64,000 bases of DNA from Candidatus Rifleibacteriota bacterium (lineage in GTDB: Bacteria > Muiribacteriota > Ozemobacteria > Ozemobacterales > Ozemobacteraceae): positions 1 to 64,000 of the forward strand of contig JAAYVD010000086.1 of the NCBI GenBank assembly GCA_012517355.1, in the 5' to 3' direction. Below, in pieces: positions 1 through 64,000 of this stretch (the stretch's first letter is position 1; the number at the start of each line of letters is the position of its first letter). The notes below the pieces were generated by a model. It was not told where the DNA came from. It did not search any database and saw only the letters and a list, made by a program, of their open reading frames with translations. The position numbers and the translations under genes are program-made.

Positions 1-1
1 C

Positions 2-517
2 GAACCGGCCGCCGCCGCGGCGGCCGCGGGACGCGGACCCGACGGCGGTGCCTCCGCGGGCGGCCTGCCCGCCGGCAGTGGCTCTGGGTTCCCCGGCCCT
101 GGCGGTGGCACCGGCCTCCCCGGCCCGGCCGGGATGTCCGGCACGGGCATGCCTTTCACCGGGCAGACCGGCGGCCAGGGGGCCGCCCCCCGGGTCCAGC
201 GCTGGCGGCTGCAAGTGGATGAGCGGTCCAATTCGCTGATCATCACGGCGCCCCGGTCCACGCTCGAGGAGATCGGCCGGCTGCTGCAGGTGTTCGACGT
301 GCCGATGGACAGCCGGCGGATGGAAGAACGGATCTTCAAGGTGAAGTACATCGATCGCACCACGCTCGAGAAGGCGATCAAGATGGTGTTGCCCCGGTTC
401 GACGCCGAGAAGCAGATGTTGAACATCAAGCGCATCGATCTCGGCGGCGGGACGGGCGGCACCGGCAGCGCGGGTGGGTCCGCGGGCACCGGCGGGGCCG
501 GTGGCGCGGGCCAGTGA
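2..517 (+). CDS. Secretin N-domain (NolW-like) protein, 5' end outside window
   Basis: The frame is open from the window edge, so the true start and any signal peptide lie upstream; about 171 codons are visible. A Gly/Pro/Ala-rich low-complexity stretch fills roughly the first 65 codons. It is followed by a segment around codons 68-100 (LQVDERSNSLIITAP ... LLQVFDVPMD) with the pattern of secretin N1/N2 ring domains, which line the periplasmic vestibule of type II secretion and type IV pilus secretins. A second such domain begins (FKVKYIDRTTLEKA) but the protein stops about 60 residues later in a Gly/Ala tail. The next gene, starting within 30 bases, encodes the beta-barrel half with its own signal peptide. 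This looks like a secretin split over two genes. Family call is fairly safe; which machine it serves cannot be read from here. Confidence 0.72.
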   Translation, partial: EPAAAAAAAGRGPDGGASAGGLPAGSGSGFPGPGGGTGLPGPAGMSGTGMPFTGQTGGQGAAPRVQRWRLQVDERSNSLIITAPRSTLEEIGRLLQVFDVPMDSRRMEERIFKVKYIDRTTLEKAIKMVLPRFDAEKQMLNIKRIDLGGGTGGTGSAGGSAGTGGAGGAGQ

Positions 518-543
518 CACGGAGTCGAAAGGTGAGTCAAGGG

Positions 544-1518
544 ATGAAGCACACACAGAGAATGTCCAGGCTGCAGGTTCCCGCGATGCTGTTGGTCCTC
601 CTTCTCGCGTCGGGTGCGACGATGGTGTCCGGCCAGGCGGCGCCCCAGGGGGGCGCCGCCACCCCACTCGAAAATACCCTGATCATTCGCGAGACGCCTG
701 AGAATCTCATGAAGATTGAGCAGATCCTCAAGACCCTTGATCTTCCCCCCAAGCAGGTCCTGATCGAGGCCCATCTCTTCGACGTCTCACTGGACAAATC
801 GAACTCGACAGGCATGGACTGGACCGCCCTCATGACCCAACTTGGCCGCACCCAGCCTTTGTGGCAGTTCAGCAACTCAGGGGTCCCCAGGGGAGAGGAT
901 GGGAATCCGAGTGGAATGGGAAATTTCAAGCTTGGAACTCTCGACAATGAGCACTTCACCATGCTCCTGTCCGGTTTACGGAAGGACAACCGGGCCCGAT
1001 CTCTTTCCAATCCGAAGGTGACCACCGTCAACGGTCAACAGGCTGTCATTTCCGTGGGCAAGAAGATTCCCTACTACACCACCACCACGTATCCGGCAAA
1101 CGGAGGGAATCCCCCCTACACCGTGACGAAGGTGGAAGATGTGGACGTTCCCATTAAGCTTACGGTTACCCCGACCGTCTATGACGATGGGTCCATTCGG
1201 CTGAAGGTGATCCCGGAAATCACCCGCACCCTTGGCACCTTGGTCCCGGGGGTGAAGCCCAGCACGGAGAGCCGGACGACCACCACCGACGTTTTTATCC
1301 GGGACCAGGAAACGCTGATCCTTGGCGGTTTGATTACTGAAGACTCCTCGAAATCCGATGACAATGTCCCCATGTTCGCGAAGATTCCCGTGCTGAAAAA
1401 GTTTTTTGGCCGCTCCGCCAAGGCTTCGTCACGTTCCGAGCTTGTTGTCTTCATTACTCCGAGAATCATCGAAGGGGAAAGGGGCGGACCCTCCCTTTCC
1501 CCCAAAGCCCGCCTGTGA
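544..1518 (+). CDS. Secretin C-terminal domain protein (GspD/PilQ type)
   Basis: A 324-residue exported protein. Residues 1-32 form a signal peptide (charged start, hydrophobic core, cut near VSGQA). A short N-domain end (LENTLIIRETPENL ... LKTLDLPP) leads into the secretin beta domain: LSNPKVTTVNGQQAVI, VPIKLTVTPTVYDDGSI, FIRDQETLILGGLI and the closing SELVVFITPRI are all classic secretin motifs. Secretins form the outer-membrane gate of type II secretion and type IV pilus systems. At 324 residues it is half the usual size because most N domains sit in the preceding gene. I chose ATG 544 because AAAGGTGAG lies 7-9 bases upstream; an in-frame GTG at 514 overlaps the upstream stop as GTGA and is an alternative. 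A lipoprotein gene follows after 10 bases, so the three are probably one operon. Confidence 0.88.
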   Translation: MKHTQRMSRLQVPAMLLVLLLASGATMVSGQAAPQGGAATPLENTLIIRETPENLMKIEQILKTLDLPPKQVLIEAHLFDVSLDKSNSTGMDWTALMTQLGRTQPLWQFSNSGVPRGEDGNPSGMGNFKLGTLDNEHFTMLLSGLRKDNRARSLSNPKVTTVNGQQAVISVGKKIPYYTTTTYPANGGNPPYTVTKVEDVDVPIKLTVTPTVYDDGSIRLKVIPEITRTLGTLVPGVKPSTESRTTTTDVFIRDQETLILGGLITEDSSKSDDNVPMFAKIPVLKKFFGRSAKASSRSELVVFITPRIIEGERGGPSLSPKARL

Positions 1519-1528
1519 GGTGATCCCC

Positions 1529-2242
1529 ATGAACATCCGACGCCTCCCCGCCCTGATGGTGGCCGCCCTCGTCTTCAGCTCGATCCTCGGCTGCCAGAAC
1601 TCGCCCGGCCAGGTCTTCTCGCCGACCTCCGACCTGCACGTGGTCGGCCTCTCCCCCGCCAACCTGCAGCCCGTCGAGGAATCATCGAGCTCGGGCAGCT
1701 CGTCGGCCAGCGCCTCGGTGACCGTTCCGCAGCTGGCCGTCTACCTGCGCATCTCCAACGGGGTCTCGGCCTTCATCGAGAACTACCAGATCCGCTACGT
1801 CGCCGCGAACGGCCAGGCCCTGGCCAACGGCCGGTTCGACCACGCGGGCGCGATGAGCGTCTTCCTGCAGGCGGCATCGCTTGGGGGCTCGGGCACCGGA
1901 ACCGGAACAGGCACCGGCACCGGGACCGGGGCCTCCCTGCGCGGCAAGGCCGCCGGAACGGGAAGCGGCGGGGCGGTCCGCGCCCAGTCCACCGGCACGG
2001 GTTCGGGCAGCGGAGCCACCCAGACCATCACCTCCCAGGCCACCGGGTTCTGCACCCTGGAGGTGTTCACCGGCAACCTCTACGCCTACCTGACCAACGG
2101 CACCGAATCGTATGCCGACGACATCTCCCCGGTCGTGGCCCAGGTGACCCTCGGCGGCCGCGACCTCAACGACCACGATCTCTCCGTGACCTTCAATGTC
2201 ACCCTTTCGACCACCGTCCTGACCAACCAGTCGGGAAGCTGA
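1529..2242 (+). CDS. Lipoprotein of unknown function, downstream of secretin
   Basis: A 237-residue predicted lipoprotein. The start ATG 1529 has a GAGGTGA ribosome site six bases upstream and begins a short charged, hydrophobic leader ending in the lipobox SILGC (Cys about residue 22). After the lipobox come a Ser-rich stretch, a region that may be an immunoglobulin-like beta domain (LAVYLRISNGVSAFIENYQIRYV), a Gly-Thr-Ser repeat tract of alternating GTG tripeptides near residues 120-180, and a second beta-rich block (CTLEVFTGNLYAYL ... LSVTFNVTLS). I do not recognise the family. It begins 10 bases after the secretin stop, so it is likely co-transcribed and could act at the outer membrane with it, as pilotin or pilus-biogenesis lipoproteins do, but no pilotin motif is visible and that role is only a guess from position. 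Confidence 0.75.
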   Translation: MNIRRLPALMVAALVFSSILGCQNSPGQVFSPTSDLHVVGLSPANLQPVEESSSSGSSSASASVTVPQLAVYLRISNGVSAFIENYQIRYVAANGQALANGRFDHAGAMSVFLQAASLGGSGTGTGTGTGTGTGASLRGKAAGTGSGGAVRAQSTGTGSGSGATQTITSQATGFCTLEVFTGNLYAYLTNGTESYADDISPVVAQVTLGGRDLNDHDLSVTFNVTLSTTVLTNQSGS

Positions 2243-2377
2243 AGCCATGCCCCGCCTGCCTTCCGACGGTTTCCGCCCGCCTGTTCGCCCTGCCCTGTCA
2301 GCCCGCCGCCACGTTCCAATGGCCGAGTTGACGACCGAGCCGGCCCTCCGGCTCCCACCGCAAGGGGGTTTCCAGCC

Positions 2378-2704
2378 ATGACCAAGCAGACGCTGATCCT
2401 CGCCGGGTCCGCCCTCCTCATCCTCGGCCTCCTCATCGGCTGCGGCAGCGGCTCCGGCGGCATCGCCGGCGGCAGTTTCGAGGGCCTCCCCACCGCCGCC
2501 TTACCGAATGCCCTTGGAACGATCATTGGAATCGTTTCCGACTCCAGTGGGGTTCCTGTAAGCGGCGCTTCCGTCACGTTGTCACTGAATGGAACCGCCG
2601 TGGCGAACGCAGTTTCCGGGGCGGATGGAAGCTATTCTTTATCTGCTTCCCCCATGTGTGTTCGGATAACGGGAAAACCGGTCGGAAACACTGATAAATG
2701 CTGA
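2378..2704 (+). pseudogene. 5' fragment of IS-interrupted lipoprotein with carboxypeptidase-regulatory-like domains
   Basis: This is the start of a lipoprotein gene: signal with lipobox LLIGC (Cys about residue 23), then Gly/Ser linker and the first part of a carboxypeptidase-regulatory-like (CarboxypepD_reg) beta domain (GTIIGIVSDSSGVPVSGASV ... GADGSYSLSAS). Host coding sequence ends at 2652; the remaining codons to the stop at 2704 read into the left end of the inserted IS. Joining base 2652 to base 4192 restores an in-frame gene of about 590 residues and completes the domain motif YSLSASPGTYELLV, so the insertion looks recent and the gene is otherwise undamaged. The first 110 bases are GC-rich like the chromosome while the rest is clearly AT-richer. 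The present product would be a short truncated lipoprotein. Confidence 0.85.
2643..2652. repeat. Left target-site duplication of the IS4-family element
   Basis: The 10 bases CTGCTTCCCC immediately left of the IS are repeated exactly at 4182-4191 immediately right of it. A 10-bp duplication is within the range typical for IS4-family members. Confidence 0.88.
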
Positions 2705-4181
2705 AAAGGGAAGCATGAGTTTAGAACACTGGCCTTTCATGCGGTTTTCCGGGTCTCCTTGTCAAGAAACGTCCTTGTACCCCCTGAGGGATCCATGGCT
2801 TCTGGAGGAAACCACCTCCAGGAGTGCAGCCATGCCGCGTCGCCCTCACGTCGATCCTGAAGTTGCCCTGGCCCAAGGGATCTCCACGGTCCCCAATTCG
2901 CTTCCTGCCAAGTTTCTCAGGGAAACCGCCAAAGCTACCAAGTGGATTGAGAGGATCAAGAAGATCGACCCCGCCCTCTTCTTCTGGAACCTCGTTTTCG
3001 GCTTCGGACCATCTATGGAGCGGACCCTTGCCGCCTTGAGAAAGCGGCTCTGCACCATTTCCGCGGAAGAACTGGTTCCGTCCTCTTTCTTCGACCGGTT
3101 CAATGACCGGCTGGTTGCATTTCTGGAGAAAGTCCTTCAGCACCTCCTGGCCACCACAGTTCGTTCCGAGCTGCCCCGGAAGGTGCTCGACCACTTCAAG
3201 GACGTCCTGGTCATCGATAGCACCATCGTTCGCTTGCTGGATACCCTGGCGGATGTCTTCCCTGGGGCCGGAATGCCTGCCGGGGCCAAGATTTCTACCG
3301 TCCTGTCGGTCGCCACGGACAGCCTGCACCGAATGGCCATCTATGTCGGCAAGAAGGCCGAAATCAAGACCCTCAAGCTTGGGGAGTGGGTCAAGGACTG
3401 TCTGCTGCTCTTTGACCTGGGCTACTTCGGGTACTCCGAGTTCGAGCGAATCATGCGGCTGGGCGGCCATTTCATCACGAGGCTCCACGGCAACGCTGAT
3501 CCCGAGATCGTGGAGGTCAACAGGAGCCACCGTGGGCGGGCCATAGACCTTGTGGGGAAGCGCATTCGAAGTTGCCTGGCCTCGTTGAAGCGAGAGGTCC
3601 TGGATGTCATGGTCAAGGTTGAGGTGACCCGGCGCGGATACCGCGGGGCCAAGATGAAGGTTCCCGTGGTCATGCGGCTTGTCGGGATCCTGAACGAGGA
3701 GACCCAGGAATACCATTTGTATCTGACCGACCTTCCCCTCGAAACATTCGATGCTGAGCGGATCGCGAACCTTTACCGAGGCCGCTGGTGTGTGGAGCTT
3801 CTTTTTAAAGAGTTGAAATCCCGCTATGCCCTGGACGTGATCCACACCTCCAAGCCCGAAATCGTGAAAGCCCTCATCTACACAGCGATGATCACCCTGG
3901 TGATCTCTCGCCGCATCTTTGTCGCATACCGCGATGCCATGGCCAGGGGCGGAAAGGTGGTCACTCCTGAGAAGTGGGCCCGGTTCTTCGTTGAGCATGC
4001 AGGCTATATCCTGCGCCAGGTCTTGAGGTTGTCGAAGGTCGAATTCACCGAAGAACTCCTCCTGCGGCTGGCGCTCCAAGAAACCATTGCCCAGGATCCG
4101 CTTCGGGAAAGGCTGGAGGACGTTTGGAATGGTTGATCCCATGTTCAGCTCAAGCTTTCATGCCTTATCCGAATCCATATG
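2653..4181 (+). mobile_element. IS4-family insertion sequence, complete, 1529 bp
   Basis: Ends are set by a 10-bp direct target repeat (2643-2652 and 4182-4191) and by terminal inverted repeats: the left 20 bases (CATGTGTGTTCGGATAACGG) and the reverse complement of the right 20 bases (CATATGGATTCGGATAAGGC) agree at 15 of 20 positions, sharing the core TTCGGATAA. One transposase gene fills most of the element. The open frame and matching ends suggest it is intact and could still move. It splits a large lipoprotein gene exactly within a codon that is restored on precise removal. Confidence 0.92.
2832..4136 (+). CDS. IS4-family DDE transposase
   Basis: 434 residues from ATG 2832, which has AGGAG seven bases upstream; an in-frame ATG at 2715 would add 39 residues that look like untranslated leader. 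The catalytic triad of the RNase H-like DDE fold is visible: D129 in VLVIDSTIV, D195 in LLLFDLGYFG, and E322 within NLYRGRWCVELLFKELK, which carries the IS4 signature Y-x2-R-x3-E-x6-K. The protein cuts and joins the element ends during cut-and-paste transposition. Length and motifs are normal for the family and no frameshift is seen, so it is probably active. It occupies the complete element between 2653 and 4181. Confidence 0.93.
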   Translation: MPRRPHVDPEVALAQGISTVPNSLPAKFLRETAKATKWIERIKKIDPALFFWNLVFGFGPSMERTLAALRKRLCTISAEELVPSSFFDRFNDRLVAFLEKVLQHLLATTVRSELPRKVLDHFKDVLVIDSTIVRLLDTLADVFPGAGMPAGAKISTVLSVATDSLHRMAIYVGKKAEIKTLKLGEWVKDCLLLFDLGYFGYSEFERIMRLGGHFITRLHGNADPEIVEVNRSHRGRAIDLVGKRIRSCLASLKREVLDVMVKVEVTRRGYRGAKMKVPVVMRLVGILNEETQEYHLYLTDLPLETFDAERIANLYRGRWCVELLFKELKSRYALDVIHTSKPEIVKALIYTAMITLVISRRIFVAYRDAMARGGKVVTPEKWARFFVEHAGYILRQVLRLSKVEFTEELLLRLALQETIAQDPLRERLEDVWNG

Positions 4182-4191
4182 CTGCTTCCCC
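4182..4191. repeat. Right target-site duplication of the IS4-family element
   Basis: CTGCTTCCCC, identical to 2643-2652, directly after the right inverted repeat that ends CCATATG. Confidence 0.88.
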
Positions 4192-5689
4192 TGGAACATA
4201 TGAATTGCTGGTTGCGCAAATTGGTTTCAATACAATCCTTCAAACGCTGTCGGTTGAAGGCGGCCGAACTATCCCCAATAATGTTCCTCTTACGGCAGTT
4301 TCAACGACAAGTAATGTCGGAAAAGTTCGAGGCCTTGTCACTGGAATGGATGGCGCTGTCATTTCAGGCGCGCTCGTTAGATTGTATAACCAACAGGGCA
4401 CAGCAGTTGTTTCCGAGTTTACCACGGGAACCGATGGCGCATTTTCCTTCTCCGCGGCTCCAGGAGTTTACAAATTGAGCGTCATGAAATCTGGGTATAT
4501 CCATGATCCTGATGAAATCACGATCAAGGCCAATTTTGAATTGGTGAAAGACCAACCAATTGGATCAAAGGTATTGATGACTGGCACTACAATTCTTACC
4601 ACAACACAAGAGGCACTATCCAACATTCAAGTATCACTGTTCAAAAGAGATGACACCACATACAACTTATCTTCAATTGCTACATTTGTGACCACAACCG
4701 AGGGAAAGTTTCTTTTTGAACAAGGTCCAGGGAATTACGAAATTACCGCCGGTAGCGATGACCGGAACGTTTCGAAATACCAACTCGCAACATCTGCAGT
4801 TAAAATCCTTGCGACAGGAACAATTTCTCCATCTTCACCTATTCTAAAACTCTCTCCACATATGGTTAGCGGCCAACCAGTTCAAGAGCATGCGACCGGA
4901 ACCGTGTATGATTCATTCTCAAAAGCGCCTCTCGAACATGTATCCTGCTCCCTAAAGGGAGTGACCTCGGTTATGACTGATCTCAGGGGAAAATTTGAAT
5001 TTCAGTCCCTTCTTCCAGCAACTTACGAACTGACTTTTAGCAAAGAGGGATGGGCAACCCAAACTGTTGCATTCCGGATCGAGAAAAATCCTGAGACAAC
5101 GACCGCCTCATCGCCCACCAATGATACCATTATGACACCTTCGTCGTTTACCGTTTATTTGCAGCAATCGCCCCAAGGCAACCTTGGAGCAATCTCCGGT
5201 CGTTTCTTGGACATTTTCGAGGTCTCAACTGATACAATGAAAATCACAGGAACTCCTAACCGCTTTGTCCATCTATACGTTTATCGATTAACCTCCAAAT
5301 CAATAACCTATGTCTCACTTGGCGCCACTCAAACAGTCACAGTATCTGATTGGGAGTTTGATTCTGGAACTTCAACAATGCCAATCTTGTCTACCATAAC
5401 AGGAAGTGGGACGGTTAATGGCATTGACATGAATGGAACCTTCCGGCTTGAACACTTGCAACCAACGACTTCAACAATGAAGTATTTGGTCTTTGTGGCC
5501 ACAACCGCGACTCCGTCCGAGTCCTTCCTCACCCCAATGAAAAAAACCAACTTCGAAACCGCTTCCTCTGATGTTTTTTGGTGGCAAGAGAATCCAAAAG
5601 ATCCAAACCGGTCACACTCCTGGCCCTTGGTCGACGTCACCGCCAACACCACCACTTTCCTGCAGAACTTCAACCTGCCCAACTACTGA
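4192..5689 (+). pseudogene. 3' fragment of IS-interrupted lipoprotein (carboxypeptidase-regulatory-like repeats)
   Basis: Continuation of the gene begun at 2378, separated by the IS. It completes the first beta domain (PGTYELLVAQIGF) and holds at least three more carboxypeptidase-regulatory-like units: GKVRGLVTGMDGAVISGALV ... GAFSFSAAPGVYKLSV; a more diverged unit with LSNIQVSLFKRD ... GKFLFEQGPGNYEIT; and ATGTVYDSFSKAPLEHVSC ... GKFEFQSLLPATYELTF. Such domains are extracellular beta sandwiches in surface and periplasmic proteins. The C-terminal 200 residues are beta-rich with no family I can name. Base composition from about 2500 to 5600 is markedly AT-richer than neighbours and returns to GC-rich only in the last 60 bases, suggesting the body of the gene was acquired. 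The stop at 5689 is followed by a strong terminator. Confidence 0.85.
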
Positions 5690-5713
5690 CCCTTCCCGCC
5701 CCACCCGCCACGC

Positions 5714-5747
5714 ACGGGCCCCGCTCGCCGGGGCCCGTTTCCATTTC
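5714..5747 (+). terminator. Intrinsic terminator after the interrupted lipoprotein gene
   Basis: Perfect 10-bp stem ACGGGCCCCG (5714-5723) with CGGGGCCCGT (5729-5738), 5-base loop, followed by TTCCATTTC. Confidence 0.8.
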
Positions 5748-5844
5748 TCCGGCGCCCAGTTTTCCGGGAATCCTGCTTCCCGGATCGGGAAACCAGCTCC
5801 CGACCGCAACCCTGACCCGACGATCCAGAGAACCCCTCGTTGAA

Positions 5845-5920
5845 CCGACTTCCTCCTCTTTCGTTGGCATCCGCTCCGGAAACGACCGCCGGCAACAAGA
5901 TGTCGGCCCCCGGGCAGGAA
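5845..5920 (+). repeat. Diverged direct repeat upstream of DUF4143 gene, copy 1
   Basis: Shares with 7912-7990 the string pattern GACTTCCTCCT...TTGG, CCGGAAA.CGA and an exact CCGCCGGCAACAAGATGTC. Each copy lies in the non-coding stretch near a DUF4143-type gene or remnant. No open frame or terminal inverted repeats were found. Confidence 0.55.
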
Positions 5921-5978
5921 ACCGCTGACCATGAAATTCTAAACCCGAACTTTGCTTTTTCATGGTATGATGAACGTC

Positions 5979-7160
5979 ATGATCGTCCGGGCGAACCTTC
6001 AGTCAGCCATCCGGAAAGCATTGCGACGTGAACGGATCGTGGCCATCCTCGGGCCCCGACAATGCGGAAAGACCACCCTGGCCCGATCGGTGGCCGCCAC
6101 CTTGCCGTCCCATTGGTTCGACCTCGAGGACCCCGCCGACATCGACCGCCTCCAGGACCCCGCCGCCGCCCTCCGGCCCCTGCGCGGCCTGGTGGTCATC
6201 GACGAGATCCAGCTCCGTCCGGACCTCTTTCCCCTTCTCCGGGTCCTGGCCGACCGGCATCCCGGCCCCGCCCGGTTTCTCATCCTCGGCAGCGCTTCCC
6301 CCACCCTCGTCCGTCATGCCTCCGAATCCCTCGCCGGCCGCCTGGAAACCATCATCATGGGAGGCTTCTCCCTGAGGGAACTCCCCCACCCGGACCTGGA
6401 ACCCCACTGGCTCCGCGGCGGTTTCCCCCGTTCCTTCCTGGCACCGTCCCGCCCCACCAGTTTCCTCTGGCGGCGGCAGTTCCTCCAGACCTTGTTCCAG
6501 CGCGACCTCGCCAGGCTTACCCCCGCCACCCCGACACCGACCCTGCAGCGGTTCTGGGCAATGCTGGCCCATTGCCATGGCCAGGTCTGGAACGGGGCCG
6601 ACCCCGCCCGCTCGCTGGGGGTTTCCGAGCCCACCATCCGGCGGTATCTCGATCTGCTGGAAGGGGTATTCCTGATCCGCATCCTCAAACCCTGGCACGC
6701 CAACCTCGGCAAGCGCCAGGTCCGTTCCCCAAAGGTCTACATCCGGGATTCCGGACTCCTGCATTGCCTGTTCGGGATCCGCACGATTCCCGACCTTCTC
6801 TCCCACCCCCGATGCGGTGCCTCCTGGGAGGGCTACCTCATCGAGGAAGTGTGCCAGGCCGTTCAACCCGACGAAGCCTGCTTCTGGGCCACGCACACCG
6901 GAGCCGAACTCGATCTGCTTCTCATCAAGGACGGCCGCCGCGTCGGGGTGGAATGCAAACGGGCCACCTCCCCCGGGTTGACTCCTTCCATGCGGATCGC
7001 CCTGCAGGACCTCGATCTCGAACGGCTGATCGTCCTCCACGGCGGGAAGGAACGCTATGCCCTCGCCGGGAAGGCCATCGCTCTACCCGCCACCGACCTG
7101 GCCGATCCGTCCTTCCCCACCCGGGTGTTCCCGACACGCCGGCCACGCTCATCGCGATAG
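5979..7160 (+). CDS. AAA ATPase with DUF4143 C-terminal domain (copy A)
   Basis: 393 residues. Walker A GPRQCGKTTL near residue 26 and Walker B VVIDEIQ near residue 74 mark the AAA-type ATPase half; the arginine-finger/sensor region LILGSASP follows. The C-terminal half is the DUF4143 module, a winged-helix (LGVSEPTIRRYLDLLEG) plus a PD-(D/E)XK-like fold with GAELDLLLIKDGRRVGVECK near residue 310. These proteins are widespread, strain-variable and of unproven role; links to mobile or defence islands are often proposed. Several in-frame ATGs (5967, 5970, 5979) and TTG 5952 are possible; I chose 5979 because homologues start close to the ATP-binding domain and a TATGAT box ends eight bases before it. 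GC-rich like its surroundings. A diverged sister gene is at 8748 and a collapsed third at 8226. Confidence 0.88.
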   Translation: MIVRANLQSAIRKALRRERIVAILGPRQCGKTTLARSVAATLPSHWFDLEDPADIDRLQDPAAALRPLRGLVVIDEIQLRPDLFPLLRVLADRHPGPARFLILGSASPTLVRHASESLAGRLETIIMGGFSLRELPHPDLEPHWLRGGFPRSFLAPSRPTSFLWRRQFLQTLFQRDLARLTPATPTPTLQRFWAMLAHCHGQVWNGADPARSLGVSEPTIRRYLDLLEGVFLIRILKPWHANLGKRQVRSPKVYIRDSGLLHCLFGIRTIPDLLSHPRCGASWEGYLIEEVCQAVQPDEACFWATHTGAELDLLLIKDGRRVGVECKRATSPGLTPSMRIALQDLDLERLIVLHGGKERYALAGKAIALPATDLADPSFPTRVFPTRRPRSSR

Positions 7161-7179
7161 CCTTCCCCCCGACCATCCC

Positions 7180-7208
7180 TTGCCTGCCAACGAAGAATTC
7201 CGTATACT
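7180..7208 (+). promoter_or_regulatory. Sigma70-type promoter of toxin-antitoxin pair
   Basis: TTGCCT (7180-7185), 17-base spacer, TATACT (7203-7208). The -10 lies inside GTATAC, and GTAT/ATAC half-sites recur just downstream (7202-7220), a plausible operator for the ribbon-helix-helix antitoxin. Distance to the start codon is 34 bases with GGAGAG in between. Confidence 0.7.
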
Positions 7209-7241
7209 CACATTGAATACATTTCATTCAGGAGAGATGGC

Positions 7242-7484
7242 ATGCCCAAAACGGTGACCCTCCGCCTGAAAGACGACATCTACCAGTTGTTCTCCCGCCT
7301 CGCCGATCAGGAGAACCGCCCCCTGTCCAATTTCATCGAGACCGCCGCCCTTCGCTTCATCCGGGAAACCGAAACGGTCGATGAGTTCGAAATGAACGAG
7401 ATCAGGGAAAACAAGCCCCTCAACAGAAGCCTGAAAAGGGCCCTGCAGGAGGTGCACCGCCGGCAGGGAAAGTTCGTTGGGTAA
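7242..7484 (+). CDS. Ribbon-helix-helix antitoxin (CopG/RelB-like)
   Basis: 80 residues. The N-terminal TVTLRLKDDIYQLFSRLADQ has the beta-strand then two-helix pattern of ribbon-helix-helix DNA-binding antitoxins, followed by a charged helical C-terminus (ETVDEFEMNEI ... RALQEVHRRQ) that would bind the toxin. It overlaps the next gene by eight bases and is preceded by a good promoter and GGAGAG ribosome site. Antitoxins of this class neutralise RelE/ParE toxins and repress their own promoter. Calling it RHH is secure from pattern; the exact subfamily is not. Confidence 0.85.
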   Translation: MPKTVTLRLKDDIYQLFSRLADQENRPLSNFIETAALRFIRETETVDEFEMNEIRENKPLNRSLKRALQEVHRRQGKFVG

Positions 7485-7758
7485 CTACCGTATCTTCGCC
7501 ACCGACGAATTTTGCCGACGCTTGGCCGGCATCGCCCAACCCCACCGGGATTTCCTCACCACCAAACTCACGACCTACGTGTATCCCCAACTCGCGGAAG
7601 AACCCCACTTCGGTCTGAACATCCGCAAGCTGGTCCAGTTCGTCCCCCCCACCTGGCGATACCGCATCGGCCGGTTCAGGGTGTTCTTCACCATCGACGA
7701 CCAGAAACGCGTCGTCTTCCTCCTGTCGATCGACCACCGCAAGGACGCCTACAAGTAA
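7477..7758 (+). CDS. RelE/ParE-family toxin
   Basis: 93 residues from a TTG start at 7477 inside the end of the antitoxin gene; AGGGAAAG lies six bases upstream. The body matches the RelE/ParE fold: helical hairpin with EFCRRLAGI, then the characteristic strand block WRYRIGRFRVFFTID ... VVFLLSIDHRKDAYK ending the protein. Members cut ribosome-bound mRNA (RelE) or poison gyrase (ParE); the residues here (Arg-rich WRYRIGRFR and terminal HRKDAY) favour the RelE branch. Overlapping, antitoxin-first order is normal for type II pairs. No damage is visible, so the module is probably functional. Confidence 0.88.
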   Translation: MGNYRIFATDEFCRRLAGIAQPHRDFLTTKLTTYVYPQLAEEPHFGLNIRKLVQFVPPTWRYRIGRFRVFFTIDDQKRVVFLLSIDHRKDAYK

Positions 7759-7911
7759 CCCACCCCCGGCCTGCCGGTACCTTCCGCCTCCCCCTGGTGA
7801 AGCGGGCATGCCAACACCCCCCCCGCGCCCGGTGCGGCCCCCGGGGAGGGAACCCCCTCTCCGTCTGGCCCGTTCCCGTGTGATTTCCATCAGTCACCTG
7901 TCAAAGCGCCT

Positions 7912-7990
7912 CCGGACTTCCTCCTTTCCCTTGGATGCCGACCCGGAAAACGATCCGCCGGCAACAAGATGTCCGGCCACGAGAACCTCC
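7912..7990 (+). repeat. Diverged direct repeat, copy 2
   Basis: Second copy of the 5845-5920 repeat; the two share CCGCCGGCAACAAGATGTC exactly and similar flanks. It lies in the gene-free stretch between the toxin gene and the MITE-like element. Confidence 0.55.
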
Positions 7991-8073
7991 TGGCGGCCGG
8001 GCAGATACCACAACGGCCACGCCGTGAATCGGGAATCCGCACCCCATCGGGCAACCGGCACCGCGGCAGGAAA

Positions 8074-8192
8074 GAGTCTGTTGCATGAATCGGAAAGATT
8101 GGGACCCGTACACATGGGCATCGATCAAATCGAGGTTTGCTGGGGGACGGTACCTGAAAATTGGCCGAGTTAGGCATTCATGCAACAGGCTC
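8074..8192. mobile_element. 119-bp MITE-like element with terminal inverted repeats
   Basis: The ends carry a perfect 13-base inverted repeat, CTGTTGCATGAAT at 8078-8090 and its complement at 8176-8188; including GAGT/GCTC the match extends to 17 bases with one mismatch. GAAA flanks both ends (8070-8073 and 8193-8196), a possible 4-bp target duplication. No coding frame is visible inside. This is the form of a non-autonomous IS derivative; the parental transposase is not in this window. Confidence 0.72.
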
Positions 8193-8225
8193 GAAAGACC
8201 CGGACGTTCCCCGCTTCTTCGCTGT

Positions 8226-8570
8226 TCAGGACCCTTTGGGCAGGGCGGCCGGGCTCTTTCGCCATCCCAGCACCCGCACCCCGGCCTGGCGAAAGCTCCC
8301 CTCACCCCCATACACCAGCACCGGCTCCATCGCCGCCTCCCCGGCCAGGGCCACCCATTTCCGCAAACCGGCGAAAAAGGACGGCCCGATCGTCTTGCCA
8401 GACTTGATCTCGACCGGCAGGAGGCGCCCCCCCAGGGAGGTATACGGCCGGTCCGCCATCACGGCCCGGGCCAGGGTGGTTTTTCCCGACTGCCGTGGCC
8501 CCGTCAGGGTCACGATGGGGAAACCCTTCATCAGGCGCCGGATGGTGCGGGCCGCCTCGCGCTCGATCAT
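8226..8570 (-). pseudogene. Collapsed DUF4143 ATPase remnant
   Basis: Read on the minus strand, 114 codons begin like a DUF4143 ATPase (MIEREAARTIRRLMKGFP then Walker A TGPRQSGKTTLA) but after about 45 residues jump directly to the C-terminal nuclease-like part (LLPVEIKSGKTI ... FFAGLRKW ... PVLVYGGEGSFRQAGVRVLGW). Intact relatives have some 250 residues between these blocks, including Walker B. An in-frame internal deletion is the simplest explanation. The fused junction lies near 8425. It is divergent to the intact gene at 8748 and unlikely to make an active ATPase. Confidence 0.85.
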
Positions 8571-8706
8571 GGGGGGAGCCCACCCAATTTCATGCAATTT
8601 GTCAAAACGTTTACCATTTTGCACATACCAATGGCGTGGTCCTGGGTTTTCCTGCCCGACCACGAACCCTTCGGGCCACCGGGGGAAAGGAAAAGGTTGC
8701 ACCGTT

Positions 8707-8735
8707 ACTGCAAATTCTGTATATTTTTTTGCAGT
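8707..8735 (+). promoter_or_regulatory. Inverted repeat spanning the promoter of DUF4143 gene B
   Basis: ACTGCAAA (8707-8714) and TTTGCAGT (8728-8735) form a perfect 8-base inverted repeat that brackets a TATATT -10-like box (8720-8725). A GAGGTG ribosome site follows, then the ATG at 8748. The layout suits an operator or a 5' hairpin. Confidence 0.5.
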
Positions 8736-8747
8736 TGAGGTGCAGAA

Positions 8748-9893
8748 ATGATCGCCAGAGTCATCGACCTGGGGAAACTCGTGGGGCGGAAAAGCTGTTT
8801 CCTCTTCGGACCGCGGGGAACCGGAAAGACGTTCCTGATCAGACACCTTCCCGACGATTCCCTCCAGTCGATCGATCTCCTCCGGAGTGAGATCCTGCTC
8901 CGTCTCAGGGCGAATCCCAGCCTCCTCGAAGGCATGATCACCCTCGAACCGGGTCGCACCGTCGTCATCGATGAAATCCAGCGGGAACCATTGCTCCTCA
9001 ACGAGGTCCACCGCCTGATCGAGGAACGGGGGATCCGCTTCCTCCTGACAGGCTCGAGCGCACGAAAACTCCGCAGGGGGCACGCCAACATGCTCGGCGG
9101 ACGGGCCGGCATCGCGCACCTCTTTCCGTTCACATGGAAGGAACTGTCACAGGCCCACCGGTTCGATCTCCAGCGCATCCTGCGCTTTGGCGGCCTGCCC
9201 CGGGTCTATCTTTCCGAAGACCCCCAGCAGGAACTCTACGATTACCTCGATTCGTATCTCCGTGACGAGATCCAATCCGAAGCCCTGGTCCGGAGCCTAC
9301 CCGTGTTCAACGATTTCCTCCGTCTCGCTGCCATTCATTCCGGGCAGTTGATCAACTATTCCAACCTGGCCAGCGACCTCGGGGTTTCGGTCAATACCGT
9401 GAAAGAGTATTACCAGATCCTGGACGACACCCTGATCGGCTTTCGTTTGGAACCCTGGCGTCACGGAAAAAAGACCAAGACCATTGCGACCGCGAAACAC
9501 TACCTCTTTGACATGGGGGTCACCCAGACCCTTCAGCACCTTGGCGATGATCTGCAACAAGGTCAGGGAAATGCCTTTGAACAGTTCATCATCAACGAAG
9601 TCCGCGCCGCGGTCTCCTACTCCCGGAAGCGGGTGGATCTGGCCTTCTGGCGAACCCCGAAGCAGGATGAAGTCGACCTCATCATCGGGAATTCCACCGC
9701 GGTCGAGATCAAATCGGCCAGCAAAGCATCCGAGCGGTTTCTCCGCGGCCTCGAGAGGATAGGCGGGGAAAACCCCTGGACACATCGGATCCTCGTCAGC
9801 AACGACCCCCTCGACGTCCGCCATCCCTCGGGCATCCAAATTCTCCACTGGAAGACCTTTTTCGCCCACCTGTGGGAGGGAAGGTATTTCTGA
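8748..9893 (+). CDS. AAA ATPase with DUF4143 C-terminal domain (copy B)
   Basis: 381 residues, start ATG 8748 with GAGGTG seven bases upstream. Walker A FGPRGTGKTFLI near residue 24, Walker B TVVIDEIQ near 72, and sensor FLLTGSSARKL near 103. The C-terminal part has a winged-helix segment (LASDLGVSVNTVKEYYQILDD) and a PD-(D/E)XK-like core with DEVDLIIGNSTAVEIKSASK near residue 308. Same family as 5979-7160 but only distantly similar, so this is not a recent tandem duplication. Function of the family is unproven; ATP-dependent action on DNA or in toxin-antitoxin-like modules has been suggested. It sits beside a remnant of a third member on the opposite strand, in an island that also has a toxin-antitoxin pair and a MITE. 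Confidence 0.87.
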   Translation: MIARVIDLGKLVGRKSCFLFGPRGTGKTFLIRHLPDDSLQSIDLLRSEILLRLRANPSLLEGMITLEPGRTVVIDEIQREPLLLNEVHRLIEERGIRFLLTGSSARKLRRGHANMLGGRAGIAHLFPFTWKELSQAHRFDLQRILRFGGLPRVYLSEDPQQELYDYLDSYLRDEIQSEALVRSLPVFNDFLRLAAIHSGQLINYSNLASDLGVSVNTVKEYYQILDDTLIGFRLEPWRHGKKTKTIATAKHYLFDMGVTQTLQHLGDDLQQGQGNAFEQFIINEVRAAVSYSRKRVDLAFWRTPKQDEVDLIIGNSTAVEIKSASKASERFLRGLERIGGENPWTHRILVSNDPLDVRHPSGIQILHWKTFFAHLWEGRYF

Positions 9894-9911
9894 GCGTGTG
9901 GAACCGCCCCT

Positions 9912-9934
9912 GCCGACCTCGTGCCGGTCGGTCA
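9912..9934 (+). repeat. Fragment of the 85-bp palindromic repeat family
   Basis: GCCGACCTCGTGCCGGTCGG matches only the right end of the family described at 11952-12027. The stop codon of the adjacent minus-strand TPR gene lies in its last bases. Confidence 0.5.
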
Positions 9935-11146
9935 GCGGCGGGCGAAGGTCATCATCGCCAGGCCGGCCAGGCCGAGCAGGGCCATCTGCATGTAGGCCTC
10001 CCGCCAGACCTTCGCCCGGTCCAAAAGCGGCGGCGGTTGCTGCTGGTGCGGACAGGTGCCAGGCTCGTGGGTGCAGGTTTCGCCGGGGGCGTGATCGTGG
10101 TCGCCGTGCTGACCCTCGCCCGCCGGTGCGTTCGCCGAAGAACCCGACGGGACGCCTCCCGCCGGCCCAGTCCCGAAGGGGAACCCCGCCCGCGGATCGG
10201 GCACCGTAGGAACGGGCGCCAAGCCCGCCCCGCCCGGCCCCTCCCGCGCGGGGACGTCACCCACACCCGGGCGCCCGAAAGCCCCGTTCGCCCCGCCCGG
10301 AGAGACGCCGGGCCGGCCCGCGACCGGGTCGGGGCGCAGGTCCTCGGGCAGGGCGGGGACCGGCTCGCCGGCCGCCACCCGGCCCAGGTAGTCACCCAGC
10401 AGGCCACCCGCTGGCCCCAACGGCTGACCCGCCGCCATCCAGGCCGCCAGCGCCTCGTCCCGCCGCCCTTGTTCCACGAGGAACCGTGCCCGCATGACCT
10501 GGTAGTTCACCGGGTTGAGGGTCTGGCCGGGAGTTTCGGAAGCCACCCCGGCCCGCGCCGCGGCGGCCAGGGCGGCATCGAGGTAGCGCAGCGCCACCCG
10601 CCGGTCGTTCTCCTTTTTCACGTCGTAGCTCTTCACGAACCCGTAGCAGTAGGCGATCGACCCGTAGAGTTCGTGGACCCCCGGATGGTCGCGGTTCGCG
10701 AGGATGCCCTCCTGCAGCGTCCGGACCGCCGGCACGAACCGGTCGAGATACAACGCCAGGTTCTCGGCCAGGATGCCATACGCCTCGAAATGCGCCGGGT
10801 CGAGCCGGATGGCCAGCTCGAGCAGGGGCAGGATCTCGGTGTTGGCCGCGAAGCTCCCGGCCAGAAAAGCCCCCCGGTAGCGGCGCGACGGCCCGAAATG
10901 CATGTATTCGTCGGCCCGCAGCCACAGGAAATCCGCCCCCAGCCGCCGCACCTGCCGCGGCACCGCGTCGAGGACCAGCTGCCCGAGCGATCCGGCCGGC
11001 TCGTCCGTCAGGGTGAACCGCCAGAACCGCGCCCGCGCCGTCCACAGCACGGTGAACGCCAGGGCCAGCAGCAGGGCCAGGAGAAAGCCCACCCGCACCG
11101 GGGACGGCCCCCCGGCCAGGGGACCGGCCGTGCCCTTCCCGCTCAC
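9932..11146 (-). CDS. TPR-type membrane protein with His/Cys-rich tail
   Basis: 404 residues from a GTG start whose GTGA overlaps the stop of the upstream permease gene, so translation is probably coupled. One transmembrane helix near residues 16-36 (VGFLLALLLALAFTVLW), then a helical-repeat region with tetratricopeptide character (FEAYGILAENLALYLDRFVPAVRTLQ; VHELYGSIAYCYGF; RYLDAALAAAARAG; QVMRARFLVEQGRRDEALAAW). A Pro/Gly/Ala linker leads to an unusual stretch rich in His, Asp and Cys (HGDHDHAPGETCTHEPGTC) and a final hydrophobic helix ending at FARR. The His/Cys block could bind metal. I know no function; its coupling to an ABC-2 permease suggests it is part of that transporter. The adjacent permease and this gene resemble a permease plus accessory lipoprotein-like pair. 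Confidence 0.72.
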   Translation of the reverse strand: MSGKGTAGPLAGGPSPVRVGFLLALLLALAFTVLWTARARFWRFTLTDEPAGSLGQLVLDAVPRQVRRLGADFLWLRADEYMHFGPSRRYRGAFLAGSFAANTEILPLLELAIRLDPAHFEAYGILAENLALYLDRFVPAVRTLQEGILANRDHPGVHELYGSIAYCYGFVKSYDVKKENDRRVALRYLDAALAAAARAGVASETPGQTLNPVNYQVMRARFLVEQGRRDEALAAWMAAGQPLGPAGGLLGDYLGRVAAGEPVPALPEDLRPDPVAGRPGVSPGGANGAFGRPGVGDVPAREGPGGAGLAPVPTVPDPRAGFPFGTGPAGGVPSGSSANAPAGEGQHGDHDHAPGETCTHEPGTCPHQQQPPPLLDRAKVWREAYMQMALLGLAGLAMMTFARR

Positions 11147-11919
11147 AGGTCGCGCCGGGCCAGGATCGTGCCGCCCGCGGCCAGGAAGAACAGCGCGACG
11201 CACACGCTGTACAAGGCCAGGAAACCCACGGCCGAGGCCTGGATGGGAAACTCGTGGATGACCGCCACCTTCAGCTCGAACAGCGAGAAGTCGGGCACGA
11301 CGGCCATCGCCGCCTCGCCCAGCCAGCCCAGCACGGGGCTGCCCTTGCGATCGAGCAGCATCCGGAAGATGTCGAGGATGTGCCCGAGCACGTAGGTCAG
11401 CACGCTGAGGCTGATCACCACGATCTTGGTGGCGAACGTGGTCAGAAACAGCACCACCGCCACCAGCACGCATTGTTTCAAAAAGACGACGAACGCGCCG
11501 AGCGGCACCTCCCAGAACCAGGCCTGGTCGTGCCACCGCAGCATCGCCGTCAGGAAGCCGGCCATCACCCCGTGGAAGAAGGCCAGGGTCAGGGCCACCC
11601 CGAGGAACCGCCCCACCACGTAGGCCTGCCGGTTGCCGACCCGGGTCAGGATGAACGAGATCGACCGCCGTTCGATGTCGGGGATGATCTGGTCGAGCGA
11701 GACGAACAGCACGATCAGCAGCCCGAATCCCGACATCAGGTTGAGGCCGAGGTCCTTCACCACCTTGACCTGCAGGCCCACCTGGTAGACGTCGAGCAGC
11801 CAGGTCGAGACCATCAGCGGCAGCACCAGGAACATGGTGCCCAGCAGCAGGCGGCTGCGCACGGCTTCGAGGAAGCCGTACCAGCCGATCCAACCGACCG
11901 CCCGCAGGAAGGAATTCAT
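11143..11919 (-). CDS. ABC-2-type transporter permease
   Basis: 258 residues with about six hydrophobic segments in the order typical of ABC-2 permeases: FLEAVRSRLLLGTMFLVLPLMV at the start, IERRSISFILTRVGNRQAYVVGRFLGVALTLAFF in the middle and VGFLALYSVCVALFFLAAGGTILARRDL at the end. Start ATG 11919 has GGAG seven bases upstream. ABC-2 permeases need a separate ATPase; the nearest on this strand is 14188-15012, upstream of the pilin gene. Substrate unknown. The gene is preceded by two tandem units of the palindromic repeat and followed, with a 4-base overlap, by the TPR protein gene. Confidence 0.82.
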   Translation of the reverse strand: MNSFLRAVGWIGWYGFLEAVRSRLLLGTMFLVLPLMVSTWLLDVYQVGLQVKVVKDLGLNLMSGFGLLIVLFVSLDQIIPDIERRSISFILTRVGNRQAYVVGRFLGVALTLAFFHGVMAGFLTAMLRWHDQAWFWEVPLGAFVVFLKQCVLVAVVLFLTTFATKIVVISLSVLTYVLGHILDIFRMLLDRKGSPVLGWLGEAAMAVVPDFSLFELKVAVIHEFPIQASAVGFLALYSVCVALFFLAAGGTILARRDL

Positions 11920-11951
11920 GCCGTTCTCCGTGAAAGCGACGGGAGGGTCTC

Positions 11952-12027
11952 CTGGCGGGGTGCGAAACGGGCGTTTCGCGCCGCCGTCCCCGTCGCCAGG
12001 GGGGCTCTTCCGACATCGTGCCGGTGG
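11952..12027 (+). repeat. 85-bp palindromic repeat, unit 1 of a tandem pair
   Basis: One unit of a dispersed family. Read in this orientation the consensus runs: GGCG.TGCGCGAAACGGGCG, TTTCGCGCCGCC.TCCGTGG, CGGCAAAGGGGAAGCCCTTC, CGAC.TCGTGTCGGTCGG. It contains three successive inverted repeats (GCGAAAC/GTTTCGC; GCCGCC/GGCGGC; CCGAC/GTCGG), so RNA or single-stranded DNA from it would fold into three hairpins. Confidence 0.75.
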
Positions 12028-12031
12028 GCCC

Positions 12032-12108
12032 CATGGCGGTGCGCGATACTCGCGCTTCGTGCCGCCGTCCGTGGCGGCAAAGGGGTGAAGCCGGTCACGT
12101 GTCGGCCG
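12032..12108 (+). repeat. 85-bp palindromic repeat, unit 2 of a tandem pair
   Basis: Follows unit 1 head to tail after four bases; keeps GCGCGATACTCGCGCTTCG, GCCGCCGTCCGTGGCGGC and CGGTCACGTGTCGGCCGG. Confidence 0.72.
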
Positions 12109-12133
12109 GAACCCGCGTACCGCCCGGGAACAC

Positions 12134-12171
12134 CACACCCGGAGGGGGCAGAAACGCCCTCTCCGGGTGTG
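12134..12171 (-). terminator. Hairpin downstream of the pilin gene
   Basis: CACACCCGGAG..GGGGC and GCCCTCTCCGGGTGTG pair over about 15 bases with a 6-base loop. On the minus strand it lies 33 bases after the pilin stop. There is no run of T, so it may protect the mRNA end rather than end transcription. Confidence 0.45.
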
Positions 12172-12203
12172 AAGGTCAGACTAGGGAACCGGAAGGACCA
12201 GGA

Positions 12204-12899
12204 TCAGCGGGCGTTCCACTGCAGGTGCAGGAACTCGCGCTGGTGGTTGGGATCGCCGAACCCGGGATAGTACTGGTTGCCGGCGGGCCCGACGGGACCG
12301 AAGCCCTGGTTGGCGGGGGCATTGTCGTTGAAGTTGTAGCCGAAGGCGTAGCAGGTGCAGGCCCGGCCGATGCGGTCGGGAACCTCGTCGTTGAACGTGG
12401 TGTCAGCGATCGGCAGGGTGGCGGGAGCAACCTTGATGAACCGGTAGCGGTTGTACCACTGGGTGCCGTCGATGAGCTGGTTGCCACCCCACTTGTTGAC
12501 CAGTTCTGGGCAGGCCATGACGCGGGGATCCTTGGTGATCTGCAGGATCTCGTCGCCGGTCATGCCGCCTCCGGGCGGGCGGGGAAGCACGTCGGCCGGG
12601 TCGACCTGGGCCGCGGCAAAGGCGTTGGCCGCGGGCAGCCAGCGCTGGTACCAGGTGGTCTGCACCAGGCCGTTGGTGGGATTGATCTGGATCTGCGCGA
12701 TATCGAAGAACCCGATGGCCACGTGCTTGGTCTCCCAGACCGCCACGGCCTGGTCGATCGACTTCAGCTGCGACATGCAGGAACGGGCCCGCGATTCGAG
12801 CACGAAGCTCTGATACTTCGGAATGCCGACGGCGGCCAGGATGCCGATGACCAGGACCACGATCATCAGTTCGATCAGGGTAAAGCCTTTTCTCTCCAT
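12204..12899 (-). CDS. Type IV pilin-like protein (major-pilin form)
   Basis: 231 residues. MERKGFTLIELMIVVLVIGILAAVGIP is a textbook type III prepilin signal: short basic leader, cut after Gly, Phe at +1, Glu at +5, then the hydrophobic helix; YQSFVLESRARSCMSQLKSIDQAV continues the N-terminal coiled helix. The globular part has four Cys (CPEL, ACTCYAF) and is unlike a standard disulfide-loop pilin. Prepilin peptidase would process it and it would polymerise in a pilus or pseudopilus. The ribosome site region reads AGGAAGGAAC. It follows a lipoprotein gene and precedes, after the repeat region, an ABC permease gene. Pilin between ABC transporter genes is odd and recorded as a finding. Confidence 0.9.
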   Translation of the reverse strand: MERKGFTLIELMIVVLVIGILAAVGIPKYQSFVLESRARSCMSQLKSIDQAVAVWETKHVAIGFFDIAQIQINPTNGLVQTTWYQRWLPAANAFAAAQVDPADVLPRPPGGGMTGDEILQITKDPRVMACPELVNKWGGNQLIDGTQWYNRYRFIKVAPATLPIADTTFNDEVPDRIGRACTCYAFGYNFNDNAPANQGFGPVGPAGNQYYPGFGDPNHQREFLHLQWNAR

Positions 12900-12940
12900 G
12901 TTCCTTCCTCCGATTGTCTGGTTTCTGGGCCGGTCCCGAC

Positions 12941-13264
12941 TCAGGAGCCGGCACCCGCGTCAGGAGCGGCCGGAGCCGCGGGAGCGTCAGGCGCAGGGGC
13001 GGCGGGAGCGGGGGCGGCGGGGGCATCGGGAGCCGGAGCGTCGGTGATGGTCTCGGTCGGAGCCGGGGTTCCAGGAGTGGTGGGAGCGGCGGCCGGAGCG
13101 GCGGTCTGATCGACGATCGGATTGCCGTTGGCATCCCGCATGGTCACGCCCTTGGCTTTCGCCTCTTCGGGGGTCATGGGGGTGCCCGCCGGCGGGGTGC
13201 TGGTGCAACCGATCAGGCCGAAAGCGAGGGAACAGATCATGAGAACCGCAATGACGCGAACCAT
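12941..13264 (-). CDS. Small Ala/Pro-rich lipoprotein
   Basis: 107 residues. Leader MVRVIAVLMICSLAFGLIGC ends in a lipobox with Cys at residue 20. A short segment (PMTPEEAKAKGVTMRDANGNPIVDQ) follows and then about 55 residues of Ala/Pro/Thr low-complexity sequence to the end, built from APxAP-type repeats. ATG 13264 has AGGAGG ten bases upstream; a TTG six bases earlier is an alternative. The tail probably spans the periplasm or cell wall. Function unknown. Forty-one bases separate it from the pilin gene, so the two are likely co-transcribed. Confidence 0.75.
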   Translation of the reverse strand: MVRVIAVLMICSLAFGLIGCTSTPPAGTPMTPEEAKAKGVTMRDANGNPIVDQTAAPAAAPTTPGTPAPTETITDAPAPDAPAAPAPAAPAPDAPAAPAAPDAGAGS

Positions 13265-13419
13265 GTACAATAATCCTCCTGGAATGGTGGAATGAAAACA
13301 GGAATCAGATCATCCACCCTACCATGTACCCGGAAGTGAGTCAATTTTCCCAATCACCTCCAGGGATGAGGAGAGAGACGCCCGGCCCTTTGGCGCCATC
13401 CTGGCGTGTTGTTGCTGGT

Positions 13420-13448
13420 TTGACACAGACGCCAGGCTTTGCTAGACT
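13420..13448 (+). promoter_or_regulatory. Promoter of the VapBC-type pair
   Basis: Consensus TTGACA (13420-13425), 17-base spacer, TAGACT (13443-13448). A GAGGAGGT ribosome site follows at 13473 before ATG 13485. The sequence GCCAGG appears near the -10 and CTGGCG just upstream, possible operator half-sites. Confidence 0.78.
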
Positions 13449-13484
13449 CCAAATTGGACCCATTCTGGAACCGAGGAGGTTGAT

Positions 13485-13724
13485 ATGGCAACCATTACCC
13501 TGAAGAACATTCCAGAATTTCTTCATCTTGAAATCAAGAAACGGGCAGAAGTAAACCGCAGAAGCATGAATAGCGAAATTCTCACGTGTCTGGAGGAGTT
13601 TTTGGGTTTCAAAGAAAAGGATGCCGGGAACATTTTGGCCCAGTCTGAAAGGATCAGGAAAGGGATAAAAGGGTATCTTACCCAGGAAATGCTGGATCAG
13701 TTCAAAAAGGAAGGAAGAAAATGA
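13485..13724 (+). CDS. Arc/FitA-like RHH antitoxin
   Basis: 79 residues. MATITLKNIPEFLHLEIKKRAEVNRRSMNSEI is the Arc/FitA-type ribbon-helix-helix pattern (strand, KNIP turn, two helices with NRRSMNSEI). The C-terminal half is charged and helical. Its stop overlaps the next start as ATGA, the normal arrangement for VapB/FitA antitoxins with PIN toxins. Base composition is clearly AT-richer than the flanking minus-strand genes, so the pair was probably acquired by transfer. It is likely autoregulated through the strong promoter at 13420-13448. Confidence 0.9.
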   Translation: MATITLKNIPEFLHLEIKKRAEVNRRSMNSEILTCLEEFLGFKEKDAGNILAQSERIRKGIKGYLTQEMLDQFKKEGRK

Positions 13725-14137
13725 TTGTTGTTGACACCAATATCATTTCCTACTTCTGGATACCTGGTGAATGCACTGATCAGGTGAAAGAACTATTCCA
13801 CATTGATCCCAATTGGATTTCCGTGCCCCTATGGCGAGTTGAAATGCAAAATGTTCTCGCCAAGTATTTCAGGGCAAAAATGATGCCTGAGGAACGAGCT
13901 ATTGAACTGATGGCCCTTGCTGAGCATCAGATGTCCGGCCATGAGTTTGCCGTTTCCTCCAAAGATGTCCTTGACCTTTTGATCAAATCAAAATGCACTT
14001 CCTATGACTGCCAATTCATTGCCCTTGCTGAGATGAACAAAATTCCTCTGTTGACAACAGATGAACCCCTCATAAAAGCCTTTCCCAAAATTGCCATTCA
14101 CCCGAAAAGATACGTGAAAATGAAAGACGCCAGTTAA
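13721..14137 (+). CDS. PIN-domain ribonuclease toxin (VapC-like)
   Basis: 138 residues. PIN-domain acidic residues are in place: D5 in IVVDTNII, Glu in LWRVEMQNVL near residue 41, Asp in TSYDCQFIALAE near residue 100 and TTDEPLIKAFP near residue 118. VapC toxins are Mg-dependent RNases that cut initiator tRNA or rRNA and are silenced by the cognate antitoxin. The gene overlaps the antitoxin by four bases. AT-rich codon use sets it apart from neighbours. The pair is on the opposite strand to everything between 9.9 and 19.6 kb and separates the ABC ATPase from the lipoprotein/pilin/permease genes. Confidence 0.92.
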   Translation: MIVVDTNIISYFWIPGECTDQVKELFHIDPNWISVPLWRVEMQNVLAKYFRAKMMPEERAIELMALAEHQMSGHEFAVSSKDVLDLLIKSKCTSYDCQFIALAEMNKIPLLTTDEPLIKAFPKIAIHPKRYVKMKDAS

Positions 14138-14187
14138 CCGATCGTTCGAGCGGAGTGCCGGACCCGCGGAGGAGGCCCCAATGCCCC

Positions 14188-15012
14188 TCAGCCCTCAGCT
14201 CCGAGGATGCTTCCGGTCAGGCCTTCCTGGCCGCCGATCAGCGACACGAACCGTTCCTCGAGATCGCCGCCCGCCGGGTTGAACTCGGCGAGCGTGCCCT
14301 CGAAGATCATCCGGCCCTGGTGGATGACCCCGATGCGGTCGCAGATCTCCCGCACGTCCGCCAGGATGTGCGTGCTGAAGAAGATGGTACGCCCCGCCCG
14401 CCGCAGGTCGCGCAGAATCTCCTTCACCAGCCGCCGCCCGAGCGGGTCGAGACCGCTGCTGGGCTCGTCGAGCACATACAGTTCCGGGTCGTGAAGCATC
14501 GCGGCGGCCAGCCCCAGACGCTGCTGCATGCCCTTCGAATAATGGGCGACCTGCTTGCCACGGTCGTCCCACAAACCCACCCGCTCGAGGACCTCGCGGT
14601 ACCTCTGCTCGGAAGGCGAGACCCCGAGCAGCCGCGCCGCGAACTGCAAAATCTCGGCGCCGGTCAAAAAGTCGGAAAAGGCGGGCTTCTCGGGCGCATA
14701 CCCGACCCGGACACAGGCCCGGGACGACCACGGCTCGCCGAACACCTCCACCGTGCCGGCGTCGGGATGGGTCAGCCCCAGCGCGATCTTGATGCTGGTG
14801 GTCTTGCCCGCCCCGTTCAGCCCGACGAACCCGTAGATCTCGCCCGGCCGGATGGTCAGCCCGACATCGGCCAGCACCTGCCGCCGCCCGCGCGCCAGCG
14901 ATTCCCCCACGACCCGCGCGTACGTCTTCGAGACCCCCGCCAGCCGCAACACCGCACCCGCCATCACCGGCTCCTTTCCGGCTTCGCCTTCTGCCCCCGT
15001 CATCGTCACCAT
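14188..15012 (-). CDS. ABC transporter ATP-binding protein
   Basis: 274 residues. All ABC motifs are visible: Walker A VGLNGAGKTTS near residue 65, Q-loop region GYAPEKPAF, signature YSKGMQQRLGLA, Walker B LYVLDEPSSGLDP and the switch His in FFSTHILADV. Pattern and length are those of ATPases serving ABC-2 exporters (CcmA/NatA type). The only ABC-2 permease nearby on this strand is 11143-11919, about 2.3 kb downstream beyond the VapBC pair, lipoprotein and pilin; they may be partners separated by insertions. Start is uncertain: ATGs at 15012 and 15003 both follow ACAGG; the conserved domain begins near VLRLAGVSKTY. Confidence 0.9.
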   Translation of the reverse strand: MVTMTGAEGEAGKEPVMAGAVLRLAGVSKTYARVVGESLARGRRQVLADVGLTIRPGEIYGFVGLNGAGKTTSIKIALGLTHPDAGTVEVFGEPWSSRACVRVGYAPEKPAFSDFLTGAEILQFAARLLGVSPSEQRYREVLERVGLWDDRGKQVAHYSKGMQQRLGLAAAMLHDPELYVLDEPSSGLDPLGRRLVKEILRDLRRAGRTIFFSTHILADVREICDRIGVIHQGRMIFEGTLAEFNPAGGDLEERFVSLIGGQEGLTGSILGAEG

Positions 15013-15084
15013 CCTGTTTCCAACGGCCCTTCGGTTCTCAGTGCCATCAGTCCCCGTCGCCTCCCGCCCCCCCGTCCATGCCGC

Positions 15085-15633
15085 TCACGGCCGGTCCCAC
15101 AGGCGCTTGAACCGCTTGTTGTTGCCGGTGGCCACGTCGTCCACCACCAGCTCGTTGGTGACACTCCGCCGCGCCACCGGCCGGGCATCGCTGGCGAAGA
15201 GGATCGCCCGGTCGTAGACGGCGGCCGTGGCGCTGCCACCCAGGTTGCCGAACGCGTTGGTCGCCACCTCGTACCAGATGGTCATGCTGGCCAGGTGCGC
15301 GAACCCCAGGTTCACCGTGAGGCTGGCGGGGGCCTGCCCGACCACGTAATACGTGCTGGTGGCCAGGCGCAGGCACAGTTCCAGGCCGGCTTCCGCCCCC
15401 TGCCGGGCCTGTTGCTCGGCCAGGGCCAGGCGGTTGACCACCGCCGTGTTCAGGCTGGTCACCGAGAACCGGGCGATGAACATGCCCGCCAGCAGCACCA
15501 GGATCAGGGCATAGGCCGTCATCGAACCCGACCGCCACGAGGTCGGAAGACCCTGGCCTTTGGCGCAACGGATGGCGGGGCGCCGCGCCAGGTTCGCGCC
15601 ACGCCAGGGGGCTCGCCGCCTGACGCCGTTCAC
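15085..15633 (-). CDS. PilX/GspK-like minor pseudopilin carrying an in-frame palindromic repeat
   Basis: 182 residues from GTG 15633, which overlaps the stop of the preceding pseudopilin gene as GTGA, like other coupled genes here. The first residues are MNGVRRRA; about 28 residues encoded by a palindromic repeat unit (15528-15612) follow; then comes GSMTAYALILVLLAGMFIARF, the small-residue plus hydrophobic helix start typical of GspK/PilX proteins, with ALAEQQARQGAEAGLELCLRLA after it. So the repeat appears to lie within the basic N-terminal leader without breaking the frame. An internal ATG at 15522 (MTAYALIL) could be used instead, but it lacks a ribosome site. GspK/PilX proteins sit at the tip of pseudopili. 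The protein is short compared with GspK and lacks its large globular insert, nearer to PilX. Confidence 0.7.
   Translation of the reverse strand: MNGVRRRAPWRGANLARRPAIRCAKGQGLPTSWRSGSMTAYALILVLLAGMFIARFSVTSLNTAVVNRLALAEQQARQGAEAGLELCLRLATSTYYVVGQAPASLTVNLGFAHLASMTIWYEVATNAFGNLGGSATAAVYDRAILFASDARPVARRSVTNELVVDDVATGNNKRFKRLWDRP
15528..15612 (-). repeat. 85-bp palindromic repeat inside a pseudopilin gene
   Basis: Minus-strand orientation. Keeps GGCGTGGCGCGAAC, CGCCATCCGTTGCGCC, AAAGGCCAGGGTCTTCCGAC and CTCGTGGCGGTCGGG. Frame of the surrounding gene stays open through it. Confidence 0.75.
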
Positions 15634-16220
15634 CGGTCGGAATTCCTCAGGAAGATCGAGGTGTGCATGGTCATCTCGGGCTCGTCGCCGTCGCACACGT
15701 GGGTGGCCAGCGCCGGATGGTGGTTGGTGTCGTAGAACAGCCGCAGCGAGAGCCGCACCAGGCAGGAGCCGCTGGCCGAGGTGGCGGCCGTGGCCCACGC
15801 CCCGATCTGGGGGGCGGTCACCCGCACCCCCGACTGGGCGAGAGGGGCATCGCCGATCACCGCCACCGGCGTGCCGGCCGGCAGGGCCCGGGCCATCAGC
15901 CGACCCTGGTCGAGATACCACTCGCGGTCGACGCCGCTGGTCGGGTGACTGTCGTAGACGAGATGGCCGTCGGGCAGGACGGAGGCCGACGCCGCCGCTG
16001 CCAAACCCGGAAGGCCGGCGTCGCCGTATTTGAGCACCCGCATGCCCAGGCGGAAGCGGTCGAGGCATTCGTTGGTGCCGGTCGCCAGGTGGTTGACCAT
16101 CAGGATGCTCTGCAGGGCGGTGGCCAGGCCCATGAAGATGACCAGAAAGACCACCGAGGAGACCAGCACCTCGATCAGCGAAAACCCGCGCGGGCCCTTT
16201 CCCTCTGCCCAATTTCCCAT
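15630..16220 (-). CDS. Pseudopilin (GspJ/PilW-like)
   Basis: 196 residues. The leader ending KGPRG then FSLIEVLVSSVVFLVIFMGLATAL is a prepilin signal with Glu at +5 and a hydrophobic helix. The rest is a single small globular domain with a Cys pair near the end (SGSCLVRL ... THVCDGDEPE). ATG 16220 shares one base with the stop of the large pseudopilin gene (TGATG), and its own stop overlaps the next start (GTGA), so three genes are translationally coupled. By order and size it resembles the third minor pseudopilin (GspJ or PilW position) of type II secretion or type IV pilus operons. Confidence 0.85.
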   Translation of the reverse strand: MGNWAEGKGPRGFSLIEVLVSSVVFLVIFMGLATALQSILMVNHLATGTNECLDRFRLGMRVLKYGDAGLPGLAAAASASVLPDGHLVYDSHPTSGVDREWYLDQGRLMARALPAGTPVAVIGDAPLAQSGVRVTAPQIGAWATAATSASGSCLVRLSLRLFYDTNHHPALATHVCDGDEPEMTMHTSIFLRNSDR

Positions 16221-18091
16221 CAGGGTTGCGCCCCCCGGCGACCGACCAGGAACTGCAGCCCCGACCCCTCGGCGTCGCTGCCCGCCCCGGTCGGCCGCAC
16301 GAAAACCTCGACCCGGAGCAGGGTGCCGGGCTGGAATACGGCGGGGTTGTCGGTCCGGATGTACTTGTGGGGGAAGTCGAACTCGCCGATCGACACCCCT
16401 CCCCCGTTGTAACTGTCGATCTGGAGCCGGTACGTGGCATAGCTGGCGGGGGCGGCCGGCTCGGGGAAGGTGAACGTCCGCCAGCCCTCCAGCGGCCAGG
16501 TCTCGTTGGTCCAGGAGTTGAGCAGTTGCCAGGTGCCCGCCGGCTGGCGCCCCGACAACTGGAAATTGCGGGGATTGTTGGTGGAAGCGCAATACATGCG
16601 GCACTGGGACGCGACGAACGGCGCCGGGGCGATCAGGTCGATGAGGTAGGTTTCGGGAAACGCGACCGGGGGTGGCGCCAGGCCCAGGTTCCAGAAGGTG
16701 CCGATCAGGTTGTCGACCAGCCGGGGAGCCGTGCCGCCATCGGCATTGGCCGAGGCATGCCGCTGGAAGGGGGTGACCGGGGGGGTGAAGGTGGCGGGGG
16801 GCGGAGGTGGCGGGGCGAGGATGAAATCCACTTCCCCCATCGACAGGCCCACGCCGGCCCAGGTGTCGACGATCAGGAGCAGGCGGGTCGTGGGTTGCTG
16901 CAGGCTGACCGTGAAGGTGGCCCAGCTGTCGACCGCCCAGGTCGTGGTGGCCGCCGTGTGCAGGGTGGTCGTCGTCGACCCGTCCAGGCTTTGCAGTTGC
17001 CAGGAGGTCGGATACCAGTCGTCGGTGCAGAACAACCGGTACTGCTGGACGGTGACTTCGTGGGAAGCCTCGAATTCGATGATGTAGGGCTCGCCCGCCG
17101 GGGGGTTCTGCTTCGGGGGGTTGTAGAAATGACTGGTTGCCCCGTCGGCCAGGCGGCCGGACGAGCTCGTATGGACGTTCGCCCCGACGGTGTAGGTGGG
17201 GGAGGCGGGAACGTAGGGTTCACCCGGCACCGGATCGCCTGCGCGCGGGAGATAGACCTCCCCGAGGGAAAGTCCCGTACCTTCGTATTGGGAGACCACC
17301 AGCCGGAAATAGGTGCGGTCGGGCGAATTGACGGGGGAGATCTCGAACTTGTTCCAGCCGGGAGCGCAGTAGACGTCGGTGCGGCGGTCGATGGTGGTCC
17401 AGGGGCCGCCCAGGTTGTCGCTGCACCTGAGCTCCCAGCAGAAGGGGTAATTCGTGCCGCTGTTGTAGATGCAGTAATAGCGATAGAAAGAGAAGGACCG
17501 GATCTCCCAGTACCCGGGGTGGATGCCGTGGGGAGGGCGCCAGTACTCGCGCCAGAAGGTCAGTTCGTAGGACCCGGGCTTGATCGGCCCCGGGTTCCAG
17601 AAGGTGTCGGTGGCGAGATCGACCATGTTGGGGGCGCTGAGCCGGCTGACCGAGGCCGAGGCCATGATTCCCGTCGCCGTCTTCGAGGCGAGGGGGGCGG
17701 GCGGGGAATCGATCGCCGGGAAGGCGATCTCCAGGCGCGGGCCAAGGTCGGCGTTCGTCACCGGACTGGCGCGATAGCGGACGGTGAAACTCGCATCGAG
17801 GGGAAGCGGCAGTTCGGTGGCGTCGGTCAGGTTGTGCCATTGGCTGTCAGCGATCAGGTGGTTTGGATCAGAGGTATCAGACACCCAGACGTCGGTTCCC
17901 CAGGTGCCGCTGGCCGACACCGCCCGGATCTCCTCGGCCACCGTCTCGGCCAGCACCGTGGCCTGCATCTGCTGCCGCCCGGCCAGGGAACCCTGCAGCC
18001 CACCGGTGACCCCCTGCATCAGCGAGCCGATCACCACCGTCAACACGGCCAGGGCCACCATGGCCTCCACCAAGAAGATGCCTCTTTTCAT
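16220..18091 (-). CDS. Giant pseudopilin with three discoidin-like (F5/8C-type) domains
   Basis: 623 residues, about three to four times a normal pseudopilin. Residues 1-26 (MKRG then IFLVEAMVALAVLTVVIGSLM) are a prepilin signal with Glu at +5, as in GspI. A pilin-like beta region runs to about residue 140. Then three related modules follow, roughly 145-287, 305-435 and 450-590, each opening with an alanine/asparagine-rich turn and a WN motif (LATDTFWNPG; ADGATSHFYNPP; DNLIGTFWNLG), containing a Cys pair, and closing with a conserved phrase (GLSLGEVYLP; GLSMGEVDFI; GVSIGEFDFP). That is the pattern of discoidin/F5/8 type C domains, which bind sugars or lipids. A pilus-tip adhesin is the likely role. 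The gene overlaps the next by one base and follows a GspH-like gene by 16. Confidence 0.82.
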   Translation of the reverse strand: MKRGIFLVEAMVALAVLTVVIGSLMQGVTGGLQGSLAGRQQMQATVLAETVAEEIRAVSASGTWGTDVWVSDTSDPNHLIADSQWHNLTDATELPLPLDASFTVRYRASPVTNADLGPRLEIAFPAIDSPPAPLASKTATGIMASASVSRLSAPNMVDLATDTFWNPGPIKPGSYELTFWREYWRPPHGIHPGYWEIRSFSFYRYYCIYNSGTNYPFCWELRCSDNLGGPWTTIDRRTDVYCAPGWNKFEISPVNSPDRTYFRLVVSQYEGTGLSLGEVYLPRAGDPVPGEPYVPASPTYTVGANVHTSSSGRLADGATSHFYNPPKQNPPAGEPYIIEFEASHEVTVQQYRLFCTDDWYPTSWQLQSLDGSTTTTLHTAATTTWAVDSWATFTVSLQQPTTRLLLIVDTWAGVGLSMGEVDFILAPPPPPPATFTPPVTPFQRHASANADGGTAPRLVDNLIGTFWNLGLAPPPVAFPETYLIDLIAPAPFVASQCRMYCASTNNPRNFQLSGRQPAGTWQLLNSWTNETWPLEGWRTFTFPEPAAPASYATYRLQIDSYNGGGVSIGEFDFPHKYIRTDNPAVFQPGTLLRVEVFVRPTGAGSDAEGSGLQFLVGRRGAQP

Positions 18092-18107
18092 GCCGCCCCC
18101 CGCCCTG

Positions 18108-18662
18108 CTATTCCGTCACCGGGAAAATGGCCATCGACGCGGAATTCGCCTCGATCCGGATCGCCCAATACTGGCGGTCGCCGAGTTGACGCCGCTGGCC
18201 GGCGTACCAATACCTCGCCTCCAGCACCACCGCGGCGTCGGCCGGCCCGCGCAACCGCCCTTCCCAATCGAATTCGAGCTGGGCGGCCGTGGCCACCAGG
18301 CAGACCGACCGGCTGGCCAGGTTGCGCTGCCAGAACCCGCCGGCGCATTCGTCCATCAGCGCGGTGCGGACATTGTCCCCCGCCGGGTTGATCATTTCGT
18401 ACCCCCCGCGGTCGTCCGGCCCGCCGCCGGGCATGGGCAGGAACCGCATGGTCGCCGTCCCCTCGCCCACCGTCAGGGCGGTGTCGCGCACCAGGCAGAG
18501 GTCCTGGTAGATGAGGCGGGACTCCTGCTCGAGCTGGGCCTCCTCGGCATACCCCATCAGCAGCGGATACCCGCCGACGGCCAGGATGCTCATGATCAGC
18601 ATGGTGACCAGGACCTCGACGAGGGTGAACCCCGCCGCCCGCCACCATCCGCCCGTCATCAT
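18108..18662 (-). CDS. Pseudopilin (GspH/FimT-like)
   Basis: 184 residues. MMTGGWWRAAG then FTLVEVLVTMLIMSILAVGG is a prepilin signal with Phe at +1 and Glu at +5. ATYPICAL features: two Trp in the leader. The mature domain (QLEQESRLIYQDLCLVRDTALTV ... RFLPMP ... GFWQRNLASRSVCLVATAAQLEF) has the strand-rich pattern and length of GspH/FimT minor pseudopilins, and starts the four-gene pseudopilin set. Start could be ATG 18662 or 18659; GAGG is directly upstream. It begins 16 bases after a small gene on the same strand. Confidence 0.85.
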   Translation of the reverse strand: MMTGGWWRAAGFTLVEVLVTMLIMSILAVGGYPLLMGYAEEAQLEQESRLIYQDLCLVRDTALTVGEGTATMRFLPMPGGGPDDRGGYEMINPAGDNVRTALMDECAGGFWQRNLASRSVCLVATAAQLEFDWEGRLRGPADAAVVLEARYWYAGQRRQLGDRQYWAIRIEANSASMAIFPVTE

Positions 18663-18678
18663 GCCTCGACGCTTCCAA

Positions 18679-18858
18679 TCAAGGCCTGCCTGGGCGGCCT
18701 TTTTTCTGCTTCCGGCCGCCAGGATCGACCAGAAGGGCAGCGTGCCGCTTTTCCTGTTTCTGCAGATAGGCCACCAGTTTGCCAAGGTCGTTGTCGAACT
18801 CCTGCATCATCTTTTCCCGAACCCGATGAAGCTCATCCAGAATCGTTTCCTCGGGCAT
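18679..18858 (-). CDS. Small helical protein (59 residues)
   Basis: A short gene at the head of the pseudopilin set. Product: MPEETILDELHRVREKMMQE then FDNDLGKLVAYLQKQEKRHA and a basic tail (GGRKQKKGRPGRP). The pattern ILDELHRVRE...F..DL..L..YL..QE is reminiscent of the many small bacterial proteins of the form I..EIH..RE..A..F..DL..I, often beside toxin genes; I know no proven function. AGAGGTGAG lies eight bases before ATG 18858, and another ATG seven bases upstream is out of frame. The basic C-terminus could contact nucleic acid. Codon pattern and ribosome site support it as real, but its short length keeps confidence moderate. Confidence 0.6.
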   Translation of the reverse strand: MPEETILDELHRVREKMMQEFDNDLGKLVAYLQKQEKRHAALLVDPGGRKQKKGRPGRP

Positions 18859-19089
18859 GGCGCATGCTCACCTCTCGGGGCCTGAAAGTGGGGGCACGCA
18901 TGTCAGGGACTTCGATCTTCAGGCTTCCTGCCAGACAGGTGTTTCCACGATTCCCCTCTCTAAACCTAGCACGGGAGGGGGGGGGAGGCAAGCCGGACCG
19001 CGGGGAAACCGGAACCCGCCGGCTCGAAGGACACGGGGGAACCGGCGGGAAATGGGCTGGAAAACGGGACGGGAAGAGGGCCGGGCGGG

Positions 19090-19647
19090 TTACTTCGCGG
19101 CCTGGATGGCTTTCAGGGCGGCGTCGAAGTTCGGCGAGGCCGTCACCTCGCTGACGAGTTCCTTGTACACCACCTTGCCGGCCGAGTCGACGACCAGCAC
19201 CGACCGCGCCAGCAGCCGCAGTTCCTTGATGTGCAGCCCGTAGGCATCGGCGAAGGCCATCGCCCGGTGGTCGGACAGGGTCTTCACCTTGTCGATGCCC
19301 GCCCCGCCGCACCAGCGGGCCTGGGCGAACGGCAGGTCGGCCGAGATGGCGTAGATGCTGACGTTGGGCAGCTTCGCCGCCTCCTGGTTGAACCGGCGCA
19401 CCTGCGCATCGCAGACCGGGGTGTCGAGCGACGGCACGGTCGTGAACACCCGCACGCCCTTCGTGTCGGACAGTTTCACCTCGCTGAGGTCGTTGGCCAG
19501 CAGCGCGAAGTCGGGGGCCGCATCGCCCACCTTGACCTCTTTGCCCACGAGGGTCAGCGGGTTGCCCTTGAAGGTGACCTGGGCGGCGGCCGGCGACAGG
19601 CCGGCGAGAACGGTGACCAGAACGACGATCCACATCAGGTGGGTCAT
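19090..19647 (-). CDS. tpx: Exported thiol peroxidase (Tpx-type peroxiredoxin)
   Basis: 185 residues. The body is Tpx: VTFKGNPLTLVGKEVKVGD at the start of the mature part, catalytic VPSLDTPVCD with peroxidatic Cys79, and resolving Cys113 in ADLPFAQARWCG. Tpx reduces hydroperoxides using thioredoxin. Unlike the usual cytoplasmic enzyme, this one begins with a clear signal peptide (MTHLMWIVVLVTVLAGLSPA, cut near AAAQ), so it should act in the periplasm. ATG 19647 has AAGGAGCC eight bases upstream. It is a single gene, separated from the small gene to the left by 231 bases and divergent from the STAS gene on the right. Confidence 0.93.
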   Translation of the reverse strand: MTHLMWIVVLVTVLAGLSPAAAQVTFKGNPLTLVGKEVKVGDAAPDFALLANDLSEVKLSDTKGVRVFTTVPSLDTPVCDAQVRRFNQEAAKLPNVSIYAISADLPFAQARWCGGAGIDKVKTLSDHRAMAFADAYGLHIKELRLLARSVLVVDSAGKVVYKELVSEVTASPNFDAALKAIQAAK

Positions 19648-19773
19648 GGGAAGGCTCCTTGCTTTTCGGAAATTTCGGTCCACCGGCAACCGCCGGGGCC
19701 GAAAGGAAGCATAGAGGAGAAGGAACCCCAGGTCAACCACCCCCCTGGGCCTCCCCCCACATTCTCCCCACGC

Positions 19774-19803
19774 TTGACAGGGTGGGACGGCGCCTTCTAT
19801 CAT
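19774..19803 (+). promoter_or_regulatory. Promoter giving a predicted leaderless STAS mRNA
   Basis: TTGACA (19774-19779), 18-base spacer, TATCAT (19798-19803), then six bases to ATG 19810. A start at the usual distance would fall on the A of the ATG. No ribosome-binding sequence is present. Confidence 0.72.
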
Positions 19804-19809
19804 GGCGGC

Positions 19810-20160
19810 ATGGCTGAATTCAAAATCGAGTCCGTACAAGAAGGCAACGTCCTGGTGGTGCGCACCACCGGCTACCTCGACGAACCCGGCGGCGCCGCCC
19901 TGAAGGATGCCTGCGAAAAGGCCCTCACCGCGGGCCACCTGCGGTATGTCCTGAACCTGACCGGCACGCCCGTCATCAACTCCACCGGCCTGTCGATGCT
20001 CCTCGACCTGATGGTCAAGATCATCGACTACAACGACGGGAAGGTGGCCCTGACCGGGTTGTCCAAGCTCACCAAGACCGCCCTCCAGATGACCGGGGTC
20101 CTCAACCTCTGCCAGAACTTCCCCACCGAAGCCGAGGCGGTGGCGGCCGTCAACGCCTGA
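19810..20160 (+). CDS. STAS-domain anti-sigma factor antagonist-like protein
   Basis: 116 residues, a single STAS domain. The order of strands and helices is normal: FKIESVQEGNVLVVRTTGYLD, then GHLRYVLNLTGTPVINSTGL with the phosphorylatable Ser58 in NSTGLS, then GKVALTGLSKLTKTALQMTG and VLNLCQNFPTEAEA. SpoIIAA/RsbV-type proteins bind and release serine-kinase anti-sigma factors depending on this serine; PP2C phosphatases reactivate them. Two PP2C receptors lie 27 and 30 kb downstream, and no kinase is in the window. A promoter with a -10 box six bases before the ATG implies a leaderless mRNA. Confidence 0.88.
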   Translation: MAEFKIESVQEGNVLVVRTTGYLDEPGGAALKDACEKALTAGHLRYVLNLTGTPVINSTGLSMLLDLMVKIIDYNDGKVALTGLSKLTKTALQMTGVLNLCQNFPTEAEAVAAVNA

Positions 20161-20230
20161 GCCGCCTGCCGCCGCGGCCGCCCGTCCCCCGACTCCGAGG
20201 CCAGGAACGCCGATTCCGAGAGGTCTTCGC

Positions 20231-21676
20231 ATGAAACCGACCCCCCGCCCGACCCGGCTCCCACGTGCCGCAGCCGCCATCCCCCACCCGACCGACACGA
20301 GCTCGGAAGGGCTTCCCCCTTGTCGCCACGGATGGCGGCGCGGAACGCTCGTTTCGCGCATGGCGAAGGGGTCGTTCCGGCTTGCCCTTCTGCTGGCCGC
20401 CCTGCGACTCCTTCTTCCCGCGACGGCGGCGATGGCCGCGCCGCCGCTCGGCGACCGGTTCGAAATCGCCCTGACCCCCGAGGAGATCGCCAAGGCCAAG
20501 AAGATTGCCGACCAGTATCTGAAGAAGAAGCCGGCCGGCGACTCCGACGTCTCGACCGGCACCGGCGACGGCGGCGGTGACGAGGACGGCGGTTCCGGAG
20601 ATGGCGACGGCGGCGGCGACGGGGACGGCGACAGCTCGGGCGGCGACAGTTCCTCGACCGGCAGCGGCGACAGCGGCGGACCGGCCCCGGCCGGGGTCCC
20701 CAAGACGCCCACCAGCGGCGAGAGTTCGCCCAGCCTGCCGGGCGATTCCATCGATTCCCAGCCCGCCGGCGATTCCCAGCCCGCGAAGAAGAAGATCGAC
20801 CCCGCCGACCTGATGTTCGCCCAGGCCCACATGAAGCTGGCCAAGCGCGCCTTCGCCAACAAGAACATGGACAAGGCCAAGGACGAGCTGAAGCAGATCT
20901 TCGACCGGGTGTCCGACTTGGCCGAGGCCCGCTTCATGCGCGCGGTCATCGCCGCCAAGGAAAAAGACTTCCTCGAAGCCTGGCGGCACATCGACATCGC
21001 CCAGAAGAGCGCCCCCGACAACGCCAAGGTCAAGGAGTTCGTCGACCGCCTCCAGAAGGCCTCGCCCAAGCCCGACGTCATCCCCGACGCCGCCCCCGCC
21101 GCCCGGCCCGCCCCCACCTTCGCCGCCCAGGTCGCCGCCAACGGCCTCGAACTGCTGTTCGCCGAAAAGGTCGCGGCCGGCAAGGTGACCGCCGCCGCCG
21201 TCACCGGCTTCGCCGGACAGGACGGCAAGGTCAAGGCCCGGCTGCTCCTCGAAGGCTCGGCCGCCCTCGACGCGGCCGAGGTGAAGAAATCGCTCGAGAG
21301 CCTGCTCGGCGGCCCCGCCGGCGAGCCCAAGGCCGCCAGCGAGGGCAAGACCCTCGAGTTCGAGGTCGAGATCGCCGGCCAGCCGCTGCAGAACCCCAAG
21401 GTCACCGCGGTGAGCGGGTTGGGCGATTTTCTGAAGGGGGTGTCCGAGGAGACCGACGTGGCCATCCAGGATTCGTCGGAGACCGACCCCGATGCCGACA
21501 AGCACCAGACCGGCACCTACACCGTCGCCGCCAAGGACATCAAGACCCTCAACGACTTCCTGCAGAAGATCGCCCCCCATTGCGTCGGGTTCGAGATCAC
21601 CCGCTTCTACGCGACCACCTTCGCCAGCAAGGCGATCTGGAAGGGCGAACTGAAGGTCGTCTTCCTGGTGCCCTGA
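20231..21676 (+). CDS. Exported TPR protein with acidic linker; repeat inserted in its leader
   Basis: 481 residues from ATG 20231, which has GAGAGG seven bases upstream. The basic start (MKPTPRPTRLPR) is parted from its hydrophobic signal core (FRLALLLAALRLLLPATAAMA) by about 28 residues encoded by a palindromic repeat unit (20288-20372). An internal ATG 20360 (MAKGSFRLALL) would give a normal 438-residue exported protein but has no ribosome site. The mature part has a short helical segment (PEEIAKAKKIADQYLKKK), a 70-residue Gly/Asp/Ser acidic linker, a TPR-like helical block (AQAHMKLAKRAFANKNMDKAKDE and following), and a C-terminal alpha/beta domain I do not recognise. Possible scaffold in the periplasm. 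Confidence 0.75.
   Translation: MKPTPRPTRLPRAAAAIPHPTDTSSEGLPPCRHGWRRGTLVSRMAKGSFRLALLLAALRLLLPATAAMAAPPLGDRFEIALTPEEIAKAKKIADQYLKKKPAGDSDVSTGTGDGGGDEDGGSGDGDGGGDGDGDSSGGDSSSTGSGDSGGPAPAGVPKTPTSGESSPSLPGDSIDSQPAGDSQPAKKKIDPADLMFAQAHMKLAKRAFANKNMDKAKDELKQIFDRVSDLAEARFMRAVIAAKEKDFLEAWRHIDIAQKSAPDNAKVKEFVDRLQKASPKPDVIPDAAPAARPAPTFAAQVAANGLELLFAEKVAAGKVTAAAVTGFAGQDGKVKARLLLEGSAALDAAEVKKSLESLLGGPAGEPKAASEGKTLEFEVEIAGQPLQNPKVTAVSGLGDFLKGVSEETDVAIQDSSETDPDADKHQTGTYTVAAKDIKTLNDFLQKIAPHCVGFEITRFYATTFASKAIWKGELKVVFLVP
20288..20372 (-). repeat. 85-bp palindromic repeat inside a signal-peptide region
   Basis: Minus-strand orientation. Plus-strand text runs CCGACCGACACGAGCTCGG, AAGGGCTTCCCCCTTGTCGCC, ACGGATGGCGGCGCGGAACG, CTCGTTTCGCGCATGGCG. 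One of the best conserved copies. Confidence 0.82.
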
Positions 21677-21731
21677 GCAGGCCAAAGGCTTTCTGACCGC
21701 CGGTTCGCCAGGTGCAGGCCAGGTCGCCCCC

Positions 21732-21810
21732 CCTGGCGATGCGCGACACTGCCGTCTCGCCCCACCCCCGTAACGGCAAGGGGGAAGTTCTTCCGACCTC
21801 CTGGGGTCGC
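21732..21810 (+). repeat. 85-bp palindromic repeat, intergenic
   Basis: Plus orientation, 55 bases after the TPR protein gene. Keeps GGCGATGCGCGACACTGCCG, AACGGCAAGGGGGAAG and TTCTTCCGACCTCCTGGGGTCG. Confidence 0.7.
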
Positions 21811-22136
21811 TTCACCGGCCGGCGCTCCGTCATCCCCCCGAACCATCCGGACGTTGCGGGTTCCCGGACGCCCACCTTCCCCGCACCATGTCCCCCCTCC
21901 GCGCGGAGCCGGACCATTCCCAGGTGACCGGGCGAACATCCTCTCCGACTCCCTCCGGCGGGCCGCCCGCCCCATCCTTTCTCCTCAGCGAGACCGACAG
22001 TCCTGCACGAGGACCGGCCCCCCAGCCCTCCCGCATTCCCCCTTCACAAAATCCCTCCTTTCTCCGATAACTCCCCCGACCGGCCGGGCCTCCCCGGAAA
22101 CCGGGCATCATCCTTCGACCACATGGGGAATCGCAC
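21811..22136. other. Gene-free stretch, nothing recognised
   Basis: GC-rich non-coding sequence between the palindromic repeat and the HExxH protein gene. I find no convincing frame, promoter or terminator. Confidence 0.5.
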
Positions 22137-23039
22137 ATGACCTCCGCCTCGCCGCCGGACGGCGGGCGCACAGCCGGCGGGCGCCCTGCCGGCCGGCGCC
22201 CTGCCCCCCGGGCCCTGCTGCTGACGTTCCTGCTGGTGGTGACCATGGCCGGGACCGGTGGCTGGCACCTGTCCTCCACCGCGGCCTTCGACGACCGCGA
22301 CATCACCCTGATCAACGTGGTCCTGCCCATGATCCGGGCCGGCATCCGGGCCCGCCGCCACCATCGGAAGGTGGCCCCCGCCGTTCTGCAGGCTGCCCTG
22401 GGCGGGCTGATGATGCGCGAAGCGATGGCCCGGGCCGAGCGGGCCGAGGACAAGAGCGCTTTCAAGGCCTGGCGGGCCAAACTGATGATGAACGTCGGCG
22501 CCTCGCTGGCCGAGTCGGCGGGCGGCGACCTGGAGTTCCGGATGGACCTGGGCCCGCTGTGGCTGGTCACCCGCGACGGCCGGCTCGACTGGCGGATCGG
22601 CCTGCACGGCACCATCGCCCCGCTTCTCAACATGACCGACGGGGCGCGGGTCAGCTGGCCCCAGACCTTCAAATACGGCACCCTGGCCTTCAAGCGCGGC
22701 CGCAACACCGACGGCACCATCGGCACGCGCGGCGCCCTGGCCTACAGCAACGCCAACAACTTCATCACCAACGATGACGGTTCCCACGCGGGCCACGAAC
22801 TGATCCACACCTTCCAGTACCGGCGCGACGCCTTTCTCAGCCCCCGCCTGACCCGCCTGTGGCCGGCCCTCGAGGAGCACCTCGAGAACCATCTCGGCCA
22901 CCGCTGGCTGGACGACACCGGCTGGGGGGTCAACTGGGCCGCCCAGTGCACCTGGGCCCGGCTCACCGGACACGACCGCGACTTCGAGATCCCCCTGGAG
23001 AAGGAAGCCTACTACCTGGCCGATAACATCGAGTTCTGA
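22137..23039 (+). CDS. Membrane-anchored protein with HExxH motif, unknown family
   Basis: 300 residues. A basic N-terminus leads to one hydrophobic segment (ALLLTFLLVVTMAGTGGW, about residues 26-44), an anchor or uncut signal. Residues 70-150 are helical and basic/acidic. The second half has GRNTDGTIGTRGALAYSNAN and then HAGHELIHTFQYRRD near residue 220, which contains HELIH, a zinc HExxH pattern with the continuation TFQY seen in several membrane-associated proteins annotated only as DUFs. No third metal ligand is assigned, so protease activity is not claimed. It ends 19 bases before the ABC-2/CPBP fusion gene, but that gene has its own TATAAT box in the gap. Confidence 0.7.
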   Translation: MTSASPPDGGRTAGGRPAGRRPAPRALLLTFLLVVTMAGTGGWHLSSTAAFDDRDITLINVVLPMIRAGIRARRHHRKVAPAVLQAALGGLMMREAMARAERAEDKSAFKAWRAKLMMNVGASLAESAGGDLEFRMDLGPLWLVTRDGRLDWRIGLHGTIAPLLNMTDGARVSWPQTFKYGTLAFKRGRNTDGTIGTRGALAYSNANNFITNDDGSHAGHELIHTFQYRRDAFLSPRLTRLWPALEEHLENHLGHRWLDDTGWGVNWAAQCTWARLTGHDRDFEIPLEKEAYYLADNIEF

Positions 23040-23052
23040 GGGAAGGTATAAT
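23023..23052 (+). promoter_or_regulatory. Candidate promoter for a leaderless fusion-protease mRNA
   Basis: Consensus TATAAT (23047-23052) six bases before ATG 23059, with a weak -35 (ATAACA, 23023-23028). The -10 is clear, the -35 is not. Confidence 0.5.
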
Positions 23053-23058
23053 GGCTCC

Positions 23059-25590
23059 ATGACCACCGGAGCCGCCGCCCTCCGACACCCCTCGGTATTC
23101 GTGCCCGTTCCCGCGCCAGAGCCCGGCCGGCGGCCCGATCCGACCGGTAAAGCGGTGTCAGGCTCGGCATCCAGCGCGGTGCCCGGTCCGACGTCCAGCC
23201 CGATGTCCGGTTCGCCGTCCCACCCGGGGTCCAATCCGACATCCAGCCCGATGTCCGGCTCAACCTTCGGCCCAGACTCCAACCCGATCTCCTGCCCGCG
23301 GGCCGGGCCACCCACCGCCCCCACCCCCGGCCCGGTGCGGGCGAAGGCCCCGGACCTGGGGGCCACCCTGGGCATTCTTCTGTCGCTCTGCCTGATGAAG
23401 GCCCGCCTGATGTGGCAGAACCTGCTGGCCAAGCGCTCCCGCTGGAGCCTGCTGGTCTTCGCCGTGGCGGCCGGCGGGCTGGCCCTGTCGATCGGCGCCG
23501 GGTCGGTCGATTTCCTGGACCTGCTGGAACGGGTGTTCTTCCTGCGCGAGGCGGTCCGCTGGCTGCTGGCCATGGGGCTGGTCTACCTGGTGGTGCTGGT
23601 CTTCACCAGCGACCTGATCATGGGGCACACCCTCAACGCCGGCCAGCTCAGCACCGACCACGCCTACCTGGCCTCCCTGCCGGTTCCGCCGCTGGCCATG
23701 CTGGGCACGCGGGTGTTCGAGCGGGTGGTCACCGACTGGCCGGGCTTCCTCTTCCTCTGGAGCGGGTTCGTCGGCATCGCCTGCCGCGGCGGGTTCGCCT
23801 GGTTCCCCTTCCTGGTGGGCGGCCTGCTGTTCGTCCAGGTGCAGATCCTGATCGTGCTGGGCGTGATCCTGCTGTCGTCCCTGCTGCACCGGATGGCCCG
23901 GCCGGCCACCGTCAACAACGCCTTCTCCCTCCTCGGCTACCTCAGCGCCTTCGCCGTCCTCCTTCCCCACGTGGCCATCAGCAGCCAGCCGCGCGAGGCC
24001 CTGACCTGGCTGTTCTTCCACGTCGACCGCTGGATGGGATCGGTCGGCCTCCTGCTGCGGCCGGCCCGCTGGCTGACCGACTGCCTGCTCGACGCGGCGG
24101 CCGGCGGCGGGGGCAGCGAATTCCTCGCCTGGCAGGGATTCTGGCTGGCCGGGGTCGGCGTGGGGGCGGGGCTGTTCCTGGCCATGGACCGCGCCCACTG
24201 GCTGACCTGGGTCCACCCGGGCCTCGCCCGGCGCGCGGCGGGACCGGCGCGGGCCTGGCTGGGGGGGTTGTGGCGCAAGGACCTGCAGCTGCTCCGCAGC
24301 GATTTCAACCTGCTGTCGAACTCGCTGTTCATGCCGATCACCATCATCGCCGTCCAGGTGGCGGTGTTCCGCGGGCAGTTCCACGCCTTCGGGCTGACCC
24401 ACGCCATGAACATGCTGGCCGCGGCCGCCCTCTACTTCTGCCTGTTCGGCCCGCTCAACGCGGTGGGCAGCGAAGGACAGGCCATCTCCCTCCTCGAGAC
24501 CCTGCCCCTGTCCCCCTCCCGGCTCATCAGGCACAAGACCCTGTTCTGGAGCGTGCTGGCGGAGTTGTTCTTCCTGCCCGCCGCGCTGGCGACCGGACGG
24601 TATCTCGGCCTCGGCCCGGCCGACCAGGCGGTGCTGATGCTCTGGCTGGCCGCCCTGATCCCGGGGATGGTCTGGGTGGCCATCAGCCTGTCGGCCATCT
24701 TCCCCCGGTTCGAGGGGAAGGTGCTGCAACAGCGGTCCTCCATCGAGGCCAAGGCCCTCGCTCCTCTCGCCCTGGGCCTGGCCCTTCCCCTCAAGGACCT
24801 GTCGGCCGCTTCGGGCATGGGTGCGCTGACCTTCCTGCTGCTCGCCCTGTCGCTGCACCACAAGGCGGTGGAATGCCTGGCCGGCCGGCTGGACCCCGAA
24901 CGGAGCCTGGCCCCGCGCTTCCGGGCCCCCGACGCCTTCCTCGCCATCCTGGTCGTGCTGGGCCTGCAGGGATTCGCCGGCAACGTCGCGCGGGCCCTGT
25001 CGCCCGAGGCGGCCCTGTCGCTCTGGCCGTGGTTCTTCGCCTACCTGGTGTCGATGATGGTTCTCGCCCGCACGACCTGGACCTACGCCCGCGACCGCTT
25101 CCCCGCCCCCGCGGCGGCGCTCGGGTTCAGGCGCTGCGGGGTTTCCAGCCTGCTGCTCGGCCTGGGCGGGGCGGGGGGACTGCTCCTGCTCGCCCGGTCC
25201 TACCTGGAACATCTCGACGCCTCGGGCTTCGGCGTGTTCGCGCAGACCGCCGACGCCTGGCAGGTTTCGGTGGCCGTCGCGGGGCCGGAGTGGTCCCTGG
25301 CCGTCGCCGGGATCGCCCTCTGCCTGGTGGCCCCGATGGTCGAGGAACTGTTCTTCCGCGGCTTCGTCGACCAGGCCTTCCGCGACCTGGGCTGGACCAG
25401 CCTGGGCGGGGTGCTGGCGGGCGCCTGCTTCTTCGCGGCCCAGCACCCGCCGCTCTCGATGCCGATGACCTTCCTGCTGGGAATCGTCACCGCCACCCTG
25501 TTCCGCCGTTCCGGCAGCCTGTGGCCCGGCATCCTGCTGCATGCCGCCTACAACGCCGGCATCCTCGCCATCCACGCCTCGCATTTCTGA
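23059..25590 (+). CDS. ABC-2-like membrane protein fused to a CPBP/CAAX protease
   Basis: 843 residues. The first 90 are a low-complexity Pro/Ser/Gly extension with tandem copies of PTSSPMSGS. About ten membrane helices follow in the style of an ABC-2 exporter subunit (RWLLAMGLVYLVVLVFTSDL; SLLETLPLSPSRLIRHKTLFWSV is the typical cytoplasmic loop). The last 150 residues are a CPBP (type II CAAX prenyl endopeptidase-like) domain: EELFFRG motif near residue 760 (MVEELFFRGFVDQAFR), FFAAQHPP His, and LLHAAYN His near the end. CPBP proteins are intramembrane glutamic proteases used in prenyl-protein processing or bacteriocin immunity. Joining of exporter and protease halves is known in some phyla (NatB-like fusions). 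A stand-alone ABC ATPase is not adjacent. Confidence 0.85.
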   Translation: MTTGAAALRHPSVFVPVPAPEPGRRPDPTGKAVSGSASSAVPGPTSSPMSGSPSHPGSNPTSSPMSGSTFGPDSNPISCPRAGPPTAPTPGPVRAKAPDLGATLGILLSLCLMKARLMWQNLLAKRSRWSLLVFAVAAGGLALSIGAGSVDFLDLLERVFFLREAVRWLLAMGLVYLVVLVFTSDLIMGHTLNAGQLSTDHAYLASLPVPPLAMLGTRVFERVVTDWPGFLFLWSGFVGIACRGGFAWFPFLVGGLLFVQVQILIVLGVILLSSLLHRMARPATVNNAFSLLGYLSAFAVLLPHVAISSQPREALTWLFFHVDRWMGSVGLLLRPARWLTDCLLDAAAGGGGSEFLAWQGFWLAGVGVGAGLFLAMDRAHWLTWVHPGLARRAAGPARAWLGGLWRKDLQLLRSDFNLLSNSLFMPITIIAVQVAVFRGQFHAFGLTHAMNMLAAAALYFCLFGPLNAVGSEGQAISLLETLPLSPSRLIRHKTLFWSVLAELFFLPAALATGRYLGLGPADQAVLMLWLAALIPGMVWVAISLSAIFPRFEGKVLQQRSSIEAKALAPLALGLALPLKDLSAASGMGALTFLLLALSLHHKAVECLAGRLDPERSLAPRFRAPDAFLAILVVLGLQGFAGNVARALSPEAALSLWPWFFAYLVSMMVLARTTWTYARDRFPAPAAALGFRRCGVSSLLLGLGGAGGLLLLARSYLEHLDASGFGVFAQTADAWQVSVAVAGPEWSLAVAGIALCLVAPMVEELFFRGFVDQAFRDLGWTSLGGVLAGACFFAAQHPPLSMPMTFLLGIVTATLFRRSGSLWPGILLHAAYNAGILAIHASHF

Positions 25591-25716
25591 CCGCCAGGCG
25601 GCCTGTCCCCTCCCTCCCAGTTGCCTGCCTTGTCCTTCCTCCCTTCACTCCTTTCCAACCCCGATCCTTCTCGCCACCCTCGATGATCAGCCACTCTTCG
25701 CCCATTCTCCCCCTTC

Positions 25717-25908
25717 CCCCTTTCTCCTTTCGTTCCAACGGTTCAGCACATCCCCGTTCGCCTTGGGGAAGCCGCCGGCAAAATCTCCTTGCCAAAGTGG
25801 AGTTTCTGCATGCCCCTTTCTCCTTTCGTTCCAACGGTTCAGCACATCCCCGTTCGCCTCGGGGAAGCCGCCGGCAAAATCTCCTTGCCAAAGTGGAGTT
25901 TCTGCATA
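25717..25908. repeat. Two tandem 96-bp repeats
   Basis: Units 25717-25812 and 25813-25908 are almost identical; I see C/T at one site in CGCCTTGGGG versus CGCCTCGGGG and a difference at the unit end (CATGCC/CATACC). No frame runs through. They lie directly upstream of the Asp-rich protein gene, where they could affect expression; such repeats are prone to copy-number change. Confidence 0.9.
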
Positions 25909-25944
25909 CCTTCTTTGCTTTAGCCACTCAAGGGAGGTTGTACC

Positions 25945-26493
25945 ATGCACTTCATCAGGGCTCTGCTCCTGGTCTTCGCCGTCCTCTGCAGCGCGGCCCT
26001 CGCCGCCCAGAACTCCGCGTTCCTGGCCCGGAACGCCCCCTGGAACTCGTATCCCACCACCTCCTCCAACCCCGATGCCGCCTACGCGTTCAGCAAGTAC
26101 AACGAGGCGCCGGGCCGGTTCGACCGCAACGCCGACGGCCGGGTCGACCTCGTGATCGCCGACCGCAGCAACGACGGCCGCGGAGATTACTGGGCCACCG
26201 ACCGCAATTTCGACGGGTTCTTCGACGACTACCAGTATGACCGCAACTTCGACGGCCGGATCGACCAGTGGGAGTATGACCAGGACTACGACGGCGTCTC
26301 CGACAAGATCTACGTCGACGCCGACGGCAACGGAAAACCGGAGATGTACGCCGACCTCAACCCCATCAACAAGACCTACACCTGGTACGGGAACATGAGC
26401 GGCACCCAGGCCGCCGGCAAGGTCGCCTTCCCAGCCCTGCGCAGCGTCGGTTCCCGCCCACTCTTTCCCGGGCGTGCCGCCGATTCCAAGTGA
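25945..26493 (+). CDS. Exported Asp-rich repeat protein (calcium-binding style)
   Basis: 182 residues, ATG 25945 with GGGAGG seven bases upstream. Residues 1-21 are a signal peptide (MHFIRALLLVFAVLCSAALAA). Residues 55-140 are a chain of acidic loops: DRNADGRVD, DRSNDGRGD, DRNFDGFFD, DRNFDGRID, DQDYDGVSD, DADGNGKPE, each 9-18 residues apart, the spacing of calcium-binding loops in dockerins and thrombospondin type 3 repeats. The protein is probably an extracytoplasmic calcium binder. A 96-bp duplicated block lies just upstream; no partner gene is evident. Confidence 0.8.
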   Translation: MHFIRALLLVFAVLCSAALAAQNSAFLARNAPWNSYPTTSSNPDAAYAFSKYNEAPGRFDRNADGRVDLVIADRSNDGRGDYWATDRNFDGFFDDYQYDRNFDGRIDQWEYDQDYDGVSDKIYVDADGNGKPEMYADLNPINKTYTWYGNMSGTQAAGKVAFPALRSVGSRPLFPGRAADSK

Positions 26494-26548
26494 CCACATG
26501 ACCTGATTCGCCCCCTTATGGTGTGGTCCGCCAGGATGCCGGTCCACC

Positions 26549-26578
26549 TTGACCCTCCCCGGATCCGGTCCGTATAAT
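26549..26578 (+). promoter_or_regulatory. Promoter of the triple-repeat membrane protein gene
   Basis: TTGACC (26549-26554), 18-base spacer, TATAAT (26573-26578). Predicted 5' leader about 46 bases. Confidence 0.7.
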
Positions 26579-26606
26579 GAAAGGCACGGATGCTCTTCAT
26601 GGGCCG

Positions 26607-26630
26607 AAACCCTCCGGGGAGGTTTTTTTC
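26607..26630 (+). promoter_or_regulatory. Attenuator-like hairpin over a ribosome-binding site
   Basis: AAACCCTC and GAGGTTT can pair with one bulged C around a CGGG loop, directly followed by seven T. The GGGGAGG ribosome site lies in the stem. In RNA this would look like an intrinsic terminator that also hides the ribosome site of ATG 26631. Confidence 0.4.
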
Positions 26631-28097
26631 ATGCGCCACACCCACCGCACGTTCCGGGTCTCCACCTGGATCCTCATCCTCACCATGATCGCCCAGGTCG
26701 CCGCCGCCGAGGTGGTGGTCAGCGACGCCCAACCGAAGACGAAGAAACCGGCCATTGCCGGTGAAGTCGTCGTCAACGACAACCAGCCCCGCACCAAGGT
26801 TCCGGCCGTCGCCGGCGAGGTCGTCGTCAACGACAACCAGCCCCGCGTCAAGACCCCGGCCACCGGCCCGGCCATCAACCCATTCGTCGGCGAGGTGGCG
26901 GTCGGCATCACCCTGCTGATCACCTATGCCCCCCAGATCATCGCCATGGCCGCGGCGGTGGCCACCATCGCGGCCGCCATCAACGCCATCAAGGGCACCG
27001 GCAAGCAATCCCTCGAGATCACGAAATCGATCGGCGGCAAGCTGCAGGCGATGCTGCAGATGCTGCTGGGCCCCCTGTCGATCAGCAACGGCATGGCCAA
27101 CGAAGGGGTCGAGAACCTCAGCGCCCACCTCCTGCAGGTGACCCAGTCGGTGACCCGCAGCCTGAACACCCCCGTCGACAGCGTGCAGGGCAAGGTCGAC
27201 CAGTCGCTGGCCATGTCCCGCGACCTGCAGGCGCTGCTGGCCCGCGGCCAGAGCCTGTCGCAGGAGATGAAGGCGATGTCGGAAAAGACCTCGGCCGACC
27301 TGGGAAAGATCGTCCAGGGCGGTGAGATCCAGATGCTGCGCGACGGCAGCCGGCAGGTGTCCGACCGCCTGGGCCAGCAGGCGCAGGCCTCCCTCGGCGC
27401 GTTCAGCCAGTCGCTGCAACACACCAACGGCACCATCGCCACCCTCGAGCAGCTGAAAGCCCAGATCGACGGGGCCCTGGCCGCCTCGGGCCAGTCCGCC
27501 CAGGATGCCACCCTGCAGGGGATCGGCCTGTCGGGCGCCGCGATCGGCAAGCAGCTGGTCGAGGCCCGCAAGGGCATGGTCTTCTCGAACAAGGCCCTGA
27601 CCGCCGCCAACGCCGGCACCGGCAGCCTGCACACCGAGATCCTGAGCCTGCTGACCGACATGAAGACCGAGCTCGAGGTCTACGCCATGGACAACGGCAT
27701 CAGCAAAGAGCAGCTCGACCGGCAGGTCAAGGCCGCCACCGCCCAGTCCTCCGTTTCCGCCTCGATGGGCCTGCCGACCGCCGGCAAGGCCCGCACCGCC
27801 TCCTCGGGCAAACTGGCCAGCGAGATCGGCTTCATGGTCGAGGAACTGTCGCGCATCACCGACCGCAGCCAGCGCGAACTGGCCCGCCTGGAAGCCGAGA
27901 AATCGAAGGCCCGCGCCGAGCCGCCCCCCGTGACACGGCCCGCCGCCGACGACGCGCCCTTCCAGAAGATGGTCACCTCGTACAAGGCCTACCTGTCGGT
28001 CATGACCACCGACCCGACCAACCAGAAGGCCATCGCCGCCGCCCGCCTCCAGTTCGAGGACGCGCAGGGCGAATACCAGAAGACCTTCGACCGCTGA
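26631..28097 (+). CDS. Membrane-anchored coiled-coil protein with three 18-residue repeats
   Basis: 488 residues. ATG 26631 follows GGGGAGG by eight bases; an in-frame ATG at 26577 lies inside the -10 box and is rejected. Signal peptide residues 1-24 (STWILILTMIAQVAAA). Then three near-exact 18-residue repeats of the form EVVVxDxQPxxKxPAxxG (residues 25-78). A hydrophobic stretch (VGITLLITYAPQIIAMAAAVATIAAAI, about 90-117) may insert in the membrane. The remaining 370 residues are long helices with Gln/Ala/Ser-rich heptad character (QSVTRSLNTP ... LARLEAEKSKARAE). Looks like a filament or spacer in the envelope. Unknown function. A good terminator follows. Confidence 0.75.
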   Translation: MRHTHRTFRVSTWILILTMIAQVAAAEVVVSDAQPKTKKPAIAGEVVVNDNQPRTKVPAVAGEVVVNDNQPRVKTPATGPAINPFVGEVAVGITLLITYAPQIIAMAAAVATIAAAINAIKGTGKQSLEITKSIGGKLQAMLQMLLGPLSISNGMANEGVENLSAHLLQVTQSVTRSLNTPVDSVQGKVDQSLAMSRDLQALLARGQSLSQEMKAMSEKTSADLGKIVQGGEIQMLRDGSRQVSDRLGQQAQASLGAFSQSLQHTNGTIATLEQLKAQIDGALAASGQSAQDATLQGIGLSGAAIGKQLVEARKGMVFSNKALTAANAGTGSLHTEILSLLTDMKTELEVYAMDNGISKEQLDRQVKAATAQSSVSASMGLPTAGKARTASSGKLASEIGFMVEELSRITDRSQRELARLEAEKSKARAEPPPVTRPAADDAPFQKMVTSYKAYLSVMTTDPTNQKAIAAARLQFEDAQGEYQKTFDR

Positions 28098-28121
28098 TTC
28101 CGCGCCCTGACCCGTCCCCAT

Positions 28122-28150
28122 CCGGCCTTCCGAACGGAAGGCCGGTTTCG
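28122..28150 (+). terminator. Intrinsic terminator
   Basis: Perfect 10-bp stem CCGGCCTTCC/GGAAGGCCGG with GAAC loop, followed by TTTCGCTT. Confidence 0.8.
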
Positions 28151-28202
28151 CTTCCGCCGTATCCCGGTCCCCTTCCGGGTCTACCGTCCCGAGGCAGGAA
28201 GT

Positions 28203-28252
28203 GAGCCCCTCGACCGCCGTGGATGGGCGCGGGAAACGCCCGGTTCCCGCAG
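28203..28252 (-). repeat. Degenerate palindromic repeat relic
   Basis: AGCCCCTCGACCGCCGTGG, ATGGGCGCGGGAAACG, CCCGGTTCCCGC resembles the middle of the 85-bp family. Weak match. Confidence 0.4.
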
Positions 28253-28370
28253 GGCAGAAGTGCCCAGACCCGGCCTGGGGAATCCCCTGGCCTTGGCAGC
28301 CGGGAAGTGCTATGTTGCCGTCACCTGAAGATCCGATGAGAGGACCTGCCGCCAGGAAGCATACCCAACC

Positions 28371-29756
28371 ATGAGCCGAGTCCTTCTTCTCAACCCCCCG
28401 GGCCGGCTGACCTACACCCGGGACTACTATTGCAGCAAAGTCACCAAGGTCGAGTACATCGAACACCCGGTGGATTTCGTCATCCTCAGCGGCATCCTCG
28501 CCCAGGAGCACCAGGTCCTCTTCCTGGATGCCACCCTCAAGAAACTTTCCGAGGAACAGGCCGTCCGGCAGATCCTCGCCCTGGCGCCCGAGGCGATCAT
28601 CTTCCTCTCGGGAACGGCCTCCTGGAACGAGGACTTTCCGTTCATGCAGCGGGTACGAGGCTTGCTGCCGACGGTTCCGCTGATCGGAAGCGGGGACATC
28701 TTCCGCGAGTCCCGGGTTCTGGGCAGCGAACCCTGGCTGGATGCCATCCTTCTGGACTTCACCTCCGGGGAGATCCTGCCTTTCCTCCGCGGGGAACGGG
28801 ACGGAGTGCAGGCCCTGATCTTCCGTGACGGGGACCGCATCCGCGGCGGGGGGCCCCGGCGGCCGGCCCGTGAGTTCGTCCTGCCTCCCCCTCGTCACGA
28901 ATTGTTCCTGAACATGCAGTACCGATTCCCCTTCGCCCGGTATCTTCCCTTCGCCACGGTCCTGACAGATTTCGGCTGTCCGTACCAATGCCGGTTCTGT
29001 ATCTACGGAACCCTGGGATTCAGGATGCGCCCGGTGGACAATGTCCTCGAGGAACTTCGCCAGTTGCATGATGCGGGGGTGCGGGAGCTGTTCGTCAAGG
29101 ACCAGGCCTTTGCCGCCGACCGGGAGCGGGCGGTCAGGTTGTGCGAAGGGATGCGCGGGATCGGTTCCTTCTCCTGGACCTGTTTCCTCCGGGCCAACTG
29201 TGCGGACGAGCGCACCCTGCGGGCCATGCGGCTGGCCGGATGCCATACGGTCATGTTCGGCGTCGAAAGCGGTTCCGATGCCATCCTGGAGAAATACCGG
29301 AAGGGGACCACCACCGCGGAGATCCGTTCATCCATCCGGCTCTGCCACGAGTTGGGGCTGAACACCGTCGGCATCTTCATCCTGGGATTCCCCGAGGATA
29401 CCGCGGACAGCCTGAGCCAGACGGTGGAGTTCGCCCTCGACCTCGACTGCGACTATGCCTCCTTCAACGTGTTCGTCCCCAAGCTGCAGACTCCGGCACG
29501 CCAGGAACTGATCGACAACCACCGGATCGCGGACAACCCCTTCGAGATCCAGGACCAATCCGGTTTCATCCCGCCGTCCGTCCCCTGCCGGAACCCGGGG
29601 CTGGATGTGCAGGCCTGGCGCAGCCAGGCGATGAAGCGGTTTTACGGCCGTCCGTCCTATCTCCTGAAGCGCCTGCGCAAGGCCACCACCTTCGTCGAGC
29701 TCCGCAACCTGGTCACCTCCGCGCTTTCGCTGCTCCGGCAGTATGGAAAACCCTGA
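28371..29756 (+). CDS. B12-binding-domain radical SAM protein
   Basis: 461 residues. N-terminal Rossmann-like domain (SRVLLLNPPGR ... VLFLDATLKKLSEEQA ... ILALAPEAIIFLSGTAS) resembles cobalamin-binding domains of the BchE type, but the base-off DxHxxG motif is missing, so cobalamin binding is doubtful. The radical SAM core begins near residue 190 with the iron-sulfur motif CPYQCRFC (C203, C207, C210), with ELFVKDQAFAADRERA, GCHTVMFGVESGSDAIL and FILGFPEDTADS in the usual order. Family members modify lipids, tetrapyrroles and peptides. The adjacent YfhO-like gene starts 14 bases later, so they are probably one transcription unit; a role in cell-surface lipid or glycan change is inferred only. 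Confidence 0.9.
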   Translation: MSRVLLLNPPGRLTYTRDYYCSKVTKVEYIEHPVDFVILSGILAQEHQVLFLDATLKKLSEEQAVRQILALAPEAIIFLSGTASWNEDFPFMQRVRGLLPTVPLIGSGDIFRESRVLGSEPWLDAILLDFTSGEILPFLRGERDGVQALIFRDGDRIRGGGPRRPAREFVLPPPRHELFLNMQYRFPFARYLPFATVLTDFGCPYQCRFCIYGTLGFRMRPVDNVLEELRQLHDAGVRELFVKDQAFAADRERAVRLCEGMRGIGSFSWTCFLRANCADERTLRAMRLAGCHTVMFGVESGSDAILEKYRKGTTTAEIRSSIRLCHELGLNTVGIFILGFPEDTADSLSQTVEFALDLDCDYASFNVFVPKLQTPARQELIDNHRIADNPFEIQDQSGFIPPSVPCRNPGLDVQAWRSQAMKRFYGRPSYLLKRLRKATTFVELRNLVTSALSLLRQYGKP

Positions 29757-29770
29757 GCCACAGCCAGGGA

Positions 29771-32227
29771 ATGGAACCGCCCGCCGCCAGCCCCCCGGGG
29801 AACCGCCCGGCCCCGCCCCCGTCGGCCGCCCCCCCGGCCTCCGGTGTGCGACAGGACCTGCTCCTCATCCTGCTGCTCGGTCTCCTGACCCTGGCGTTCC
29901 TCCCTTCCCCGGCCACCGAACAAGGCTTCCTCCTGGGTTCCGACAAGGTCAGTGACACCCGGGCCCAGTTCTTCGCCTTCCGCCAGTTCTTCCTCCAGGA
30001 AATCCAGGCCGGCCGCCTGCCGACCTGGAACCCGTTCCTCCTCTCGGGGCAACCCTACCTGGCCAACATCCAGAACGCCCTGTTCTACCCCCTGACCTGG
30101 CTTCTGGCGGTCCTTCCCTTATGGGTGGGGTTGTTCCTCCTGACCTTCCTCCAGATCTGGTGGACGGGGGCCGGAATGTTCGTCCTGGCCCGGGTCATGG
30201 ACCTTTCCCGGCCGGCTGCGACGATCGCCGCCACCTCGTTCATGTTCTCCTCGGTGGTGATCCTGCGGGTCTTGACCGGCCACCAGTCGGACATCCAGAC
30301 CCTGTGCTGGATGCCTGTCCTGTTCGTGTGCCTGTACCGGAGCGTCATCCAGGGCCGACCCGCCTTCGTCTTCGGGGCCGCCCTCACCTTCGCCCTCATG
30401 GCCGTCGCCGGGCATCCGCAACACCTGTTCTTCTTCTGCGTGGGGGGGCTGTTCTTCCTTCTGTGCCGCTTTCTGGTCGTGGACAGGAACCGGGTCTTCC
30501 TGGCTCGCCTGGGGAAGGCCGTCGGCCTCACCGTGGTTCTCGGCACCTGCCTGGCCGCGCCCCAGCTCCTGACCACCATGGAACTGGCGGCATGCTCCTC
30601 CCGGGCGGCGGTTTCCGTGGCCGATCAGAACGCGTTCAACGGAACCTTCTCCTTCCCGCCGGAGAACCTGTCGACCCTGGTCGTCCCCGGGCTCTTCGGC
30701 GACGGGGTTCCGCTCCCGTATTGGGGTCGTGGGTACTATCTCTGGGAGATGTGCCTGTATCTCGGGATTCCGGCCCTGGTCCTGCTCGTGTTCGCCCCCT
30801 GTTCCCCGAACCGCGGCGTGGTCTTCCCCCTGTTCATGACCGCCTTCCTGTGCCTGCTCCTCGCCCTGGGCAAATACCAGCCGTTCTTCCCCCACCTGGT
30901 GTCCCTCCCCCTCTTCAAGATGTTCCGCGGCTATTCCAAGTTCATCACCGAAGCCGCGTTCCTGTTCGCGCTCCTGGCCGGTTTCGGCGCGGACGCGTTC
31001 GCCAGGCTGGCGATGACGGTCCGGCGACGGGCGGCGGCAGGGTTGCTGCTGCTTCTTCTCACCGGGTCCGTCGTCCTGCTCTCCCTCCAGGCCTGGACCC
31101 CGTCGGAGTGGAGTGCCTTCCGGCACACCCTGGAAACCCGCTGGGAACAAGAGTTCGCTGAGAACTTCCGGATCCCCGGGGTGCCCGAAGGGTCGTTCCA
31201 GGCGTTCCAAGCCGGCATCCGGCGTTCCTTCCTCCTGTTCCTGCTGACTTGCGCGATCCTGGCGTTCCAGACCTGGCGGGCCCCCGGGCATCCGGTCCTT
31301 CCCTGGCTCCTGGTCGGGGCCCTCGTCACGGACCTGTTCCTGTTCGGATCCCGGTATACCGGCCTGTCCTTCCCGGCAGACCGCATCGCCGTCCCCCCCG
31401 AGGTTGGGAAGGCGCTCACCACCTGGCCTGGACGCCATCGGACGTTCTACCTCCCGAACGAACACGACACCAACGACACCCTTCCCAGCCGGATCGAGGG
31501 GTTCTCCGGGTATGACACCATGATCGTCAGGTGGTTCTCAGAACTGGTCAGCGCCTCCCAGGAGATGCCGAAGTCCCGCAACCCGGTGACCTTTTCCGCA
31601 AGCCTGCCGCCGATCATCTTCCGACTCTTCAACGTGAAGCACCTGGTGGGAAGCCGGAATTTCGCGAACCCCTACCCGTTCTTCACCCCCGTTGGAACGT
31701 TCGGTGACTTTTCCGCATGGGAGTTCCCCAACCCGCTTCCCCGGGCCTACCTGGTCCCCCGGGCCGTCTTCCTGCACGACGAGGACGAGGGACTGGCACG
31801 CCTCCTGGCCCCCGGATTCGATCCCACCGCCGAGGTGGTCATCTATGGGGATCCCCCCCCGGTCATGGCCTCCGCTTCCCCCTCCCTGAAGGCCGGAACC
31901 GGGACGTGCGAGCTCGTCGAGTGGTCGCCCAGCCGCCTGGTCGTTTCGGCACGGACCGAGGGACCCGCCTGGCTGGTGCTCTCGGAGATCTTCTATCCCG
32001 GATGGCGGGCCTTCTCGGGAGACGGGGAAAGAAAGATCTGGAGGGCCAATCACGCCTTCCGGGCCGTCTTCCTGGAGCCGGGAGACCATCGGGTGGAATT
32101 CACCTTTTTCCCCACCCATCTCGCCACGGGCATCGGCATTTCCTGCGCCACCATCCTGTTCATGGCGGGATGGTGGTTCTGGAGGCGCCCCCAGGGCCCA
32201 CCAGAGACCGGGAATGCCACGGCGTGA
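29771..32227 (+). CDS. YfhO-family membrane protein
   Basis: 818 residues, ATG 29771 just after CAGGGA. YfhO family shape: about 12-13 membrane helices starting at LLLILLLGLLTLAFL, an extracytoplasmic loop with PTWNPFLLSGQPYLAN near residue 75 (the conserved acceptor-side loop of such GT-C-like proteins), VAGHPQHLFFFC, and a C-terminal beta domain around residues 600-790 with LVLSEIFYPGWRAF and a last helix. Members are thought to add sugars to lipoteichoic acid or other surface polymers, using lipid-linked donors. Here it follows a radical SAM gene. The first 25 residues are Pro-rich and low-complexity. Confidence 0.88.
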   Translation: MEPPAASPPGNRPAPPPSAAPPASGVRQDLLLILLLGLLTLAFLPSPATEQGFLLGSDKVSDTRAQFFAFRQFFLQEIQAGRLPTWNPFLLSGQPYLANIQNALFYPLTWLLAVLPLWVGLFLLTFLQIWWTGAGMFVLARVMDLSRPAATIAATSFMFSSVVILRVLTGHQSDIQTLCWMPVLFVCLYRSVIQGRPAFVFGAALTFALMAVAGHPQHLFFFCVGGLFFLLCRFLVVDRNRVFLARLGKAVGLTVVLGTCLAAPQLLTTMELAACSSRAAVSVADQNAFNGTFSFPPENLSTLVVPGLFGDGVPLPYWGRGYYLWEMCLYLGIPALVLLVFAPCSPNRGVVFPLFMTAFLCLLLALGKYQPFFPHLVSLPLFKMFRGYSKFITEAAFLFALLAGFGADAFARLAMTVRRRAAAGLLLLLLTGSVVLLSLQAWTPSEWSAFRHTLETRWEQEFAENFRIPGVPEGSFQAFQAGIRRSFLLFLLTCAILAFQTWRAPGHPVLPWLLVGALVTDLFLFGSRYTGLSFPADRIAVPPEVGKALTTWPGRHRTFYLPNEHDTNDTLPSRIEGFSGYDTMIVRWFSELVSASQEMPKSRNPVTFSASLPPIIFRLFNVKHLVGSRNFANPYPFFTPVGTFGDFSAWEFPNPLPRAYLVPRAVFLHDEDEGLARLLAPGFDPTAEVVIYGDPPPVMASASPSLKAGTGTCELVEWSPSRLVVSARTEGPAWLVLSEIFYPGWRAFSGDGERKIWRANHAFRAVFLEPGDHRVEFTFFPTHLATGIGISCATILFMAGWWFWRRPQGPPETGNATA

Positions 32228-32412
32228 GATTGGTGGATGGCGAAAAGGGGTCCAATGGCGAGGAAACTCGGCTTAACGATGCCTTTTCCGGCAATGGAGT
32301 TGGTCTATTGTCGATCATCTCCTTCTTCGGCCGGATTTCACCGTCAATTTTCCCGTAAAGAGTGCCGATACATTGAGTGAAGCGGGAAAATCTCGCTGAC
32401 CAGGAGGCCCAC

Positions 32413-33453
32413 ATGGACGTGAAACCTCTGCCGCCCGGCATGCTCCAAGGATTGGACCCCACCGCCAAGGAAGCGCGGTTTCGCGAACGGTTCCCTGGCC
32501 AGGTGGAACCCGGAACCACCCCCGCCGCCCCCGTCGATGTCTTCGAACCATCGGTGACGACCCCGGCGGAGGTTCCCCCGACCGACGAGACCTCTGACCA
32601 GTCCGCCCAGGCGGGCGGGCTGAAGATCTCGATGAACTTCGACCTCTTCTACCAGCTCTCCCAGAAGGTGACCGCCCGCATGGGACAGAGCGGCGGCCAA
32701 CGCTTCGTCGAACTGGCCGGTACCGTGGCCGAGACTTTCCAGGGAAGCTTCTCGCTGTCGATCGACGCCGTCGGCTCCTATCTGAAAGGCACCGACAAAT
32801 CGCTCGAAATCAGCCCCGAGACCACCGGCGAATTCTTCGACGCCGTCGAAGGCCTGGCCGATCTCTCCCCCGAAGCCCTGGAGACCTTTTTGAAGGAATC
32901 CGGCGAATTCTTCGAGGAACTCGAGAGCCAGTATGGTGACCTGGGCGGCGTCTTCGACGACCTCAAAAAACAGGTCCAGGACCAGGCTTCCGGCTTCTTC
33001 CAGCAGGTCGAGGCCAGCCGCCAGGAGATGCTGGCCGAGGTCGCCACCCCGGCCCCAGCCGAATTCCCCCAGGCGGAAACCGGCGAAACGCCGACCGCCG
33101 CCGGCCTCGGTACCGGCCACAACATGGTCGTCGCCGCCGACTACCAGAAGTTCCTCCAGAACTTCCTCGACTACACCCGCAAGTTCCGCGAGCAGATGCT
33201 GCTCGGCTTCTTCAAGAGCCCCGCGCGCCCGCCGGCAGCCACCGGACCGGCCGCTGCCCCCGCAGAAAAGACGGAACCGGCGTCCCCGGCCGTCGCGGCA
33301 GCGGCCGGCCCGGATGACCCCCTCCAGGCCGCCGCCCTCCTCGAAGCCGCCAACACCGCCACCCTCCTGCCGGCGGCGGACGGCGGCGAGGGCGAACCCG
33401 GCACGGGTCCGTTCGTGCCGCCGCCCCCCCCGCCCTCCTCAACCGGGTCCTGA
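32413..33453 (+). CDS. Hypothetical acidic helical protein
   Basis: 346 residues, ATG 32413 with AGGAGG six bases upstream. No signal peptide or membrane helix. Residues 75-250 are predicted helical (LFYQLSQKVTARMG; GQRFVELAGTVAETFQG; SGEFFEELESQYGDLGGVFDDLKKQVQDQ), with Phe and Gln regularly spaced; a second helical piece (DYQKFLQNFLDYTRKFREQM) precedes a 90-residue Pro/Ala tail. The family is unknown to me. A strong terminator follows 48 bases after the stop. Confidence 0.65.
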   Translation: MDVKPLPPGMLQGLDPTAKEARFRERFPGQVEPGTTPAAPVDVFEPSVTTPAEVPPTDETSDQSAQAGGLKISMNFDLFYQLSQKVTARMGQSGGQRFVELAGTVAETFQGSFSLSIDAVGSYLKGTDKSLEISPETTGEFFDAVEGLADLSPEALETFLKESGEFFEELESQYGDLGGVFDDLKKQVQDQASGFFQQVEASRQEMLAEVATPAPAEFPQAETGETPTAAGLGTGHNMVVAADYQKFLQNFLDYTRKFREQMLLGFFKSPARPPAATGPAAAPAEKTEPASPAVAAAAGPDDPLQAAALLEAANTATLLPAADGGEGEPGTGPFVPPPPPPSSTGS

Positions 33454-33500
33454 ACCGGATATTCTGGCCGGCTTCCGGCCAGTACCGGATCTTCCATATC

Positions 33501-33527
33501 AAAAGCCCCATATCGGGGCTTTTTTTT
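33501..33527 (+). terminator. Intrinsic terminator after the 346-residue gene
   Basis: AAAAGCCCC (33501-33509) pairs with GGGGCTTTT (33515-33523), loop ATATC, and eight T in all after the stem GC. Confidence 0.9.
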
Positions 33528-33556
33528 CTGATCCCCGCGAAGGTGATCGACACCCG

Positions 33557-33657
33557 CGAAGCGGAGCTTCCAGGAGGTGAACGCGTCAGCGTTCACCTCG
33601 CCAGTAGAAAGGGTCCAGGGCCATCGGCCCTGGTGGGGTGAAGGGGCAAAGCCCCTT
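33557..33657 (-). repeat. Hairpin cluster, 3' of the M48 gene
   Basis: Four hairpins in a row: GAAG/CTTC, GAGGTGAACGC/GCGTTCACCTC, CCAGGGCC/GGCCCTGG and AAGGGGC/GCCCCTT. The third, with AGAAAGGGTCC in front, is shared with the opposite-orientation cluster at 45752-45846. Such hairpin-rich units are common as intergenic repeats. Confidence 0.65.
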
Positions 33658-33689
33658 CGGCAAGCCCTGAAGCGGCTCGTCGGTTTTCT

Positions 33690-34676
33690 TCAGTAGGTCC
33701 GTCGCTCGCCGGGATCGCCGTATTCCCGCTGGCGGCGGGCGGTCAGGTCGCGGAGGTTGCCGCGACCGACGTAGAAGGTCTTCCCGGCCAGGCCGCCGCC
33801 GCTGCGTTCCTTGATCTCCCGCAGCCGCTGGATGCGTTCGCGGGTCGGCGGGTGGCTGTGGAAATACGACCCCGCCGAGGTCTTGATCGCATCGGCGATC
33901 TCGGCCGTGGGGTTGCGACGGGTGGGGGCGGGTTCCCTGCCGAACTGGTCGTCGAGTCGCGAGAAGGTGATCATCGCCGCATCGGGATCGTACCCGGCGG
34001 CCACCGCCAGGCTCCAGCCCTGGGCGTCGGCCTCGAATTCCTGGAACCGCTGGTATCCCATGGTGATGATGCGCCAGGTCAGCACGGCCACCTGGCCGGT
34101 CGCCCGCACGATGAACCGGGCGAGCCCGCCGCCGACGGTGCGGCCCGCCAGGTCGGCGGCCTTCTTCACGACGAGTTCCTCCTGGAAGAGTTCGATGCAG
34201 TGCCGCAGGTCGATGTGGGTCATCTCGTGCCCGAGAATGGCCGCCAGTTCGGCCTCGGTCTGCACGAATTCGAGCATGCCGCGCATGACGAAGACCTGGC
34301 CGCCGGGCAGGGCGAAGGCATTGATCATCGGGTTGTCGATGACGTGGAAGGAATACGTGATGCCCGGCCGCCGCACGAAGGGAACCAGGGCGGCCCCGAC
34401 CTCGCCGACATACTGGTTCACCCGGCGGCCGGCGACGGGCCACCAGCCGGTGAACCGGCGGGCGATCTCGGCGCCGACCTCCATCTCCTCGGCGTCGCTG
34501 ACCCGCGTCGCCTGCTTCTCGAGCTGCGTGAGGTCGCGCTGGGTGTCGGCGGCCATCTCCATGAGTGCCTGGAAGCCGACGGGAGAGGAGCGGGAGCGCC
34601 CCATGGTCACCAGGACGGCGCCGGCCACCAGCGTGAGCAGCACCACGGCCAGGCCGATCGTGCGGACGGATTTCAT
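33690..34676 (-). CDS. M48-family metalloprotease
   Basis: 328 residues. N-terminal helix (IGLAVVLLTLVAGAVLV, residues 7-23) anchors or exports it. The M48 signature is complete: ILGHEMTH near residue 147-153 with zinc His pair and catalytic Glu, the preceding strand PMINAFALPGGQVFVMRGML, and the third ligand in FQEFEADAQGW near 214. The tail SHPPTRERIQRLREI is also conserved. Relatives (BepA/LoiP type) check outer-membrane protein assembly in the periplasm. The gene starts 19 bases after the DUF2339 gene stop on the same strand and ends in a hairpin cluster. Confidence 0.92.
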   Translation of the reverse strand: MKSVRTIGLAVVLLTLVAGAVLVTMGRSRSSPVGFQALMEMAADTQRDLTQLEKQATRVSDAEEMEVGAEIARRFTGWWPVAGRRVNQYVGEVGAALVPFVRRPGITYSFHVIDNPMINAFALPGGQVFVMRGMLEFVQTEAELAAILGHEMTHIDLRHCIELFQEELVVKKAADLAGRTVGGGLARFIVRATGQVAVLTWRIITMGYQRFQEFEADAQGWSLAVAAGYDPDAAMITFSRLDDQFGREPAPTRRNPTAEIADAIKTSAGSYFHSHPPTRERIQRLREIKERSGGGLAGKTFYVGRGNLRDLTARRQREYGDPGERRTY

Positions 34677-34695
34677 GTCGGGGCGGCCCCTTTCC

Positions 34696-37600
34696 TCAGA
34701 AATACTCGCGCAGCTTGTCGCGGAACCGGGTATAGGCCCAGGAGATGGCGATCAGCAGGGCCCCCAGCAGGCAGAAGGAGAGGATCCGCCAGGGGGGGGC
34801 GAGGTTGCGGAAGTCGTAGACCAGCAGCTTGAGGATGCACAGCAGTTCGAGCATCAGCCCCGACAGGCGCAGCGGCCGGTCGCGCAGGGCAAAGCCGGCC
34901 CCCAGCAGGACGGCGGCCTCGACGCCCCAGGCCATCGACAGGGTGACGTCCGCCGCCTCGTGGTAGATCAGCTTGGTCAGCAGCAGGGCGCCCATCACGC
35001 AGAACACGCTGCGGAACCGCAGGTCGAACCCGACCAGGGCGGAGCCTTCCCCGTCGTCGCGGCGGGGGAGTTGGAACTGGGCGAGGAAGAAGGCCAGCAC
35101 CACGAGGCCGCCGGTGATCAGGCGGTCGTGGCGGTTGGGATCGAACGCCCCGGGCAGCGACTCCGGCGGCAGGAAATCGGTTCCCCAGCAGCGCAGGAAG
35201 GTCAGGGCGGCCAGCAGGTAGCCCTGCCCGCGCAGGTCGCCGAGGTGAGCCCGCCGGCCCACCCCCACCAGGACGGCCGTCATCGCCGCCCACCCGCTCA
35301 CCATGCCGACCCGGCCGCACTCGAACCGGAACAGCATGGCCAGCAGCAGGGTGGGCGGATACAGCAGCCAGCGCTGCCACGCGGTCTCCCAGCCTGTCAG
35401 CTTCGCCGGGCCCTCTTCGCGCATCCGCAGCCAAACGTAGCCGAAGGCCAGGACGAGGGGAACGACGGTCAGCAGGCGGTGGGACACCCCGCCGGTGTCC
35501 CCGAGGAGGGTGAAGTTGGCCATCAGGGCCCGCCCCAGGGTCAGGGCCAGGCCGACGTGCTGGTGCAGCCGCAGGCGCGGCCAGTCGAGGGAATACCCGA
35601 TCTCGCCGGCCAGGATGGCGACCAGGCCCCAGCCGACCGCCACCACGCCGGGCGGCAGGATCAGCCAGAGCAGGGCCAGCAGGCAGCCCACCCCGACGTC
35701 GGCGGTGAGGCTGGCGGCGGGGGGGAGGAAGTCGGCGTCCAGGTTGGCGCGCGGCCGGAACCGCAGGCGCCAGGCGGAGAAGCCGGTGACGAGGGCGGGC
35801 AGGGCCAGCGCGACCCACGGTTCCCAGGCGGCCGGCCCGGCGTCCCGGGCGAGGTTGTTGAGGGCCAGCGCCCCGGTGGCCAGGGCGAAGACCGCCGTCG
35901 CCTGCGTCGCGAACTCGGGGCGCCACGACCGGCGCGCCACTTCGAGCAGGACGACGGCCAGGACCATCCAGGACATGCCCACGAGTTGGTAGCGCAGGTT
36001 GAACCCGAGGCAGGCCAGGGTCAGCAGGGTGGCGCTCACGCTGAAGCCGGTCCGGGTCTGAACGTCGAACGGCTCGGCGGGGTCGGAGGCGACCAGCAGC
36101 GAGTCGAGATACCCGGCGACGATCAGCAGGAGGAGGCCGGGGGTCCAGGCCTTCATCGTGATCCCGAACAGCTCGCGGGTGGCCTCGATCGTGAACATGA
36201 GGTGGAACCCGTACAGGGCCCCCAGCTCGTAGACCACGACGCCCAGCAGGCGCAGGTAGGACTGGCGGGCCTGGCGGCCGGTGACGAACAGCATCTCGGC
36301 CAGGGTCAGGAACCCGGCGACCAGCCGGAACCCGCTGAAACGCAGGAACATCGAGATGCTCAGCAACGCGGTGGTCAGGGTGACCGCCCCCTCGTAGCTG
36401 CCGGCCAGGGCCCGGCCCAGGGTGTCGGTGGCCGGCTCGAACTTCGAAGGGGGCCGGATCCAGGCCCGGATTCCCGTGCTGACGAAGTAGGCGAGGCCGG
36501 TCATGCCCAGGAAGTTGGACAGCGCGTGGGGGTCGCCCGAGGGGGCGTGCATCAGGGCCACTCCGATGAACCCGATGGCGTTGACCGGGAAGATGGCCTG
36601 CGCGGCCGGCACCGGCCGCCGGCCACGGGCGGTGTCGAGCAGGTCGTAAAGCTCGAAGGCCAGCCAATGGATGGCCAGGATCGTCTTGCCGCTGACCAGG
36701 GCGTCGGGCAGCGGCGGGTGCCAGAACACGTCGCCGTAGCCGAGGGCATAGCAGCCATAGCTCAGGATCAGTCCGAGCAGCGGGGTGCGGTCCCATTCGC
36801 GGTGGAAGGACACGACCAGCAGCGAGGCCAGCAGGGGCAGCGAGGCGATCAGGGAATAGTCGGACCGCGGGCTGATGACCAGGGTGGCGTAGCCGATGAA
36901 GTAGGCGAGGCAGGCGGTCGGTTCCGACTTGTACTGCAAGGCGTGGGCGATCATCGCGGCCGCCACGCCGACCAGCAGCAGCATGCCTACGGCCGGGCTC
37001 TCGATCAGCCGCGAGGCGGGCAGGGCATGCACCGCGTAGCTGGTGTAGTAGAGGGCCGCCCAGCCGCCGCCCTTCAGGCCGAGGCTGAAGACCAGGTAGC
37101 GCTCCTGGCGCTCCAGGTAGAGCCCCGCCCCCAGCAGGGCGAGGCCGACCAGGTAGCCGGCCGCCGCCCGGCCGGCCGGGCCGATCTCGGCATAGGAATA
37201 GCGCAGGAACAGGGCGAGACCGATGACCAGGATCAACGCCCCCAGCTTGTTCAGCCAGCTGCCGCCGACCACCGATTCCCATTCCTCGCCCGACAGGCTG
37301 GCCTGCATCTGCTCCAGCCAGGAAGGCCCCTCGGGCGGCGGGGGGGCCTCGCCCGCGAGCGGCTGGAAGGAAACGGGGCCGCCCGCCTCGGCCCCGGCTC
37401 CGGCCGGGGAACGGGGCGACCGGGGGCCTTCGCGAGCCGCCTCCCGCGCCGGAGAGGCCGCGGGGATCGCCGAAGCCCGGTGGTCGTTGGCCTCTTCGAG
37501 AATCGGATACAGGGTCTCAGGATCGAACCGGGCCCGGCGGGGGCGGGCGGGAACCGCCGGCGGTGGCCCGGCGGCGGGACCGGAAGCGGGCGACGGCCCG

Positions 37601-38223
37601 CCCGCGTCGTCGCGGCCGGGGGTGGGCACGACGGGTCCCGTGGCGATGTCGGGAACAGGGGCAGCAGAACCGTCGATACCGGCCGACGGAGAGGGATCGG
37701 GGGCCGAGAGCCCGGCGGTTCCTGCGGGATCGACCGGCAGAGAGAGACCGGGAGCCGCGGGGGCGGGGAACCCGGCGGCACCGGCCGGGGGCGACAGATC
37801 TGGGGTGGAGGGACCGGCTGGAACGGCAGGAAGGGTGAGATCGGGGGCCGCGGGGGACGGGCCGGCAACCTGGGAAGCCCCGGAAATCCCGGAATCAGGC
37901 TCGGCAGGGCGGGGCCGGGCGGCCGACGGGGGGGCCGCGGGGGACGGGCGGGAAGCGTCTTTGGCAGGTTTCGCCGCCGGACGCGCCTTTCCCGACCCTT
38001 TCGCGGACCGGAGGGACAGCCGGGCGGTCTTCTTCCGCAAGTGCCGGAGGCGCTTTTTGGCATCGACCAGCTCGCGCCGGACCACCGACATCTGGACCCC
38101 GATGCTTCCCGAAAGCTCTTCCAGCAGGCGCCCCAGGCTCGACAACCGGCCGAGCACATGGACCACGAACCAGAGGGGCAGCACCACCATGGCCAGCAGC
38201 ACGACGAGCACGAATTCGACCAT
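34696..38223 (-). CDS. DUF2339 large membrane protein
   Basis: 1175 residues. ATG 38223 with GTGAGGGA just before. One N-terminal helix (VEFVLVVLLAMVVLPLWFVVHVLG), a coiled-coil basic segment (RRELVDAKKRLRHLRKK), a 200-residue Pro/Ala/Gly-rich linker, then some 25 membrane helices beginning with SWLNKLGALILVIGLALFLRYSY, which is the DUF2339 hallmark. No catalytic motif is visible. The family is membrane-bound with no proven role. It may be transcribed together with the M48 protease that follows. Confidence 0.9.
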   Translation of the reverse strand: MVEFVLVVLLAMVVLPLWFVVHVLGRLSSLGRLLEELSGSIGVQMSVVRRELVDAKKRLRHLRKKTARLSLRSAKGSGKARPAAKPAKDASRPSPAAPPSAARPRPAEPDSGISGASQVAGPSPAAPDLTLPAVPAGPSTPDLSPPAGAAGFPAPAAPGLSLPVDPAGTAGLSAPDPSPSAGIDGSAAPVPDIATGPVVPTPGRDDAGGPSPASGPAAGPPPAVPARPRRARFDPETLYPILEEANDHRASAIPAASPAREAAREGPRSPRSPAGAGAEAGGPVSFQPLAGEAPPPPEGPSWLEQMQASLSGEEWESVVGGSWLNKLGALILVIGLALFLRYSYAEIGPAGRAAAGYLVGLALLGAGLYLERQERYLVFSLGLKGGGWAALYYTSYAVHALPASRLIESPAVGMLLLVGVAAAMIAHALQYKSEPTACLAYFIGYATLVISPRSDYSLIASLPLLASLLVVSFHREWDRTPLLGLILSYGCYALGYGDVFWHPPLPDALVSGKTILAIHWLAFELYDLLDTARGRRPVPAAQAIFPVNAIGFIGVALMHAPSGDPHALSNFLGMTGLAYFVSTGIRAWIRPPSKFEPATDTLGRALAGSYEGAVTLTTALLSISMFLRFSGFRLVAGFLTLAEMLFVTGRQARQSYLRLLGVVVYELGALYGFHLMFTIEATRELFGITMKAWTPGLLLLIVAGYLDSLLVASDPAEPFDVQTRTGFSVSATLLTLACLGFNLRYQLVGMSWMVLAVVLLEVARRSWRPEFATQATAVFALATGALALNNLARDAGPAAWEPWVALALPALVTGFSAWRLRFRPRANLDADFLPPAASLTADVGVGCLLALLWLILPPGVVAVGWGLVAILAGEIGYSLDWPRLRLHQHVGLALTLGRALMANFTLLGDTGGVSHRLLTVVPLVLAFGYVWLRMREEGPAKLTGWETAWQRWLLYPPTLLLAMLFRFECGRVGMVSGWAAMTAVLVGVGRRAHLGDLRGQGYLLAALTFLRCWGTDFLPPESLPGAFDPNRHDRLITGGLVVLAFFLAQFQLPRRDDGEGSALVGFDLRFRSVFCVMGALLLTKLIYHEAADVTLSMAWGVEAAVLLGAGFALRDRPLRLSGLMLELLCILKLLVYDFRNLAPPWRILSFCLLGALLIAISWAYTRFRDKLREYF

Positions 38224-38715
38224 TCCCTCACCCACTCTCCATCCGAAATTGGGACGCCCGGGTCTCCATCCTACCAGAAACCGGCTTCTTCCTCTCAACC
38301 CTCTCGCTTCGGAATTCCCTTCTCCATGGGCTCAACCATTCGGGCAAGCGCCAGGAGCCGGTTTTCTCCCCCGCCTCCACCGTGGTCGCGACACCCCCCC
38401 CGGATGTGGTGGAAGTGCGGCATGGGGCTTCTTCCTGAAACGCGGGAGGGACGGCACCCCTGCACGTGAGGCGTCTGGGGAGGACGACCTGCCCCGGACC
38501 GGGCATGGCCGGCCCCACGAAGAATGGCTGCCTTTCGGCCTCGGGTCGGGGCAGGAGGTCGCGCGGCAGGACCGGGACAGGTTCGCACCACGTGAGTCTC
38601 CGCAGGAATGCGGCGGCAACCGCCCGGGCACCGGGGGGCCGGGCGAGAAACCTGGGGCAGAGAGATGACCGAGAGTCGGAGGGAACGCGAAGAGAGCCCC
38701 GGAGGGAAGCGGAGG
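38224..38715. other. Gene-free stretch, nothing recognised
   Basis: GC-rich, 492 bases between the DUF2339 start and the acetyltransferase stop. I find no supported frame, RNA gene or terminator; weak tRNA-like words (GGTTCGCACC) lack a cloverleaf. Confidence 0.5.
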
Positions 38716-39183
38716 TCAGCGGTGAGACAGGGGCTTGCGGAATTTCAAGCCGTCTTCGCCGTTGGGGTAGTAGGCGGGAAGGGTTTCGCCCGCCACGTAG
38801 CCGCAGCGCTCGAACAGGGCGCGCGAGCCGGCGTTCCCGATCCGCACCTCGGCCACCGACATCCGCATGCCCTGCCGCCGGAACAGCCGCTCGGCGGCGT
38901 CGAGCAGGCGGCGGGCCAGGCCCCGGCCCTGCGCCGACGGATGCACCGCGATCTTGTAGATGCGCCCCGACGGTATGCTAGAATGGCGCAGCAGGGCCAC
39001 CACCTCCGCGAGGATGGCTTTTCCCGCACCCCGCACCACCAGCACGCGGCAGGTCGGTGAACCCAGCAGATACCGGAACTGCCGGGGCTTGAAAACGTCC
39101 TCGGCCGCAAAACAGGCCTCTTCGAGACGCCGCAGGGCTGGCCCGTCGGCCTTCCGGGCGGCCACCACACGATGGGAGATCAC
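38716..39183 (-). CDS. GNAT N-acetyltransferase, RimI-like
   Basis: 155 residues from GTG 39183. Acetyl-CoA loop IAVHPSAQGRGLARRLLDAAE near residues 75-95, then EVRIGNAGSRALFERCGYV and a C-terminus YYPNGEDGLKFRKPL, matching RimI, the enzyme acetylating the N-terminus of ribosomal protein S18, and related GNATs. RimI specificity cannot be proved. The -10 box TATAGT (39190-39195 on the minus strand) ends seven bases before the GTG, and there is no ribosome site, so the mRNA is probably leaderless. It runs away from the divergent thiamine pyrophosphokinase gene. Confidence 0.85.
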   Translation of the reverse strand: MISHRVVAARKADGPALRRLEEACFAAEDVFKPRQFRYLLGSPTCRVLVVRGAGKAILAEVVALLRHSSIPSGRIYKIAVHPSAQGRGLARRLLDAAERLFRRQGMRMSVAEVRIGNAGSRALFERCGYVAGETLPAYYPNGEDGLKFRKPLSHR

Positions 39184-39189
39184 GGCGCA

Positions 39190-39219
39190 ACTATACCGGA
39201 ACCCCCGGCCGCCCGGCAA
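39190..39219 (-). promoter_or_regulatory. Promoter for leaderless RimI-like gene
   Basis: On the minus strand TTGCCG (39214-39219), 18-base spacer, TATAGT (39190-39195), six bases to GTG. Confidence 0.55.
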
Positions 39220-39243
39220 CCCGGGCGGGGCCGACAGGTCCTG

Positions 39244-40125
39244 ATGGCCCTGGGCGGCACCGTGCCGACCGGCGCGACGCTGGAAGGGCTTCCCCTTTGC
39301 CTCCCCGAAGGGTCGCGCGAAACGCCCATGTCGCATGCCGCAAGGGGCCCGTTCGCCGAGGCAGCCGCGACCGACCGACCGGCACGAAGTCGGAAAGGCG
39401 GCCCCTTCGCCGCTACGGAGAGCGGCATGAAACGCCCGTGCCGCCCATCGCCAAAAAGCCCTCCCGCCGCAGCCTGGGACGACGTCATCGCCGTCGACTC
39501 GGGCGGTGACTTCCTGCACCGTTGCGGGATCGCCGCCCGGCTGGTCATTGGCGACCTCGACTCGATCTCCCCCGCCGCGCTCGCCTGGCACCGCGACCGG
39601 GGCGCCGAGGTGCGGGCCTTCCCCGCCGACAAGGACCAGACCGATCTCGAACTCGCCCTCGCGGTCCTGCCCCGAGACCCCGCCGCCCGGGTCCACCTGT
39701 GCGGCGTGTGGGGGGGAAGGCTCGATCACGCCCTGATGAACCTGCTGGTGCTGCCGGGGTTCACCGACCGCGGCCTGTTTCTGTTCGACACCGACGAAGG
39801 GTGCGGCGGCGTGATGGGGCCGGGAACCCTCTGTCTGACGGCTCCGGCCGGCACCCCTGCCGCGCTCATCGCCCTGGCGGAGGCGACGGGCCTCTCCTCG
39901 GAGGGCGTGCGGTGGCCGCTGCGCGCGGCCCGGCTGCGGCGGGGCGAGGCCCGCGGCATCAGCAACGTCACGGTGGACCCGGCCTGGCGGCTGCGGCTGG
40001 CCGGGGGGTGCCTGCTGTGGCTGGTCAGGGGGACGGCTCGTGCAGCCGCCGGAATCGAATGGCTTCCCGCAAAGCCTCCCAGGCGGGGTCGTCCGGGAGC
40101 CGGTCGGGGTCGGGAAGGAGGCTGA
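39244..40125 (+). CDS. Thiamine pyrophosphokinase with two in-frame palindromic repeats
   Basis: 293 residues. ATG 39244 follows ACAGGT. MALGGTVP resembles the first strand and Gly motif of thiamine pyrophosphokinases. Then come about 64 residues encoded by two palindromic repeat units (39263-39348, 39370-39456), and the enzyme resumes: DDVIAVDSGGDFLHRCGIAARLVIGDLDSI, DKDQTDLELALAVL and GGRLDHALMNLLVL near residues 85-190. These are the thiamine and ATP sites of the family, which makes ThDP from thiamine. Total length is about 60 above normal, plus a 40-residue tail that overlaps the convergent gene. The frame is intact, so the repeats seem to be translated, but the insert may impair activity. 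If instead translation starts at ATG 39427 the first strand is lost. Confidence 0.72.
   Translation: MALGGTVPTGATLEGLPLCLPEGSRETPMSHAARGPFAEAAATDRPARSRKGGPFAATESGMKRPCRPSPKSPPAAAWDDVIAVDSGGDFLHRCGIAARLVIGDLDSISPAALAWHRDRGAEVRAFPADKDQTDLELALAVLPRDPAARVHLCGVWGGRLDHALMNLLVLPGFTDRGLFLFDTDEGCGGVMGPGTLCLTAPAGTPAALIALAEATGLSSEGVRWPLRAARLRRGEARGISNVTVDPAWRLRLAGGCLLWLVRGTARAAAGIEWLPAKPPRRGRPGAGRGREGG
39263..39348 (-). repeat. 85-bp palindromic repeat inside thiamine pyrophosphokinase gene, unit 1
   Basis: Keeps CCGACCGGCGCGACGCTGG, AAGGGCTTCCCCTTTGCC, GGGTCGCGCGAAACGCCC and GCCGCAAGGGG. Confidence 0.78.
39370..39456 (-). repeat. 85-bp palindromic repeat inside thiamine pyrophosphokinase gene, unit 2
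   Basis: Keeps CCGACCGACCGGCACGAAGT, CGGAAAGGCGGCCCCTTCG, CGGCATGAAACGCCCGTGCC. Same orientation as unit 1. Confidence 0.78.
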
Positions 40126-42397
40126 GCGGCACCTCGCCGTTCACCACCTCGGGCACCAGGATGCCCAGCCGTTCGACCGGCAACCGGCCGGCCGACAGCA
40201 GGTCGAGATCACGCTTCCAGGGCTGTGCCGCACCGTCGGCGCCACCGGCTTCCACGATCTCCACGCCGGCGGCTTCGGGGCGGTCAGCCAGCAGGGCTTC
40301 GACCTCGGCCCGCAACGAGGCGGGAACCGCCAGCCGGCGGTAGGCCAGGAGCCGGTCGAGGGGCGGCAGGCCGAGCGCGCCCACCGGCCATTCGTCGGCA
40401 TCGGGAACGGTCTCGTACCAGCGGGGCCGCTGCAGCAGGCGCAGGGTCGCCGACCGCCGGCTGCCCTTCAGCAGTTCGCCGTCGGGGGGGAAGAACGACT
40501 CGTTCCCGGCGGCATCGGCCAGCCGGAACCGGTAGAAGACGGCCTGCGGATCGTTGGGCAGCCACCCGGTGAAGAACCCGCCACCCAGCGTGAGCGGCAC
40601 CAGGTATTTGGTTCCCATCGTCTGGCCGGCCTTGCGGTAGTCGAGCCAGACGCGGACCCGCTGCGGGGAGCGGTCGCGCAGCACGGCCAGGGGCAGGCGC
40701 ACCGGCACCAGGCCGTCACCCCAGCCCCCCATCGGGGGCTGGAAGCCCTCCGCGACGGGCATCAGAGCGGCATTCGCGACCGGGGGGGCACCCGGCGGCA
40801 GGGTGGGCCCGGCGGGCGTGAAAGGCGGGACCGGAGCCGGGGGGCCACCGGGGCCGGTCGACGCACCCGCAGGAGCAGGGACCGCTCCTGGAGGGGCGGA
40901 AAGAGCGACCGGAGGAGGGAGGACAGCCAGCCCCGGGAGCGGCACCGTGGTTTCGGCCTGCCGGAAGACCACGGCGGGGGGCGGGGCAAGAACCACCGGA
41001 CCCGTTTCCGCCTTGGCGGTGGTTCCCGACCGGCCGATCGAGATGCCGCCGGGCACGATGTAGGGGGCCTCCTGATCGATGACGACCGTGATCGGGGGGG
41101 AATAGGGGCTCTTGTTGCCGGTGCTGTCGGTGCCGTTCCAGGTGGTGTCGGCGGCCATGGCATAGAGCTGGTTCTGGCCGGTCGAGGGCATCTCGACGTC
41201 GGTGAAGGTGAAGGTGCCGTCGGCGTTGGCGTTGGTCGTGGCGAGCTGGGTCGACCCGCTGAACAGCGTCACCTTCAGCGGGCGGCTGTCGTGGGGGGGG
41301 TCGGTGACGGCGGTTCCCCGGATGGTCACCTTCTTGTTGTTGGAGGGCTTCTTCACCGGTTCGAGAACCGGCTCGTGCGGGGCGGTGCGGTCGGCGACGA
41401 CCGTGAACTCGGCACTGGCCGCGGAGACGTTGCCGAGCGGATCGATGCGGCGGGCGGTGTAGGAATGGGAGCCTTCGGTCAGTCCGGAGACGGTGACCGA
41501 CCAGGAGTCGGCCCCACCCGCGACGGGCACGGTTCCCACCACCGCGCCCCCTTCGAGCACCTCGACCTTCTGGGCGGATGATTCAGCGCTCACCGTGCCG
41601 CTCAGGGTGACGCTCTCGGTACGGATCGGCGATTGGGGGGAACAGGACAGGATGACCGGGGAACCGTCAGCCCCGGCGTCGACCTGGAAGGCGGTCTGGG
41701 CGGTCGACTGGTTGCGGGTGGCCGCCGGGTCGGTGTCGTCGAACCCGGTGACCCGCACGGTATAGACCCCGGCCGCGGTGCCGGCGGGGACGGTGATCCG
41801 GTACCGGTTGCTGGTATAGGGGGCCGACTCGGGGCTGACCGGGGTCGGGGCGCCCCAGGTTCCCGGGGCGATGGTGAACTGGGGCGGGCCGGCCAGGGCC
41901 TCGTTCGAGGTGAAGGAGAGCACGACCTCGTTGAACCCGTTCTGGGGCGAGACGATGGCCCCGGAATCGACGGTCAGGGTGAGGGTGGGCGCCTGCCGGT
42001 CGATCAGGAGGTTGCCGGCCGCCCCGGCGTCGGGGGAGGGGGTGGCCCCGGGGATGGCGGTCTCGATGACGGACGCCGAAAAGGCGACCGAATCGCCGGC
42101 CAGGCCGGCCACGGTGGTGGTGAACTGGGCCGATCCGGCGGTGGTGTTGGCGGTACCGATGGGGATGGTGTTGGCCTTGAAAGTGGCCGCGAACGGCGGG
42201 GTGTCGCCGGTCCAATTGGCGCTCAGGGTCACCACCTGGCCGGCATTGTAATGCCTGGTCAGGTCGGCGGGGGTCTGGACGGCACAGGTGAGGTTGGAAA
42301 TGCCCGCCCAGGCGGGAAACAGGCCGGCAACCAGCGACAGATGGGTGGCCAGCAGGACCAGCAGGGCCTTCCGGCAGGCAGGCAGGCGCGTGGTCAT
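40025..42397 (-). CDS. Exported protein with Ig-like/FN3-type domains
   Basis: 790 residues. Signal peptide residues 1-31 (ALLVLLATHLSLVAGLFPAWA), start ATG 42397 after GGGAGG. Four or five Ig-like beta domains follow: LTCAVQTPADLTRHYNAGQV; APTLTLTVDSGAIVSP; GSPVILSCSPQSPIRTESVTL; VAGGADSWSVTVSGLTEGSHSY (FN3-style); RPLKVTLFSGSTQLATTNAN. A Pro/Ala linker precedes a C-terminal region with VRVWLDYRKAGQTMGTKYLVPL, probably another beta domain, and a helical acidic end. Surface or periplasmic structural/adhesive role is likely; no enzyme motif seen. It converges on and overlaps the thiamine pyrophosphokinase gene by about 100 bases. Confidence 0.82.
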   Translation of the reverse strand: MTTRLPACRKALLVLLATHLSLVAGLFPAWAGISNLTCAVQTPADLTRHYNAGQVVTLSANWTGDTPPFAATFKANTIPIGTANTTAGSAQFTTTVAGLAGDSVAFSASVIETAIPGATPSPDAGAAGNLLIDRQAPTLTLTVDSGAIVSPQNGFNEVVLSFTSNEALAGPPQFTIAPGTWGAPTPVSPESAPYTSNRYRITVPAGTAAGVYTVRVTGFDDTDPAATRNQSTAQTAFQVDAGADGSPVILSCSPQSPIRTESVTLSGTVSAESSAQKVEVLEGGAVVGTVPVAGGADSWSVTVSGLTEGSHSYTARRIDPLGNVSAASAEFTVVADRTAPHEPVLEPVKKPSNNKKVTIRGTAVTDPPHDSRPLKVTLFSGSTQLATTNANADGTFTFTDVEMPSTGQNQLYAMAADTTWNGTDSTGNKSPYSPPITVVIDQEAPYIVPGGISIGRSGTTAKAETGPVVLAPPPAVVFRQAETTVPLPGLAVLPPPVALSAPPGAVPAPAGASTGPGGPPAPVPPFTPAGPTLPPGAPPVANAALMPVAEGFQPPMGGWGDGLVPVRLPLAVLRDRSPQRVRVWLDYRKAGQTMGTKYLVPLTLGGGFFTGWLPNDPQAVFYRFRLADAAGNESFFPPDGELLKGSRRSATLRLLQRPRWYETVPDADEWPVGALGLPPLDRLLAYRRLAVPASLRAEVEALLADRPEAAGVEIVEAGGADGAAQPWKRDLDLLSAGRLPVERLGILVPEVVNGEVPLSLLPDPDRLPDDPAWEALREAIRFRRLHEPSP

Positions 42398-42745
42398 GGG
42401 TTTCCTCCCTTCCGGGGCCCGGGAATGCGGCGGTCCGGGGAGGGTTTGCGTGGCATGGCAGGAGGCCGCCCCCTGGGCGGGACGACCGGTTGCCCTGGGC
42501 GGGGGTGGGGAGACAGGATCTTTCTCCCCAGGAGGGTGTTTTGACGGTTGGCGATTCCCTTCATGGCCTTCCTCTATAATTATACTTTCGCGGAAAGGGG
42601 AGGGGCGGCGGTACCGCGTGCGGGGAAAAGTTCCGAACTTTTTGTCTGAAAGACCTTCCGGACCCGCCGGGTGATCCGTAGAATGGAAATATCCCTTCAT
42701 TTTCGCAGGGCAGATAAGTCTACAAGGAGACAAGGAGTGCCACTC
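42398..42745. other. Divergent intergenic region
   Basis: Between the minus-strand Ig-like gene and the first clostripain-like gene. A TATAAT (42575-42580) and TATACT (42581-42586) sit side by side, but neither has a good -35 at the right distance. A ribosome site AAGGAG lies at 42732-42737. Confidence 0.45.
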
Positions 42746-44104
42746 ATGAAGCGAGTATCGAGTATCATCGCCATCCTCCTGGCCTTGGCCACCGTCACCC
42801 CCCTGTATGCCGAAGACGCCACCGTCGCGGCCTCCCCCAAGGAATGGACCCTCGCCGTCTTTCTGAACGGCGACAACAACCTCGACCCCTTCGGCGTCGA
42901 AGACATGGAAGAGATGGCGAAGGTCGGATCCAACGACTGGCTCAACATCGTGGTCCTGATCGACCGCGAAAACGGGCCCGCCACCCTCAACTACATTGAG
43001 AAGGGCAACATCAAGAAGGTCAAGGACATGGGCGAGCTCGACATGGGCGACTACAAGCAGCTCGTCTCCTTCGCCAAGCTGATCCAGGCCCAGTATCCCG
43101 CCAAGCGCTACGTTCTCGACATCTGGAACCACGGCTCGGGCTGGAAGAACGCCGACAAGAAGGTGTTCCGCGGCGTCAGCTACGACGACCAGAGCGGCAA
43201 CCACATCACCACCAACCAGCTGACCACCGCCCTGAAGGAGATCAAGGGCGTGTGGGGCCACAACGTCGACATCCTGAACTTCGACGCCTGCCTCATGCAG
43301 ATGGCCGAAGTCCTCTACGCCTGCCGCGGCACCGTCGACTACGTGATCGCCTCCGAAGAGACCGAACCCGGCAAAGGCGCTCCCTACGACGACATCCTCA
43401 AGACCCTGACCCAGAGTTCTACCGCCGAAGCCTTCGCCAAGTCCTGGGTCAAGGCGTTCGTCGCCTCCTACCAGAACGGCAGCCAGGGCAGCGAGGACTG
43501 CACCCAGTCGGCCGTCAAGGTCGCCGAGATGGAGAAGGTCTACGACGCCATCAACGGCTTCGCCAAGGCGGCCATGGGCGGCAAGTTCACCCCACAGTTC
43601 AAGCAGGCCCTGATCAAGGTCCAGAAGTTCGCCTACCCCGAGAACGTCGATCTCGTCCACCTGGCCACCCTGCTGAAGACCGCCATCTCCGAGACCGGCA
43701 TGCAGACCGCCTGTGACAAGATCATCAGCACCGCCAAGACCGCCGTCATCGCCAACGCCAACGCCGGCTACTCGATGAAGAACGCCAAGGGCATCGCCAT
43801 CTACCTGCCGGCCGACTTCTACCTCGAGAGCGGGTACACCAACCTCGAGTTCGCCAAGGCCACCATGTGGGACGAAATGGTCGTCGACCTGGGCAAGAAG
43901 GCCACCGCCGCCACCGTGATCGGGTCGGTCGAGAGCGGCGACCTCTCCGAGCTCCGGAAGTTCGTGGCCAACGCCGCCACCTACGACCCCGAGGTCACGA
44001 AGTTCGTCATCCAGGAGCTGAACTACCGGCTCCACACCGAGGGTGGCCTGCCCGCCTCGGTCGTTGCCGAAGTCACCGCTCTGATGGGCCAGCTCGCCCG
44101 CTGA
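42746..44104 (+). CDS. Clostripain-family (C11) cysteine peptidase, paralogue 1
   Basis: 452 residues. Signal peptide residues 1-22 (MKRVSSIIAILLALATVTPLYA). Core matches peptidase family C11: KEWTLAVFLNGDNNLD near residue 32, catalytic His in DIWNHGSGW near residue 128, and catalytic Cys in NFDACLMQMAE near 181. C11 enzymes (clostripain, PmC11) cut after Arg/Lys after internal self-cleavage. The SGNHITTNQL and ASEETEPGKGAPYDDIL motifs are shared with the next gene. It should be exported. Ribosome site AAGGAG is eight bases before ATG 42746; an earlier frame start is upstream of any ribosome site. A perfect 13-bp terminator follows. Confidence 0.92.
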   Translation: MKRVSSIIAILLALATVTPLYAEDATVAASPKEWTLAVFLNGDNNLDPFGVEDMEEMAKVGSNDWLNIVVLIDRENGPATLNYIEKGNIKKVKDMGELDMGDYKQLVSFAKLIQAQYPAKRYVLDIWNHGSGWKNADKKVFRGVSYDDQSGNHITTNQLTTALKEIKGVWGHNVDILNFDACLMQMAEVLYACRGTVDYVIASEETEPGKGAPYDDILKTLTQSSTAEAFAKSWVKAFVASYQNGSQGSEDCTQSAVKVAEMEKVYDAINGFAKAAMGGKFTPQFKQALIKVQKFAYPENVDLVHLATLLKTAISETGMQTACDKIISTAKTAVIANANAGYSMKNAKGIAIYLPADFYLESGYTNLEFAKATMWDEMVVDLGKKATAATVIGSVESGDLSELRKFVANAATYDPEVTKFVIQELNYRLHTEGGLPASVVAEVTALMGQLAR

Positions 44105-44118
44105 TGGAGAACCACGGG

Positions 44119-44156
44119 ATTCCTGGCAGCCTCCGGGCTGCCAGGAATTTCCCTTT
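44119..44156 (+). terminator. Intrinsic terminator between clostripain genes
   Basis: ATTCCTGGCAGCC (44119-44131) and GGCTGCCAGGAAT (44136-44148) with TCCG tetraloop, then TTCCCTTT. Confidence 0.88.
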
Positions 44157-44172
44157 CGCCTGAACCCCCCGG

Positions 44173-44201
44173 TTGACAGGGCCGACGCCCCCCCCTATAA
44201 T
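44173..44201 (+). promoter_or_regulatory. Consensus sigma70 promoter of clostripain paralogue 2
   Basis: TTGACA (44173-44178), 17-base spacer, TATAAT (44196-44201): perfect match to the consensus. Predicted leader about 57 bases. Confidence 0.9.
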
Positions 44202-44264
44202 GGGTTCCAACTGGTACGCACCAGTATGTTCATTGAGCCATATAAGACCAGTAAGGAGTATAAG

Positions 44265-45611
44265 ATGAAACGCGTATTGAGTATCCTCGTCCTGGCTCTC
44301 ATGGTCGCATGTTCCGTGACCCCCCTCGCCGCCGCCGACAAGAAGGACTGGACCTTCATGGTCTTCCTGAATGCCGACAACAACCTCGACTCGTTCGGCG
44401 TCGGTGACATGGATGAAATGGCCAAGGTCGGCAGCTCCGAGTTCGCCAACATCATCGTCCTCATCGACCGCGAGAAGGGTCCCGCCACCCTCAACTACGT
44501 CGAGAAGGGAAAGATCACCCTCCTCAAGGAAATGGGCGAGATCGACATGGGTGACTACGGCACCCTCGTCTCCTTCGTGAAAGACACCGCCGCCGCCTAT
44601 CCCGCCAAGCACTACGCCCTCGTCGCCTGGAACCACGGCTCCGGATGGAAGGACAACAACGGCGCCATGATCAAGGGCATCTCCTACGACGACGAGAGCG
44701 GCAACCACATCACCACCAACCAGCTCACCATCGCCTGCTCCCAGATCAAGGAAGCCATCGGCCAGAACCTCGACATCTTCGCTTTCGACGCCTGCCTCAT
44801 GCAGATGGCCGAAGTCATCTACGCCATGCCCGGCGTCGATTACGTCGTGGCCTCCGAAGAGACCGAACCCGGCGAGGGCTGGCCCTATGACGACATCCTG
44901 AACACCCTCAAGGCCGGCACCACCCCCGCCGCCTTCGCCAAGAACATGGTCGAGAAATACGCCGCCTCCTACAACGGCGGCTCCCAGGGCAGCTCCTCGG
45001 CCACCCAGTCGGCCGTCGAGATGGCCAAGCTCGGCGCGTTCAAAGACGCCATCGACGGGTTCGCCAAGGCCGCCATGGCCGGCAACTACGGCACCCAGTT
45101 CAAGGATGCCCTCAACAAGGTGCAGAAGTTCTACTACCGCACCAACATCGACCTTCCCCACTTCGTCGAACTGCTGAAGATCACCATCACCGACGCCGGC
45201 TTCCAGACCGCCTGCGACAAGCTCCTCGCCGCCAGCAAGGACCTGATCATCGCCAACGGCCTCAGCGGCTACAACACCAAGAACGCCAAGGGCATGGCCA
45301 TCTACTTCCCGGCCACCAGCTACAGCTTCTCCGCCCCCTACTACGACCTGGCCTTCGCCAAAGACACCCTGTGGGACGAAATGGTCCAGGACTTCTACAA
45401 GAAGACCACCGCCCAGACCGTCGTCTCCGACCTCGAAGAGGGTGACCTCAGCTCCCTCATCTCCTACGTCGGCACCGCCAACGCGAACAACCGCGAGGTC
45501 AGCGCCCACCTGATCGGCAAGCTGAACTTCGCCGCCTTCGCCGAGGGCGGGCTCGATCCGGCCACCGCCCAGACCGTGCAGAACCTGGTCAAGGAACTCA
45601 AGGCCAAGTAA
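44265..45611 (+). CDS. Clostripain-family (C11) cysteine peptidase, paralogue 2
   Basis: 448 residues, signal peptide MKRVLSILVLALMVACSVTPLAA. Closely related to the gene before it: WTFMVFLNADNNLDSFGVGDMDEMAK, AWNHGSGW (His near 123), AFDACLMQMAE (Cys near 176), SGNHITTNQL and ASEETEPGEGWPYDDIL all repeat. ATG 44265 has AAGGAG seven bases upstream. It has its own consensus promoter and its own terminator, and a terminator separates it from paralogue 1, so the pair is a tandem duplication with independent control. The promoter suggests strong expression. A CSV sequence in the leader (ACSVTP) is a weak lipobox-like feature, probably chance. Confidence 0.92.
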   Translation: MKRVLSILVLALMVACSVTPLAAADKKDWTFMVFLNADNNLDSFGVGDMDEMAKVGSSEFANIIVLIDREKGPATLNYVEKGKITLLKEMGEIDMGDYGTLVSFVKDTAAAYPAKHYALVAWNHGSGWKDNNGAMIKGISYDDESGNHITTNQLTIACSQIKEAIGQNLDIFAFDACLMQMAEVIYAMPGVDYVVASEETEPGEGWPYDDILNTLKAGTTPAAFAKNMVEKYAASYNGGSQGSSSATQSAVEMAKLGAFKDAIDGFAKAAMAGNYGTQFKDALNKVQKFYYRTNIDLPHFVELLKITITDAGFQTACDKLLAASKDLIIANGLSGYNTKNAKGMAIYFPATSYSFSAPYYDLAFAKDTLWDEMVQDFYKKTTAQTVVSDLEEGDLSSLISYVGTANANNREVSAHLIGKLNFAAFAEGGLDPATAQTVQNLVKELKAK

Positions 45612-45635
45612 GCCTCTCTCACCCGGTCCTTTCCG

Positions 45636-45668
45636 AAAGCCACGGGGCAACCGCCCCGTGGCTTTTTG
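45636..45668 (+). terminator. Intrinsic terminator after clostripain paralogue 2
   Basis: AAAGCCACGGGGC (45636-45648) and GCCCCGTGGCTTT (45653-45665), AACC loop, five T in all. Confidence 0.92.
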
Positions 45669-45751
45669 GTTGTGGGCGTGCCCCAACCGTGCTGCCCTGG
45701 GTCTCTGGCGTGACCGCAGGGTGAGCGCAACCCTGGAAAACGCTGTCAGAG

Positions 45752-45846
45752 CGGGAGGAGTTCCGCTCCTCCCGACCACCTCGCCAGGGGCCACAGGCCC
45801 CTGGACCCCTTTCTTCTGCCTGCCGAACGTGCAGCGTCCGGCAGGC
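45752..45846 (+). repeat. Hairpin cluster
   Basis: CGGGAGGAG/CTCCTCCCG, CCAGGGGCC/GGCCCCTGG and GCCTGCCG/CGGCAGGC in succession. In reverse complement it shares AGAAAGGG.TCCAGGG.CC with 33604-33633. Confidence 0.65.
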
Positions 45847-45944
45847 GGTCCCCTCCTGCTTCTCCACGCGAGCCTCGTCCGGTTCCAAGCCGGCTCCACC
45901 TGTGCCCATCTGGGTTTCCTCACAGGAACATCGCCCGCAGACAA

Positions 45945-45975
45945 GCGCCCCGCCGGTCGGTGACTGGCGGGGCGC
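45945..45975 (-). terminator. Hairpin after the 99-residue coiled-coil gene
   Basis: Perfect 10-bp stem GCGCCCCGCC/GGCGGGGCGC, 11-base loop. On the minus strand it lies 57 bases beyond the stop. No T run, so termination is uncertain. Confidence 0.4.
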
Positions 45976-46031
45976 GGGTCGATCGCGGGGAAATCAGGCG
46001 GGCTCTTCCATGCTCGAAAACCGGACCGGAC

Positions 46032-46331
46032 TTACTGTTGTTGCTTGGCCTGGTCGAGCTGATCCTGCAGGTCGGTCAGGTGGAGGCGCATCTCCTTGAT
46101 CTGGGACATGAGTTCCTGCGCCCGCTCCTGATCGGCGGCAGTGCCTTCCTCGTTGAGGCGGCGAAGCTCGCTCTGGGCCTCCTTCAGGGACTTCTGAAGG
46201 GCCTTGATCTCCTGATCGAGATCGAAGATTTCCTGCTTGCTGACGGCCTGGGCGGCCACGGTGCAAGCGAAAACCATGATGAACGCGAAAACGGTGACAG
46301 CAGCGACGGGGCGAATGCCACGTTTGGACAT
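46032..46331 (-). CDS. Small exported coiled-coil protein
   Basis: 99 residues. Signal peptide residues 1-29 (AAVTVFAFIMVFACTVAAQA). The remaining 70 residues form one continuous heptad helix (LDQEIKALQKSLKEAQSELRRL ... QIKEMRLHLTDLQDQLDQAKQQQ), so the mature protein is probably a periplasmic coiled coil (compare Lpp or OmpH-like spacers). GGGAGGA lies seven bases before ATG 46331. Strong promoter and a long 5' leader (46332-46450) with an AAGTATTG/CAATACTT inverted repeat are seen. Function unknown. Confidence 0.8.
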   Translation of the reverse strand: MSKRGIRPVAAVTVFAFIMVFACTVAAQAVSKQEIFDLDQEIKALQKSLKEAQSELRRLNEEGTAADQERAQELMSQIKEMRLHLTDLQDQLDQAKQQQ

Positions 46332-46456
46332 TGTGTTGTTCCTCCCGGTGAAAGTATTGGCGATCTACTCGATACTCAATACTTCTCGCAGGAGGTGAAG
46401 AGCTCACCAGTTGTCAAAGAGCCAACAGCCTTCTTTCACCCGAGATGACTTCTACA

Positions 46457-46485
46457 ACTCTAGCATGCTGGTACAGACCTGTCAA
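46457..46485 (-). promoter_or_regulatory. Promoter of the small coiled-coil protein gene
   Basis: On the minus strand TTGACA (46480-46485), 17-base spacer, TAGAGT (46457-46462). Leader of about 120 bases includes the 8-base inverted repeat AAGTATTG/CAATACTT, about 35 bases apart, before the ribosome site. Confidence 0.75.
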
Positions 46486-46707
46486 GAATGTCACCGGGAA
46501 CTCCGGCCATCCTCAATTTCGCTTCCCGGGCAGATTTTCAGGGCACGTCGGCCGCACCGTTGAGGGGATCGAATGATGGGATCGAAGCCTTCCCATCCTG
46601 GCCATCGATTCCGCGCAGGACCCCGGCGAGAGAATGGGGGCCGCCCCCCATGTGTGGAAACCAGGATTTTGCGGGCCGGTCACCTTCCCGTTGGGTCCCT
46701 TGCCCCG

Positions 46708-46774
46708 CGCACCATGGGGTTTTCTTGCCTCCATCGGTGACGGCAAAGGGGACCTTCAGATAGCTTGTCGGTCG
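46708..46774 (+). repeat. Degenerate palindromic repeat, plus orientation
   Basis: CCGCGCACCATGGGGTTTTC, then CATCGGTGACGGCAAAGGGG and AGCTTGTCGGTCGG. The 3' half matches the family well. The -35 box of the next gene (TTGAAT, 46780) begins just after it. Confidence 0.55.
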
Positions 46775-46779
46775 GATCC

Positions 46780-46808
46780 TTGAATGGAAGCGTGCTCACC
46801 TCTATAAT
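46780..46808 (+). promoter_or_regulatory. Promoter for leaderless PP2C receptor mRNA
   Basis: TTGAAT (46780-46785), 17-base spacer, TATAAT (46803-46808), seven bases to ATG 46816. No ribosome site. Confidence 0.68.
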
Positions 46809-46815
46809 CTTCTGT

Positions 46816-49752
46816 ATGAACGAGCCGCACGACCCTGCCAACGGCTTTTCCTGGGCGCGGTGGGCGGGGTTGGCGGGGTTCTTTCTGGGCATCCCCATCC
46901 TGCTCGCTCTGGGAGCGCTCGCGCTGGGGGACGCCGCCCGGCGCGAGGAGCGGGAACAGCGGCTCCGGGATCGGCTGGAACAGGCGTTCTCCCTCCTCGA
47001 GACGGGCACCAACCCCACCCTCCTGTATTCCCGCCTGTTGCGGAACCTCGAGCGGCACCTGTACATCGCCGCCCAGCCCAATGCCGCGCGGGTCGGCCAG
47101 ATGCGGCGAGCCCTGACCCGCCGGTTCCCCGGCCTCTTCACCTTCACCTTCCTCGACAGCCGGGGCGCCCCGATCCCCGGCTGGAGCGACGGCCGCCCAC
47201 CGCGAGCCCTGCTGCAGAGATTTTTCCAGGGATATCTCGCTCTGGCCGCGGGACGACCGCACGACCTCCCCGCGCTGCGCACCTTCATCTCCAGCTTCTT
47301 CGGCCCCCTGGCCCCCGTCGACCGGCTCATGTCAGGACAGGTGCTGCAGCTCAACCCCGGCGGCGAGCGGTCGTTCGTCTACCTGTCACAGCCCCGCCCC
47401 GAGGGGATGATGATCGTCCACCTCGGCATCGAGGGGGGAAGGGAACACCTGGCGCTGGCCGACCTGCTGCACCGGGCCCAGGACCCGCGGCGGGGCCTGT
47501 CCCTCGCCCTCATCGACCACCGGCAGCCCTGGTCACCCCAGGTAGCCTCGCTGCCCGCCGGTCCGGCGGTCCGGAAGGCCGCCTGGAGGGCCCTGCTGGC
47601 CCGACCCCAGGACCCGTTCCGGGCCGGGAACCGGGCCTGGGGCAGGCGCCCCCTGACCTCCCGGTTCAGCGTCTTCGGCTGTGTCGACCTGTCGGCGGCG
47701 GCCGGTTCCGATTCCCCGGCCCAGCGCCGGGCCTTGCTGTTGCTGTGGGTCATGACCGCCCTCGGGCTCTGGCTGGCCATGCATGGCGTGCCGCCGGTCT
47801 CCCTGTCGGTGCGGCAGACCCTGGCCCTCGCTTTCACCTACGCCGCGGGCCTTCCCCTGCTGGTCATGGCCCTGACCGCCCACGACGAGATCACCCAGCG
47901 TCGCCGGGTGCTCGAGGAGCGTTGGCACCGGCAGGCGGAACGGGTCCTGCGGCAGCTGGACGCCCGGTTCCCTCAGATGATCGAAGGCATGCGGTCTTCG
48001 CTGCAGGCATTTTTCCGCCAGGCGACCCTCTCCGACAGCCTGCGGGAGCGGGGGGGAAAGCGCTTGCTGGCGAGGATGCAGCGGCGCTTCTCCTGGGATT
48101 TCATGCGGATCGTCAATGCGGCCGGCCAGACGGTCCTCAACGACTTCCCCCTGATGTCCCGGGCGGTGGAGACGGAAAGCCTCGGCATGTTCAACCGGTG
48201 GGCGGTGCCCATCCTGGCCAACCTCCGCTCCTCGACCGCCAGCGGATCCGCCACAACCGGCCGGGACAAGACCACCGAGTTCCTGGGATCGCGAGCCACC
48301 GGGGAACTGGGCGCCCTGAGCCGCTTTGACCTCCACCTGGGCAGCGTGTATTTCTTCCTCTACCCCCTTTTCACCCGACAGGAGGAGGCGGAGCACCTTG
48401 CGATCCTCTTCTGGTCGCAGGAGAAACTGGAGAGCACCTACCTCGAGCGCAACCTTCTCCCCCTCTCCCGCACGCTCCCCGATACCTCGCTGTTGGCCGT
48501 CCATCGCCTGCATCCCACCCGCAGCCAGCCTGACGAAAGAGCGGTCCGCCCCTGGCGCCGGTTCGCCGACCGCATCCGCTCTCCCATCCATGGCCTGTGG
48601 GACCGCGAGGAGACCGGGGAGGAAACCACCCTGCTGACCGGCCTGCGAGGGTCGGAACTCACCGATTTCGACCTGGTGGCGGTCAGCGGGGACCGGTTCA
48701 TCCGCGAGGAGATCCGGCGCACCGTCAGCGAGTATGCCCTGGCCGGACTGCTCACCCTGCTCATCAGCCTGGCCGTGGGAACCGTGGTGGCGCAGGCCTT
48801 TCTGGTGCCGATCGGCGACCTGGCCGCCGGCGTCGCGGCCATGGAGCGCCGCGCCTTCTCCCATCGCCTCCCCGTTCATGCCCCCGACGAGTTCGGAGCC
48901 CTGGCCACCGCCTTCAACCGGATGCTCGAGGAGATGGCCGATCTCGAGGTGGCCCGCATCGTGCAGGAACAGGTCTTCCCCGCCGCCCCGCTGCAAGTGG
49001 GGGGCTGGGAGGTGTTCGGCAGCTGCCGGCCCGCCACCGAGGTGGGCGGCGACTACTTGGACTACTTCCCCCTGCCCGGCGACCGGATCATGGTCGTCCT
49101 GGGTGACGTCTCCGGTCACGGGGTGGCGGCCGCCCTGGTGGTGGCCATGGCCAAGGCGGTGGTCGGCCACCCCGAGCGGCCCGAGGATCCGGTCGCCATG
49201 TTGCAGACCATGAACGCGGTTCTTTCCCCACTCCTGAAGAAGCGGCGGATGATGACCTGCACCGCCCTCGTCCTGGAGCCCGGGGCAGGGCGGCTCCTGG
49301 TGGCCAATGCCGGCCACTCGTATCCCCTGCAGATCACCCCGTTCTCGGCCAGCGAGCCAGGGGAACCGGGATTCCCCCTCGGGGCCAGGCGAACCCTCGA
49401 CCTGCCACGCCAGACCTTTGCCCTGACCCCCGCCACCACGATCGTGCTGTATACCGACGGCCTGGTGGAGGCCCCCATGGCTTCGGGCGAGCCGATCGGC
49501 TATGCGCGGCTGCTGGCCCGCGCCCCGGGCCTGTGCCGGCCTACCGCCCCCGCCACGGTGGCGGCCTTCCGGGAGTGGCACGAGGGGCTCGCCGCCTGGA
49601 ACCCGCCCGGCGACGACGTGACGATCCTGGCCCTGCAGCCCGTGACCGGCGCGAAAGACCCCCTGGCGGAGAGCGAACCGGGCGGTCCACAGCGTCATCC
49701 GTGGCCGCAGGGGGAAAGCCCTTCCGGCGTCGTGTCGGTCGGAACCGGATGA
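46816..49752 (+). CDS. Membrane receptor with HAMP and PP2C (SpoIIE/RsbU) phosphatase domains, 1
   Basis: 978 residues. First helix near residues 13-36 (WAGLAGFFLGIPILLALG), a large extracytoplasmic region, a helical hairpin near 313-370 (LLLLWVMTALGLWLAMHG; LALAFTYAAGLPLLVMAL), a second extracytoplasmic region, another helix near 640 and a HAMP linker (VPIGDLAAGVAAMERRAFSHRL) near 665. The PP2C-type domain follows: CRPATEVGGDYLDYF near 735, GDVSGHGVAAALVVAMAKA near 763, ANAGHSYPL near 830, YTDGLVEA near 878 and GDDVTILAL near 933; metal Asp residues are present. Such proteins dephosphorylate anti-sigma antagonists. The last 25 residues come from a palindromic repeat. The stop overlaps the next start as ATGA. 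A leaderless promoter is in front. Confidence 0.9.
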   Translation: MNEPHDPANGFSWARWAGLAGFFLGIPILLALGALALGDAARREEREQRLRDRLEQAFSLLETGTNPTLLYSRLLRNLERHLYIAAQPNAARVGQMRRALTRRFPGLFTFTFLDSRGAPIPGWSDGRPPRALLQRFFQGYLALAAGRPHDLPALRTFISSFFGPLAPVDRLMSGQVLQLNPGGERSFVYLSQPRPEGMMIVHLGIEGGREHLALADLLHRAQDPRRGLSLALIDHRQPWSPQVASLPAGPAVRKAAWRALLARPQDPFRAGNRAWGRRPLTSRFSVFGCVDLSAAAGSDSPAQRRALLLLWVMTALGLWLAMHGVPPVSLSVRQTLALAFTYAAGLPLLVMALTAHDEITQRRRVLEERWHRQAERVLRQLDARFPQMIEGMRSSLQAFFRQATLSDSLRERGGKRLLARMQRRFSWDFMRIVNAAGQTVLNDFPLMSRAVETESLGMFNRWAVPILANLRSSTASGSATTGRDKTTEFLGSRATGELGALSRFDLHLGSVYFFLYPLFTRQEEAEHLAILFWSQEKLESTYLERNLLPLSRTLPDTSLLAVHRLHPTRSQPDERAVRPWRRFADRIRSPIHGLWDREETGEETTLLTGLRGSELTDFDLVAVSGDRFIREEIRRTVSEYALAGLLTLLISLAVGTVVAQAFLVPIGDLAAGVAAMERRAFSHRLPVHAPDEFGALATAFNRMLEEMADLEVARIVQEQVFPAAPLQVGGWEVFGSCRPATEVGGDYLDYFPLPGDRIMVVLGDVSGHGVAAALVVAMAKAVVGHPERPEDPVAMLQTMNAVLSPLLKKRRMMTCTALVLEPGAGRLLVANAGHSYPLQITPFSASEPGEPGFPLGARRTLDLPRQTFALTPATTIVLYTDGLVEAPMASGEPIGYARLLARAPGLCRPTAPATVAAFREWHEGLAAWNPPGDDVTILALQPVTGAKDPLAESEPGGPQRHPWPQGESPSGVVSVGTG
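49664..49742 (+). repeat. 85-bp palindromic repeat at the junction of the two phosphatase genes
   Basis: CTGGCGGAGAGCGAACCGGG, GCGTCATCCGTGGCCGCAGG, GGGAAAGCCCTTCCGGCGTC and GTGTCGGTCGG. It encodes the C-terminal tail of the first phosphatase in frame and ends seven bases before the start of the second. Confidence 0.8.
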
Positions 49753-52712
49753 CTGGCCAGCCAGAAAAGGCCCTGCCGATGACGCTTTCCCCGCAGCCCA
49801 CCCGGGGCGGGCTTCCGCCGTTCCTGCGCTGGCTGGTGTTCTGCCTCGTCTTCTTCGGCCTGCCCGGGGTCCTGGTCTGGCAGATCTGGGACCGCACCGC
49901 ACGCGAACTGCTGGCGCAGGCGGCCGCCCAGGCCGGCCTGCAACTCTCGGCGGAAATCACGCATCTTCAGCCCATCTATGGCGACGCAGGCCAGAACAAC
50001 CTGCTGTTCAGCCACATCCAATGGCGGGTCTTCCGTGATCCGATCCTTCGGGCCCCGCCCTGGTGGAGCGCTTCCGGCCCGGTCGACCCGGCCGGCACTC
50101 TGGCACGGATCAAGCGACGCCTGCAACGACGGTTGCCCGGGCTGGTCTCGTTCGTCCTCCTCGACCACAAGGGCCGGGTGGTCCCCGGGGTGTCCGAGAC
50201 GCCCGCCGGCCTGGATCCGCTGTGGCAAACCTTCTGGGAAGACTATCGCCACACCCAGGGCCGGGACCAGGCCAACATCAAAAAGCCGCCGGAAACCTAC
50301 CGGCCCCTGTTCGGGTCGCTGTTCGGGCGGGAAACCGTGGCGCGGCTGCAGGATCGGCTGGTCTCGACGAGCTACCGCACGCACGGGGCCAGGATCATGT
50401 TCAGCCGGGCGTATCCCCAGGGGATGCTGTGCTCCTTCTTCCATCAGAAACCCGGTTGGCAGGGGCCCTTGTTCCGGATCATCCTGGACCTGAACCCCAG
50501 CGGGAAAAAAGATCTGAGAATCGGATTCGTCGACCGCCGGCGTGACCCCGCCCGCTGGTTCCCCGCCGGCCCCGCGCGGGCGGGTCTGCCCGCCGCGCTC
50601 CTGGCCCTCGAAGGCAGCACCGAACCCGTCGTGTCCCGCGAAGGATTCTGGTGGTCCCAGGCCATCCTCGACCCCCATTGCCGTTTGGTGGCCGCCCTGC
50701 CCGACCGCACCACCCCTGGCCTGCAGGCCACCGGCCTCCGACTGGCCCGTGGACTGCTGCTGCTGGGAGGCCTGCTCGCCGGCCTGACCTGGACCATCTC
50801 GGAGGGAGGACGTTCCCTGCCGCTGGGGATCCGCCAGAAGCTGTGGTTTCTGCTGGCCTGGTTGACCGGGATCCCCCTCATGTTGCTGGGCCTGTCGGCC
50901 CATGGATTCCTGGCGGAATACCGGTACCTGCTCGAGCAGGAGACCCGGGTCTCCCGCGAATGCACCCTGCGCGAACTCGACCGCCGGTTCCTCGACCACC
51001 TGGGAACCATCGAACGGGTCGTGCGCCGGACCCTGCAGGGGAACCACCTCGGAGCCCCCGGCAACCTGCCGGCCCTGCGACGACGGATGGACGTCCTCGA
51101 TCGGCGGTTCCGCCCCTCCTTCTGCCAGCTGGTCGATGCCCAGGGCCGGGATCAGATCGACCGCCAGGTTCCCTGGGCATGGCAGGATCCGTATGTTCCA
51201 CGCATCATCCAGCAGCAGGTCACGATGCTGTTCGACCTTTTCAACCCGAAAGGAACAGCGGGGGGCAGGAGTTCCGGCGCCGCGCAGATGATGGCCGCCA
51301 CCGCCGAGATGTACGGGTTGAACCCCGAACTCCTGCGCGGCCAGTTCCGGCAGTCCATCAACCATCTCGCCGAGATCCGGCTGGCCGCTGCCAACCTGCG
51401 GGCCATCCTGGTGCCGATCCATCACGGGGCCGACGTTCCCCTGGTCGCGGTTCTCGGCTGGGAGTCGGAAGGGCTGGAAGCGGCATTCGCCGGGGAATTC
51501 TTCGCCGCCCACCCCTCCCAGCCCGGCCAGGAGGAACTCGTCATCTACACCTCCAAACCGGGATACCAGCCGGCCAGCCCCCGATGGCGGAGTCTCCTCG
51601 ACCACCTGCGCCGGTGGCTGGACAATTCCCACGAGCCCATCCACTTCCAGGTGGTCGATGGCCGGGAGGCTCTCCAGGGAACAGCCCTGGCCGGGTCATA
51701 CCTGGGCAAGAGTTTCTTGTACATCCTGCAGCCCGCCTCGCAGTTCACCGCCCGGATCGCCGGACGCCTCGGACCGATCCTCGTCGTCACCCTGTTGATC
51801 CTCGCCACCACGGCCGGCGTCGGGCTCTTCCTCGGCCGCCACTTCCTCGGCCCCATCGATGCGCTGCGGGAAGGGATCGCCGCCCTGCAGGCCCGTTCGT
51901 TCAAGGTCCGCCTGCCGGTGACGGGCAAGGACGAACTGGCCGACCTGACGACCGCCTTCAACCGCATGATGGAAGGCATGGCGGAACTCGAACTGGCCGG
52001 CCTGATCCAGGACAACCTGTTCCCCGACAAGCCCCTGGTCTGGCAGGGCTGGCAGGTCGCCGGGTCCTGCACCCCCGCCGCCCGGGTGGGCGGGGACTAC
52101 TTCGACTTCTTCCCCCTCGACGACCGGCACCTCGGCCTGGTGGTGGGAGACGTCTCCGGGCACGGGGTCGGGGCCGCCCTGGTGGTGGCCATGGCCAAGG
52201 CCCTGGTCTCCTTCCCCGGCCGCCGGTTCACCCCGGGGGGCACCCTCGATCTCACCCACGCCTTCTTCCGCAGCCATCTCGGCCAGTGCAAACTGATGAC
52301 CTGCTGGTTCGGGGTGGTCGACACGGCGTCCGGGACCCTCACCTATGCCAATGCCGGTCACTGTTACCCATTACTTGTACAAAACAAAGCTTCCTGTCAT
52401 CTGGCGGCGCCGGGCTACCCCCTGGGGGTCCGGACGCGACGGAAGAACACCGAGACCACGGTGCCCCTGCCAGCGGGGTCCACCCTGCTGCTCTACTCCG
52501 ACGGCGTAATCGAAGCGGCCACCCCGGCCGGCGGCATGGTGGGATACGACGGACTGGCCGCCGCCGCCGTCCAGCACGTCCGGCCGGGAGCCCCCGCCAC
52601 GTTGGCCGCCCTCACCGCGTGGTTCGGGGCGGTCACCGGCGGCCTGCCCCCGGCCGACGACGTGACCCTGGTGGTCGTGCAGGCGCCGGTCGGGTGTCCC
52701 GGTGACCGATGA
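49749..52712 (+). CDS. Membrane receptor with HAMP and PP2C (SpoIIE/RsbU) phosphatase domains, 2
   Basis: 987 residues, ATG 49749 overlapping the previous stop as ATGA. Architecture copies the first gene: helix near 25-47 (LVFCLVFFGLPGVLVWQIW), sensor region, helical pair near 325-385 (LARGLLLLGGLLAGLTW; WFLLAWLTGIPLMLLGL), second extracytoplasmic region, helix near 672 (PILVVTLLILATTAGVGLFLG), HAMP (LGPIDALREGIAALQARSFKVRL), PP2C domain with AARVGGDYFDFF near 777, GDVSGHGVGAALVVAMAKA near 799, ANAGHCYPL near 872, YSDGVIEA near 916 and ADDVTLVVVQ near 970. Low identity outside motifs means the two likely sense different signals. An ATG at 49779 is an alternative start. A SpoIIE-type phosphatase acting on a STAS protein is inferred. 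Confidence 0.9.
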   Translation: MTGQPEKALPMTLSPQPTRGGLPPFLRWLVFCLVFFGLPGVLVWQIWDRTARELLAQAAAQAGLQLSAEITHLQPIYGDAGQNNLLFSHIQWRVFRDPILRAPPWWSASGPVDPAGTLARIKRRLQRRLPGLVSFVLLDHKGRVVPGVSETPAGLDPLWQTFWEDYRHTQGRDQANIKKPPETYRPLFGSLFGRETVARLQDRLVSTSYRTHGARIMFSRAYPQGMLCSFFHQKPGWQGPLFRIILDLNPSGKKDLRIGFVDRRRDPARWFPAGPARAGLPAALLALEGSTEPVVSREGFWWSQAILDPHCRLVAALPDRTTPGLQATGLRLARGLLLLGGLLAGLTWTISEGGRSLPLGIRQKLWFLLAWLTGIPLMLLGLSAHGFLAEYRYLLEQETRVSRECTLRELDRRFLDHLGTIERVVRRTLQGNHLGAPGNLPALRRRMDVLDRRFRPSFCQLVDAQGRDQIDRQVPWAWQDPYVPRIIQQQVTMLFDLFNPKGTAGGRSSGAAQMMAATAEMYGLNPELLRGQFRQSINHLAEIRLAAANLRAILVPIHHGADVPLVAVLGWESEGLEAAFAGEFFAAHPSQPGQEELVIYTSKPGYQPASPRWRSLLDHLRRWLDNSHEPIHFQVVDGREALQGTALAGSYLGKSFLYILQPASQFTARIAGRLGPILVVTLLILATTAGVGLFLGRHFLGPIDALREGIAALQARSFKVRLPVTGKDELADLTTAFNRMMEGMAELELAGLIQDNLFPDKPLVWQGWQVAGSCTPAARVGGDYFDFFPLDDRHLGLVVGDVSGHGVGAALVVAMAKALVSFPGRRFTPGGTLDLTHAFFRSHLGQCKLMTCWFGVVDTASGTLTYANAGHCYPLLVQNKASCHLAAPGYPLGVRTRRKNTETTVPLPAGSTLLLYSDGVIEAATPAGGMVGYDGLAAAAVQHVRPGAPATLAALTAWFGAVTGGLPPADDVTLVVVQAPVGCPGDR

Positions 52713-52729
52713 CATGGATCGGGCACTTG

Positions 52730-52774
52730 TCCCAATGACCAATACTTGACGCTCTCGGTCCCAATTGGTAGTAT
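52730..52774 (+). promoter_or_regulatory. Promoter and probable operator of the double-HTH gene
   Basis: TTGACG (52746-52751), 17-base spacer, TAGTAT (52769-52774). GTCCCAAT occurs twice, at 52730-52737 and 52758-52765, flanking the -35, with CCAATAC/TTGGTAGTAT next to each; direct repeats at a promoter suggest autoregulation. Confidence 0.6.
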
Positions 52775-52842
52775 TTCCGGAGCGACCGGCCTGCCGTGGC
52801 GCCGTTCCGCCCGGCCCCATCTCGAACTTGCAGAGGACCACC

Positions 52843-53766
52843 GTGAAGAAGACAACCACCAAGAAACCCGCTGCCGAGGCCTGCCCCGTCCCCCCCTGGG
52901 AACCCAAGCCCCTGCTGAAACTGGTTCGGTATCTCGGCCTCTCGCAGGCGGAACTGGCCCGTCTGATCGGCATCTCCTACTCCACCTTCCGCGCCTGGAT
53001 CGGCGGCCGCACCCAGGATCCCTCCCCCCGCACCCTCGGACAGCTGAAGAAATTCGAGAAGAAGATCCCCGCCCTGCGCGAGGCCGCCCTGCAACGCCAG
53101 GCCGAATGCCAGGAGAAGGAACAGCGCCGGGCCTCGCGCCTCGGCAAGCCCTGGCCGGTCAACCGCATCCGGTCCTTCATGCATACCTGGGGCATGAGCC
53201 AGGCCGAGTTCGCCATCTTCTGCGGCGTCTCCTACGACTCCGTCACCTCCTGGAGCCGCGGCCGCCGCCACCTCGTGCGCCGCCAGACCGCCGAGCACGT
53301 GGAATGCGCCGAGCAGGCCGCCCGCACCCGCGGGTTCCCCCTCGTCGGGCCCAACGTCAAGAAGAACCCCTGGGCAGCCCTGAAGGCGTTCGCCGTCAAG
53401 AACCGCTGCCTGAGCCGGCTGGGCGAGATCCCCCGCGGCCTGCAGGGCACCTTCACCATCCGCGCCGCCGAGGCGGCCCCCGGCCGGTTCCTCAAGGGCA
53501 AGCCCACCGACAAGATCACCATCAAAAAGGGCAAGGCGCGCCAGTCCCTCGAGATCAAGATCGTCTGCGGCAAGACGACCCTCGCCCTGACCGGCTCCTG
53601 GATGAAACTCGGCGGCATCGACTACGTCGCCCTCACCGCCCCCGCCGACGACCCCCGCTTCTTCCAGGGCATGGCCGGCTGCCTGACCCCCGGCCAGACC
53701 CTGCTGCGCTTCAGCCTGTGGTCGGCCAAACCGCTGCCGCTACGCCTGCTGGCCGCCGGTCACTGA
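52843..53766 (+). CDS. Double helix-turn-helix regulator with C-terminal beta domain
   Basis: 307 residues from GTG 52843, AGAGGA six bases upstream. Two similar Cro/XRE-type HTH units: LSQAELARLIGISYSTFRAWIGGR near residues 33-55 and MSQAEFAIFCGVSYDSVTSWSRGR near 118-142. A linker of Lys/Arg follows, then a C-terminal domain with FTIRAAEAAPGRFLKGK, ITIKKGKARQSLEIKIVCG and LTPGQTLLRFSLWSA that I do not recognise; it looks beta-rich. A twin HTH in one chain should bind a repeated site, which fits the GTCCCAAT pair at its own promoter. A strong terminator follows. Downstream of the PP2C genes but with its own promoter. Confidence 0.78.
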   Translation: MKKTTTKKPAAEACPVPPWEPKPLLKLVRYLGLSQAELARLIGISYSTFRAWIGGRTQDPSPRTLGQLKKFEKKIPALREAALQRQAECQEKEQRRASRLGKPWPVNRIRSFMHTWGMSQAEFAIFCGVSYDSVTSWSRGRRHLVRRQTAEHVECAEQAARTRGFPLVGPNVKKNPWAALKAFAVKNRCLSRLGEIPRGLQGTFTIRAAEAAPGRFLKGKPTDKITIKKGKARQSLEIKIVCGKTTLALTGSWMKLGGIDYVALTAPADDPRFFQGMAGCLTPGQTLLRFSLWSAKPLPLRLLAAGH

Positions 53767-53787
53767 CCGTCACCCCCGACCGTTCTG

Positions 53788-53816
53788 ACGGCCCGCCCCA
53801 CCGGCGGGCCGTTTTC
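53788..53816 (+). terminator. Intrinsic terminator after the double-HTH gene
   Basis: ACGGCCCGCC (53788-53797) and GGCGGGCCGT (53803-53812), CCACC loop, then TTTC. Confidence 0.88.
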
Positions 53817-53854
53817 ATTGGCGACCCCGCCATTGATCAGGTGCGTTTTCCCAA

Positions 53855-53912
53855 CCCCGACACATCGGAAGGGGGTGGCTTCTCGGATGGCGGGACGAGA
53901 CACTGGCATCTT
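53855..53912 (-). repeat. Degenerate palindromic repeat
   Basis: CCCCGACACATCGGAAGGGG then TCTCGGATGGCGGGACGAGA. Left half of a minus-orientation unit only. Confidence 0.5.
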
Positions 53913-54030
53913 CTCAGGCACTCCAGGAATGCAGGGAAAACGGAGAAGATGGGGAAGGGGCGAACGGGATCCGAACATCCGGCTGGCGGGGCAAGTATGG
54001 CCGAGGTTTGGATGGAAGGGAGGAAGGAAC

Positions 54031-55137
54031 TCAGTCCGACGACGGTTCGGGCAGGATCCGCCCCCCGGCCAGGAGACGGTCGCCCCGGAACACCACGGCC
54101 GACTGGCCGGGTGTGATGGCCCGGGCCGGTTCCGCCAGCTCCACCTCCCACGGGCCGTCCGGCGGGGCGGCCACCAGGCGGCCGGGAAGCGGGCGGGCCC
54201 GGTGCCGGATCTGGACGAGCACGGGTTCGTCCCCGGGAGGCCCGGAGAGCAGGGAATTGACCCGCCCGAGCCGCAGGCGACGCCCCAGCAGCTCCTCTTC
54301 CCCCCCGACGCGGACCTCCCGGCGGGCGGCATCGATCCCGGTCACGAACAGGCGTCGGTTGTGCCCGCCCCCCAGGCCGCGGCGCTGCCCCACGGTGTAG
54401 CCCAGGTAGCCCGCGTGTTCCCCCAGGACACTGCCCCGGGCATCGACCAGGAGACCGGGCCGGAACCCGGGATGACCGGCCGGCAGGCACCGCCGCAGGA
54501 AACCGACGTAATCGCCGTCGGGCACGAAGCAGATCTCCTGGGACTCGGCCTTGCGGGCGGTTCCCAGGTCGAGCCGGGCGGCCACCGCCCGCACCTCGGG
54601 TTTGGCCATGCCCCCGATGGGGAGCAGCAGGTGCGCCAGGATGTCACGCGGCAGCTGCCACAGGAAATACGCCTGGTCCTTCGCCGCATCCAGGCCGCGA
54701 TGGAGGGCCATGCCGCCTTCTGGCGCGGGCAGGATCCGGGCGTAATGGCCGGTGGCCACCGCCTCGAAACCCATGGCCCGGGCCCGTTCCAGCAGGTAGG
54801 GGATCTTCACGGTGGCGTTGCAGACGACGCAGGGGTTCGGGGTGCGCCCCGCCACGTATTCGGCCACGAAATCGTCGATGACGGCGGCCCGGAAGCGGTC
54901 GGCCACGTCGAGGACGAGATGGGGGATGCCCAGCCGCGCGGCCACCCCGCGCGCCGCCTCGACGCCTTCCAGGCCGCAGCAGCTGCGGGGTCCGCCCGGC
55001 AGGTCGGCGTAGCAGAAGGTCTTGAGGGTGACCGCGGCGAGTTCGGCCCCTTCCTCACGCAGGAGGGCGGCCGCCACCGAGGAGTCGACCCCCCCGGAGA
55101 GGGCCACCAGGACCTTGCGGGACGAGGCCGGGGCCAT
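54031..55137 (-). CDS. mnmA: tRNA-specific 2-thiouridylase MnmA
   Basis: 368 residues. PP-loop SGGVDSSVAAALL near residue 14; nucleophile Cys in TPNPCVVCN near residue 100; second catalytic Cys in KAESQEICFVP near 202; GHYARI and RLDLGTARK motifs in between; C-terminal beta barrel with GYTVGQRRGLG and RPLPGRLVAAPP. MnmA thiolates U34 of Lys, Glu and Gln tRNAs using ATP and sulfur from a persulfide carrier. ATG 55137 overlaps the stop of the permease gene (TGATG). It is the last gene of a five-gene overlapping set; its place next to an ABC exporter is unusual. Confidence 0.97.
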   Translation of the reverse strand: MAPASSRKVLVALSGGVDSSVAAALLREEGAELAAVTLKTFCYADLPGGPRSCCGLEGVEAARGVAARLGIPHLVLDVADRFRAAVIDDFVAEYVAGRTPNPCVVCNATVKIPYLLERARAMGFEAVATGHYARILPAPEGGMALHRGLDAAKDQAYFLWQLPRDILAHLLLPIGGMAKPEVRAVAARLDLGTARKAESQEICFVPDGDYVGFLRRCLPAGHPGFRPGLLVDARGSVLGEHAGYLGYTVGQRRGLGGGHNRRLFVTGIDAARREVRVGGEEELLGRRLRLGRVNSLLSGPPGDEPVLVQIRHRARPLPGRLVAAPPDGPWEVELAEPARAITPGQSAVVFRGDRLLAGGRILPEPSSD

Positions 55138-56015
55138 CAGGACAGGATCTGTTTGCGCTGGAAGACCGCGATGGCCAGCAGGAAGAAGAAGGCGGCCCAG
55201 CCGAGGCTGGCCACCATCGGTTCCCTGACCCAGGGGTCGGCCAGCGACAGGGTCTTGCCCAGGATCCCCTGGACGGTCTTGATCTCGGACAGCCGCGACA
55301 GGTGACGGGTGAAGCACCAGTCGGCCACCTGGCCGTACCGGGCATCGAGCCTGGTCAGGTAGGGGGCCATCAATACGTAGGTCTGCATGGTCATCAGCAC
55401 GATCAGGCTGATGAAGGCCATCAGCACAGGCGACTCGGAGAACATCGAGAACAGGATGAAGAAGCCCACCAGCGCGAGGTTGGCCAGAAAGCTCAGCACG
55501 AACAGCTGAAGGGCGGCCGACGTCTCGACCAGGACGGTCGTGGCGGGTTTGACGTCCCAGATCATGGCGGGGTTTTCGGTCACCGCCCGCGCCACCCACA
55601 GGTCGAGCTGGAGGAAGAACCCGCCCAGGGCGACGGCCAGCAGCAGGAACACCAGGACCGCCAGGGCCTTGGCCACCACCACCTGCCACCGCCGGACCGG
55701 CGTCAGCAGCAGCAGCTTGAGGTAGCCCCGGCCCGACTCGCCCGAGAAACTGTCGCCGATGACCAGGGCCAGGAAGAAGGGGGAGATCCAGCCGAACAGC
55801 AACATGTGGGCGGTGAACAGCCCCCGCACCATCTCGACCAGCACCGAGTATTCCAGGCCGCCCAGGCCCAGGCCCTTCATCTTGAGGTAGACCAGCAGGG
55901 CGATGACACTCGCCAGCAACGGCACCACGTTGAGGGCGAGCAGGAACAGGAAGGCCTTCTTGCGGGCCAGCACCTTGACCAGTTCGAACCGGACCAGTGT
56001 CAGGAAGCGGGTCAC
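55137..56015 (-). CDS. ABC-2 transporter permease
   Basis: 292 residues, GTG 56015 overlapping the ATPase stop as GTGA. About six helices: FLLALNVVPLLASVIALLVYL, GLFTAHMLLFGWISPFFLALVIGDSF, VVVAKALAVLVFLLLAVALGGFFL, LQLFVLSFLANLALVGFFILFSMF, VLMAFISLIVLMTMQTYVLM and SLGWAAFFFLLAIAVFQ. The loop GDSFSGESGRGYLKLLLLTPVRR is the ABC-2 consensus (GE..G.l..LL..P..R). Together with the next ATPase it forms an exporter of unknown substrate. Coupled by overlap with mnmA as well. Confidence 0.9.
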   Translation of the reverse strand: MTRFLTLVRFELVKVLARKKAFLFLLALNVVPLLASVIALLVYLKMKGLGLGGLEYSVLVEMVRGLFTAHMLLFGWISPFFLALVIGDSFSGESGRGYLKLLLLTPVRRWQVVVAKALAVLVFLLLAVALGGFFLQLDLWVARAVTENPAMIWDVKPATTVLVETSAALQLFVLSFLANLALVGFFILFSMFSESPVLMAFISLIVLMTMQTYVLMAPYLTRLDARYGQVADWCFTRHLSRLSEIKTVQGILGKTLSLADPWVREPMVASLGWAAFFFLLAIAVFQRKQILS

Positions 56016-57028
56016 GACCGGCCTCCCGGCTCCGGCGGCCGCGCCTTCGCCCCGCTGTCGACCCCGGCGCCGGGGACCGGGCGATTCCCGTGGCCGGTCT
56101 CCCCTTCGGTGTCGGTGAGGGCGATGAACGTTTCTTCGAGCGAGGCCTCGTGGGGAATCAGCGCCACCACGGGAACCCCCGCCCCCACCAGCACCCGGTT
56201 CACCTCGGCCGACTGACCGGGCTGCAGGCGGATCTCGAGCCCGCGCGGACCCGACCGGCAGGACAGCACGCCGGGCTGAGCCAGCAGGAGGCCGGCGGCG
56301 CGCTCCTGCTGACCGTCCGCGACCCGGACCTCCCAGGTCTCCTGGCCGCTTTGCAGGATCTCCCCGACGTAGCCCTCGCGCACCGTCTTGCCATGGTCGA
56401 CGATCACCACGTAGTCGCACAGGCGTTGCACCTCGTCGAGCAGGTGCGAAGAGAGGAAAATGGTGCTGCCCTCGGCGGCATGGATCTCACGGAGCAGGTC
56501 GCGCATCTGCACGCGGCCCTGCGGGTCCATGCCGTTGGTGGGCTCGTCGAGGATGAGCAGGCGCGGCCGGTGCAGGATGGCGTAGGCCACGCCCAGCCGC
56601 TGCTTCATGCCGGTGGAATAGGTGCCGAACGACTGCCCGGCGGCCTCGGTCAGCCCCACGCGGCCCAGCACCTCGCCGACCCGCTCCCTGGTCACCGGCC
56701 GGTTCAGCGAACCGAACCACCAGAGGTTGTCGAACCCGCTGAAATGGTCGAGGAAGGAGGGTTTCTCCACCAGGGCACCGGTCCGTTCCAGGACGGGGAC
56801 CCGCCCGCCGGGCATCGGCTCGCCCAGCATTTCCATCTCGCCGGTGTCGGCCGGGGCAAGGCCCAGAAGCAGCCGCAGGGTGGTCGTCTTCCCCGCCCCG
56901 TTGGGCCCCAGGAATCCGGCGACGGCGCCGTCGGGCACCGCGAAGTCGAGACCGGCCAGGGCTTCCTTGCGGCCGAAGGCCTTGCGCAGGCCCCGGACCC
57001 GGATGGCGGTGGACTCAGGACTGGTCAT
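56012..57028 (-). CDS. ABC transporter ATP-binding protein (exporter type)
   Basis: 338 residues. Walker A GPNGAGKTTTLRLLLG near residue 40, signature YSTGMKQRLGVA near 136, Walker B LLILDEPTNGMDPQG near 156 and switch His FLSSHLLDEV near 187. C-terminal extension of 120 residues (VRVADGQQERAAG ... SLEETFIALTDTEG) is the usual regulatory tail of CcmA/NatA-type ATPases; the last 25 are Pro/Gly-rich. Start ATG 57028 overlaps the end of the AI-2E gene by 14 bases, and its stop overlaps the permease start. Confidence 0.93.
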   Translation of the reverse strand: MTSPESTAIRVRGLRKAFGRKEALAGLDFAVPDGAVAGFLGPNGAGKTTTLRLLLGLAPADTGEMEMLGEPMPGGRVPVLERTGALVEKPSFLDHFSGFDNLWWFGSLNRPVTRERVGEVLGRVGLTEAAGQSFGTYSTGMKQRLGVAYAILHRPRLLILDEPTNGMDPQGRVQMRDLLREIHAAEGSTIFLSSHLLDEVQRLCDYVVIVDHGKTVREGYVGEILQSGQETWEVRVADGQQERAAGLLLAQPGVLSCRSGPRGLEIRLQPGQSAEVNRVLVGAGVPVVALIPHEASLEETFIALTDTEGETGHGNRPVPGAGVDSGAKARPPEPGGRS

Positions 57029-58118
57029 AGAGTTCGTGGTACAGCTCCCGGGTCACCACTTTCAGGATGCAGGTCACGGGAACGGCCAGGATCATGCCGG
57101 CGAACCCGAACAGGCTTCCCCCCACCAGCAGGGCCAGCATCACAGCGAGCGGATGAAGGCCCGCCGTCTCGCCGATCACCTTGGGCTGCAGGATGAACCC
57201 GTCGATGGCTTGTACCAGCGAGAGAACCATGGCAACCTTGACCATCATCCAGACGAACGCCTCCGACAGGCCGAACTGCGACAGAGCCACGACGAGGGAC
57301 ATCACCACGGTGGACAGTCCGCCCAGGTAGGGGACCAGGTTGGCCGCCCCGGCCACGGGTCCCAGGAAGATCGCGAAGGAGAGCCCGGCCACCCACAGGC
57401 CGGCGGCCATCATCAGGGCGAAGAGCAGCGCCGCCAGCAACTGTCCGCGCAACAGGCTGCCCAGCTGCACGTCGATGTCGCGGGCGATGCGCTGCCAGGA
57501 ATCGCGGTAGACGGGGGGGACGAGGAGCACCGCCTTGTCGTAGAGGAGGTCCATGTCCATCAGGACGTAGAAGGTGAGCAGCGGGATGAGCACCAGGGCC
57601 ATCACGCTGGAGAAGGCCGAAAGCAGGAAACCGAACGCCCCCTGCACCCCCCCGGCCAGGAGGTTCTTCCCCGTGATGGCCACCTGGGCGGCCAGGGACT
57701 GCAGCCGTTCCTGGCTCAGCCAGGCATTCAGGGAATCCCGCCAGGCGGGGTCGCTGGTCGCCCGGTCGATCAGGCCGGTGACCTGGGCGCGGTACTGCTG
57801 GGTCAACTGGCCCATGTCGACGGCCGACAGGCGGTGCACCAGTTCCTGGCCTTCGTTGACGATGAGCAGGCCGAGGGGGACCACCACCAGGATGCCCATG
57901 ATCCCGCCCGCCACGTAGAGGGCCAGCACCGCCCACGGCCGGGCCAGGCCGCGCCGTTCCAGCCAGCGCACCGGGGGATTGAGGATGTAGCCCACGACCA
58001 GGGAGACGAGGAACGGAGCGATCACCCCGGCCAGGGACCAGACGACCAGCCCGCCCAGGGCGATGCCGGCAAGGATCAGGCCGTTCTTGGCGGCGGGGGA
58101 AAGGTCGCGCAGGAACAT
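57015..58118 (-). CDS. AI-2E family transporter (TqsA/PerM-like)
   Basis: 367 residues, ATG 58118. Eight membrane helices in the AI-2E arrangement: GLILAGIALGGLVVWSLAGVIAPFLVSLVVGYILNPP at the start, WAVLALYVAGGIMGILVVV, a long soluble coil (residues 95-170), then PVAGAANLVPYLGGLSTVVMSLVVA and the last pair VGGSLFGFAGMILAVPVTCI. Some members export autoinducer-2 or have Na/H antiport links; most are uncharacterised. Two bases separate it from the upstream coiled-coil gene stop, and it overlaps the ATPase gene downstream. Confidence 0.93.
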   Translation of the reverse strand: MFLRDLSPAAKNGLILAGIALGGLVVWSLAGVIAPFLVSLVVGYILNPPVRWLERRGLARPWAVLALYVAGGIMGILVVVPLGLLIVNEGQELVHRLSAVDMGQLTQQYRAQVTGLIDRATSDPAWRDSLNAWLSQERLQSLAAQVAITGKNLLAGGVQGAFGFLLSAFSSVMALVLIPLLTFYVLMDMDLLYDKAVLLVPPVYRDSWQRIARDIDVQLGSLLRGQLLAALLFALMMAAGLWVAGLSFAIFLGPVAGAANLVPYLGGLSTVVMSLVVALSQFGLSEAFVWMMVKVAMVLSLVQAIDGFILQPKVIGETAGLHPLAVMLALLVGGSLFGFAGMILAVPVTCILKVVTRELYHELYDQS

Positions 58119-58120
58119 GC

Positions 58121-59239
58121 CTACAGGACCTTCCGCATGTGGAGGCGGCCCCCGTAGATGTTCATGATCAGCTCGACCTCGCCCTTCCCCATGTGGAGGA
58201 CGCGGGCGATCTGGGGAATCGACACCCCCTGGCCCGCCAGCTTCAGCACGTCGTGGAAGGGGGTTCCGGGTTCGGGAAGAGGCAACCCGGTCTCGGGGCA
58301 GGGGGCCGGCCCGGGGGCCACGCCGGTGGTCCGGGGAGGTTGTCCGGGGGCGGTTGGCCCTCCGACTTCGGCTTCGGCTTCCGCCGCCAGCGCTTCGGGC
58401 CCGGGCCCAGGCCCAGGCCCGGTGTGGGGTTGGGCTTGGGCGGCCTGGACGACGGTGACCTGGGGTTGGACGGGCAGGCCGGCCTGGAAGGCCGTCCCGG
58501 GGGCGGACCACCCGGGAACGAACCCGTCGGCGCCAAAGACCTCGGCCGAACCCGGTTCCAGTACCTCGCCCGCCATCAGCCCACGGGTCCCTTCACGCCG
58601 CACGCTCCCCCGGGCCACACCGGGAACCGGCTCCTCGCGCTGTTTGAAAGGGATGACGTTTTCGGAGCCCGGGGTGGCTCCGGGGGACGCGGCCCCCGGG
58701 AAACGTGCCCCAGGAGAGGCGACAGGCGGAGCAGTCATCGCGCCGCCGCCCGTGGCGAGGATCCGCAGAGGCTCGACCAGGCCCCCGAGCAGACTTTGAC
58801 GGTCGGCATGTTCCAGGGTCTCGAGCCGGCGCTCGAGCAGGCGGATCTTGGCATGGACCTCTTCCAGCAGTTCCTGGATCTCGAGGCGGATCTTCTTCTC
58901 GTGCAGATTGGCGGGGGGGCTGGTCAACTGCGTGCTCAGCCGGTTCTGGAGGTCCCGGCGGGCGTTCTCGATCTCCTGCAGAAGATCATTGGCATACAGG
59001 CATTTCTTGTCGGCGGCGTGGAGCATGTCCCGGAGTTCCTCGGTCTTCGTCTCCAGCACCTTGAGGTTGTGGCCCGAGACCAGCTCCATCTGTTCGAGCA
59101 GATGGTTGAAGGAGGTCTCGAGGGCCTTCATCTCCTCGTGCATCTTCGAAAGGCCCCGCGCGCCGATCTTCCTGCCGAGGAGGAAGCAGACGAGAAGCAG
59201 GACTCCCAGACAGAACCCGACCTGCACCACCGTCCACAT
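58121..59239 (-). CDS. Membrane-anchored coiled-coil protein with C-terminal HTH (DUF6115/DUF2802-like)
   Basis: 372 residues. One helix at the N-terminus (QVGFCLGVLLLVCFLLGRKI, about 6-25), then a long coiled coil to residue 150 (MHEEMKALETSFNHLLEQME; EIRLLERRLETLEH), a 160-residue Gly/Pro/Ala linker, and a C-terminal helix-turn-helix: FHDVLKLAGQGVSIPQIARVLHMGKGEVELIMNIY, which is the DUF2802/DUF6115 pattern seen in proteins such as SwrB-like YlxL. GGAGG lies eight or nine bases before ATG 59239, and a TATAAT promoter is just upstream. It heads the five-gene operon. It could link the envelope to transcription, by analogy only. Confidence 0.78.
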   Translation of the reverse strand: MWTVVQVGFCLGVLLLVCFLLGRKIGARGLSKMHEEMKALETSFNHLLEQMELVSGHNLKVLETKTEELRDMLHAADKKCLYANDLLQEIENARRDLQNRLSTQLTSPPANLHEKKIRLEIQELLEEVHAKIRLLERRLETLEHADRQSLLGGLVEPLRILATGGGAMTAPPVASPGARFPGAASPGATPGSENVIPFKQREEPVPGVARGSVRREGTRGLMAGEVLEPGSAEVFGADGFVPGWSAPGTAFQAGLPVQPQVTVVQAAQAQPHTGPGPGPGPEALAAEAEAEVGGPTAPGQPPRTTGVAPGPAPCPETGLPLPEPGTPFHDVLKLAGQGVSIPQIARVLHMGKGEVELIMNIYGGRLHMRKVL

Positions 59240-59268
59240 ACCGGATCGACCCCCTCCGAAATCGCCCC

Positions 59269-59298
59269 ATTATATCCACCCCGGGCCCGCCGGGACAA
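59269..59298 (-). promoter_or_regulatory. Promoter of the five-gene minus-strand operon
   Basis: On the minus strand TTGTCC (59293-59298), 18-base spacer, TATAAT (59269-59274). Short leader with GGAGG. Confidence 0.65.
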
Positions 59299-59390
59299 GG
59301 GACTTTTTCCCTGGCCTGACACTTTTTTCCCATCTGTCCAGATTGCGGGAACCCGGCCTGCCAGCCGACTTCTCCTGGCCAGACGAATGG

Positions 59391-59476
59391 GCCGTACCGC
59401 CAGGTGGCCGGAAGGGTTCCCTCTTGGCCGCCACGGACAGCCACGCGCAACGCCACCTCCGCCCAGTGCCAGGGGG
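59391..59476 (-). repeat. 85-bp palindromic repeat, unit 1 of a pair
   Basis: GTACCGCCAGGTGGCCGG, AAGGGTTCCCTCTTGGCCG, CCACGGACAGCCACGCGCAA. Minus orientation. Confidence 0.65.
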
Positions 59477-59507
59477 CCGCCCCTGCTGGTCCGCCAGCAG
59501 TCCAAGG

Positions 59508-59590
59508 CAGGCCGACACGTGATCGGCTGGGCTCCCACCTGCCGCCCCGACGGCGGGGCGAACCGCCAGGTTCGCCCCCCGCGCGGCGGC
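59508..59590 (-). repeat. 85-bp palindromic repeat, unit 2 of a pair
   Basis: GCAGGCCGACACGTGATCGG, CTCCCACCTGCCGCC and CGACGGCGGGGCGAACCG. Minus orientation, more diverged. Confidence 0.6.
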
Positions 59591-59601
59591 CAGCCCCGGA
59601 T

Positions 59602-59630
59602 TTGCCCTTCCTCCGGGCCCATGCTAGGAT
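59602..59630 (+). promoter_or_regulatory. Promoter for leaderless flippase-like gene
   Basis: TTGCCC (59602-59607), 17-base spacer, TAGGAT (59625-59630), seven bases to ATG 59638. Confidence 0.6.
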
Positions 59631-59637
59631 GCCGCTC

Positions 59638-60624
59638 ATGCTTCGGTCCAAGCGATTCTGGGGGCTCCTGGTCAGCGTCGTCTTTCTCTGGCTGGCCCTC
59701 CGCAAGGTCGAATGGGAGAAGCTCCCCCCCATCCTCGCCACCATCGACCCCTGGTTCGTCGCCGCCATGGTGGTCAGCACCCTGACCGAGATGATGTGGC
59801 GGGGCTGGCGGTGGCAGCTCATCCTGGCCGGCCGCGGCATCCCCTTCGGCATGGCCTGCAGCGGCCTGATCCTCGGCTACTTCTTCAACAACGTGCTTCC
59901 AGCGCGGGCCGGGGAATTCATCCGGGCGGGGTATCTCGGCCGCAAGGGTCTGGTCCGATCTTCCGAGGCGTTCGGCTCGGTCGTCCTCGAGCGCTTCGTG
60001 GACGGCATCGTCGTCATCACCCTTGTCCTGACGGCCATCCACCTGTACCCGGTCAGCCCGGCCATCCGCCAGGCCGGGTTCACGGCCATGACGTTCTACG
60101 GCATCGTCCTGGTCGGGATCCTCCTCCTCCAGTTCCGGCGGGAATGGTTCACCCGGCTGACCGGGTTCTTCCTGGGCTTCCTTCCCGAACGGTTCCGGGA
60201 ACGGATCCTGTCCGCCCAGGAGGCCTTCATCCGGGGCCTGGACCTGGTCCGCCAGCCCGTGCGCTTCCTCGAGGTAGTCGCCCTCTCCTTCGCCGCCTGG
60301 AGCAACTCGCTCCTCACCTACTACCTGTCCTTCCGCGTCTTCCACCTGCCTTTCGGCCTCGATGCCGCCGTCCTCCTCATCGCCGTCCTCTCCCTCGGTG
60401 CCATGATCCCGTCCAGTCCGGGCATGATCGGAATCTTCGAATGGTGCTGCATGGTGGTCCTCGCCGGCATGCTGGGATCCTCCCGCGAACTGGCCGCCTC
60501 CTACGGGTTGTTCACCCACTTCCTCACCTACCTGGTCGTCCTGATCCTCGGGATGATCATCCTGACCCGGGAAAACCTGTCCATGCGCGAACTCCAGGAG
60601 CAGTCAGCCGCCGACGCCCCCTGA
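59638..60624 (+). CDS. Lysylphosphatidylglycerol synthase TM-region/UPF0104-like membrane protein
   Basis: 328 residues, about eight helices. The family marker FFNNVLPARAGEFIRAGYLGRKG near residue 80 and SSEAFGSVVLERFVDGIVVITLVL near 103 match the flippase-like domain shared by MprF N-termini and UPF0104 (AglD/YbhN) proteins, which move lipids or stand beside glycosyltransferases. It has no soluble synthase domain. ATG 59638 is chosen over ATG 59629 because the -10 box ends seven bases before it; a leaderless start is predicted. It is followed after 79 bases by a LysM gene with its own ribosome site. Confidence 0.88.
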   Translation: MLRSKRFWGLLVSVVFLWLALRKVEWEKLPPILATIDPWFVAAMVVSTLTEMMWRGWRWQLILAGRGIPFGMACSGLILGYFFNNVLPARAGEFIRAGYLGRKGLVRSSEAFGSVVLERFVDGIVVITLVLTAIHLYPVSPAIRQAGFTAMTFYGIVLVGILLLQFRREWFTRLTGFFLGFLPERFRERILSAQEAFIRGLDLVRQPVRFLEVVALSFAAWSNSLLTYYLSFRVFHLPFGLDAAVLLIAVLSLGAMIPSSPGMIGIFEWCCMVVLAGMLGSSRELAASYGLFTHFLTYLVVLILGMIILTRENLSMRELQEQSAADAP

Positions 60625-60703
60625 CGGGAAATTCCGGCCCCCCTCCTCAACTCGGTCCCTCCGCGTGCCGATACACAGGAAGAGACCATCAGGAGGTCGG
60701 CCT

Positions 60704-61234
60704 ATGATCGCCCCGCATCCCCATTCTCGGCCTGCCCCGCAGCGCGGCCTGTTCCTGTTCTTCGTGGTGGGATTGTTCCTGCTGCAGATCGCCTTCGCCT
60801 GCACCATCCACGGCGACATCGGCCCGCAATACCCCCATCCAACGGGTCTGGAGCGCACCGCCCCCGAAGCCCTGATCGGGCACATCGACAGCCTCCTGAC
60901 CCCCACGCCCCGGGCCGTCCCCAAGCCCCGGCCGGATGCCGCCCCCGCCGCGGCCAGCCGCCGCCTCCTCGAACCGGCCGCCAGCGCCATGGCAGGGGTC
61001 CAGCCCCCCTCCCCGATGAAGGGCCCGCTGGCCCCCGAGACCGGCTCCCGCTACGCCGAATACACCATCGAGAAGGGCGACACCTTGGATTCCATCTCCC
61101 GGAAACTCTACGGCAACACCCGGATGGTCGTTCACCTCGTCCGGTTGAACCGCATCCGCGATGACAAGAACCTCCGGCGCGGCGACCGCCTGTTGCTCCC
61201 GCGCTCCGGTCTGCTCACCGCCGCCGCCCGGTAA
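60704..61234 (+). CDS. LysM-domain envelope protein
   Basis: 176 residues. ATG 60704 with AGGAGGT six bases upstream. N-terminal helix (RGLFLFFVVGLFLLQIAFAC, residues 17-36) is followed by Cys, so a lipoprotein-like FAC is possible but not typical. A Pro/Ala linker of 75 residues leads to one LysM domain near 118-168 (YTIEKGDTLDSISRKLYGNTRMVVHLVRLNRIRDDKNLRRGDRLLLP), which binds peptidoglycan. The next gene is a penicillin-binding transpeptidase, 44 bases away, so cell-wall work is likely. Confidence 0.87.
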   Translation: MIAPHPHSRPAPQRGLFLFFVVGLFLLQIAFACTIHGDIGPQYPHPTGLERTAPEALIGHIDSLLTPTPRAVPKPRPDAAPAAASRRLLEPAASAMAGVQPPSPMKGPLAPETGSRYAEYTIEKGDTLDSISRKLYGNTRMVVHLVRLNRIRDDKNLRRGDRLLLPRSGLLTAAAR

Positions 61235-61278
61235 CCCCGGCCGATCCGGAACGACCAGAGCCAACCGCCGCACCATTC

Positions 61279-63033
61279 ATGATCTCTACCTCCCTCCGCT
61301 CCCTCAACATCTACTGCATCATCGGCTACCTCGCCTTCATGGGGCTGGCCATCGATTCCTCGATGGTGGACGCCCTGGTGTTCTACGTCACCGACCAGAA
61401 CGGCCAGGCGGTCTTCTCCACCGGCCTCGTCCAGTCCAACCCGTTGCCGGGCGGCCCGACGGGATCCTCACCCCTGGTGGCCCTCCAGTTCCGCAGCCAG
61501 CCCGCCGCCACCCCCGGCCCGGAGAGCGCCCCCCCCACCCCGCCCATGCCCGCCGCCGGCGCGGCGGCGCCCCCGCCCCAGGCCGCTCCCGAAGACGAGC
61601 GCACCGAAGAGATCGCCCTGATCGAACACCAGGGGACGACCGACTCCTTCTCGGCGCCCGCCCCCGACCCGCAGGCCCGCGACGAGGCCGATGCCGAAGA
61701 CACCGAAGGCGAAGGCGAGGGAACCCTCCCCCTCGCCCCCGCGACCCAGGCCACCAACCCCGGCCGGCCGGCCGACGATCCCCAGCGACACCCCGCGGCC
61801 CTGGCCCCCCGCCTGTCGCCCCCCGCCCAGCCAGGAAACGTGGCTCCCACCGCCGCCCCCGCCCCGGTCACCCTTCCCCTGACCCCAGCCACCTCTCCAC
61901 GCCTGTCGGCGGCGACGGTCTCGGCGGTGGAGTCCGGCGAGAACCCCTCCATCCTGACCCTCCTCAAAACCCTCCCCGAGCGGCCCTGGACCTACAACCC
62001 GATGCTCGACCGCTACGTCGTCCGCTACGACGCCGAGACCACCATCGTGCTGACCCTGCGCCCCTCGCTCCAGACCCAGGTCGAGAAACTCTTCGCCGCC
62101 AACTCCTGCAAACTGGGAGCCGCCATCATCCAGGACCCCACCACCGGGGCCGTGCTGGCCATGACCTCCTTCGACGGGTGGCGGCCCCTGTCCCCCACTT
62201 CCCCCGAGTTCCGCACGAACAACTGGGCCCTGCAGCCGACCTTCCCCATCGCCTCGATCTTCAAGATCATCACAGCTGCCGCCGGCCTCGAGAAGCGCAA
62301 GGTCACCCCGGCCAGCTCGATCAAGCTCGGCCGCAAGTGGAGCATGACCCTGTGGGAGGCCTTCGCCAAGTCGCACAACGGGGTCTTCGGCATCGTCGGC
62401 CGGTCGGTCGGCAGCCAGGTGCTGCAGGCCTACGCGAACGCTTTCGGCTTCAACAAGCCCTTCTACTTCGACCTGCCCGTCGGGGTCTCCCAGGCCGAGC
62501 TGCCCGCCAATGCGGTCAAACTGGGGGAAGCCGCGGCCGGCCTCAACCGGAACTTCGAGATCAGCCCCATCCACGTGGCCTCGATCATCTCCACCGTCCT
62601 CAACCGCGGCCGCCAGATGAAACCCTACCTGGTCGACTACGTCCTGCGCGGCAACCGCGTCATCTTCCGGCGCAAGCCGTTCCCCATCGCCCAGCCGATG
62701 TCGGCCGGAGCGGCCCAGCAGATCTACGAGATGATGAAGACGACCACCACCCACGGGACCGGCAAGCGTGGCTTCAGCAAGTTCCCCGACTGCCCCGACC
62801 TCGCCCGGTTGTGCGGGGGCAAGACCGGCACCCTGACCGGGGCCAATCCGCACCTGCTGTTCACCTGGTTCGGCGGGTTCACCCGCACCGCCGGCCGCGA
62901 CCTCAGCATCGTCTTCCTGGTCGGCCAGCCGGGCATGTCCCGGATGCGGGCGTCCACCCTGGCCGGCCGCCTCGCCCACGAACTGTATGCCGGCCGCGCC
63001 ACGGCCGCCACCCCCCGCCTGGCCACCCGCTGA
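61279..63033 (+). CDS. Penicillin-binding protein transpeptidase domain protein
   Basis: 584 residues. One helix (YCIIGYLAFMGLAIDSSMV, 12-30), then a 190-residue Pro/Ala/Glu linker and a DD-transpeptidase domain from about residue 235. Active-site motifs: SIFK near residue 326 (SxxK), KSHN near 366 (SxN) and GGKTGTL near 514 (KTG). No transglycosylase or PASTA domain is present, so it is a monofunctional transpeptidase of unusual, compact shape; class D-like QPTFPIASIFKIITA is the penicillin-binding start. Together with the LysM gene before it, it forms a small cell-wall unit. It ends 11 bases before a palindromic repeat. Confidence 0.9.
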   Translation: MISTSLRSLNIYCIIGYLAFMGLAIDSSMVDALVFYVTDQNGQAVFSTGLVQSNPLPGGPTGSSPLVALQFRSQPAATPGPESAPPTPPMPAAGAAAPPPQAAPEDERTEEIALIEHQGTTDSFSAPAPDPQARDEADAEDTEGEGEGTLPLAPATQATNPGRPADDPQRHPAALAPRLSPPAQPGNVAPTAAPAPVTLPLTPATSPRLSAATVSAVESGENPSILTLLKTLPERPWTYNPMLDRYVVRYDAETTIVLTLRPSLQTQVEKLFAANSCKLGAAIIQDPTTGAVLAMTSFDGWRPLSPTSPEFRTNNWALQPTFPIASIFKIITAAAGLEKRKVTPASSIKLGRKWSMTLWEAFAKSHNGVFGIVGRSVGSQVLQAYANAFGFNKPFYFDLPVGVSQAELPANAVKLGEAAAGLNRNFEISPIHVASIISTVLNRGRQMKPYLVDYVLRGNRVIFRRKPFPIAQPMSAGAAQQIYEMMKTTTTHGTGKRGFSKFPDCPDLARLCGGKTGTLTGANPHLLFTWFGGFTRTAGRDLSIVFLVGQPGMSRMRASTLAGRLAHELYAGRATAATPRLATR

Positions 63034-63044
63034 GGAGGGCCACC

Positions 63045-63129
63045 CCGACCGACACGACGTCGGCCATACCCCTTTGCCGGCACGAATGGCGCCGCGCAAC
63101 GTGAGTTTCGCGCCTCGCCAAGGGGCCGA
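63045..63129 (-). repeat. 85-bp palindromic repeat, intergenic
   Basis: CCGACCGACACGACGTCGGC, CCCCTTTGCCGGCACGAATG, GCGCCGCGCAACGTGAGTTT, CGCGCCTCGCCAAGGGG. Good copy in minus orientation. Confidence 0.8.
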
Positions 63130-63326
63130 CCCCACCCGGGCACGTTTTTCGACACTCCAGCATTACGACGGACGCATCAATCGCCTTTCTTCATCCACCC
63201 ATCGATGCTGATTGCGCAGACCGTGCTGGCGACTCCCTTCGCCATTTCCCCCCCCTTTCTCCCTTGCCCCGGCCGCCCTCGAGGTTTCTGTCGAAAAGCG
63301 AAAGTCTCCGCTTTTCCTCCCTGCGC

Positions 63327-63360
63327 CAAAACGCCCCCCGGTTCATGAACCGGGGGGCGT
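63327..63360 (-). terminator. Intrinsic terminator of the clpC-type gene
   Basis: Perfect stem ACGCCCCCCGGTTC/GAACCGGGGGGCGT around AT, followed on the minus strand by TTT. It lies 14 bases after the minus-strand stop. Confidence 0.82.
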
Positions 63361-63373
63361 CTTTCGGCGCGGG

Positions 63374-64000
63374 TTACTTTTTGGCTTCGGCGGGAGGGGG
63401 CTCGCCGGGAGTGGGCGCGGGGGCGGGTGGGGGCACTTCGAACCGCCCGGTCACCTTGAACTCGGCCGTCTCCTCGCCGTTGATCTTCCCTTTGCTGGCC
63501 GTGATGATGTCGCCCTGTTTGAAGATCTCGCCCTTCAGGATCATCTCGGCCAGGGAATTCTCGATGTGGCGATGGATGGTGCGCCGGAGGGGACGGGCGC
63601 CGTATTTCAGGTCGGTTCCCTGTTCGACGAGGAAGGACTTGAGTTCGGTGGTGAAATCGATGCGCATGCTCAGGTTCTTCACCCGTTCGGAGACCTCGTT
63701 GAGCAGGATCTCGAGGATCTTCAGGTTGTCGTCCTTGGTCAGGGCGCGGAACACGATGATGTCGTCGATGCGATTGAGGAATTCGGGAGGGAACTTCTTC
63801 TCGAGGCTCTTGCGGGTGATCTTGGCCTTCTCGGCATGCGACAGGTCGTCGATCTTGCCGGTGGTCTCCTTGTCGGCCGGTTTGTCCGCGACGCGGAACC
63901 CGGGCTTGCTCTCCTCGGCGGTGATGTCGGACACCCCGATGTTGGTGGTCATGATGATGACCGCCTCGCGGAAGGAGACCGTCTCGCCCTTGCTGTCGGT
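63374..64000 (-). CDS. clpC: ClpC-type AAA+ unfoldase, 3' end only
   Basis: About 208 C-terminal residues; the gene runs out of the window on the right. TDSKGETVSFREAVIIMTTNIG is the end of the second AAA+ module, RKSLEKKFPPEFLNRIDDIIVFRAL the sensor-2/arginine region, and TDLKYGARPLRRTIHRHIENSLAEMILKGE the C-terminal D2-small domain. This order suits ClpC (partner of ClpP) better than ClpB. The tail of about 25 Pro/Ala residues is not usual for ClpC. A hairpin terminator follows. Confidence 0.9.
   Translation of the reverse strand, partial: TDSKGETVSFREAVIIMTTNIGVSDITAEESKPGFRVADKPADKETTGKIDDLSHAEKAKITRKSLEKKFPPEFLNRIDDIIVFRALTKDDNLKILEILLNEVSERVKNLSMRIDFTTELKSFLVEQGTDLKYGARPLRRTIHRHIENSLAEMILKGEIFKQGDIITASKGKINGEETAEFKVTGRFEVPPPAPAPTPGEPPPAEAKK

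Follow-up and report, generated by a model that had tools for sequence, protein, structure and literature searches.

A palindromic repeat family inserted in frame in thiamine pyrophosphokinase and other genes of a Candidatus Rifleibacteriota bacterium

Results and discussion

The thiamine pyrophosphokinase (TPK) gene of a Candidatus Rifleibacteriota bacterium contains, between its native 5' segment and the rest of its coding sequence, two units of a palindromic repeat that its relatives lack at this site, and the reading frame stays open across both. We consider it likely that the repeat is a species-specific selfish palindrome that lies mostly between genes and is tolerated in frame within some of them, and we are confident that in-frame palindromic insertion is a real, genome-wide phenomenon in this organism. 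The window that we analyzed is the first 64,000 nucleotides (bases 1-64000) of a contig of 149 kb, and the genome, which belongs to an uncultivated member of the Ozemobacteraceae, comprises 7.1 Mb in 184 contigs.

Two repeat units within the TPK gene

The gene was assigned to TPK by its catalytic and B1-binding domains with their conserved residues (Table 1), and the core of its AlphaFold model matches TPK crystal structures, for example 3mel, 3k94 and 3lm8. All invariant TPK residues are kept in the native remainder of the gene downstream of the repeats. We compared it with the orthologues of two genomes of the same genus, G001 and G002, and of one genome of the same family, G010, which read LVALGG-VAAATPLPPLP-WHDVIAVDSGG (11 codons at the site), LAALGG-VASAPPPPLP-WADVVAVDSGG (10 codons) and LMALGG-PSAAAPPPQQ-WDDVIAVDSGG (10 codons), respectively. 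Where these orthologues have 10-11 codons the window gene has 72, and the insert is absent from all 28 other TPKs that were aligned, which come from several phyla. The gene order of the region is that of G001 and G002. An earlier sequence-only reading had described two tandem 85-bp units that interrupt the gene and add about 64 residues to an open frame with native sequence on both sides. Two related palindromic units do interrupt the gene, but they are not strictly adjacent (their starts are 110 bp apart with a gap of about 22 bp, and their mutual identity is 73%), and the frame, open from 39172 to 40125, gains about 62 codons net by comparison with the orthologues. The native flanks were borne out, since MALGG upstream and WDDVIAVDSGG downstream are matched in G001, G002 and G010, and the alignment with repeat-free TPKs of relatives, which that reading had proposed as a check, gave a matching first strand (LMALGG, LAALGG or LVALGG) and flanks that agree. 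In the AlphaFold model the insert has a pLDDT below 50 and the core above 90, so that, as modelled, the roughly 62 inserted residues most likely form a disordered loop and do not disturb the catalytic core.

Table 1. Parts of the TPK gene and further copies of the repeat in the 64-kb window
Feature	Coordinates	Strand	Remarks
TPK open reading frame with insert	39172..40125	+	Pfam TPK_catalytic 3e-20 and TPK_B1_binding
Native 5' segment MALGGTV, likely ancestral start ATG 39244	39244..39264	+	Corresponds to LMALGG/LAALGG/LVALGG of orthologues L014, L012, L013
Beta-1: native 5' segment MALGGTV and preceding codons QVL			Modelled strand when upstream codons are included
Palindromic unit 1, consensus frame fwd0	39265..39352	+	75% identity to family consensus
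Spacer separating units 1 and 2	39353..39374	+	Without repeat match
Palindromic unit 2, consensus frame fwd1	39375..39464	+	76% identity to family consensus
Possible alternative start, GGAG Shine-Dalgarno 39417-39420 and ATG 39427-39429	39417..39429	+	In unit 2
Native TPK remainder (SPPAAAWDDVIAVDSGG...)	39465..40122	+	65-72% identity to L012, L013, L014
Two units, between genes	11950..12105	-	Family search, gene comparison
Copy at gene junction	15530..15610	+	Family search, gene comparison
Copy just upstream of signal peptide MAKGSFRLALLLAALRLLL	20290..20370	+	Family search, gene comparison
Copy, intergenic	21730..21803	-	Family search, gene comparison
Copy downstream of gene	28183..28256	+	Family search, gene comparison
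Copy upstream of gene	46697..46773	-	Family search, gene comparison
Copy between two same-strand genes	49660..49740	-	Family search, gene comparison
Two units upstream of membrane-protein gene	59396..59582	+	Family search, gene comparison
Copy, intergenic	63047..63125	+	Family search, gene comparison

Start of translation of TPK

We think it probable that TPK is translated across the insert; the open frame itself is weak evidence for this, since no frame of the element contains a stop. The alternative is that the repeats form a leader and that translation restarts at ATG 39427 in unit 2, giving MKRPCRPSPKSPPAAAWDDV... without beta-1 and leaving the upstream MALGG as a relic. ATG 39427 has a GGAG Shine-Dalgarno 6 nt upstream, both having arisen by mutations in unit 2, whereas no Shine-Dalgarno precedes ATG 39244 or ATG 39172, and in the source genome the Shine-Dalgarno core is found at about 54% of starts against a background of 14.5%; the insert could therefore be a leader and not a peptide. 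A published warning that misannotated genes may account for many N-terminal REP insertions, which would then lie outside the coding sequence (PMC3733652), points in the same direction. The beta-1 segment that a restart would discard is, however, kept in the 28 aligned TPKs, AlphaFold docks QVLMA with high confidence (mean pLDDT 88 in the ten-residue block 21-30, upstream codons included), and frame and length have been preserved over 62 codons, a point that counts for little in an element without stops. On this evidence a restart at ATG 39427, a start that the sequence-only reading had itself counted against its interpretation, is possible but doubtful. ATG 39172 was rejected as the TPK start; the conserved upstream block ACTATACC lies in another frame in G001 and G002 and looks promoter-like and not coding. 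TPK and the GNAT gene diverge from a short region (39185-39244) in which an ACTATA(C/A) block is conserved; it may represent overlapping -10 elements of the two directions.

Size, structure and distribution of the repeat family

Iterated profile searches of 1.09 Mb identified 151 copies, grouped in 116 arrays, and a second sample of a further 0.79 Mb contained 106 copies in 83 arrays; the match in TPK is therefore not a chance one. The combined 257 copies in 199 arrays over 1.88 Mb correspond to about one copy per 7 kb, or by extrapolation to roughly 1,000 copies per genome, an estimate that may be somewhat high because the sampled contigs were picked for holding hits. The unit is 81-87 bp long and has three hairpins, that is, a 5' hairpin CCGAC...GTCGG followed by an outer stem GCCCCTTTGC/GCAAAGGGGC around two hairpins, GCCGCC/GGCGGC and GCGCGAAAC/GTTTCGCGC; CCGTCC at the 3' end of the unit is only partly conserved. 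Neighbouring units are arranged head-to-tail in 55 of 57 cases (34/34 in the first sample and 21/23 in the second), the commonest spacing is 81 bp, and the arrays differ in age and sequence. Among 56 relatives, copies were found only in G002, about eight of them and all degenerate, with none in G001 or in the other relatives searched. An exact-match scan of GTDB species genomes, from which the source genome had been excluded, placed the 34-base family core in none of them. The family matches no Rfam family, and we found no earlier description of it in the open-licence PMC literature. Judged by these sequence searches, it is a species-specific interspersed repeat.

Copies inside genes

In the region of TPK, where arrays were compared gene by gene, two arrays are internal and in frame (in TPK and in a gene for an RluB-like pseudouridine synthase), one forms a C-terminal extension of the RluB-like protein, and the remaining arrays lie between genes or at gene edges. 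No case of a gene broken out of frame by the element was found in the 64 kb compared gene by gene with G001 and G002. The copy at 20290-20370 may have donated the start codon to the signal-peptide gene that follows it.

The RluB-like gene lies on the same contig outside the window (contig C166 71303-72508; L065:11303-12505) and has about three internal units of different age, with two more units as the C-terminal extension. Relatives read FFPG-PE-RLYPIGR at the internal site; in the source genome FFPG and RLYPIGR stand about 86 codons (net) further apart. A gene for a kinase-AAA-GAF-histidine kinase (L082:1094-7849) carries the element in frame at three separate sites, one of which falls inside the GAF domain match, and its G001 orthologue has it at none of the three. 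Because the sites in these two genes are internal, a misplaced start codon cannot explain them, and it is nearly certain that the inserts are translated if the proteins are made.

A PEP synthase/PPDK-like gene (L118:13420-17586) has arrays at two sites in two different frames, and we found no orthologue of it or of the AGE-like gene in G001, G002 or G010. The adenylate-cyclase gene had only a weak match, in G010. The ABC1-kinase candidate has its insertion at a position where relatives vary as well, which means that the candidates are not all clean insertions. In all, 20 of 199 arrays (about 10%) are in open reading frames with coding signal on both sides, most of these candidates coming from a home-made coding model without an empty-site comparison. 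The counts were 15 of 116 in the first sample and 5 of 83 in the second, against 57% of random placements; insertion in genes is thus strongly depleted.

Open frames and decay of the inserted copies

The sequence-only reading had cautioned that an open frame is easily come by and carries little weight, and our results agree with this. The family consensus is open in all six frames, as are 13-31% of comparable sequences, and 93% of non-genic copies are open in a given frame, so that openness was rejected as a sign of translation. What carries weight is an empty site, a length that is a multiple of three and an internal position. In 23 intragenic copies the rate of mismatch to the consensus hardly differs among codon positions (0.235/0.196/0.195), so the peptides show no codon-level constraint. 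Stem pairs are broken about as often as independence predicts, except at one outer-stem position that marks subfamilies, where compensatory change was observed 40 times against 24 expected. Such a pattern is expected if selfish DNA is tolerated in linkers and decays neutrally, and not if a structure is maintained. A preferred reading frame was considered and dropped, since 14 of 17 in-ORF arrays of the first sample fell in two frames but only 1 of 5 in the independent 0.79 Mb. The six-frame absence of stops and a unit length divisible by three could also reflect selection for an element whose translation does no harm, which we consider unlikely; if true, such an element could settle in genes and spacers alike and would keep supplying new disordered loops to the proteins of the species.

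Origin of the inserts

Copy number and empty sites together suggest that the element is mobile. We found no excess of target-site duplications over shuffled flanks, no matching termini and no dedicated transposase for the element, so the case for mobility rests on its distribution. The source genome has a single RAYT-type tyrosine transposase gene (PF01797; L231, contig C109 4387-4713) with an intact HUH motif; G002 also has one RAYT gene and G001 has none. We rejected it as the mobilising enzyme because the element does not flank the gene, the nearest repeat being about 6.6 kb away, and similar genes are present in relatives without the element. In the explanation that we favor, a non-autonomous, probably mobile (selfish) palindrome of 81-87 bp would have reached a copy number of about one thousand, in many cases arranged in head-to-tail arrays. 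The majority of copies would survive between genes, and the tenth or so of arrays in open reading frames would be kept where the number of bases that they added to a linker or loop was divisible by three. Length would be the main condition for survival within a gene because the element has no stop in six frames. The inserted peptides, which are basic, rich in Pro, Gly and Arg and predicted to be disordered (as modelled for TPK), would then decay neutrally, and in TPK two old units would have come to form a disordered loop between beta-1 and the remainder with the core intact.

The strong predicted folding of the unit, its mostly intergenic position and the compensatory change at the one outer-stem position would also suit a structured RNA or DNA that is useful to the host (a terminator, an mRNA stabiliser or a nucleoid site), with the intragenic copies as by-products. 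We think this improbable, because single copies lose pairs about as fast as under independence with no general covariation, the family is absent from a sister genome of the same genus, and it has no Rfam family. The strong hairpins in coding sequence bear a general resemblance to known bypass or splicing contexts, which would suit a reading in which the intragenic copies are cut out of the mRNA or protein, or the ribosome skips them. Neither process would need the insert to be in frame and open, yet all the established internal sites are both (the candidates having been found by that criterion), and there is no match to an Rfam intron; we regard this as very unlikely. That the inserts arose in assembly or binning is scarcely credible, even though the assembly is fragmented into its 184 contigs and is taken to be a MAG since its nearest named relatives (Candidatus Ozemobacteraceae, Riflebacteria) are MAGs. 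The sequence contexts of the copies are unique, the contigs that carry them measure 100-230 kb, the arrays are of differing age and sequence, and around TPK the gene order is shared with two relatives.

Comparison with known palindromic elements

The sequence-only reading had likened the insert to Rickettsia palindromic elements and suggested that an unrelated family with the same habit would be new. The family and its phylum do appear to be new, but the habit of in-frame palindromic insertion is already known, and outside Rickettsia it is also found in Wolbachia (PMC4224334) and in intragenic REPs (PMC3733652). Rickettsia palindromic elements (RPEs; Ogata 2000, 2002; reviewed in PMC2229807 and PMC10969869) are palindromes of 105-146 bp within and between genes that are regarded as tolerated and not useful. 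The Riflebacteria family resembles them as a self-complementary multi-copy repeat between and within genes that lies in frame in unrelated conserved genes whose orthologues lack it (TPK, the RluB-like synthase and the multidomain kinase). It differs in its shorter unit of 81-87 bp, its six open frames, head-to-tail arrays, about 1,000 copies, G+C-rich host (67-69%) and different phylum. Neither sequence homology to RPEs nor occurrence in Rickettsia was found, with the 34-base core compared by exact match only and the matches limited to one genus. WPE-like in-frame insertions in addA, addB and priA of Wolbachia, apparently not inactivating (PMC4224334), show the same habit in a different host, a likeness by description and not by sequence alignment.

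Intragenic GTAG and CGTC REPs of Opitutus, Thauera and others lie within many unrelated proteins, as the Riflebacteria inserts do, some of them encoding 43-82 residues, and the CGTC REPs have no clear transposase (PMC3733652). REPs, however, are single stems of 20-40 bp with a terminal tag, as against a three-hairpin unit here, and their dimers are mostly head-to-head, in contrast to the head-to-tail order of the Riflebacteria units; the RAYT gene flanked by the repeat that goes with GTAG REPs is missing from the source genome. MITE-like elements with open frames (ERIC/RU-1, the 107 bp NEMIS and QMITE1; PMC2229807, PMC2759123, PMC5896051) are likewise short, non-autonomous repeats, with open frames that become fused to genes, but they carry terminal inverted repeats and in most cases are flanked by target-site duplications, neither of which we detected in this family. 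As far as tested, the family is thus not an RPE by sequence, not a GTAG or CGTC REP and not a typical MITE. Discussion of in-frame coding palindromes has centred on Rickettsiales and a few species rich in REPs; an unrelated, very abundant family in Riflebacteria suggests that the habit emerges independently in any setting where a palindromic element lacks stops. Its paired filled and empty sites, with copies of widely differing age, allow tolerance, neutrality and possible recruitment of the peptides to be measured.

Pseudouridine synthases elsewhere are also hit by REPs and RPEs (PMC3733652). The RluB-like gene of G002 has a long extra insertion at another site (L221:1741-1960), which is unrelated to the element and was not seen as a repeat, and the RluB-like gene of G001 has extra sequence at that same site.
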